A stretch of 24,887 bases of DNA from a virus. The stretch's first letter is position 1. Every line of letters starts with the position of its first letter. Position numbers and translations under genes: made by a program. The DNA lies in the IMG/VR virus record IMGVR_UViG_3300035659_001161, positions 1 to 24,887 of that record; one strand, written 5' to 3'. The notes under the pieces are model-generated. The model searched no databases. It saw nothing but the letters and a program-made list of their open reading frames with translations, and was not told where the DNA came from. Of this stretch, positions 1 to 24,887 are shown one piece after another.

Positions 1-1667
1 GCAGGGGTCTCTCCCGTCCATGTTGACATCGGGTCAGAACCATAAATCTTCGGCTTATCCCCCGTCCCATACGCCCCGAAGGTAATGGGATGGCCAGATG
101 TACCGGATGAGGGGACGGTCAACGTTTCACGCCAAGTCTGCCCTTTGCGGAAATAGATGGAATCATCAGGAACGAACGTACAAGCGTTTACATCGGCTAT
201 CGTCTTATAAACCAAGTCCGTTCCACCCGTTGTCTCAAAAGTAACGGGATTATAGGTGGTGAAGTCGGGGGTCGCGCTGCCGACGTAGGTATCCGTGATT
301 GATGAGTCAACATAATAGACGGCATTGACTCCCGTATATTCATGTCCACCGATATCGGGATCATCGCCTCGCGCAGTTTCAAAATAATCTTCGGTGACTC
401 CCGCAAGCACAACCGCCGCCCCGATTACCGGTGAATTATATAGAATCTTGAAATAATTGGCCGTGAGCGTACCCGCGCCCGACGGAGGAGTCTTGGCAAG
501 TTTTGGATCTCCTGTTACATCACCCGTCCCTTGCGCTGCCGCTATCGGGGTTTTATTCCAACAGTTATAGGAGAATGTCAGCCCCGAATGTGAGGACTCA
601 ACGGCAATCGGAACTCGATCCCCGTCATCCTCTAAAACTAAATTATTGGTAAATGTGGAATTGGTGTAGGTGGAAATTTCATCATGAAAATAAACCCCCA
701 TGTTGTATCCCGCACCCACATTCCCCGTAGAATTAACCAGGGTATTATAGGCGATGTTTACGTTGACCAGTGCAGGAACATTAGAATCTATGACCAGATT
801 CACCCGGCATCCCATAACAAAATTATTGTAGATGTCCAGATCGGTGGGGTTGGATGTTTCCCCGCCTACGCATATTCCATCCTGCACATAGGCTACCTTG
901 GTTTGATAGACTATGTTTCTACGGCATATTCCGCCATTAGTAGAATCAAGATAGATATTATAGGATCGATTATCATAGACGATGTTATCTTGCATGATTG
1001 CATCAGAGGCATAATGATAGGCGTTAAGTCCCTCACCCCTATTTTCATAGGCAATGCAATTTTGAATCGTCGTATTGCTTCCACCTGTAGCAATGGCAGA
1101 CCCCCACGACCCCTGACCATCAAGGCCATAACCATTGCCGTTGTCCGTCATGGTACAGCCATCAAGAATGTTATGGTCCCCCCAGGCAATGATTCCACTT
1201 TCCTTGGAACCATCTCCTATGATGTTGTAAGCATAACTATAATTCCCGTCCACCATTAGCAACGCACCATTTGAATTGATAATGGTGATGTTGCTCAACG
1301 TGACATAATTTCCAGATACGGTGAATAGGAAATTCAGGTGATTACTCGGGATCGTATATTCCCCATCAAAAATTGGTGTCTCAGTAGGATAATTTGTTAT
1401 TGTGATCCGGCTGCCGGAAGTCCCGTTGGTCGTCCAAGAAACAATCTCGTCTTGATAAGTACCGCCCCTAATTTGGATGGTATCCCCTGCCGCAACGTGG
1501 CTATTGGCATAGGTCAAAGTTAGCCACGGACCATTTGTCCCACTCACATAGGCCGGGGCGAGTCCATCCCAAGAGTTATTGCCAGCCGTGGAGACGTAGT
1601 AGGTCGTCGCCCATCCGGAAAGGCACAGCAAGGCCAACAGCACCGCAAGGGTAATCAGTCTACGCAT
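1..1667 (-). CDS. Secreted-looking right-handed beta-helix protein (3' end outside the window)
   Basis: The frame is open from an ATG at 1667 to the left edge, giving at least 555 residues, with GAGGA about 8 bases upstream. Residues 1-20 form a classic signal peptide: RR, a leucine-rich core, then SGWA before TTYYVS. Residues 21-71 carry the YYVSTAGNNSWDG...GDTIQIRGGTY pattern typical of DUF1565/pectate-lyase-like beta-helix proteins. Many short N-rich rungs follow (for example NTTIQNCIAYENRG, MQDNIVYDNRS). A second YYVDSS...FRKGQTWRETLTVPSSGTSG unit begins near residue 450, so the protein holds at least two helix blocks. In phages such folds are tail appendages or polysaccharide-binding/degrading proteins, but those normally lack signal peptides. 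It follows the 1687-2136 gene by 19 bases. The fold is well supported; the enzymatic role is unknown. Confidence 0.8.
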   Translation of the reverse strand, partial: MRRLITLAVLLALLCLSGWATTYYVSTAGNNSWDGLAPAYVSGTNGPWLTLTYANSHVAAGDTIQIRGGTYQDEIVSWTTNGTSGSRITITNYPTETPIFDGEYTIPSNHLNFLFTVSGNYVTLSNITIINSNGALLMVDGNYSYAYNIIGDGSKESGIIAWGDHNILDGCTMTDNGNGYGLDGQGSWGSAIATGGSNTTIQNCIAYENRGEGLNAYHYASDAIMQDNIVYDNRSYNIYLDSTNGGICRRNIVYQTKVAYVQDGICVGGETSNPTDLDIYNNFVMGCRVNLVIDSNVPALVNVNIAYNTLVNSTGNVGAGYNMGVYFHDEISTYTNSTFTNNLVLEDDGDRVPIAVESSHSGLTFSYNCWNKTPIAAAQGTGDVTGDPKLAKTPPSGAGTLTANYFKILYNSPVIGAAVVLAGVTEDYFETARGDDPDIGGHEYTGVNAVYYVDSSITDTYVGSATPDFTTYNPVTFETTGGTDLVYKTIADVNACTFVPDDSIYFRKGQTWRETLTVPSSGTSGHPITFGAYGTGDKPKIYGSDPMSTWTGETP

Positions 1668-1686
1668 GGCGAAAGTCCTCAATTTC

Positions 1687-2136
1687 TCACTTAATGAAAA
1701 TCGAAACATTCACATCGACCGTATATCCGCTTGTCGTCTCCTGGTTCTGAACACTGAGGAGTTTCATCCTCTCGATGTCTGGCGTGAGCGGGATGGTCTT
1801 CTGGACTGCCGTTGTCCCATTGGCCGTAACATTCTCCGTGTAGTAAGCAATCGTGTCCCACTTGTCTCTCTTTGAATCGAAAGCCGCGAATTTGATCACG
1901 ACATCTTTAGTGCATCCGGCATTATTGCCTTTGACATAGAAGGTAAGACTCGCATACTCGCAATAGGCAAGCGAGATTTTGGCGGAGGTGAAATGTGTCA
2001 CGTCCACCCAAGTCGTGCTGATCGGAACCGTGATGTCGCTCGAAAGAAATTTCTGTCTCGTCGGAGCGGTATCAGATACCGTCCAAAAAGAAAGGATCAG
2101 GAAAATAAGTAGGCCTAGAATTCTTACTCTTTTCAT
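1687..2136 (-). CDS. Small exported beta-rich protein of unknown function
   Basis: 149 residues, ATG start preceded by AAGGAG. The first ~24 residues (MKRVRILGLLIFLILSFW...) form a signal peptide or membrane anchor. The rest is rich in alternating beta residues and Thr/Val, with Cys at TFYVKGNNAGCTKD and AYCEY, and ends in VDVNVSIFIK. It has a faint resemblance in layout to the neighbour at 2198-2581 (TTW-V/Y-D...F; F.VK/LKA..N.G...DV.IK/KVVA), so the two may be distant paralogs with a beta-sandwich fold. It lies inside the head/tail operon directly before the beta-helix gene, which also has a signal peptide; the two may act together at the cell surface. I do not recognise a family. Confidence 0.7.
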   Translation of the reverse strand: MKRVRILGLLIFLILSFWTVSDTAPTRQKFLSSDITVPISTTWVDVTHFTSAKISLAYCEYASLTFYVKGNNAGCTKDVVIKFAAFDSKRDKWDTIAYYTENVTANGTTAVQKTIPLTPDIERMKLLSVQNQETTSGYTVDVNVSIFIK

Positions 2137-2197
2137 CTCACACTCCTTAAAAGGATTCGGGGAAGGGTTATATCCCTCCCCCTTTCCTTTAAATTCC

Positions 2198-2581
2198 CTA
2201 AAGTTTCAGCTCGGCGTAAATGTCGATCGTCCAGTTTCCGGTTCCGCCAACCGTCCAGACCACGGCGAGCTTGTCACCCAGGCCGCTAGCAACGGCCTTC
2301 TTTTCATTGCCACTTGCTGATAGCTGAGTGAACGCCTGAAGGTCATACCAAGTCGTTGTAAGACCGGGCACTCTCGGGTGCATGGCGACGACCTTCACAT
2401 CCATTGTCGCCGTGCCCGAGTTTTCTACTGCCTTCAAGAAAAAATTTGCTGGACCAATAAAAGGAGGAATCCACTTGTAGGCGGTTTTTGAGTCCCCGCT
2501 TGCGGAGACTGTTCCGGAATAGAGCTTGACAATGATTCCGCCGATCCGCTGAACCTCTTTGTAAGTTTTTCCGATATACAT
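2198..2581 (-). CDS. Small structural-type phage protein, unknown
   Basis: 127 residues; ATG with an AGGAGG ribosome site just upstream. There is no signal peptide. The sequence is beta-rich, with GTVSASGDSKTAYKW, a central TATMDVKVVAMHP strand and a C-terminal WTIDIYAELKL strand. Its place two genes after the major capsid protein suits a head decoration or head-tail joining protein, but no diagnostic motif is seen. It may be distantly related to the next gene (1687-2136). Confidence 0.7.
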   Translation of the reverse strand: MYIGKTYKEVQRIGGIIVKLYSGTVSASGDSKTAYKWIPPFIGPANFFLKAVENSGTATMDVKVVAMHPRVPGLTTTWYDLQAFTQLSASGNEKKAVASGLGDKLAVVWTVGGTGNWTIDIYAELKL

Positions 2582-2590
2582 CTTTGCCTC

Positions 2591-2989
2591 CTAAGAAAAA
2601 GTTTCGGTTGTCTTAAACCTATGAATCTCCCGCCCCCCGTCTCTGAACCGCAACTCCCTTTCCCGGTGCGCTTCGTCTTCTCTTTTTCTCTGTCTCTCCC
2701 TAAGCCTGTGGTAATAGAACGAGAAGGGTCGGCTGTGTCTGTCATAGAAACATTCCCTCGCAGCTTCCAAGGCATTTCGGTCGAGCGGAAGCGGGTGGTT
2801 ATTCTCGTCCTCAATGACCATCTCGACGACAAAGTTCCTGCCGGATATCGGGTCGTAATCAGTCACCCCGCCTACCCGTCTTGGAAAGTCACGGACTATC
2901 ATCCACTTGCCATAGCGGTCAAAGTAAAAAGCGCGAAAATCGAGACGCATAAGTTTAAGTTCCCTAGTAAACCAACGTGGAGCCGTCAT
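2591..2989 (-). CDS. Hypothetical phage protein downstream of the capsid gene
   Basis: 132 residues; ends 9 bases before the next gene. The N-terminal half has aromatic/beta features (FRAFYFDRYGKWMIVRDFP, GRNFVVEMVIEDENN). The C-terminal third is highly charged (HRLRERQRKREDEAHRERELR) and probably a helical, nucleic-acid- or coat-binding tail. No good Shine-Dalgarno precedes the ATG at 2989; an alternative ATG at 2950 would give 119 residues. Overlapping frames on both strands look like shadows. Its position suggests a head completion protein, which is inference from gene order only. Confidence 0.6.
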   Translation of the reverse strand: MTAPRWFTRELKLMRLDFRAFYFDRYGKWMIVRDFPRRVGGVTDYDPISGRNFVVEMVIEDENNHPLPLDRNALEAARECFYDRHSRPFSFYYHRLRERQRKREDEAHRERELRFRDGGREIHRFKTTETFS

Positions 2990-3032
2990 GGTAGTTGAAG
3001 AGAGGGGAGCCGAACTCCCCTCTCACTTAACG

Positions 3033-4298
3033 TCAATCAGGCTCTTCGATGTCCGAGATGCGGAATCCAGATCCGGCCCTGCTTTTGACGCCCATATTGC
3101 CGAAGATATGTCCCTCGGCGACATAGGCGTTTCGGTTGGCAACTTTCTGGAGAATCCTTCCATCTGCGCCGTAGCCCGACTCCCAGGTGATCCAGTTTTT
3201 GTTCGTGAGATGAAGCGTGAATTGGTCCTCTGCAAGTGCGATAATGTTTCCATCAGGAACAAAGAGGTCGGAGACCATCGGAATTTCTTTTCCGGCATAG
3301 TAGAAGGGAAGAGCATCCCAACCACCCCACATGACCTTCGATCCGCCTCCGAAAATCTTGAACTGCTCGAGGTGCTGTTTCCAAAGCCTGAAGATTCCCT
3401 GGGTAATGAGCATGACGCTGATCTTGGTCCCGAATCGCTCATGGTAGAGCAAAGCTTTTACGAGCAGGTCTTCATCAAACGGCCTAGCGACTCCGCCATT
3501 GGCCCAAACCTTGGCCTTCCAGTCGGGATAGCTGGCGACGGTGAGTCCCTGCAGTCCGGCACTTGCATTCGGCAACGGCGGGTCGGTGTCACGGACGATC
3601 CCCAAGATGCCCATGATCTCACCCTTGCCCACAGCCTCTGTAGCCGAATAAGCGTCCTCGGAATAAACAGCGTCATCATCAGCCCAAGTCCCGGTGGCGG
3701 CCAATGTGATCTGAGCCTCGGTATCAACCGTCAAGACGGCGATTGAGTTTACCTTCTGGCTACCCCCCGGAGTATAGATGTCGATGACTCTTTTGGGCTT
3801 GAAGAAAAGCGATCCAAGAGTTGCCTTCCAATAGGCAGAATCAATAGGCACTACTGCCGTGCCGCTTCCTAAGGCGCTACAGTCCGCCATCTTACCCGAG
3901 CCATCCGACATGAGCTGTCGGCTCATGTCATCACCGAGACCCTTAAACATTTCCTCCTGCTCAAAGGCGACCGGGTCGATGGGTGATCCTTGCTTTTTCG
4001 CAAGCTCAAGAGACAGACCCTCGAAGCCCAAGGAAAACATTTCCATTCGCTTCACCCTGAGCAGGGCTTCTGCCGGGGTGATTTCCTGGGCTGTCGGGTA
4101 GTAGTCATTCGACTTTGACCCGTAAGCCTGGGAGCCTCCGAAGTTCATCTTCTGAGAAGCGTACTTGCCTTTGGCGTCGATGCTGGTAAAGGACTTTTTG
4201 ATCTTGTCGGCAAGTTTGCTGATGGCCCTGACTTCGGAGACGACGCCTGGGGACACGATCTCGTTGAAAATCTTGTATTCAGTCGCAATATCAAACAC
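3033..4298 (-). CDS. Major capsid protein (HK97-fold type)
   Basis: 421 residues with a GTG start behind a perfect AGGAGG. It builds the icosahedral shell. Family features: an N-terminal helical arm (KLADKIKKSF), a long-axis helix with EALLRVKRMEMFSLGFEGLSL, a spine-like region DDMSRQLMSDGSGK, then a beta-rich core and a C-terminal part with FYYAGKEIPMVSDLFVPDGNIIAL and a final GSGFRISDIEEPD. Length and position (just after the scaffold gene, after portal and terminase) are typical. No fused protease or scaffold domain is present because the scaffold is a separate gene. It belongs to the portal-scaffold-capsid type operon seen in many podo- and siphoviruses. Confidence 0.88.
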   Translation of the reverse strand: MFDIATEYKIFNEIVSPGVVSEVRAISKLADKIKKSFTSIDAKGKYASQKMNFGGSQAYGSKSNDYYPTAQEITPAEALLRVKRMEMFSLGFEGLSLELAKKQGSPIDPVAFEQEEMFKGLGDDMSRQLMSDGSGKMADCSALGSGTAVVPIDSAYWKATLGSLFFKPKRVIDIYTPGGSQKVNSIAVLTVDTEAQITLAATGTWADDDAVYSEDAYSATEAVGKGEIMGILGIVRDTDPPLPNASAGLQGLTVASYPDWKAKVWANGGVARPFDEDLLVKALLYHERFGTKISVMLITQGIFRLWKQHLEQFKIFGGGSKVMWGGWDALPFYYAGKEIPMVSDLFVPDGNIIALAEDQFTLHLTNKNWITWESGYGADGRILQKVANRNAYVAEGHIFGNMGVKSRAGSGFRISDIEEPD

Positions 4299-4314
4299 GT
4301 CGTCCTCCTAAAGA

Positions 4315-5319
4315 TTAGACTTTTGCCCCTGCCTCCCCTGACGACGCCAAGACCTGTTTCATCTTCTCGACTGCATCGGCCATACTCTTGATTTCTTCGG
4401 TCTTTCCGCCTCCGGTTGCTACCGGAGTTCCAGAGGGCGAAGATACCGGATGCTTCTCGTTTTCTTCCTTCTCGCTCAAGTATTGGGCGATTGCGTCTTT
4501 GCTGATCTTGTCTTTCTCGACAAGCTCCGGGTGGTCCTTGAGATAGTCCTTGATCTCGACAAGGGTATCTCCGTGGACTTTCTTCATGGCCTCTTCAACG
4601 CTGTAGGTTGGAACGCCCTCTTCATCGACTTCCGCCAGAAGTTTCCAGACTTGGCTCACCCGACGTTTCCCCAGCGGGTAATTTTTGGAAACCGAGTAGA
4701 TCTCTGTTTCGATCTGCTGCTTCATCTCGCTTGTCTTCGATTGAAGAACAAATGTCTTCAGGGAATCGACCGTCTTCCTCAATTCCTTGTTCTCATCCTG
4801 CATAGCTTTAAAATCTTTTCTCAGTGAGAGAACTGCCGGGTCGGTAAGCGTGTCATCTCCTGGCTCCTCAATCTCCACCTTATCCTTTGGGGACGGCGAA
4901 GATGATTCGTCTTTGATGATTAGGCGTCCTTCCTCTTTGGCCCTTCTCAGGATGTCCACAAACTCCTTCATCCCCTTGGTCTCTTCGATCGTCCGATTGG
5001 CGTGTATCCCCATTCCGGCCCAAGTCAGGAGCTTGTCAGCCGTATCGGGGATATGCTCTTTTCCACCGGACTTGAAGACGGCGGGGATCTCCCGTCCTGT
5101 CTCCTTATCGACGATGAAAAATCGGACTTTCGGCCCTTCCTTCGCTGCCTCTTTCTTTTCGTCGCAGGTTTCGCAGGGTTTCTTTTCGCCTTCCGCAAGC
5201 ACCTCTTTTTTCTCTTTGGGGCTGGTGATGCTTTCAGCGACCAAATCACTAATCCCCTCAGCAATCCCCTTCGTACCGGACGGCGATAACGCCTTGTCCT
5301 CTGAAGTTTTGCTTTCCAT
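4315..5319 (-). CDS. Capsid scaffolding protein
   Basis: 334 residues, very rich in Lys and Glu, with low-complexity Ser/Pro linkers at both ends. Its central coiled coil (LRKDFKAMQDENKELRKTVD, roughly residues 170-205) and the charged helical C-terminus (ADAVEKMKQVLASSG) fit a scaffold that directs procapsid assembly and then leaves. It sits immediately upstream of the major capsid gene (17-base gap), the usual place. A CETC pair near residue 50 and a folded middle part (VRFFIVDKETGREIPAVFKSGGKEHIP) are extra features. No serine-protease signature was seen. Start: ATG with AAAGGAG upstream. Confidence 0.75.
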   Translation of the reverse strand: MESKTSEDKALSPSGTKGIAEGISDLVAESITSPKEKKEVLAEGEKKPCETCDEKKEAAKEGPKVRFFIVDKETGREIPAVFKSGGKEHIPDTADKLLTWAGMGIHANRTIEETKGMKEFVDILRRAKEEGRLIIKDESSSPSPKDKVEIEEPGDDTLTDPAVLSLRKDFKAMQDENKELRKTVDSLKTFVLQSKTSEMKQQIETEIYSVSKNYPLGKRRVSQVWKLLAEVDEEGVPTYSVEEAMKKVHGDTLVEIKDYLKDHPELVEKDKISKDAIAQYLSEKEENEKHPVSSPSGTPVATGGGKTEEIKSMADAVEKMKQVLASSGEAGAKV

Positions 5320-5337
5320 GAATAGACTCCTTTACGT

Positions 5338-5559
5338 TTATTTTTTAGGTCGGCCTCGTCTCGGGACTACAGGCCCCTGTGTTTCCTCTTTTGGTCTTGG
5401 CGTGATGGCACTCAAGACCTCTTCTTTTGGGAAAATGTATCTCTCCTCTTTGGGGTAATAGAGATAGGGAATCCTTTTCTGCCTGACAAGCTCCATAACT
5501 TCTTCCTCCGAAAAGTTAAGAAGCTCTGCCGTTTCGGTCAGGTTTAAAAGTTCTGTCAT
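5338..5559 (-). CDS. Small Xis/MerR-like HTH protein with an AT-hook-like tail
   Basis: 73 residues; ATG with GAAGGAGG upstream; overlaps the portal 3' end by 4 bases (ATGA), so it is translationally coupled. The N-terminus (LNLTETAELLNFSEEEVMELVRQKRIPYLYY...RYIFPKEEVLSAI) fits the excisionase-type winged helix-turn-helix: helix, turn, recognition helix, RIPY strand and wing. The last residues, PRRGRPKK, match an AT-hook core (RGRP). It should bind DNA. A DNA-binding protein between portal and scaffold is odd; it could regulate the late operon or be carried in the capsid. Confidence 0.65.
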   Translation of the reverse strand: MTELLNLTETAELLNFSEEEVMELVRQKRIPYLYYPKEERYIFPKEEVLSAITPRPKEETQGPVVPRRGRPKK

Positions 5560-7505
5560 CCGATTCCTCCTTCTGCGGCGATCTGCCGGATGGCCTCATC
5601 GAGCGCCCCTTCGGGCATAGCGGTTGGAGCTCCCGGCGCTGCCGGACCCGGCGCTGTTTCGGGCCTAGCCATCTCAGCCGATGCCTGAGCTTTTTGCTCT
5701 AAGTATCCCTTGTGGTCTTCGATTCTTTTGAGGATCAAGTCCTGGATTTTCTTATCCAGGGTGTCAAATTCCTCGGTCTTGCGGAAGTTATTGAAAATCT
5801 TAAAGTGAACATCATGATTGTCGTCCAGGCTTGGCACGATATAGGGTTTCCCCTGCTTAAAGAAGTCAAGTATTCTATAAGCCTGGCGCTCATCTATATA
5901 CTCGTCCTCCATGTATTCTTCGAGTCCTTTGAGATCGAGAAGTTCAAACACTTTTTTGGGGTCTGTTATCATCCCCTTCTGAATCATTGCGTCGACAACT
6001 TCTCTCTTGGCTTCGATCGACCGCATGAGATCGACGCCCGACTGGATTCTGACATCGGTATTGTTTCTTATCTCAGCACCCTTGACGTAAATAACGGAAG
6101 GTTCTTTCTGCTTGCCCGTGATCTTGACCATGCGGGGCTGGCTATAGTGCTTCTGGATAAGCTCAAGCCTGTATTTCATGGCGGCCTGGAGTTGGACTTC
6201 CTGGTCTTCAATCGCCGGGTAAAGGACTTTCTGATCCTGGGCGACGAGGCCCCGGAAAAGCTCGCCCGAGGCGCGGCTGGCATATTTCGGGAGCTGACCC
6301 TGAAGCGTTTTCCTGACGGATGTTTCGGTCTCTATTTCCGTTTCGTGAAAATTCAACCAGCGAATGATGATCTCGGGTAGCGGCGGGGGGGAGGCCCAAT
6401 AAGGGTTGCCGTAGCCGGTCGGATTAAACTCGACAAAATCAATCCCGGCGCGACAGAATGCTGCCTTCTCCCGGGAAATCAACGCTCCTCTCGGAATCAT
6501 CGCCTTGGGTTTGAAATACTGAATGTGCTCATCAATCATCGAGCCTAGTCGGTTGATCTGACGTTGCCCATCCTGAGCGATCCTTACGGAAGAATCTCCC
6601 CATTGTTCCTCAAGAATCGGCATAAGACCCATGAGCTGAAAGTAGGGAATATCCGCTTCGGGTGCGGGACTCTCATCATCCCACAGCAGGAAACCGCCCC
6701 CTATTACTGAAAAGCGACCTTTTGATCTGTTCCCTGAGCCTCTTTCCCATCTTTCCATGCGAAGGCTCATCAGTTCTCTTGGCTTTATCGCGTCGGGTCG
6801 TTGGAAAAGTCCTTGCCCGGCAGTTGCAAATGCCTCTTCGGGCAGGGTTCCGCGAGGAAGACCGAATTCATCCTCCAACGCTGTTTTCGGGACAAGCTTT
6901 CCCTCAATAAGCCAGCGCCATTCTTCTCTTGTTTTGCCGTGAGGGTCCGGCCTGACGTTGAATGGATTTACCCAGTTATAATCGACGTCCCCGCTTTCCT
7001 TGGTGGGCTTTTTATTTGGTCCCTCGACATAGCCGAACAGGTTTTTGTTCCACCATTCCTTCCAGAAAACATTGCCCGTAACCAGGGTCCACAGTTTTGC
7101 GAAATTGATTTTGTGATTAAACTGTCTGAGAACATTCGTGTATTCAATGAGGACGGAAGAGATCCCCGCAGCCTTCTTATCCTCGGATTCCGTTGTACTG
7201 GGGACGACATAGAACGAGTGCGGATAGCGCATTTCGCCCCACTGCTGACGGATTAGGGGTAGAATCCGGTTATAGACGTTCTTGATCTCGCGCTCGACCA
7301 AGGGCGTGACATCCACCAGACCTTTCAATGCCTTGCTGTAATAGGTATATTGATTGCCCTCAAGATAGGCGATGTATTCAGTCCAGGGGCCGTGATAGGT
7401 CTCGACGACGGGGTGTTTAAGCCAATACCACTCGCTCTCCTCGACGAGTTCTTTCTGGTCTCCCTTCAGGTCTTTCGGTCCTAAAGGCTGGAATTTCTCG
7501 GCCAC
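5556..7505 (-). CDS. Portal protein
   Basis: 649 residues, GTG start with AGGGGG upstream; the stop of the upstream gene abuts the start. The dodecameric portal is the DNA channel at one capsid vertex and the docking site for terminase. Features: an N-terminal region with YYSKALKGLVDVTPLVEREI and YNRILPLIRQQWGEMRYP, a core with WVNPFNVRPDPHGK and PYFQLMGLMPILEEQWGDSS, a long helical stem/wing with repeated QRQINRLGSMIDEHIQYF, and an Ala/Pro-rich C-terminus (MARPETAPGPAAPGAP). The size is in the range of P22-like portals (about 700), suggesting a podovirus-like head. Gene order downstream of terminase confirms the role. Confidence 0.82.
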   Translation of the reverse strand: MAEKFQPLGPKDLKGDQKELVEESEWYWLKHPVVETYHGPWTEYIAYLEGNQYTYYSKALKGLVDVTPLVEREIKNVYNRILPLIRQQWGEMRYPHSFYVVPSTTESEDKKAAGISSVLIEYTNVLRQFNHKINFAKLWTLVTGNVFWKEWWNKNLFGYVEGPNKKPTKESGDVDYNWVNPFNVRPDPHGKTREEWRWLIEGKLVPKTALEDEFGLPRGTLPEEAFATAGQGLFQRPDAIKPRELMSLRMERWERGSGNRSKGRFSVIGGGFLLWDDESPAPEADIPYFQLMGLMPILEEQWGDSSVRIAQDGQRQINRLGSMIDEHIQYFKPKAMIPRGALISREKAAFCRAGIDFVEFNPTGYGNPYWASPPPLPEIIIRWLNFHETEIETETSVRKTLQGQLPKYASRASGELFRGLVAQDQKVLYPAIEDQEVQLQAAMKYRLELIQKHYSQPRMVKITGKQKEPSVIYVKGAEIRNNTDVRIQSGVDLMRSIEAKREVVDAMIQKGMITDPKKVFELLDLKGLEEYMEDEYIDERQAYRILDFFKQGKPYIVPSLDDNHDVHFKIFNNFRKTEEFDTLDKKIQDLILKRIEDHKGYLEQKAQASAEMARPETAPGPAAPGAPTAMPEGALDEAIRQIAAEGGIG

Positions 7506-7799
7506 TTAAAACCCCCTGGCCATCTGCTCTTTCTCGATTTCTTCCGGCGTTCTGGTCTTCTCCCTTTCCTTTTCCATCGTCTTCTTCATGTCATCGACAA
7601 TCACGGGATTCTCGTCCTTGAAGTAGCGGTAGGTCTTGTAATCGCCGGACATGAAACGGTTGAAAATCTCGGCCTTCTCCTCGTAGTGGAGCTTGTTCAA
7701 GTTCGAGATCGTCCTCGAAAAAAGAAAGACGATAAGGCCGTTGATTAGTAGCGTACTGATAAGCGCACAAAAGAGTAGGATCATCAGCCCTCCGCACAT
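7506..7799 (-). CDS. Small single-pass membrane protein
   Basis: 97 residues. The first ~28 residues (MCGGLMILLFCALISTLLIN...) are one strongly hydrophobic segment, followed by a charged cytoplasmic-type tail (EEKAEIFNRFMSGDYKTYRYF, EKEREKTRTPEEIEKEQ). The stop TAA directly abuts the portal GTG. It could be a spanin-, holin-regulator- or superinfection-type membrane protein, but no family signature is seen. Membrane genes between terminase and portal are uncommon. Confidence 0.6.
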   Translation of the reverse strand: MCGGLMILLFCALISTLLINGLIVFLFSRTISNLNKLHYEEKAEIFNRFMSGDYKTYRYFKDENPVIVDDMKKTMEKEREKTRTPEEIEKEQMARGF

Positions 7800-7815
7800 A
7801 CAGAAATCGGGTACT

Positions 7816-8166
7816 TCATCTATTTCTTCGACGAAAATAATGCAAGACTTTCAAAATGCTATCCTCGTCATCGCCAAGCATACCAAGCGCTAAATTACAC
7901 TTTGAACATAGCAATCCCCTGATTTCATTTGTTATATGGTTATGATCAATTTGAGGACCACGAATACCCCACTCTGGACTTCTGCAAATAGCGCAACGAT
8001 AATTCTGTTCATAGAGAAGATCGGCAAAGGCTTGCTCAGTTAGGCCATACTCTTTTAGGCGTTGTCGCCTCGCCCTTTCCTGATTAGCCTTTTTTACATG
8101 CGGTCTTTGGCTATATTCCTGTCTATATTTTCGGGCTTCTGCTTTGCCATGCAGTCGTTTTCCCAT
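7816..8166 (-). CDS. Endonuclease VII-like HNH nuclease
   Basis: 116 residues. Residues 58-94 hold the full recombination endonuclease VII (PF02945-type) motif: CAIC, then DHNH at 74-77, TxxxRGLLC, and SKCNLALG. The two CxxC pairs bind zinc and the His/Asn residues form the beta-beta-alpha-metal site. The N-terminal 45 residues are a basic DNA-binding arm. In phages such genes are resolvases or packaging-associated nickases; free copies also behave as homing endonucleases. The ATG at 8166 is 14 bases from the nearest GGAGG, longer than usual, and a 117-base non-coding gap lies upstream in an otherwise packed operon, both consistent with later insertion. Confidence 0.85.
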   Translation of the reverse strand: MGKRLHGKAEARKYRQEYSQRPHVKKANQERARRQRLKEYGLTEQAFADLLYEQNYRCAICRSPEWGIRGPQIDHNHITNEIRGLLCSKCNLALGMLGDDEDSILKVLHYFRRRNR

Positions 8167-8283
8167 AAAAAAATTATAAACCTCCCCCTTTTAGATAATC
8201 CGAGAATCCGTCCGAAGCAGACGGGCCCTATGGCCTAGACGGATACCTGTTAGGCTGTCCAGAAAAGGGAGTTGACACCGATT
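8167..8283. other. Intergenic gap with inverted repeats upstream of the HNH gene
   Basis: This is one of very few gaps in the leftward operon. CCGTC at 8208-8212 can pair with GACGG at 8220-8224 or at 8238-8242 (longer pair ATCCGTC 8206-8212 with GACGGAT 8238-8244), giving two alternative hairpins, with GGCC...GGCC between them. No T-run follows on the minus strand, so it is not a standard terminator. A TATAAT at 8171-8176 (minus strand) lacks a good -35. It may be an RNA processing or HNH-insertion scar. Confidence 0.4.
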
Positions 8284-8571
8284 TTAATCTTTGATAATTT
8301 CTATCTCAAAACTGCCGTCTAACTTTCTATTCCATATTTCCTTTGTGCATATTTCGGGCATCTCGAAATCTCTTAATAACCCCCTGTCGCTTTCCTTTAC
8401 CTCGCCTAAAACAATTCGTATCGTCCTTATCTCTTTTTTCCTTATGCTCTCAAGGTCAAATGGCCCATTTCCAAACCTTATCACCCTTGAGTTCCCACTG
8501 GGCAAAGAAAGAAGTTTCTCCGCCGATATAACTGCTCGCCTGAATCTTTTTTTTATGGATTCTTCTGTCAT
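8284..8571 (-). CDS. Small protein with PD-(D/E)XK-like motifs
   Basis: 95 residues from the ATG at 8571, which lies 4 bases beyond the TerL stop codon; a longer start at 8688 would overlap TerL heavily and is less likely. Residues 19-59 read SAEKLLSLPSGN...RFGNGPFDLESI...RIVLGEVK, with E19, PFD (D39) and EVK (E57-K59), the order of catalytic residues in Hjc/VRR-like PD-(D/E)XK nucleases. The end (LRDFEMPEICTKEIW...FEIEIIKD) also resembles the C-terminus of that group. If correct it may resolve branched DNA before packaging. The match is by eye and divergent; the Shine-Dalgarno is weak. Confidence 0.5.
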   Translation of the reverse strand: MTEESIKKRFRRAVISAEKLLSLPSGNSRVIRFGNGPFDLESIRKKEIRTIRIVLGEVKESDRGLLRDFEMPEICTKEIWNRKLDGSFEIEIIKD

Positions 8572-8575
8572 CTTT

Positions 8576-10198
8576 CTAAAACTTGGAGGCGATGGACCTC
8601 TGCCCCCTGGTTCTTTCGGACATATCCCGTCCGGCCTGCCGCTCAAAAGCCTCAATTTCTTTTTCGAGTTCATCCTTTCTCTGCTCATGCGGACCTTGCA
8701 TCTTCAGTTTTTGAGGGAGAAGCCTAATCTGGAAGTGGCCCCAAATCGTATCTATGATATCGACATTTGTTTCCTTGCCCTTGTAGTAGGTATTTATCTC
8801 ATCATCATAATCAGGAATCCCGGGGCCGGAAAGAATCTTCCGGGCCTCATAGTAGGGGATGATCTCCCCATGCCTTCTCGCTCGGGATTTTCCCTGATTG
8901 TCCCACAGGATGATGATAAGGTCTTTCCTCTTGGCCTCAAGAGAGTCCTTGAGATAGATCCCGAATTTCTCTTTCTCAATCCCTATCCAGGTAACTGGCC
9001 GCCCATCTTCCTTCGATATGTCCACCCATTCGAGAATCCATGTCTCAAGCTCCATCGGAGAGAGTTTCCGTTTTCCCGCATAGGGCAGATAAAGCGTCCC
9101 CGCCTCATCCCACTCGGCCGCGGAAAGCCCCGAGTGTGAGCTTTGCTTCTTAGTCGTACCGGCGGCGTCAACGCAGATATTCCGAATGAAGTTTTCCGGA
9201 AGTTTCTCGTACCGAACATTCCATTCGGGTCGAATGATGATCTCCTCATCCGGGATCGGGACAAGATCATAAAGGCAACTGTAGATGTACGGTCCCTGCT
9301 TCCGGCGTTTGCGCTCAAGATACTCCGTGTTCAACTTTTCGGGGAAAATGGGGTTCCCTATTCTGCCGTCTCCTTCCGCAGCGGGGCAGGAGAAGACGGC
9401 ATAGCCCGTCTCGGAGATAAACGTCTGGCAGGGCTTTCGCCAGAGCTTCTTGTAATCGAATTTCCCCTCCGGATGGAGGATGATACCCGAGACGTCATCC
9501 GTGGCCCAGGGCGTCTCAAAGATAACCTCTCTCGCGCCTTCGGCAAAGATGGACTCTAGCTGCTGCCAGCGTTTGTTCGTCTTCTTCCTCATCTCGACGG
9601 TCTGAGTGTTTATCTCGTTGCAGAGATTGTCGATCATGCCGAGCTGGTAATGGTGGCCGGTGAGAGTTTTATCCGGCGAACCGATGTCGATCTCTATTCC
9701 CTCGTGGCGGATCTTGCCCTCATCGAGACGGCAAATTTTGAATTCGTCTTTCTTCTGCGGAATGTATTTGTGAAAATACGCCTGGATGATCTCGTTTCTA
9801 AGAATCTCATATATGATCTTTTCCAAGTGATCCTGGGCCAGTTCGAAAACCCCGGAATAGATAAACGCCTTTTCCTGCGTTCTGTAGTAAGCCTGTTGGA
9901 GAAACCATTGAATCATCATGGCCCGCCCGACTGAGCTTTTGAGCATATCCCGGCCCATGAGGACGAGCTGCTGTAGGATGGGATTTTTTCTCGGGTCGAG
10001 AAAAGCACAAAGCTCCCTGTGAACCCAATTCAAGTCCTGATACTCGACTAACTTTCCGTAGCTCAGAACCCTCGTGCATAAAAAAAAGAGGTCGAAAAGG
10101 ATATGGTCTATCCAGTATTGAGGCGAGTTTTCCGTGAAATCCTGCGGCGCATCCGAAACCTCCGAGTCTATCTCAATCTTTCTCATTTCCGCTTTCAC
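8576..10198 (-). CDS. terL: Terminase large subunit (packaging ATPase/nuclease)
   Basis: 540 residues. It powers DNA packaging into the procapsid and cuts the concatemer. ATPase part: a variant Walker A GRDMLKSS at 82-89 after the hydrophobic strand QQLVLM, and a Walker B-like strand YQLGMIDN at 184-191 that is weak because the usual acidic pair is D-N. Nuclease part (RuvC fold): ICVDAAG with D344, IGIEKEKFG with E408/E410, and NVDIIDTIWGH with D480/D483. The C-terminus is charged (EQRKDELEKEIEAFERQ). The start overlaps TerS by 26 bases; an internal ATG at 10186 is a possible alternative. The TerS-TerL-portal order supports the call. Confidence 0.85.
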   Translation of the reverse strand: MKAEMRKIEIDSEVSDAPQDFTENSPQYWIDHILFDLFFLCTRVLSYGKLVEYQDLNWVHRELCAFLDPRKNPILQQLVLMGRDMLKSSVGRAMMIQWFLQQAYYRTQEKAFIYSGVFELAQDHLEKIIYEILRNEIIQAYFHKYIPQKKDEFKICRLDEGKIRHEGIEIDIGSPDKTLTGHHYQLGMIDNLCNEINTQTVEMRKKTNKRWQQLESIFAEGAREVIFETPWATDDVSGIILHPEGKFDYKKLWRKPCQTFISETGYAVFSCPAAEGDGRIGNPIFPEKLNTEYLERKRRKQGPYIYSCLYDLVPIPDEEIIIRPEWNVRYEKLPENFIRNICVDAAGTTKKQSSHSGLSAAEWDEAGTLYLPYAGKRKLSPMELETWILEWVDISKEDGRPVTWIGIEKEKFGIYLKDSLEAKRKDLIIILWDNQGKSRARRHGEIIPYYEARKILSGPGIPDYDDEINTYYKGKETNVDIIDTIWGHFQIRLLPQKLKMQGPHEQRKDELEKEIEAFERQAGRDMSERTRGQRSIASKF

Positions 10199-10715
10199 TT
10201 AGCTGCTTGTACTTCTTGTAGTTTTCGTAGTCTCTGTTCGTGAAGTGCAAGTGAACGGCCTTTTCTTCAATCTCGATTTTCTTGGCCGGGTAGTTGTCGA
10301 GAAGCTTATTCGCTTCTTGAATAAACTTTATCCTGGCGTGATGGTCCGGTTGCTCGGGCTTGAATGGATGCATAGCCTTGGTTCCATCGACTATCCCCTC
10401 AGCTATATAATTGTCGTCTATCCCCCTTGCCTGAAGAGCCTCGATGATCGGCTTGCGCTTGAGAAGCGTCGGAATGACATTCCAAGCGTTAGTCGGCGAA
10501 TAACCGGCCTGGACAGCAGCCTGCTTGTTCGTCATGCCGTGCTCGAATTTGTTGATGAGCGCCTGTTTCTGGCGGGGCTTCAATTTCTCAAACCCCAACT
10601 CCGCCATCGGCGGCTTCGGTCGCTTCCCCCTACGGAACCGCGCTATCCTCTCATTCCCGACACAGACCGGAATCCCATCAATCTCACGAATCTCAATCGT
10701 CCGCCCTTTTTTCAT
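10173..10715 (-). CDS. terS: Terminase small subunit
   Basis: 180 residues. It recognises the packaging site and loads TerL. Residues ~45-75 (LKPRQKQALINKFEHG, TNKQAAVQAGYSPTNAW) match the small-terminase N-terminal helix-turn-helix with its typical A..AGYS signature. A basic arm (RFRRGKRPKPP) precedes it. The second half is helical (HARIKFIQEANKLLDN) for oligomerisation, and the charged tail (ENYKKYKQLSESGNEKD) overlaps the TerL gene, suggesting coupled translation. The upstream gene overlaps its start by 4 bases (ATGA). Confidence 0.82.
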   Translation of the reverse strand: MKKGRTIEIREIDGIPVCVGNERIARFRRGKRPKPPMAELGFEKLKPRQKQALINKFEHGMTNKQAAVQAGYSPTNAWNVIPTLLKRKPIIEALQARGIDDNYIAEGIVDGTKAMHPFKPEQPDHHARIKFIQEANKLLDNYPAKKIEIEEKAVHLHFTNRDYENYKKYKQLSESGNEKD

Positions 10716-10921
10716 TTCAGATCCTTGAGAAGAATACTCGGAATTTTCTTCCTCATGGCCTTGCGGAACTCTTCCGACTTCTGGAAGTCATACCAAAATT
10801 GCTGTCTTTTCCAGCGAGGGTTGTTGTCGGAAATCGCCCGGTCAAGAACGGCGAAAAATTTGACGAATCCCCTCACCTTGCGCTTGAAACGCCAGCGTCT
10901 GAACGCCCGTCTCATTCCCAC
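10712..10921 (-). CDS. Very basic small protein, first gene of the head operon
   Basis: 69 residues from GTG 10921 (67 from ATG 10915). Highly basic N-terminus (MRRAFRRWRFKRKVRGF) followed by a helix with WKRQQFWYDFQKSEEFRKAMRKK. It overlaps TerS by ATGA. The likely promoter at 10930-10958 puts the transcript start next to the GTG, so the mRNA may be leaderless if GTG is used; AAGG lies 7 bases before the ATG at 10915. Function unknown; a nucleic-acid-binding role is plausible from charge alone. Confidence 0.6.
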   Translation of the reverse strand: MGMRRAFRRWRFKRKVRGFVKFFAVLDRAISDNNPRWKRQQFWYDFQKSEEFRKAMRKKIPSILLKDLK

Positions 10922-10929
10922 GCCTTATC

Positions 10930-10958
10930 ATTTAACCTAAATCAGCCCCGCTTGTCAA
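10930..10958 (-). promoter_or_regulatory. Leftward promoter of the head operon
   Basis: On the minus strand, a perfect TTGACA (10953-10958) is followed after 17 bases by TTAAAT (10930-10935), 4 of 6 to TATAAT. The expected start is around 10923, within a few bases of the first coding GTG. It is back to back with the rightward promoter, about 70 bases away. Confidence 0.55.
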
Positions 10959-10991
10959 TGACGAAAACTGTGGAATATCCCCTCTGCTATA

Positions 10992-11019
10992 TTGACTTCC
11001 CAAAATTCGGGCTTAGAAT
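10992..11019 (+). promoter_or_regulatory. Rightward promoter of the small early operon
   Basis: TTGACT (10992-10997), 16-base spacer, TAGAAT (11014-11019), 5/6 matches in each hexamer. The expected start is about 11026, exactly at the GTG of the next candidate gene. The sequence AAGGCGTGG follows this -10 box (11021-11029) and also follows the leftward -10 box as an inverted copy (10918-10926). Confidence 0.55.
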
Positions 11020-11025
11020 AAAGGC

Positions 11026-11196
11026 GTGGAAGGCATCGAAAGCGACGAAAGGGTTAGGCGAGGTTTTCAGGCGGTACTTCTCGAACTCCTCCGCTACCGC
11101 TCCTCGCTGGTCCGCCTTCACCGCATCGTCCGCCGTGACAGGCATCGCCTCAAAGAGCTTGAGAAAAAGGTCGGGGCTTTCGTGGGACCGAACTAA
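11026..11196 (+). CDS. Small charged coiled-coil-like protein (candidate)
   Basis: 56 residues with a GTG start: VEGIESDERVRRGF, then leucine-spaced basic helices (LLELLRYRSSLVRLHRIV, RHRLKELEKKVGAF). This frame has a protein-like heptad pattern, while the longer overlapping frame (10799-11212) is Ser-rich and less convincing. There is no proper ribosome site, but the promoter would place the transcript start at the GTG, so translation may be leaderless. Its stop TAAGGAG supplies the ribosome site of the next gene. Function unknown. Confidence 0.4.
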   Translation: MEGIESDERVRRGFQAVLLELLRYRSSLVRLHRIVRRDRHRLKELEKKVGAFVGPN

Positions 11197-11208
11197 GGAG
11201 AAATCAAA

Positions 11209-11538
11209 TTGAATGAAAAAGTTTATGATATCAACCTAGCCGAAGAGAGTCTTTTGAGCTTAGTCCTGTATAATCCAGAATTACTTCCAGAGGTGGCGAA
11301 ACTTTTAAAGCCAGAACAAGATTTTATGAGTCCTGATGCGCTCAAAATTTATGCGTTTATATTTGACCGTTTCGGACATCATTTTGAGGCTGATCTTGAG
11401 GATGCGATTGATACTATGTTTTGTATGAGAAAACTTATCCTTGAAGAAAAACTAAGAAAACTTCAGGAAACTGTTAGGATTGGTCTTGAGGCGAAAACAA
11501 AAATGGAGCAGATTCGTGATAAGATTCTAAGACAATGA
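11209..11538 (+). CDS. Stand-alone DnaB N-terminal-domain-like protein
   Basis: 109 residues with a TTG start, 8 bases after AAGGAG; no in-frame ATG fits. Residues 10-55 (LAEESLLSLVLYNPELLPEV...LLKPEQDFMSPDALKIYAFIFDRFG) resemble the helical N-terminal domain of DnaB helicase (AE..vLG.ll..P......v...L.pedF..p.h..if..i). No RecA-like helicase domain follows. A helical tail (EEKLRKLQETVRIGLEAKTKMEQ) is present. In DnaB this domain holds the hexamer collar and binds primase or loader, so a free copy might recruit or block host DnaB/DnaG. The homology is by pattern only. Confidence 0.5.
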   Translation: MNEKVYDINLAEESLLSLVLYNPELLPEVAKLLKPEQDFMSPDALKIYAFIFDRFGHHFEADLEDAIDTMFCMRKLILEEKLRKLQETVRIGLEAKTKMEQIRDKILRQ

Positions 11539-11729
11539 AAACACTCTCCTTCGCCGGATTCAAAATCAAGGTCCTGACCTGCCTACTCATCCCCCCAACC
11601 AAAATCTACGCCTTCATGTCCCCCCGTCATGCCAAAGAGTTTGTCGAGATCCTCAAAACCCTAGACCTGCTCCTTAAGGCCAATAAAATCATCGTGAGAA
11701 AACCAAAAGGGAAAATAATATGCCCATGA
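11535..11729 (+). CDS. Small hypothetical protein
   Basis: 64 residues; ATGA overlap with the previous stop. Composition: an N-terminal FAGFKIKVLTCLLIPPTKIYAF, a middle helix (AKEFVEILKTLDLLLKANK) and a basic end (RKPKGKIICP). Its third codon positions are rich in C, unlike the AT-rich genes on both sides, so it may have a different origin. No family recognised. Confidence 0.5.
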   Translation: MKTLSFAGFKIKVLTCLLIPPTKIYAFMSPRHAKEFVEILKTLDLLLKANKIIVRKPKGKIICP

Positions 11730-11950
11730 AATTCTGTCCATTCATGATGATCGGAGCCCTATCAAATCATACACCTCCAGTATCAGAAGAGTTTAGAAGT
11801 GAAGATATGGAATGGTTAATAGCTGTCTGCAAATGCCATGACGACTGCGCTCTCTATGCCGACTATAAATGTAGCCTGAGTAAGAGTGAGAAGGATATGA
11901 CACCAGAAGAGTTTGATGCCATGCAAGAGAAAGCGTTAAAGAGAGAATAA
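11720..11950 (+). CDS. Small cysteine-rich hypothetical protein
   Basis: 76 residues, starting inside the last codons of the previous gene (MPMKFCPFMMIG). Cys at CPF, then CKCHDDC and a later CSLSK, with acidic SEKDMTPEEFDAMQEKALKRE at the end. The C-x-C-x3-C group suggests metal binding. Such short Cys/acidic proteins are common in phage early operons. Function unknown. Confidence 0.55.
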   Translation: MPMKFCPFMMIGALSNHTPPVSEEFRSEDMEWLIAVCKCHDDCALYADYKCSLSKSEKDMTPEEFDAMQEKALKRE

Positions 11951-11960
11951 TCAGACCGTC

Positions 11961-12359
11961 ATGAGAGAGATAAAATTTCGGGCGTGGGATAATGTATTGG
12001 GTTTGTGTTCGGTAGAATCAATAGATTTTGCAGTTGATTGTGTCTATGTTCGTAAACCAATAGATAAAGAATTTCATACATATACACTTTCTGTCGAAAA
12101 TTCACAGCTCATGCAATACACCGGCCTCCATGATAAAAACGGCAAGGAGATATATGAGGGAGATATTGTCAAAATGGGATGGCCCCGTCAAGGCATTTTG
12201 ATCAAAATTGAATGGAATGAGGTGATGGATGAAGGCACGGGGTTTATTCCATTTACCCGACCAGGATTAGATGGAGAGGACTGGGAAAACATGGGCGGTG
12301 AAGATGTAGAAGTCATCGGCAATATCTACGAGAATCCAGAATTGATTGAGAAAACCTAG
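11961..12359 (+). CDS. YopX family protein
   Basis: 132 residues. The start MREIKFRAWD and the block QLMQYTGLHDKNGKEIYEGD, followed by an SH3-like strand and the end EVIGNIYENPELIE, are diagnostic for the YopX family (PF09643), found widely in phages and prophages. Family function is not established. The start ATG follows ...CCGTC with no strong ribosome site, but translation is plausibly coupled to the gene ending 10 bases upstream. Confidence 0.88.
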   Translation: MREIKFRAWDNVLGLCSVESIDFAVDCVYVRKPIDKEFHTYTLSVENSQLMQYTGLHDKNGKEIYEGDIVKMGWPRQGILIKIEWNEVMDEGTGFIPFTRPGLDGEDWENMGGEDVEVIGNIYENPELIEKT

Positions 12360-12360
12360 T

Positions 12361-12480
12361 ATGAGAAAATATAAAATTTACGGAGTGGGGGATGACATAA
12401 TAGGGGTAGGGTCAATCGGAAAGTGCCCATACCCCCCCCGGTCTTCCAGGTCGACCTATAATAGACGGGGGATTACCTAA
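12361..12480 (+). CDS. Short ORF after YopX, possibly a decayed gene
   Basis: 39 residues, MRKYKIYGVGDDIIGVGSIG then KCPYPPRSS... The ATG is one base after the YopX stop. The first half looks protein-like, the second half does not, and the change comes at a run of eight C (12432-12439), so it may be the frameshifted start of a lost gene or a chance ORF. Confidence 0.25.
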   Translation: MRKYKIYGVGDDIIGVGSIGKCPYPPRSSRSTYNRRGIT

Positions 12481-12578
12481 ATTTTGAGGATAGAAGGGTT
12501 CTAGTTGACATAATAGTTCTTATGCGACCCATAATTTTATCTAGTTTAGAGTGTCTAGTTGACATAATAGATATTATG
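12393..12578. repeat. Repeated TGACATAATAG elements (operator-like)
   Basis: TGACATAATAG occurs three times: 12393-12403, 12506-12516 and 12560-12570. The last two are within a perfect 17-bp direct repeat, TCTAGTTGACATAATAG (12500-12516 and 12554-12570), spaced 54 bp, about five helical turns. The second copy continues into a perfect inverted repeat CATAATA-GA-TATTATG (12563-12578). Each contains TTGACA, but matching -10 boxes are only at awkward 19- and 21-base spacings (CATAAT 12530, CATTAT 12586). Binding sites for a dimeric regulator are the best reading. Confidence 0.5.
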
Positions 12579-12644
12579 ACCTTTTCATTATAGGGTTGTC
12601 TCTCCTTCTCTCTTTACAACTTACATATATCATCCCTAACTAAT

Positions 12645-12661
12645 TTACTACTAAGTAGTAA
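12645..12661. repeat. Palindrome TTACTAC-TAA-GTAGTAA
   Basis: Perfect 7-bp inverted repeat around TAA in the non-coding gap, of a size suited to a repressor dimer site. A second short palindrome, CTTAG-A-CTAAG, lies at 12731-12741, on the other side of the pyrimidine tract. Confidence 0.4.
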
Positions 12662-12668
12662 GTCTTAG

Positions 12669-12714
12669 CTCTTCTTCTTCTCTTCTCTTTTCTTCTCTTT
12701 TCTTTTCTTCTCTT
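12669..12714. repeat. 46-base pure pyrimidine tract
   Basis: Uninterrupted C/T run built from TTCTTCTC-like units. Its reverse complement shares 26 identical bases (12673-12698) with the purine tract at 20466-20491. Mirror-like purine/pyrimidine tracts can form triplex DNA. The basic-peptide ORF on the minus strand here is not believable as a gene. Confidence 0.55.
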
Positions 12715-12753
12715 AAATAGCTTAACTAAACTTAGACTAAGTATGGCCTGATT

Positions 12754-12780
12754 CGCGCGGGGGGGCGCGTTCCTTTTTTT
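12754..12780 (+). terminator. Probable intrinsic terminator
   Basis: CGCGC (12754-12758), a loop of six G, GCGCG (12765-12769), followed by TTCC and then a long T run. A short but GC-only stem plus T-tract on the plus strand fits Rho-independent termination of the 11026-12480 operon, separating it from the ArdC gene. Confidence 0.5.
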
Positions 12781-12824
12781 TTCTTCGCGCGTGTGAGGGG
12801 CTGTACTTTTTTTCTGGAGGGGGG

Positions 12825-12861
12825 TTGACATTCAAATTTTCCATGTTAAGGTTAAGCTGAA
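12825..12861 (+). promoter_or_regulatory. Possible promoter/operator of the ArdC operon
   Basis: A perfect TTGACA (12825-12830) lies 79 bases before the ArdC GTG, but only weak -10 candidates (TAAGGT 12847, TTAAGG 12846) are at proper distance. GGTTAAGCTGAA (12850-12861) recurs as GGTTAAACTGAA at 16957-16968 near the rightward switch promoter, suggesting a shared regulator. Confidence 0.35.
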
Positions 12862-12908
12862 GGGAGGAGACAGTTAGTTTCCTCAATCCGGTTTTAGGAG
12901 GTGAGACA

Positions 12909-13784
12909 GTGAGTCTAGAAGTTCAGGGGACCGATTCCTCTGAGGGCAATGGGTCTTTGGGCTGGAAAGAGCGGAAGCAGTTTTTGAAGGGCAAGCTGGA
13001 CGAGCTCGCAGCGGAGATTGTCACAGATCCCGAAAAGCTCAAGGCGTTTGCAGAGCGGTGGCGGGGCGGGTTCCGGTCGTACTCGCTTTACAATCTAGTC
13101 TTGATTTGGTGTCAGCGTCCGAGTGCTACTTTGTGCGCTGGCTATCATGGCTGGCGGAAACATGGCCGGCACGTCAAGGCGGGAGAGAAGGCGCTCTGGA
13201 TTCTCGCTCCGGCGATTTTCCCGGTCAAGGGCAAGCGGGAAGACGAGACGGAAGACGAAGCGGATAAGGTCGTCAAGTATTTCTTCCCGGTCCCGGTCTT
13301 CGACTACGGCCAGACGGACGGCCAGGGCCTTATGATCGGGAATACTCAAATCAATGGCAATGGGGACGTCGATATCAAGGCGATCGCGGCGGCGTTCAAC
13401 GTCCCGGTTGAGTATTCCCAGGGCGTAGCGGACGGGCACACTGACGGCCGGAAAATCGTGATCAGCAAGCGCGAGAGCAAGGCACAAGAGGCGGCGTGCT
13501 TCTTCCATGAGCTGGCCCACGTTCTCTTGCGTCATGTCGGTGACAGGCTACCGTCCGGCGTTTCGCGGGATGTCCAAGAGCTCGAGGCAGAGTCAACGGC
13601 GTATCTCGTTGCGGCGTGTCTCGGCATCGACAATGACGGGGCCAGATTCTATCTCGGAAATTGGCAGGCATCGAAGGACAAGCTCGCCAAGAGTGCACTG
13701 CGGATTCTCTCGACGGCGGAGAAGATTCTCCGAAAGGCGAAGCCGGAGGCGTTCGGTCAACGGCTTGCGGTGGACTCGAATTGA
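12909..13784 (+). CDS. ArdC-like antirestriction protein / zinc peptidase fusion
   Basis: 291 residues, GTG start behind AGGAGGTG. Residues ~20-105 match the ArdC N-terminal single-strand DNA-binding domain (FRSYSLYNLVLIWCQRP, then GWRKHGRHVKAGEKALWILAP). Residues 195-230 match the IrrE/ImmA-type metallopeptidase: FFHELAH with H200, E201, H204, and downstream ELEAES carrying the third ligand. ArdC proteins from plasmids and phages protect incoming DNA from restriction. The acidic stretch KREDETEDEADK separates the parts. The gene is clearly GC-richer than the AT-rich genes at 11.2-12.4 kb, suggesting separate acquisition. Confidence 0.82.
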   Translation: MSLEVQGTDSSEGNGSLGWKERKQFLKGKLDELAAEIVTDPEKLKAFAERWRGGFRSYSLYNLVLIWCQRPSATLCAGYHGWRKHGRHVKAGEKALWILAPAIFPVKGKREDETEDEADKVVKYFFPVPVFDYGQTDGQGLMIGNTQINGNGDVDIKAIAAAFNVPVEYSQGVADGHTDGRKIVISKRESKAQEAACFFHELAHVLLRHVGDRLPSGVSRDVQELEAESTAYLVAACLGIDNDGARFYLGNWQASKDKLAKSALRILSTAEKILRKAKPEAFGQRLAVDSN

Positions 13785-13804
13785 CAAACGGGGAGGGTGA
13801 GGTC

Positions 13805-14218
13805 ATGGTCAAGCGGTGCGGCTTCACTCTCCCCCGTCCGTTCATCATCCTATCGAATAAGGGTTTGAAAAGAAACGGCTACCGAAAATACATAATCTAT
13901 CCTGACCTATCGCGGTTCAAGAAGGCGTGTCTTAATTGTCCTCATCGTCAGGTTAAGGGCAAGCGGTCAACCTGTGCGATTGGTGATCGGGATTTCATGC
14001 TCAAGTTTTATGGTATTGACGAGAGCGCCGGGGTCGGCGTCTTGGTATGTCTCGGTTCTGTTCCCGGAGACATACAGACCAGGGCTGTGGGGCGTGAAGC
14101 TCTGGCCTATATTTCTAATCATGCTCCAAAGACGAACGGAAGGGAGTCTATACGTCTTAAAAAAACAGGCTCCCTGACGGATGGAAAGACATCTTGCTTG
14201 TCGTCCATAAGAAAGTAA
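13805..14218 (+). CDS. Hypothetical protein with Cys motif
   Basis: 137 residues from ATG 13805, behind GGGGAGGGTGAGG; a start further upstream would overlap ArdC. Contains KACLNCPHRQVKG and STCAIGDRDF (CxxC plus a later Cys), and LVCLGSVPGD; the tail is basic (SIRLKKTGSLTDGKTSC). It may be the second gene of the ArdC operon. No family recognised. Confidence 0.6.
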   Translation: MVKRCGFTLPRPFIILSNKGLKRNGYRKYIIYPDLSRFKKACLNCPHRQVKGKRSTCAIGDRDFMLKFYGIDESAGVGVLVCLGSVPGDIQTRAVGREALAYISNHAPKTNGRESIRLKKTGSLTDGKTSCLSSIRK

Positions 14219-14247
14219 AGACGGCGTGAGGCAGTGCGTTAAACTCC

Positions 14248-14475
14248 TCATCCTGGCAAGGATGACAAAAAAATATGCGGTTCTTTGACAACCTGGGATC
14301 GGTGACGGTCGAGACCTTATGAAAGGTCGGCCATCTTGGACGCGTGCGAACGTGGTCGGGAGCGGGGACAGTCGGGCGTCTTGTCCCTGCGTCCAGTGAC
14401 TAAGCAAAGGTTGTCTTAGGCCAGGAGAGTCTTCCGGCTCTCCCCTAATCTCTCAAGAGGTTGAGGGTTTAGGGG
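14248..14475 (+). ncRNA. Candidate structured RNA or long structured leader
   Basis: Between genes ending at 14218 and starting at 14496 there is no convincing ORF, but many nested perfect stems: TCATCCT/AGGATGA (14248-14265, GGCA loop); GGTC-GACCTT/AAGGTC-GGCC (14307-14332); GGACGC/GCGTCC (14338-14343 with 14389-14394) enclosing GGGACA/TGTCCC (14365-14370 with 14382-14387); CTAAG/CTTAG (14400-14404 with 14415-14419); GGAGAG/CTCTCC (14424-14429 with 14438-14443); and CCCCTAA/TTAGGGG (14442-14448 with 14469-14475). The last two share bases and could alternate. The ribosome site of the next gene (GGAGG at about 14482) follows, so a regulatory leader is possible. No known RNA family recognised. 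Confidence 0.45.
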
Positions 14476-14495
14476 ATCGCCGGAGGTCGATCAAG

Positions 14496-14696
14496 ATGAC
14501 AAGGCTAACAAAGCTGAGACGTGAGGTCCGCTCTCATTCCTTGGCGCGTCCCTTGATCGTGCAGCTTGAGGCCAGGATGGGCGGTGATGGGGCCATCCTG
14601 ACGATGTGGGAGAAGCACTGCCGGAACCGGTACAAGGTGTCGCTGGTGGAGCTTTTTCAGCGGCTTGTTTATGAGGAGGTGAGACGGCGAAAGTAA
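14496..14696 (+). CDS. Small basic protein, possible DNA-binding
   Basis: 66 residues; ATG 9 bases after GGAGG. Very basic: MTRLTKLRREVRSHSLARPL, then a helix (LEARMGGDGAILTMWEKHCRNRY) and an end helix (SLVELFQRLVYEEVRRRK). It follows the structured gap directly, so that gap may control it. It lies 50 bases before the ribbon-helix-helix gene. Function unknown. Confidence 0.6.
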   Translation: MTRLTKLRREVRSHSLARPLIVQLEARMGGDGAILTMWEKHCRNRYKVSLVELFQRLVYEEVRRRK

Positions 14697-14710
14697 AGAG
14701 AACAATTATG

Positions 14711-14736
14711 TGATAAAATAAACCTATGATAAAATA
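14711..14736 (+). promoter_or_regulatory. Tandem TGATAAAATA repeat upstream of the ribbon-helix-helix gene
   Basis: TGATAAAATA occurs at 14711-14720 and 14727-14736, 16 bp apart, directly before AGGAGGAG of the next gene. Ribbon-helix-helix proteins usually bind tandem short sites on their own promoters, so autoregulation is a reasonable guess. Confidence 0.4.
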
Positions 14737-14746
14737 GGAGGAGAAA

Positions 14747-14929
14747 ATGAGTCCAATCAATAAACCGCATGACATTCAGTTTCGGCTTCCGAAAAACAAA
14801 AAGTGGATAAAGGAAGAGCTGGTCAGGATAGGACAGGAGAACGGCTTGCCTCTGTCGCAACTCTTAACTATGATCCTCAGCTCCTGGCTCAAGGGTAGGC
14901 GGGGGAAAAAGATTTCCTTGGGCCTCTAG
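14747..14929 (+). CDS. Ribbon-helix-helix-like small protein
   Basis: 60 residues with a strong AGGAGGAG site. Layout: beta strand HDIQFRLP, helix KKWIKEELVRIGQENG, turn LPLSQ, helix LLTMILSSWLKG, then a basic tail RRGKK. This is the Arc/MetJ-type fold by pattern, acting as a dimeric DNA-binding regulator. It is the last rightward gene before the convergent integrase, with 172 non-coding bases after it. Confidence 0.6.
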   Translation: MSPINKPHDIQFRLPKNKKWIKEELVRIGQENGLPLSQLLTMILSSWLKGRRGKKISLGL

Positions 14930-15045
14930 GCTTCCACAGTTTCTTCCCATTTTTTGACGAAAGAACTGCATAAAGCCACAAAGAACCTTAACCTTGACGG
15001 CCAGATTATCATGGGAAAATCAGGCTATAAGGGGATGGAGGGGAA

Positions 15046-15065
15046 TGCCGAAGAGGGGACTCGAA
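15046..15065 (-). other. Candidate attP core: tRNA-Leu 3'-end sequence
   Basis: Read on the minus strand, 15065-15046 is TTCGAGTCCCCTCTTCGGCA: T-loop TTCGAGT, T-stem CCCCT, acceptor CTTCGGC and discriminator A, as in bacterial tRNA-Leu genes (acceptor GCCGAAG...CTTCGGCA, e.g. leuX-type). The T-stem 5' half and the rest of a tRNA are absent, so it is not a tRNA gene. It lies 37 bases beyond the integrase stop. Tyrosine integrases often use tRNA 3' ends as attachment sites. The remainder of 14930-15101 holds no gene. Confidence 0.6.
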
Positions 15066-15101
15066 AACCTCTGCCTTGCTTGGTATCTTATTTTAATATA
15101 G

Positions 15102-16166
15102 TTATTTAGCTGTTATTTCGTCCAGGTATTTCCCCAATTTCTCCACAGTTTGACGCTGTTCATCCATTCCCGGATGCGTGTATTGGAGGGTGGTCTTGAT
15201 ATCAGCATGGCCGAGGACAACCTTGGCCGTGGCTAGAGAGGACTGGGAGCTGATGATGGTCGAGGCCGTGTGCCGGAGGGCGTGAAAGGTAAAGTCTGAG
15301 ATCCCGGTTCTCTTTCTGAGGGCGTGGACGACATGGAAGACGGCGTTAGGGTTTCTCCACTTGATAGGAAAAACATAATCGTCTTTGGATTTGTATTGCT
15401 CAACGATGGCTCTGGCTTGTTGGTTAAGCAGGATGATTCTAAATCTCTGCTGACGGGAGGGCTGCCGACGCCGACTCTTTGTTTCGGATAGCGGATAATA
15501 GATCACATCGTTTATGACGTAGGATTTCTTTAGGAAAAGAATCTCCGATAGCCTCATCCCTGTATTAAGGGCAAACAGTACAAGGTCATAGATAATCGCC
15601 TGGATTTTCGTTCTTGGTTTCGTCTGCATTTCCATAGCCGCGCCGAGCAGGGAGACAAGTTCATCTCGACTGAGAGCTCTGCGTCCGCCGCTCTCCGCAA
15701 AGAATTCGTAACCTTTCAGTATGTTCTCCCGAAGGTATCCCTCCTCAATGGCAAGGTTAAAGAAATGGCGGAGCATTTCGAAGTATCGGTTGACAGTGGA
15801 ATGTTCTAGCTTTCGTTCTTCAAGAAGATATTTTTCAAGCCGCTCAAGGTGGGCCTTGGTAATCATCGGAAGGTGGGGATCGCCCCATAGTCCGGCGACT
15901 ATCTCAAGCCGTTGAGAGTCCCGGTCCCACGACTTCTTGTATTTTTTCCGTTCGAGGTAGCGTTCGATAAAGGCAGATAGGGTGATCGGTTCGGCTTTGC
16001 CGTAGGCTAAACCGAAATGCCGCGCAACGATCTCATTCTCGACTTGCTCCAGCCGTTCAGAGAGGAGTCGTTCCTGACCTTTGCGAAGTTTAAGTGCCTT
16101 GTAATATAGCTTGCCTTCGATCTGCCTTCGGAAGTGATACCAGCCGGACTTGAGATAGAGGCCCAT
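15102..16166 (-). CDS. int: Phage integrase, tyrosine recombinase
   Basis: 354 residues. It inserts and excises the phage genome at attP/attB. N-terminal arm-type part (residues 1-55), SAM-like core-binding domain (~60-155, ITLSAFIERYLERKK...), and a C-terminal catalytic domain with the complete set: R205 (NTGMRLSEI), K230 (ETKSRRR), H295 and R298 (HALRHT), H320 (VLGHADIKTT) and nucleophile Y329 (LQYTH). Full length. The ATG abuts the stop of the lipoprotein gene (TGAATG), placing integrase last in the repressor-lipoprotein-integrase operon. Its 3' end lies next to the tRNA-Leu-like site. Confidence 0.93.
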   Translation of the reverse strand: MGLYLKSGWYHFRRQIEGKLYYKALKLRKGQERLLSERLEQVENEIVARHFGLAYGKAEPITLSAFIERYLERKKYKKSWDRDSQRLEIVAGLWGDPHLPMITKAHLERLEKYLLEERKLEHSTVNRYFEMLRHFFNLAIEEGYLRENILKGYEFFAESGGRRALSRDELVSLLGAAMEMQTKPRTKIQAIIYDLVLFALNTGMRLSEILFLKKSYVINDVIYYPLSETKSRRRQPSRQQRFRIILLNQQARAIVEQYKSKDDYVFPIKWRNPNAVFHVVHALRKRTGISDFTFHALRHTASTIISSQSSLATAKVVLGHADIKTTLQYTHPGMDEQRQTVEKLGKYLDEITAK

Positions 16167-16562
16167 TCAGTCTTTTATCTTGGCGGCTTCCCTTTTCAAT
16201 TCGTCGAGGATTCTTTGTATTTCAAAACTCAACTTGAATGTCTCCATTCTGTTGATACTTTGCAGCATACTTTCATAAACCATTAAGTTGGAGAACGAAT
16301 TGAACGGCGAAAAAAGATAAGGCTGGTATAAATAGAATGGGTATTTATCTGGATTCTTTATAATCGAGAAGGCATAAAGTCCCAAGAGAAGATCAAGAGA
16401 GCTGTCGTTATAGGTCAAAAGACTTGGGCTGGCATTGGGTGGGCCGAAAAGCTCATTGTCTCTCTGCTGTAATTCCTGTCTGTAAACCTTCTGGTATTCC
16501 CTGATCGACGCGCAGGAGAACAAAAGAACCAGGGCAACAAATCCGATAAGCGCTTTTCTCAT
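16167..16562 (-). CDS. Predicted lipoprotein in the lysogeny operon
   Basis: 131 residues. Signal peptide MRKALIGFVALVLLFSC with lipobox LFSC (C17), so a lipid-anchored protein is predicted. The mature part is aromatic- and Asn-rich (YPFYLYQPYLFSPFNSFSNL) and ends in a charged helix (FEIQRILDELKREAAKIKD). Lying between repressor and integrase, it should be expressed in the lysogen. Phage lipoproteins in this position can block superinfection or alter the surface (for example T5 Llp-type), but no family match is seen here. Confidence 0.7.
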   Translation of the reverse strand: MRKALIGFVALVLLFSCASIREYQKVYRQELQQRDNELFGPPNASPSLLTYNDSSLDLLLGLYAFSIIKNPDKYPFYLYQPYLFSPFNSFSNLMVYESMLQSINRMETFKLSFEIQRILDELKREAAKIKD

Positions 16563-16573
16563 TTGGTTTCCCC

Positions 16574-16810
16574 CTATTTTTTTTGATGATTCTCGATCTC
16601 GTTAATCAACTCTGTTGTCGTCATCCGCATCGACTTGGCTATTTTATAGATGGTATCGAGCCTTGGATTGCTGACGTTCCCGCAGAAAATATGAGAAACA
16701 TAGCTCCGTTTAATTTTCGTGGTCCGGCTTACATCACCTTGTGTCATCCGCTTTTCCCTGATAAGCCTCTTGAGGGTCTTACCAATAACGCTGCCACTAA
16801 TCTCGCACAT
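16574..16810 (-). CDS. Repressor, Cro/CI-type helix-turn-helix
   Basis: 78 residues, ATG with AAGGAG. XRE-type HTH: IGKTLKRLIREKRMTQGDVSRTTKIKRSYVSHIFCGNVSNPRLDTIYKIAKSMRM, covering the five helices, with TQGDVSRTTKI-KRSYVSHI as the HTH core. There is no peptidase/dimerisation domain, so it is a small P22-Arc/phage-434-Cro-sized protein. It is first in the operon with the lipoprotein and integrase, which suits a lysogeny repressor; a Cro-like role cannot be excluded. Reads from the promoter at 16857-16884. Confidence 0.78.
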   Translation of the reverse strand: MCEISGSVIGKTLKRLIREKRMTQGDVSRTTKIKRSYVSHIFCGNVSNPRLDTIYKIAKSMRMTTTELINEIENHQKK

Positions 16811-16850
16811 AAACTCTCCTTCATTTCCAAGGCGGCGGAGGACTCTTCCC

Positions 16851-16891
16851 GACCTAATTTTACCATGCTTTTTCCTGTTGTCAATTAGGTC
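16851..16891. promoter_or_regulatory. Leftward lysogeny promoter inside a 9-bp inverted repeat
   Basis: Minus strand TTGACA (16879-16884), 16-base spacer, TAAAAT (16857-16862), start near 16850. Perfect inverted repeats GACCTAATT (16851-16859) and AATTAGGTC (16883-16891), centres 32 bp apart (three turns), overlap both boxes. This is a natural operator pair for the neighbouring repressor or Cro-like protein. Confidence 0.6.
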
Positions 16892-16913
16892 ACATATATT
16901 TTCTTTTACCCTA

Positions 16914-16941
16914 TTGACATTTAAGTATCGGATGATAAGAT
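16914..16941 (+). promoter_or_regulatory. Rightward early promoter of the switch
   Basis: TTGACA (16914-16919), 16-base spacer, TAAGAT (16936-16941). The palindrome GATTAATC (16940-16947) sits at the expected start. Downstream, TCAGGTTAAACTGA (16954-16967) is an imperfect palindrome that shares GGTTAAnCTGAA with 12850-12861. Divergent from the lysogeny promoter. Confidence 0.55.
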
Positions 16942-16998
16942 TAATCTATACAGTCAGGTTAAACTGAACGTCTCTTAAAGTCAAGTAGGAGAGCGGTT

Positions 16999-17193
16999 TT
17001 GAAGAACCTAATAAAACAAAAACTTCTTGTCAGACGAAAGTCTCCATCCTGGTTAGCAAAGAAAACTGGCCTTAGAAGAGAGTCAGTTTCCCGCCTCATC
17101 CATGACAAGAAGCGCATACCAAGAATTACAAACGCCCATAAAATCGCTCAGGCTTTGGACTCGACCATCGAGGAAGTCTGGATTCTGGAATGA
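16999..17193 (+). CDS. Cro-like HTH regulator
   Basis: 64 residues, TTG start 6 bases after AGGAGA (no closer ATG). The sequence is almost entirely an XRE/Cro HTH: LVRRKSPSWLAKKTGLRRESVSRLIHDKKRIPRITNAHKIAQALDSTIEEVW. First gene of the rightward early operon, opposite the repressor, so a Cro-type antirepressor role is likely. The last bases overlap the next gene (ATGA). Confidence 0.75.
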   Translation: MKNLIKQKLLVRRKSPSWLAKKTGLRRESVSRLIHDKKRIPRITNAHKIAQALDSTIEEVWILE

Positions 17194-17420
17194 CTATCCT
17201 GACCCTAAAAGAAGCCGCCGAATATATCAGGGTCAAGCCATCCTACCTTCGCCAGCTCGTCAAGGAAGGGATCGTTCCCTACCGACAGTGCAAAGACAAG
17301 TGTTGCATCACATTCAGCAAGGAAGCACTTGAGAATTGGTGGCTCGAATCGCATAAGCCTTTACCTGCAAAGATCAGGATAAAGAAACTCAAACTTAGGA
17401 GGAAACGTGAAACCTTTTAG
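17190..17420 (+). CDS. Excisionase-like HTH protein
   Basis: 76 residues; ATGA overlap with the Cro-like gene. MTILTLKEAAEYIRVKPSYLRQLVKEGIVPYRQCKDKCCITFSKEALENWW is the classic excisionase/MerR-type (HTH_17) winged helix. A basic tail (AKIRIKKLKLRRKRETF) follows. With an integrase in the genome it may be the Xis that guides excision, or a second regulator. The CKDKCC cluster in the wing is unusual and could respond to metal or redox. Confidence 0.65.
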   Translation: MTILTLKEAAEYIRVKPSYLRQLVKEGIVPYRQCKDKCCITFSKEALENWWLESHKPLPAKIRIKKLKLRRKRETF

Positions 17421-17643
17421 AGAAATCCGTATTAGGCCAGCTACTAATGGCATCATTGTCGACGTCGGATGCAAGCCATTCGTCTATCAAGACAACGACC
17501 TGCCTAGTTTTCTCACTGACCTGAACACCTACCTTGAAAGATTAACCAAGCACCTAATTGCTCAAGCGGCTGGCAAGATTGAAGACGACGGGGTCATTGA
17601 CATCGACGTGATAAGCAGCGGCGAACCAGAAAAGAGAGTCTGA
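17407..17643 (+). CDS. Hypothetical early protein
   Basis: 78 residues, GTG start with AGGAGG, overlapping the previous gene by 14 bases. Beta-rich N-terminus (FREIRIRPATNGIIVDVGCKPFVYQ), then a helix (LTDLNTYLERLTKHLIAQAAG), and an acidic end (EDDGVIDIDVISSGEPEKRV). Common type of small phage gene upstream of recombination genes. Family not recognised. Confidence 0.6.
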   Translation: MKPFREIRIRPATNGIIVDVGCKPFVYQDNDLPSFLTDLNTYLERLTKHLIAQAAGKIEDDGVIDIDVISSGEPEKRV

Positions 17644-17655
17644 AACGGAGGGGTA

Positions 17656-18636
17656 GTGAAAAAGAAGCCGAAGACTTTAAACAAAAAGAAAATAATAAAA
17701 GGGCTACACAAGATTCGGGAAGTTCCACTAAATAAATTCCAACCCAAATCCGACAAGGCTAAACCAGCCGAACTCGCAATCATAAAGCGAGACGATGACA
17801 GGGCTGTAATCCCCGACTCCTCAAACCTGGAGAAGTTGGGAAAGTTTCTTTTCCAGAGCCATCTTTTCCCCGCAGTCCAGAGTGTATCGGGCGCTGTTAC
17901 GATCATCGAATACGGTAGGGAGCTTGGCCTAAAGCCCGTCCAGGCCCTTCAAACAATGTCCATCATAAAGGGTCGCATCTGCATAGAGGCTAAGGCACTC
18001 TTGGCCCTGGCAATTCAAAAGGGACTGACCTACAAGATCCTCAAAAGCAACGATGACATCTGCCAGATTCAATTTTCCCGCGCCAACTTTGAGCCTCATG
18101 TCGAGACCTTTACTTCGGAAGATGCGAAGCGTGCGAAGCTGACCGATAAGACAAGCTATGTCCAGTACCCCCGCATTATGAATCTGTGGCGCTGCGTCTC
18201 CAACGGAATCCGAGCCTATGCCCCGGACCTGGCGCTTGGTCTCTACTCGAAAGAGGAAGTGGGAGCTGACGATATCATCGAAGTCCACGTTCAAAATGAG
18301 CTCGAGCCGAAAAAGGATGAAGAAGAAAAACAAAAGGCCCATGTTCTTAACATCAAGGATTCGCTCATAGAAGATATCAAATACAAGGTCGCCAAGGCAG
18401 GCATAGAGGTCAAGGAGTTTAAGAAATTCCTTGAGGTTTTTCAGCACGAAGGAACGAAAGAAACAAGAGAATTCGTGGGCTATAAATTCGGGAACCTGTC
18501 TTTCCATGAGGGCAAGACAGAAGACCTCTTACTGCTCAAGCAAAACCTGCCCTATGCGATAGACCAATTCAAGAAATCGCAGAAAGAGAAGACGACCGAA
18601 GCCACGCCTGATTCAAATGAGGGCGGGAAATTCTGA
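17656..18636 (+). CDS. recT: RecT-like single-strand annealing protein
   Basis: 326 residues, GTG start with GGAGGGG. It pairs complementary single strands in phage recombination. The pattern FLFQSHLFPAVQSVSGAVTI, IEYGRELGLKPVQALQTMSI, IKGRICIEAKALLALAIQKG, then FTSEDAKRAKLTDK, YPRIMNLWRCVSNGIRAYAPDL and ALGLYSKEEVGADDI matches the RecT/phage recombination family core. The Lys/Glu-rich C-terminal quarter is a flexible tail. The N-terminus is strongly basic (MKKKPKTLNKKKIIKG). It overlaps by TGATG the nuclease gene that would be its exonuclease partner. Confidence 0.75.
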   Translation: MKKKPKTLNKKKIIKGLHKIREVPLNKFQPKSDKAKPAELAIIKRDDDRAVIPDSSNLEKLGKFLFQSHLFPAVQSVSGAVTIIEYGRELGLKPVQALQTMSIIKGRICIEAKALLALAIQKGLTYKILKSNDDICQIQFSRANFEPHVETFTSEDAKRAKLTDKTSYVQYPRIMNLWRCVSNGIRAYAPDLALGLYSKEEVGADDIIEVHVQNELEPKKDEEEKQKAHVLNIKDSLIEDIKYKVAKAGIEVKEFKKFLEVFQHEGTKETREFVGYKFGNLSFHEGKTEDLLLLKQNLPYAIDQFKKSQKEKTTEATPDSNEGGKF

Positions 18637-19325
18637 TGGCTAAGTACGAATACTTTGCTAAGGACGGAGAAAAACTCCGGGGAGTTACCTCAATCATTGG
18701 TGAAAATCTTGGCTGGAACAAAAGGGGTTTAATGTATTGGGCTTGGGATCAAGGAAGACACGGAAAAGACTTTAAGGAAACCTCTAAGGAAGAAGCAAAG
18801 GCTGGCACCGTCGCGCATTACTTGATCGAGTGCCACATCAAGGGCGTCAAGCCAGATGTTGAAGGAACGTTCGCTGTCATCGAAAATAGAGAGGAGTCCT
18901 TAAAGAAAGCCTACCTCGGCTACAATAACTTTTGCGAATGGGTCTCGATGGTTGACTTCAAACCCTTCCTTTCTGAGAAAATTTGCATATCTGAAAAGTA
19001 TAGATATGGAACAAGAATAGACTGCTTGGCCTTCATACGAAAGAAGTTATCAATCGTTGATTGGAAGCTGGCAAAAGACATCTATGCAGATCATCTACTC
19101 CAACTAGCAGCTCACGAAGTAGTCTGGAACGAATGTAATCCGAAGAAGGTTATCGACGGAGGTCTGCATATCCTTAAGATCGGCAAAGAGGATGCTTCAT
19201 TCTCTCATCACTTTTGGAATTCTTTGGAAGACACTCGTTCAGAGAAGATCGAACTCGCTTGGAAAGCGTTCTGCGTCTGTCTTGAACTTGACGGATTGGC
19301 TAAAAAACTCAGGAGGATGGCGTGA
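18636..19325 (+). CDS. PD-(D/E)XK exonuclease, RecT partner
   Basis: 229 residues. RecB/Cas4/lambda-exonuclease-like motifs in order: GTVAHYLIE (H61, motif I), GTRIDCLAF (D129), SIVDWKLAK (D142, K144: the D-x-K pair), and LLQLAAHEVVWNE (Q156, the conserved Q...H/Y helix). It should resect double-strand ends to make single strands for the RecT-like protein. Directly follows that gene with TGATG coupling. Confidence 0.78.
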   Translation: MAKYEYFAKDGEKLRGVTSIIGENLGWNKRGLMYWAWDQGRHGKDFKETSKEEAKAGTVAHYLIECHIKGVKPDVEGTFAVIENREESLKKAYLGYNNFCEWVSMVDFKPFLSEKICISEKYRYGTRIDCLAFIRKKLSIVDWKLAKDIYADHLLQLAAHEVVWNECNPKKVIDGGLHILKIGKEDASFSHHFWNSLEDTRSEKIELAWKAFCVCLELDGLAKKLRRMA

Positions 19326-19705
19326 TAAAGACAAGACCAAGGTTCAATCTTCTTGCTGAAGGAATTTATGAATTCTTCGTATCGCATCGACCGAAACTTG
19401 ATAGCACTCGCGGTTACGATTATTACGTCTTTGACTTTGAGGCCATAGATCCGGCTGGTTCTAAACACGAATTTCGCGACTTCTTCTTTCCCAACGAGGA
19501 GCGACTGCATGATGTTTTGCTGGCCTTGGGCGGGATAGAAGATGAGGAAGGTCAAGTCCAGGTCGATGAAGATGAAACCGTGGGGATGAGTTTTAAGGGC
19601 CAGATAAAGCACGTGGTAGTCAAGGGGAAAGAAAGGGCAAGAATTGAGAAGGTAATAGAAGACAAAGAACAGGATGTAAAGGATGAGAACGAGCCGCCGT
19701 TTTGA
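19322..19705 (+). CDS. OB-like protein with an SSB-type acidic tail
   Basis: 127 residues, GTG start overlapping the nuclease stop (GTGA). Beta-rich core (GIYEFFVSHRPKLDSTRGYD, YYVFDFEAIDPAGSKHEFRD, MSFKGQIKHVVVKGKERARI) typical of small phage OB-like DNA-binding proteins next to RecT. The C-terminus is VKDENEPPF, like the acidic DDDIPF tip of SSB that binds partner proteins. The real SSB gene comes next. Function inferred from shape and place. Confidence 0.6.
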   Translation: MIKTRPRFNLLAEGIYEFFVSHRPKLDSTRGYDYYVFDFEAIDPAGSKHEFRDFFFPNEERLHDVLLALGGIEDEEGQVQVDEDETVGMSFKGQIKHVVVKGKERARIEKVIEDKEQDVKDENEPPF

Positions 19706-19718
19706 ATGAGGTTCGATA

Positions 19719-20156
19719 GTGGCCGACTATATTTCATTTAACAAGGTCATTCTGATAGGCCGGATATCGAGTGAAATTAAGAGCCGAGACACAAAGAGAG
19801 GAACGCCTGTCGCTTGGTTCAATGTGGCGACTAATGAAGTTTATGGTCAAGACAAAAAACCTCATGCTTTTTTTCATCGAGTCATTTGTTTTGGGAAGAA
19901 AGCCCAATTCATTTTTAAGTATGGCGAGATAGGCCGCCTCATCGCTGTCGAAGGCAAGATACATACTCGGTCATGGGGCGATGAGAGTGGGGCGCGGCGT
20001 TCAATGACTGAGGTTTCTGCTGAGCAGGTAATCGTGCTGACGGCATCAAAAGGGAAGCAGGTCGAGGTCCCCGAAGAACAGCAACCCCAGGAAGAAGAAG
20101 GTTCTCTAGAGGAGACCGAAGGGCAACCTGCTGATGACGAGGAACCTTTTGGGTGA
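19719..20156 (+). CDS. ssb: Single-stranded DNA-binding protein
   Basis: 145 residues, GTG start. OB-fold SSB signatures: NKVILIGRISSEIKSRDTKRGTPVAWFNVATNE, HAFFHRVICFGKKAQFIFKY, GRLIAVEGKIHTRSW, RSMTEVSAEQVIVL. The tail is Gln/Glu-rich and ends DDEEPFG, an SSB C-terminal tip with one extra Gly. It coats single strands in replication and recombination. The 3' end adjoins the candidate origin. Confidence 0.92.
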   Translation: MADYISFNKVILIGRISSEIKSRDTKRGTPVAWFNVATNEVYGQDKKPHAFFHRVICFGKKAQFIFKYGEIGRLIAVEGKIHTRSWGDESGARRSMTEVSAEQVIVLTASKGKQVEVPEEQQPQEEEGSLEETEGQPADDEEPFG

Positions 20157-20163
20157 GAAAAAG

Positions 20164-20226
20164 AAGGGCCATGTCTGCGGTAAAATCCCTTCCTAAAACC
20201 ATCTTTCTTTATCCGGCATGGCCCTT
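20164..20226. repeat. 10-bp inverted repeat at the origin edge
   Basis: AAGGGCCATG (20164-20173) and CATGGCCCTT (20217-20226) are perfect inverted copies separated by 43 bases, directly after ssb. There is no T-run after the second arm, so termination is unlikely. It may bound the origin. Confidence 0.4.
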
Positions 20227-20230
20227 TCAG

Positions 20231-20440
20231 TTTTCCACGGGTCCAAGAATTTTTCACAGGTCACCCTACCCTGTTTTTACACAATTTATCCACAGGGCGA
20301 ATTTGACACCGAGTCTTTTATTGTCAATAACATGCAAAAAGATTTCCACAGCGATGTCATCCTCTTATTCTTATACATTTTTACTAACATATTTTTTATA
20401 AGAAGACTTTTTCTATTAAGAGAAGAGAAGAATTTCATTA
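20231..20440. other. Candidate replication origin with DnaA boxes
   Basis: One perfect DnaA box TTATCCACA at 20286-20294, with three degenerate boxes in the same orientation: TTTTCCACG (20231), TTTTTCACA (20250) and ATTTCCACA (20342). An AT-rich stretch follows at 20360-20425 (TCTTATTCTTATACATTTTT, ATATTTTTTATAAG), a plausible duplex-unwinding element, then the purine tract. It lies after ssb. No ORF in the gap is convincing. Confidence 0.55.
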
Positions 20441-20498
20441 AGAGAAGAAAGAAGAAGAGAAGAGAAGAGAAGAAAAGAGAAGAGAAGAAGAGAAAGGG
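20440..20498. repeat. 59-base pure purine tract
   Basis: Uninterrupted A/G run of GAGAAGA units just before the next ATG; a shorter one is at 20418-20432. It has 26 bases identical (20466-20491) to the reverse complement of the pyrimidine tract at 12673-12698. Its end (AAAGGG) provides the ribosome site of the 20502 gene. Confidence 0.55.
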
Positions 20499-20501
20499 TT
20501 A

Positions 20502-20717
20502 ATGAAAAAATACAGGGTTTATAACATCTATCAATGTCCCAACTGCCGCTTCTTTAAGCCAAAGCAGTCTGATCCCCTTGAACAATATCAGCTAATAGGG
20601 GAGTGCTCTTCCGAAAAGTCTCCGGTCGACATAAGGGAGTTCGGCGAAAGTCTATTGAAGTCTGCCAACTGCCGATTTTTTGAGTCCATGTTTAGTAAAA
20701 AAAGAGGTACATCATGA
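20502..20717 (+). CDS. Small Cys-rich protein
   Basis: 71 residues; ATG after AAAGGG. Contains YQCPNCRFFKPKQ and a later repeated element NCRFF (LIGECSSEKS; SANCRFFESMF): two C..CRFF blocks, so it may be a duplicated metal- or Fe-binding knuckle. First gene right of the origin. Function unknown. Confidence 0.55.
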   Translation: MKKYRVYNIYQCPNCRFFKPKQSDPLEQYQLIGECSSEKSPVDIREFGESLLKSANCRFFESMFSKKRGTS

Positions 20718-20881
20718 TTCAAGAGATCGCTATCTGGAGATTGGTCCTGGCCGGGTTCGTCCTGGCCAGCTTCAGCTTCCTTCTCGGTTTTTTAATCGCG
20801 GCCCTGTGTCAGGCGGCGGGGAGGGCGGCGGACGTAGAAGAAGAGAGAGTCAACGGATTCTCAAATACATGGGGCGAATAG
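20714..20881 (+). CDS. Small single-TM protein
   Basis: 55 residues, ATG overlapping the previous stop by ATGA, GAGGT upstream. One long hydrophobic segment (IWRLVLAGFVLASFSFLLGF, then LIAALCQAA) and a charged end (ADVEEERVNGFSNTWGE). The segment is Gly/Ser spaced like holins or antiholins, and a holin-like gene follows 28 bases later. Frame chosen because the overlapping longer frame is Gly/Arg-rich and not protein-like. Confidence 0.5.
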   Translation: MIQEIAIWRLVLAGFVLASFSFLLGFLIAALCQAAGRAADVEEERVNGFSNTWGE

Positions 20882-20909
20882 ACAAAACCCTGGATGAAGG
20901 AGGTATCTG

Positions 20910-21170
20910 ATGAATCAGGTACAAGCTATCGCGATTGTGATGGCTGTCATGCAGTTCTTTAAAAAGGTACTGCCGACAATCATCAAGGACATGGTGGCGA
21001 GTGTGCTTACGGTAATCCTAAGCGTCATCGTCGTCGTGTTCAAGTACGTCAGCGAAGGCCTACCCCTCAATTTCGGCGCAATCACTTTCCTGGTTGAAGT
21101 GATCGTCGGAGCGATGGGAGGCTATGGCCTACTGAAAGTCGCTGGAGGAGCGGCGAACGGGCCTAGCTGA
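20910..21170 (+). CDS. Holin-like membrane protein
   Basis: 86 residues; AAGGAGG ribosome site. Two to three predicted transmembrane helices: QAIAIVMAVMQFF, then KDMVASVLTVILSVIVVVF, and ITFLVEVIVGAMGGYGLL. Size and layout fit class II holins, though the lysis cluster is normally late and no endolysin gene is visible beside it. It could also be a toxin-like membrane protein. Function inferred only. Confidence 0.5.
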   Translation: MNQVQAIAIVMAVMQFFKKVLPTIIKDMVASVLTVILSVIVVVFKYVSEGLPLNFGAITFLVEVIVGAMGGYGLLKVAGGAANGPS

Positions 21171-21183
21171 AGTTATTGAGCGA

Positions 21184-21220
21184 GGGGGCCGGGTGGTACA
21201 GGAGAGGACGCTCGGCCCCC
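21184..21220 (+). other. GC-rich hairpin between operon segments
   Basis: GGGGGCCG (21184-21191) pairs with CGGCCCCC (21213-21220), 21-base loop. No T-run follows, so it is at most a weak terminator or an RNA stability hairpin between the holin-like gene and 21252. Confidence 0.35.
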
Positions 21221-21251
21221 GAAGGGTCAATGACAATTTGAGAAAAGACGG

Positions 21252-21569
21252 ATGACACCATTTGTATTCATCCTCCGAAACCTCCGCACTTACCATCAGG
21301 GTAAGTTGAGAGCGATTACCCGGAAGGATCTATTGTGGGTGTTGACGGAGAATGGATATCGCCTAACCGACCGTGAACTACGGATGATCTACTCCTACCT
21401 CCCGATCTGCACTTGTGAGAAAGGGCTATTCTGGCCGGAGACAAACGCTGAGCTGGAGGAGTATCGTCAGTATCTAAAGGCCAAGGCAATCCCCTTGTTT
21501 AAGCGTTGGCAGAGAGTCGCCAAGGCGCATCCCGAATTGATAGACCTGAAACAGATGGAGCTTTTCTAA
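21252..21569 (+). CDS. Hypothetical protein with possible clamp-binding C-terminus
   Basis: 105 residues. Helical: ITRKDLLWVLTENGYRLTDRELRMIYSYLPICTCEKGLFWPETNAELEEYRQYLKAK. The first half resembles a winged-helix; CTCEKGLF adds a Cys pair. The last five residues QMELF fit the bacterial sliding-clamp motif QL(S/D)LF. It could be a phage replication accessory. The next gene begins at TAATG on its stop. Confidence 0.55.
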   Translation: MTPFVFILRNLRTYHQGKLRAITRKDLLWVLTENGYRLTDRELRMIYSYLPICTCEKGLFWPETNAELEEYRQYLKAKAIPLFKRWQRVAKAHPELIDLKQMELF

Positions 21570-21760
21570 TGTCAAAAAAGAACTACGTCTGCCCAAACTG
21601 TCTGAAAGAAACCCTGATCCGCGACCAATATAGCAAGCGTTGTCTTCCCTGTCATATCCCGAGCTTAACGAAAGGCAAGTGCCGGAAGTGCGGACAGCTT
21701 CTTATTAAAGAAAACGATTCAGACATCTGTCTCAATATCCAAAGGTGCGGGACTTTATGA
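21569..21760 (+). CDS. Small zinc-ribbon protein
   Basis: 63 residues starting at 21569 (TAATG overlap), not at an upstream in-frame ATG. Two CxxC pairs (YVCPNCLK, GKCRKCGQ) plus CLPCH and DICLNIQRC: a double zinc-ribbon-like domain. Probably nucleic-acid or protein binding; target unknown. Confidence 0.6.
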   Translation: MSKKNYVCPNCLKETLIRDQYSKRCLPCHIPSLTKGKCRKCGQLLIKENDSDICLNIQRCGTL

Positions 21761-21807
21761 CCGAGATAAAGAAGCGGATCGAGATTGAAAATTTTGGGAG
21801 GAATTAA
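21757..21807 (+). CDS. 16-codon mini-cistron before 21808
   Basis: MTEIKKRIEIENFGRN, ATG at 21757 overlapping the zinc-ribbon stop, TAA immediately before the next ATG. Contains GGGAGG, the ribosome site of the next gene. Likely a translational coupling peptide. Confidence 0.35.
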   Translation: MTEIKKRIEIENFGRN

Positions 21808-22128
21808 ATGAGCAAGCCGATTGATATGAGCGTGGAAAAAATGCTGGATTTTGTATTTCCCGAATGGCCGGGGGACATGGATCGCTGTGATTCTTGTCCC
21901 CACGATCAAATTGATTGCGGTCCCGAAACAGAGGCCAAAGATTGGCCTTGTATAAAAACAAAAAGAGCCATTCTTGCCTTAATTCAAGAGTATAAAAAGT
22001 GGGCAAATGAGGCCGCGCTTGCCCTCGCAGAACCCAGGCCATTTGATTGGATAAACAGATTACAAAAACTTGCATCGGATATTATAGGCCATGCCATCCG
22101 ATTCGATTTCGACAAGGCGAAGTCATGA
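21808..22128 (+). CDS. Hypothetical protein, first of the MSxP microgene array
   Basis: 106 residues, ATG with GGGAGG. Starts MSKPIDMS, the array's typical N-terminus. Contains CDSCPHDQIDCG and WPCIKTKR (four Cys, possibly metal) and helices (IQEYKKWANEAALALAEP, WINRLQKLASDIIGHAI). Function unknown. Overlaps the next gene (ATGA). Confidence 0.6.
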   Translation: MSKPIDMSVEKMLDFVFPEWPGDMDRCDSCPHDQIDCGPETEAKDWPCIKTKRAILALIQEYKKWANEAALALAEPRPFDWINRLQKLASDIIGHAIRFDFDKAKS

Positions 22129-22280
22129 CGAAGACCCTCTCCGCCTGTTGCCATGCGCCGATCAAGGCCTATATGCCGAACGTCTCATTCTACAGCCAAA
22201 GCCCGCGCGATCCCGTGCCGTACTGTACCGACTGCGGAGCGATAGAGCCGGAGGAAATTGAGGAGGAGGAAGATGAGTAA
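22125..22280 (+). CDS. Small zinc-ribbon protein
   Basis: 51 residues from ATG 22125, ATGA-coupled. Motif SACCHAPIKAY...YCTDCGAIEPEE: Cys-Cys-His and CxxC for zinc, then a strongly acidic tail EEIEEEEDE. This CCHAPI/YCTDCG arrangement is common in phage micro-proteins. Function unknown. Confidence 0.65.
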   Translation: MTKTLSACCHAPIKAYMPNVSFYSQSPRDPVPYCTDCGAIEPEEIEEEEDE

Positions 22281-22494
22281 AATAATTGGAAGGTTACTTT
22301 GGTTTTTAAGTAAACATCATCTTTGGAAACGACCCACCGGTAGCATGGGGATAGGAGGAGAACCCACCTACGGATATGGGAAATTGTCTGATAATGGATA
22401 TTGGCAATTTCCTGTGTATCCCCAAAAACGGGAGTCCCCCGATGACTGTCCCCGCAAACAAGGGGTGAAGGAGGAGAAAGATGAGCAAGCCTGA
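22273..22494 (+). CDS. Hypothetical protein
   Basis: 73 residues from ATG 22273, overlapping the previous stop by 8 bases; GGAGGAGGAAG ribosome site. Hydrophobic/aromatic N-terminus (MSKIIGRLLWFLSKHHLWK), Gly-rich middle (TGSMGIGGEPTYGYGKLSDN), and a charged end. No clear function. Confidence 0.5.
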   Translation: MSKIIGRLLWFLSKHHLWKRPTGSMGIGGEPTYGYGKLSDNGYWQFPVYPQKRESPDDCPRKQGVKEEKDEQA

Positions 22495-22696
22495 ATTTTG
22501 GTGGTGTGTGAAATCATTTGACAGATTGGTTCTCGAAAGTGTCCGTCGAACAAGAAAAATAGCCCTTGCAGACCGTATCGGAGAATGGAAAAAACAGGGG
22601 TACGCATGGACCACAAAAATCAAATTACCCGGCAATGAGTCTATCGTCCGCATCCGCGTTGAGGAAGTGGGGAGGAAGAAAATTCCTAATGAGTAA
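22481..22696 (+). CDS. MSxP family protein A, copy 1
   Basis: 71 residues; ATG with GGAGGAG. MSKPEFWWCVKS..., VRRTRKIALADRIGEWKKQG, then KLPGNESIVRIRVEEVGRKK. The start, WC-KS, R..A..DR, KLP..ES..RIRVEE pattern recurs in 23855-24046, so the two are paralogs. Function unknown. Confidence 0.55.
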   Translation: MSKPEFWWCVKSFDRLVLESVRRTRKIALADRIGEWKKQGYAWTTKIKLPGNESIVRIRVEEVGRKKIPNE

Positions 22697-22820
22697 ACCA
22701 TACAGTAATTCTAACTGGCATTGGTTTCTTTGGTTAATGGGTCAGTCCTTTAAATTCGCAAAGGTAGCATTTCAAATGCTTTTTAATGGTGGAGCGCGCG
22801 TGAAAGGAACCCGCCGATGA
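22689..22820 (+). CDS. Short MSxP protein with hydrophobic middle
   Basis: 43 residues, MSKPYSNSNWHWFLWLMGQS, then FKFAKVAFQMLFNGGARVKG, ending TRR. Overlaps the previous stop. Aromatic hydrophobic segment may attach to membranes. Its stop is part of the junction CCGCCGATGA, which starts the next mini-cistron. Confidence 0.4.
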   Translation: MSKPYSNSNWHWFLWLMGQSFKFAKVAFQMLFNGGARVKGTRR

Positions 22821-22858
22821 CTGACCCGAGCAAGAGGGAGGAGGAGAATGATGATTGA
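22817..22858 (+). CDS. 13-codon mini-cistron MTDPSKREEENDD
   Basis: MTDP start in the array style, overlapping the preceding stop, ending inside the next gene (ATG 22848). It contains GGGAGGAGGAG, the ribosome site of the next gene. Likely a coupling peptide or a remnant 5' module. Confidence 0.35.
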   Translation: MTDPSKREEENDD

Positions 22859-23012
22859 ATTATCCTGCAATTGTGATGAATGTAAAAAGCGGTTGGGTGA
22901 TGGAGATGCGGTTTATTGTGAAACCTGCGTAGCCGAACTTCGGCGGGAAATCGATGAACTGCAAAATGAGATTATCAAACTGAAAGAGGCCACTGATGAG
23001 CAGGCCGACTGA
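22848..23012 (+). CDS. Zinc-finger/coiled-coil microprotein
   Basis: 54 residues, behind GGAGGAG. Zinc-like cluster CNCDECKKRLGDGDAVYCETC followed by a heptad helix (VAELRREIDELQNEIIKLKE). Function unknown; dimeric zinc-binding protein suggested. Overlaps the next gene by 17 bases. Confidence 0.5.
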   Translation: MMIELSCNCDECKKRLGDGDAVYCETCVAELRREIDELQNEIIKLKEATDEQAD

Positions 23013-23256
23013 CCCGAGCGAGAAGGATTTGCTGGAATTCCTTGATGGGCATAAACCCATAGGGAAACAAAATCCCGACCATGTTTGCTTCGACGCCATC
23101 CGCCGCCTGATCGAGGAGCAGAGGGAGTTGGAAGAGAAAGTGAAAGAGTGGCAAAAAAGGGCGACAAGTATTATGGACGACCTGGACACGTCCGATTCGA
23201 GCGGCGTTCTTCTTAATGACATCCGCGACTTCGACTTCGGGAAGGGGGGGAAATAA
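22996..23256 (+). CDS. MSxP family protein B, copy 1
   Basis: 86 residues. Starts MSRPTDPSEKDLLEFLDG, then FDAIRRLIEEQRELEEKVKEW, and ends IRDFDFGKGGK. The start and middle match 24263-24553, and the end matches 24572-24754, so it combines modules found apart elsewhere. Helical, no known motif. Confidence 0.55.
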   Translation: MSRPTDPSEKDLLEFLDGHKPIGKQNPDHVCFDAIRRLIEEQRELEEKVKEWQKRATSIMDDLDTSDSSGVLLNDIRDFDFGKGGK

Positions 23257-23258
23257 AC

Positions 23259-23456
23259 ATGCCGATCTCAAGAGTAGAGTTTCTGGAAAATCAGAAGAAT
23301 CTATGCAAGGAGAAGATCTATCCGTTTTTCATGCCCGGAAATGGGATTTGTTTCCGGTGCGGACGGGACATCATTCCAAGACTGATTGAAAAAGGCGAGA
23401 ACGGGAAGTCGCTCGTGACCGGATGCCCGTTATGTATGTATTCATATTGCGAATAA
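23259..23456 (+). CDS. Zinc-ribbon-like small protein
   Basis: 65 residues, ATG after a GGAAGGGGGGGAAA purine run. N-terminus helical (SRVEFLENQKNLCKEKIYPF), then CFRCGRDIIPRL and GCPLCMYSYCE: two CxxC pairs for zinc. Function unknown. Confidence 0.6.
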   Translation: MPISRVEFLENQKNLCKEKIYPFFMPGNGICFRCGRDIIPRLIEKGENGKSLVTGCPLCMYSYCE

Positions 23457-23468
23457 AAGAGGCCGCCG

Positions 23469-23510
23469 ATGACCAAGCCTGATTGCATCGGCAATGGGAG
23501 GGAAAGATGA
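23469..23510 (+). CDS. 13-codon mini-cistron MTKPDCIGNGRER
   Basis: ATG in junction CCGCCGATGA; ends ATGA-coupled to 23507. Contains GGGAGG, the ribosome site of the next gene. The junction 23459-23482 recurs with one mismatch at 24033-24056. Confidence 0.35.
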   Translation: MTKPDCIGNGRER

Positions 23511-23692
23511 AGGCCGTTTTATGTCCGGTTTGTTGTGGACGAGGAACGATTCCATCCCAACCCGTTGGGGTAAGTTTAACCGAAAATAAATGTCATGGGT
23601 GTGGGGGTTTGGGATGGGTGACCGTTCCCGATGATCTTTGGACTATGCCTTATCCAAAACAAAAGGAAAAAGATGATGATCCCAAAATATAA
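23507..23692 (+). CDS. DnaJ-like zinc-knuckle microprotein
   Basis: 61 residues from ATG 23507 (GGGAGG upstream). CPVCCGRG and CHGCGGLGW repeat the CxxCxGxG zinc repeat of DnaJ, a fold for binding unfolded protein or nucleic acid. No J-domain. Acidic end QKEKDDDPKI. Role unknown. Confidence 0.6.
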   Translation: MKAVLCPVCCGRGTIPSQPVGVSLTENKCHGCGGLGWVTVPDDLWTMPYPKQKEKDDDPKI

Positions 23693-23852
23693 CCGCCTTT
23701 CCACCCTCGCCTGGGCCATCATCTTCCTCGCCGCGCTGTGGCTCTGCCTGGTTGCGATTCCGCAATTTACTGACAGGATTAGCCGCCATGAGGACACCTG
23801 GGCGAAGCAGACGGGGGATATGCCATCGGTAAAATTGAGTAAAGGAGATTGA
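23673..23852 (+). CDS. Small membrane protein
   Basis: 59 residues from ATG 23673, overlapping the previous gene by 20 bases; AAGGA upstream. One TM segment (LSTLAWAIIFLAALWLCLVA) and a soluble end (IPQFTDRISRHEDTWAKQTG). Function unknown. Confidence 0.5.
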   Translation: MMIPKYNRLSTLAWAIIFLAALWLCLVAIPQFTDRISRHEDTWAKQTGDMPSVKLSKGD

Positions 23853-23854
23853 AG

Positions 23855-24046
23855 ATGACCAAACCTAAATCTTTGTGGTGCATTAAGTCGGGAAATTTAC
23901 TATTGCCTTTTACGGTTAGAGCCAGCAGAAGAAAGGCCATCTCTGACCGCTTGGATGATATTTGGCAGGAGAAACTTCCCGACCATGAGTCCGTTGCCCG
24001 CATCCGCGTTGAGGAAGCGCCGAAGAAGAAAGGAGGCCGCCGATGA
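23855..24046 (+). CDS. MSxP family protein A, copy 2
   Basis: 63 residues from ATG 23855 (AAAGGAG upstream; TTG 23849 less likely). MTKPKSLWCIKS...VRASRRKAISDRLD...KLPDHESVARIRVEEAPKKK, paralogous to 22481-22696. DNA around CGCATCCGCGTTGAGGAAG is identical in the two copies. Function unknown; ends at the junction with the next gene. Confidence 0.55.
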   Translation: MTKPKSLWCIKSGNLLLPFTVRASRRKAISDRLDDIWQEKLPDHESVARIRVEEAPKKKGGRR

Positions 24047-24258
24047 CCAGGCCTGAAGTGAGCGAGAAAATAAAGGTGATGAAATTCTATCCGTGGAAAT
24101 TCCGGGACTCACCAATGATTGTAGAATTCACCAAAGAAAACTGGGATAGTCTTTGGCAATTCGTTCAAGATGTGGACGTGGAAGATGGGATTGCCGTGAA
24201 AGTGGATTGGATGTTCAGGTATGCTTTTGAGGCCCTACCTGAGCACTTAGGATGGTGA
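24043..24258 (+). CDS. MSxP-array protein
   Basis: 71 residues, ATGA overlap. MTRPEVSEKIKVMKFYPWKF then FTKENWDSLWQFVQDVDVED and GIAVKVDWMFRYAFEALPEH. The 5' end is the shared array module, the rest is unique. Function unknown. Confidence 0.5.
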   Translation: MTRPEVSEKIKVMKFYPWKFRDSPMIVEFTKENWDSLWQFVQDVDVEDGIAVKVDWMFRYAFEALPEHLGW

Positions 24259-24262
24259 ACCG

Positions 24263-24553
24263 ATGAGTGAGCCGAGCGAGAAGGATTTACTGAAGTTTAT
24301 TAATGACCTCAAGGAATGGGAAGAGACCGAACCGGGCGATTGGGATTGGAAGCCGGAATCCTTAAAATTATTGGATGCCATCCGCCGCCTCATCGAGAAG
24401 GGGCCGGAAGTGGATGAAGAGTTTGTGCAATGGGCGCAATCATTTCTCAATCCATATCCTGGGCATGGGGGAATGAATGCTCCATCGAAATCATCTATTC
24501 GCCAGGTTCTTGGCAGAGCCGGAGTGCGATTAAAGGAGTCCGCCGATGAGTGA
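24263..24553 (+). CDS. MSxP family protein B, copy 2
   Basis: 96 residues. MSEPSEKDLLKFINDLKEWEE, DAIRRLIEKGPEVDEEFVQW, then a unique end (SSIRQVLGRAGVRLKESADE). Shares its 5' and middle segments with 22996-23256 but not the 3' end. Function unknown. Confidence 0.55.
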   Translation: MSEPSEKDLLKFINDLKEWEETEPGDWDWKPESLKLLDAIRRLIEKGPEVDEEFVQWAQSFLNPYPGHGGMNAPSKSSIRQVLGRAGVRLKESADE

Positions 24554-24575
24554 GCCGAACGAGGAGGAGAGATGA
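24546..24575 (+). CDS. 9-codon mini-cistron MSEPNEEER
   Basis: ATG in junction CCGCCGATGA, TGA overlaps the next ATG (ATGA). Contains GAGGAGGAG, the ribosome site of 24572. Like the other two, a coupling leader or remnant module. Confidence 0.35.
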   Translation: MSEPNEEER

Positions 24576-24754
24576 GGACAATCAAGGATGAGTTGATCAT
24601 ACTCGTTCCCTTTTTTGACATTACCGGAACAAATAAAGCCGTTCGTATGTGGACAACGTGGTTATGGGAAGATGGAGCATTAACGGTCCAATATGGATCG
24701 TGGATTATGGCTCCCCCAGAGAAAATCCGCGACTTCGGGAAGGGGAAGGAATGA
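24572..24754 (+). CDS. Small protein with shared IRDFGKG end
   Basis: 60 residues. MRTIKDELIILVPFFDITGT, NKAVRMWTTWLWEDGALTVQ, YGSWIMAPPEKIRDFGKGKE. Unique 5' part; the last ~10 residues and their DNA (ATCCGCGACTTCGGGAAGG-like) match the end of 22996-23256. ATGA-coupled to the next gene. Confidence 0.5.
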   Translation: MRTIKDELIILVPFFDITGTNKAVRMWTTWLWEDGALTVQYGSWIMAPPEKIRDFGKGKE

Positions 24755-24887
24755 GCACCGGCTATATCTGCCCTTTCAGCGACTGCCATGAACCGGTGCC
24801 AATACCCGACGACGACGGGTGCTCCTTCTGCTGGCGTTGCGGGGAGATGGTCGAGGCGGAGAAGGTTATCGAGTTCGATCGGGAGGA
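24751..24887 (+). CDS. Zinc-ribbon-like protein, truncated by the window edge
   Basis: At least 45 residues, open to the right end. MSTGYICPFSDCHEPVPIPD and GCSFCWRCGEMVEAEK: C-x4-C and C-x2-C-x2-C groups for zinc. ATGA overlap with the previous gene. Confidence 0.55.
   Translation, partial: MSTGYICPFSDCHEPVPIPDDDGCSFCWRCGEMVEAEKVIEFDRE

Follow-up and report, generated by a model that had tools for sequence, protein, structure and literature searches.

Genes of the virus record

The window, by which the whole stretch of analysed DNA is meant, is a 24,887-base IMG/VR virus record (G000), apparently from a temperate, tailed prokaryotic virus. Structural genes occupy its left part on the minus strand. 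A group of plus-strand genes ends with a YopX-like gene (11961), an ArdC-like gene, the gene of a 137-aa cysteine-bearing protein, a gap, and two small ORFs (14496 and 14747). RecT-like, exonuclease and SSB genes lie on the plus strand beyond the integrase and HTH genes. The principal genes are:

3033-4298, minus strand: major head protein, left part of the window
5556-7505, minus strand: portal, left part of the window
8576-10198 and 10173-10715, minus strand: terminase, left part of the window
12909-13784, plus strand: ArdC-like anti-restriction protein with an M78/IrrE-like metallopeptidase domain (Pfam ArdcN 4.3e-9, Peptidase_M78 4.4e-5)
13805-14218, plus strand: 137-aa protein (P0001) with conserved C5, C42-x2-C45 and C57 and many Lys/Arg residues, directly upstream of the RNA in both phages described below
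15102-16810, minus strand: integrase and HTH protein, 3' of the plus-strand group

For the terminase large subunit (8576-10198), the sole match among phage records by tblastn was ANMV-1, a virus of an uncultured archaeon (27% over half of the protein). The 60-aa ORF at 14747-14929, located about 170 nt from the convergent integrase gene, gave a sub-threshold match to DUF1233, a putative excisionase (E 0.004).

The 13805 protein had no Pfam match at E 1 and no recognised RNA-binding domain; comparison with PHROGs gave a weak match (0.0011) to a family of unknown function and none to a family of known function, and P0001 gave no match by tblastn. Its predicted structure (mean pLDDT 50.9) was too poor for a fold search. 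Searches with the protein family (A1) detected no relatives in genome contigs (0/45), and in three phyla (246, 247 and 199 genomes) nothing convincing was matched; its weak matches (L139-L147, E 7e-4 to 0.0075) lay mostly within long ORFs.

Folding and conservation of the untranslated gap

Between the 13805 and 14496 reading frames, 277 nt (14219 to 14495) are untranslated. The original prediction had described 14248-14475 as a densely structured gap and a candidate new phage RNA, to be checked by folding energy against shuffled sequence and by compensatory changes in homologs. The minimum free energy of 14248-14475 was -100.4 kcal/mol, compared with -77.7 (sd 4.35) in dinucleotide shuffles (n=200), which corresponds to a z score of -5.21 with 0/200 shuffles as good; the energy check was thus passed. 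The minus strand of the same interval gave a z score of -3.60. As a second control, 228-nt tiles were taken from both strands of the window, one per 456 nt with the gap excluded (n=108); their mean z was -0.14 (sd 1.04), and 0/108 matched that of the gap. The second-best folding tile of the window (z -4.34) fell in the region 20910-21250, where an 86-aa ORF (20910-21170) that has membrane-like stretches is followed by a strong G+C-rich hairpin (~21180-21222).

The window contained no match to Rfam 15 at the gathering threshold, and at E values up to 5 only sR60 was reported, on the minus strand and at 14.2 bits where the cut-off is 50. Neither tRNA nor tmRNA was detected in the window, and scans found no promoter-like site on the plus strand just upstream of the RNA and no terminator-like site behind it. 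The gap apparently encodes a folded non-coding RNA, whose features, all on the plus strand, are as follows:

about 14233-14424, plus strand: conserved structured RNA core (conserved part to about 14420), from fold (z -5.21), covariance model and covariation
14248-14265, plus strand: H1 hairpin TCATCCT/AGGATGA, 7 pairs with a 4-nt loop, from covariation; in both phages it precedes the boxA-like motif by 14 nt
14280-14290, plus strand: boxA-like motif GTTCTTTGACA, identical in both phages
14287-14293, plus strand: 5' strand of helix P1, overlapping the 3' half of boxA; 2/7 pairs double-changed and kept
14301-14338, plus strand: P2 stem-loop, outer 14301-14310/14329-14338 and inner 14313-14318/14323-14328 (GACCTT/AAGGTC); 4 double changes kept
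14338-14343/14389-14394 and 14365-14370/14382-14387, plus strand: nested stems GGACGC/GCGTCC around GGGACA/TGTCCC, read from sequence
14341-14354, plus strand: P3 hairpin CGCGT[GCGA]ACGTG, from the fold; a different hairpin at the same place in L028, with no base-by-base alignment
14364-14394, plus strand: conserved blocks GGGGACAG and GCGTCC separated by 17 nt, spacing equal in both phages
14398-14408, plus strand: conserved linker GACTAAG(C/T)AAA before the P1 3' strand, both phages
14409-14415, plus strand: 3' strand of P1, GGTTGTC, extended by TTAGG at 14416-14420
14424-14475, plus strand: two mutually exclusive, window-specific tail hairpins, from sequence and fold; another hairpin here in L028
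14475-14492, plus strand: GATCG/CGATC hairpin with GGAGG in its loop, the likely ribosome-binding site of the 14496 ORF; window only, absent from L028

When viral contigs were scanned with the 13805 protein, 2/8 candidate stretches were confirmed. One is a near-identical fragment, IMGVR_UViG_3300035660_000490 (L029, L030, L034), in which ArdC and residues 1-55 of the 13805 protein are 100% identical and which ends before the RNA. The other, L028, is the 44-kb contig IMGVR_UViG_3300024353_000013, of which stretches L031 and L033 were compared; it carries a diverged copy of the RNA in the same position, behind homologous genes. Its untranslated stretch has in common with the window the sequences GCAGT-CGTTAAA, GTTCTTTGACA, GGGGACAG followed after 17 nt by GCGTCC, and GACTAAGnAAA, and its own fold has a z score of -2.95.

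Twenty-one window proteins were compared with L033 and L031, which cover only part of the L028 contig. Identity reached 56% for the ArdC-like protein (293 aa, in L033) and 55% for the 13805 protein, whereas the RecT-like (33%) and SSB (34%) proteins are distant relatives. Two other proteins gave marginal matches in the contig stretches (E 0.016 and 0.024); at E 0.05, tblastn found no match in L031/L033 for the 14496, 14747, integrase, HTH, YopX and structural proteins. Since ArdC and the 13805 protein are 55-56% identical and the other neighbours tested reach at most 34% or are unmatched, ArdC, the 13805 protein and the RNA behave as one cassette, of which the ArdC-like gene is the first gene. 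In L028, back-to-back promoter-like sites (L028:4976-5040) separate a 61-aa ORF that runs leftward from a ribbon-helix-helix ORF that runs rightward; the minus-strand site (5003-4976) matches the sigma-70 consensus at 12/12 positions and points towards the RNA, and the plus-strand site matches at 10/12.

Five helices, with 35 pairs between them, could be aligned to both sequences: H1, the core and extension of P1, and the outer and inner parts of P2. Pairs were formed at 30/35 positions in the window and 34/35 in L028. Twenty pairs differ between the phages, of which 19 pair in L028 and 14 in both, and all double-sided changes (9/9) pair in both phages; when the 3' strands were slid by 1 to 4 positions either way, only 0-3 double changes did so. 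The compensatory changes sought in a homolog were thus seen in L028. This pair-count alignment leans towards structure, being hand-fitted around fixed anchors, and the slid control uses the same fit; the binomial tail of 1e-7 for the pair counts assumes independent pairs and is not a usable probability. In H1, 3/7 pairs are double-changed and kept and one single-side change is kept, with identical geometry in both phages (7 pairs, 4-nt loop, exactly 14 nt from the boxA-like motif), while P1 reads GACAACC/GGTTGTC in the window and GACAGGC/GCCTGTC in L028. A covariance model built from the window alone is independent of the hand-fitted alignment; with this model the L028 copy was the best non-self match in 38.8 kb (19.4 bits, E 8e-4; next E 0.22), and the Infernal alignment of L028 to it placed P1 and did not place H1.

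RNAalifold z scores on the anchored alignment were equal on the two strands (-5.58 and -5.65). The helix cells include 12 G-U (3 in the window, 9 in L028) against one A-C, which favours a plus-strand RNA, and the RNA is most likely read on this strand. A minus-strand transcript was set aside as less likely, since the 12 G-U cells would become A-C mismatches, though the L028 minus-strand promoter-like site points at the RNA. Because the fold exceeds both shuffles and tiles, a diverged copy exists in L028, and its compensatory changes go beyond the slid controls, the gap very probably holds a real, conserved, structured plus-strand RNA with two members.

The stems named in the original prediction were present in the sequence where they had been placed and were stronger than chance by the shuffles, and the candidate phage RNA itself was borne out by energy and by a homolog with compensatory changes. 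The stem list nevertheless omitted the most telling helix, the long-range pairing 14287-14293/14409-14415. The nested stems exist in the window without base-by-base conservation, GGACGC and TGTCCC both being absent from the homologous L028 stretch; a strong window-specific helix, GCGGGGACA/TGTCCCTGC, overlaps the conserved blocks at 14364-14394. The tail stems after 14424, GGAGAG (14424-14429)/CTCTCC (14438-14443) and CCCCTAA (14442-14448)/TTAGGGG (14469-14475), which contest bases 14442-14443, likewise showed no base-by-base conservation in L028.

The boxA-like motif and searches for further members

The motif GTTCTTTGACA is the window's single exact match to GYTCTTTRACA. L031 (14.2 kb) likewise contains just one, the L028 copy, and both are at the RNA. 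Its 3' half forms the 5' strand of the covarying closing helix P1. The wider boxA form is GYTCTTTRANA, and the A to G form occurs in other phyla, for example in Bacillus. In the portion of PMC5725501 consulted, the boxA consensus of gamma-proteobacteria is GYTCTTTAANA; GTTCTTTGACA differs from it by one A to G change (position 8), and the boxA of the host may be other than GTTCTTTGACA. A second boxA-like site, GTTCTTTAAAA at 20954 beside the second-best folding tile, was dismissed because it lies inside the 86-aa ORF 20910-21170. The hexamer TTGACA (14285-14290) was rejected as a promoter element, since the window scan found no -10 hexamer at proper spacing.

The form GTTCTTTGACANNY was searched in 20 genomes of many phyla, 14 of which had a match (29 loci). 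Only one of the 29 lay clearly ahead of a 16S gene and two more probably in a spacer, most being away from rRNA, so the 11-mer alone proves little. The clear case is L129 in a planctomycete MAG (G014), where GTTCTTTGACAACTTGG lies ahead of the 16S start and agrees with the window in 16/17 letters; this placement was judged by eye, and the automatic landmark check missed the locus. Two loci of the same genome (L135 and L137) have a spacer-like setting, L135 after a tRNA-like sequence. In two further sets of 59 genomes each, another planctomycete locus (L151) carries GTTCTTTGACAATTTGG 358 nt after the 16S end landmark and 92 nt before the 23S start landmark; the rrn setting was absent in the other 11 of the 12 loci (L148-L159). 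Given the placements of the identical 11-mer in L129 and L151, some planctomycetes do have this form as a genuine boxA of their rrn operons. In the rrn leader at L129 a complementary TTGTCAAG, read by eye, lies downstream of the boxA (TTGACAA), and pairing of a boxA with a later strand may therefore not be unique to the phage RNA. There is about an even chance that the motif of the phage RNA is used as a boxA.

Three pattern scans of viral sequences returned 2, 3 and 44 stretches, and in each the boxA with a paired P1 strand occurred in one, the L028 contig. The pattern GAGACCTTnnGAAAGGTC gave 26 loci, for which blastn against window 14201-14800 returned only short matches and the motif check yielded no member. 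Among viral contigs, relatives of the 14496 protein yielded no stretch (0/12) and relatives of ArdC one (1/14), the near-identical fragment. A genome pattern scan gave 29 loci, and in the 260 nt upstream of each TTTGACAnnC was absent; it is a weak negative, since its pattern fits L028 and not the window, the linker being one base shorter. Pattern scans of four phyla gave 0/284, 0/291, 1/287 (L160, with no P1 partner) and 0/287 genomes, and DNA searches of phages and plasmids gave no match. The RNA family seems to be rare in the sequences searched, or fast-changing.

Proposed role and comparison with known systems

It is proposed tentatively, at somewhat less than an even chance, that this structured non-coding plus-strand RNA recruits the host Nus complex through its boxA site. 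The best reading is a boxA element, either nut-like or belonging to a boxA-protected non-coding RNA, that ends a cassette of ArdC, a small Cys-protein and the RNA. The operon transcript would leave translated sequence after the stop codon of the 13805 gene, whereupon NusB/S10 would bind GTTCTTTGACA and load onto RNA polymerase, allowing the untranslated folded stretch to be read without Rho termination and to fold correctly, as in rRNA leaders. Some 115-145 nt later the 3' strand of P1 would emerge, pair with the 3' half of boxA and close the domain. Since the partner of the returning strand is boxA's own 3' half, binding of NusB/S10 would be expected to preclude closure of P1 and the reverse, and closure would release or exclude NusB/S10 as a built-in ruler. 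The finished RNA would be the third product of the cassette, and the 13805 protein may bind it. This load-and-release mechanism as a whole we infer from sequence features. A Nus-factor role is a more specific proposal than the original prediction, which did not include the boxA motif.

Several points weigh against this reading: a simple loading site would hardly be one that P1 conceals, the motif could be kept only for P1 pairing, though its partner changed, and the scan showed behind the RNA no terminator-like site that would call for antitermination. An RNA acting in trans as a small RNA or decoy, with no link to Nus factors and with GTTCTTTGACA kept as a P1 strand or as some other binding site, is a doubtful possibility that deserves mention: the fold is compact and covarying, the GACTAAGnAAA and GGGGACAG blocks could be target sites, and the RNA is conserved at the end of an anti-restriction cassette. 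Against it, the scan found no promoter-like site just upstream on the plus strand, the 5' end of the motif (GTTC) is identical although it is not part of the P1 core, and the motif stayed constant despite changes in the bases it pairs with in P1. The adjacency of the RNA and the 13805 gene and their co-conservation in both phages, together with the conserved C5, C42, C45 and C57 and the basic character of the protein, would also suit a cis site on the cassette mRNA that this Cys/Lys-rich protein binds for autoregulation, mRNA stabilisation or N-like antitermination with boxA; with no recognised RNA-binding domain and a predicted structure too poor to judge, such a site is considered unlikely. 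A further elaboration, in which the RNA forms a class of its own among phage RNAs and mimics a pre-rRNA leader, capturing NusB/S10 at boxA and releasing them on a timer set by the P1 loop length, so that an anti-restriction cassette would come with protection of the phage transcript or, in trans, withdrawal of Nus factors from host rRNA synthesis, appears unlikely.

A DNA element, such as a replication origin or a recombination or packaging site whose inverted repeats merely resemble RNA stems, is very unlikely. In the window an integrase gene is found at a distance of 0.6 kb, inverted repeats can also act in ssDNA, and the equal RNAalifold z scores on the two strands would fit; the 12 G-U cells in the conserved helices are, however, those expected of a plus-strand RNA, no integrase match was found near the L028 copy, and a boxA-like motif is present. 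The suggestion that the stretch is a switching leader of the 14496 gene was rejected and is regarded as highly improbable, despite the mutually exclusive tail stems of the window and the GGAGG held in a hairpin loop before ATG 14496. The conserved core stops about 75 nt ahead of that gene, and the RNA is kept in L028 although L031/L033 have no match to the 14496 gene at E 0.05 and no plus-strand gene lies directly behind the L028 RNA.

No phage non-coding RNA with a boxA was found in the literature searched, which was mostly open-access; within that literature few boxA-bearing RNAs have been described beyond lambdoid phages, rRNA, suhB and CRISPR leaders. A covarying RNA with its own boxA in the closing helix would make it possible to test, in a small system and by altering one helix, how Nus factors load and are released, and would add an RNA part to the ArdC anti-restriction cassette.

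In the lambda nut layout the hairpin lies downstream of boxA and the element stands in the early leader. Like the nut sites (boxA/boxB, N protein), the phage RNA combines a phage boxA with a nearby hairpin and has a small basic protein gene close by, but its hairpin precedes boxA, conserved structure continues behind for about 130 nt, and it is not in an early leader; the 13805 protein, unlike lambda N, is Cys-bearing and is unrelated to it by any search made. HK022 put works independently of Nus proteins and is not known to contain a boxA, CRISPR arrays have a boxA site in a simple leader, and GOLLD and ROOL are structured non-coding RNAs linked to phages. According to the parts of the sources consulted, HK022 put is a phage RNA structure acting on the elongation complex (PMC9378689), GOLLD and ROOL RNAs are large and homo-oligomeric (PMC12286853), and the suhB 5' UTR carries a boxA (PMC5725501). 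The put and window RNAs, both phage RNA structures, are likened by description only. GOLLD and ROOL differ from the window RNA in being large and homo-oligomeric, and the window RNA has no Rfam match. The suhB and CRISPR boxA sites likewise lie outside rRNA on untranslated RNA, in simple leaders there and within a covarying fold here.

The rrn boxA (leader and 16S-23S spacer; NusB/NusE(S10)/NusA/NusG/SuhB) resembles the phage RNA in the GTTCTTTGACA motif, in an upstream hairpin and in a long-range helix that forms once boxA has been made. The consulted portion of PMC10250234 describes the boxA of E. coli rRNA operons as flanked by boxB and boxC and as both required and enough for assembly of the antitermination complex; boxA is proposed there to remain tethered, with the transcript looping out, up to the point at which leader and trailer pair. 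The phage RNA has no rRNA behind it, and its long-range helix uses the 3' half of boxA, whereas the E. coli leader-trailer helix contains boxC, 18-19 nt downstream of boxA (PMC10250234, same portion). The order of hairpin, boxA, looped-out folded domain and back-pairing strand in the phage RNA is nonetheless the same as in rrn, where that portion of PMC10250234 gives boxB, boxA and boxC.
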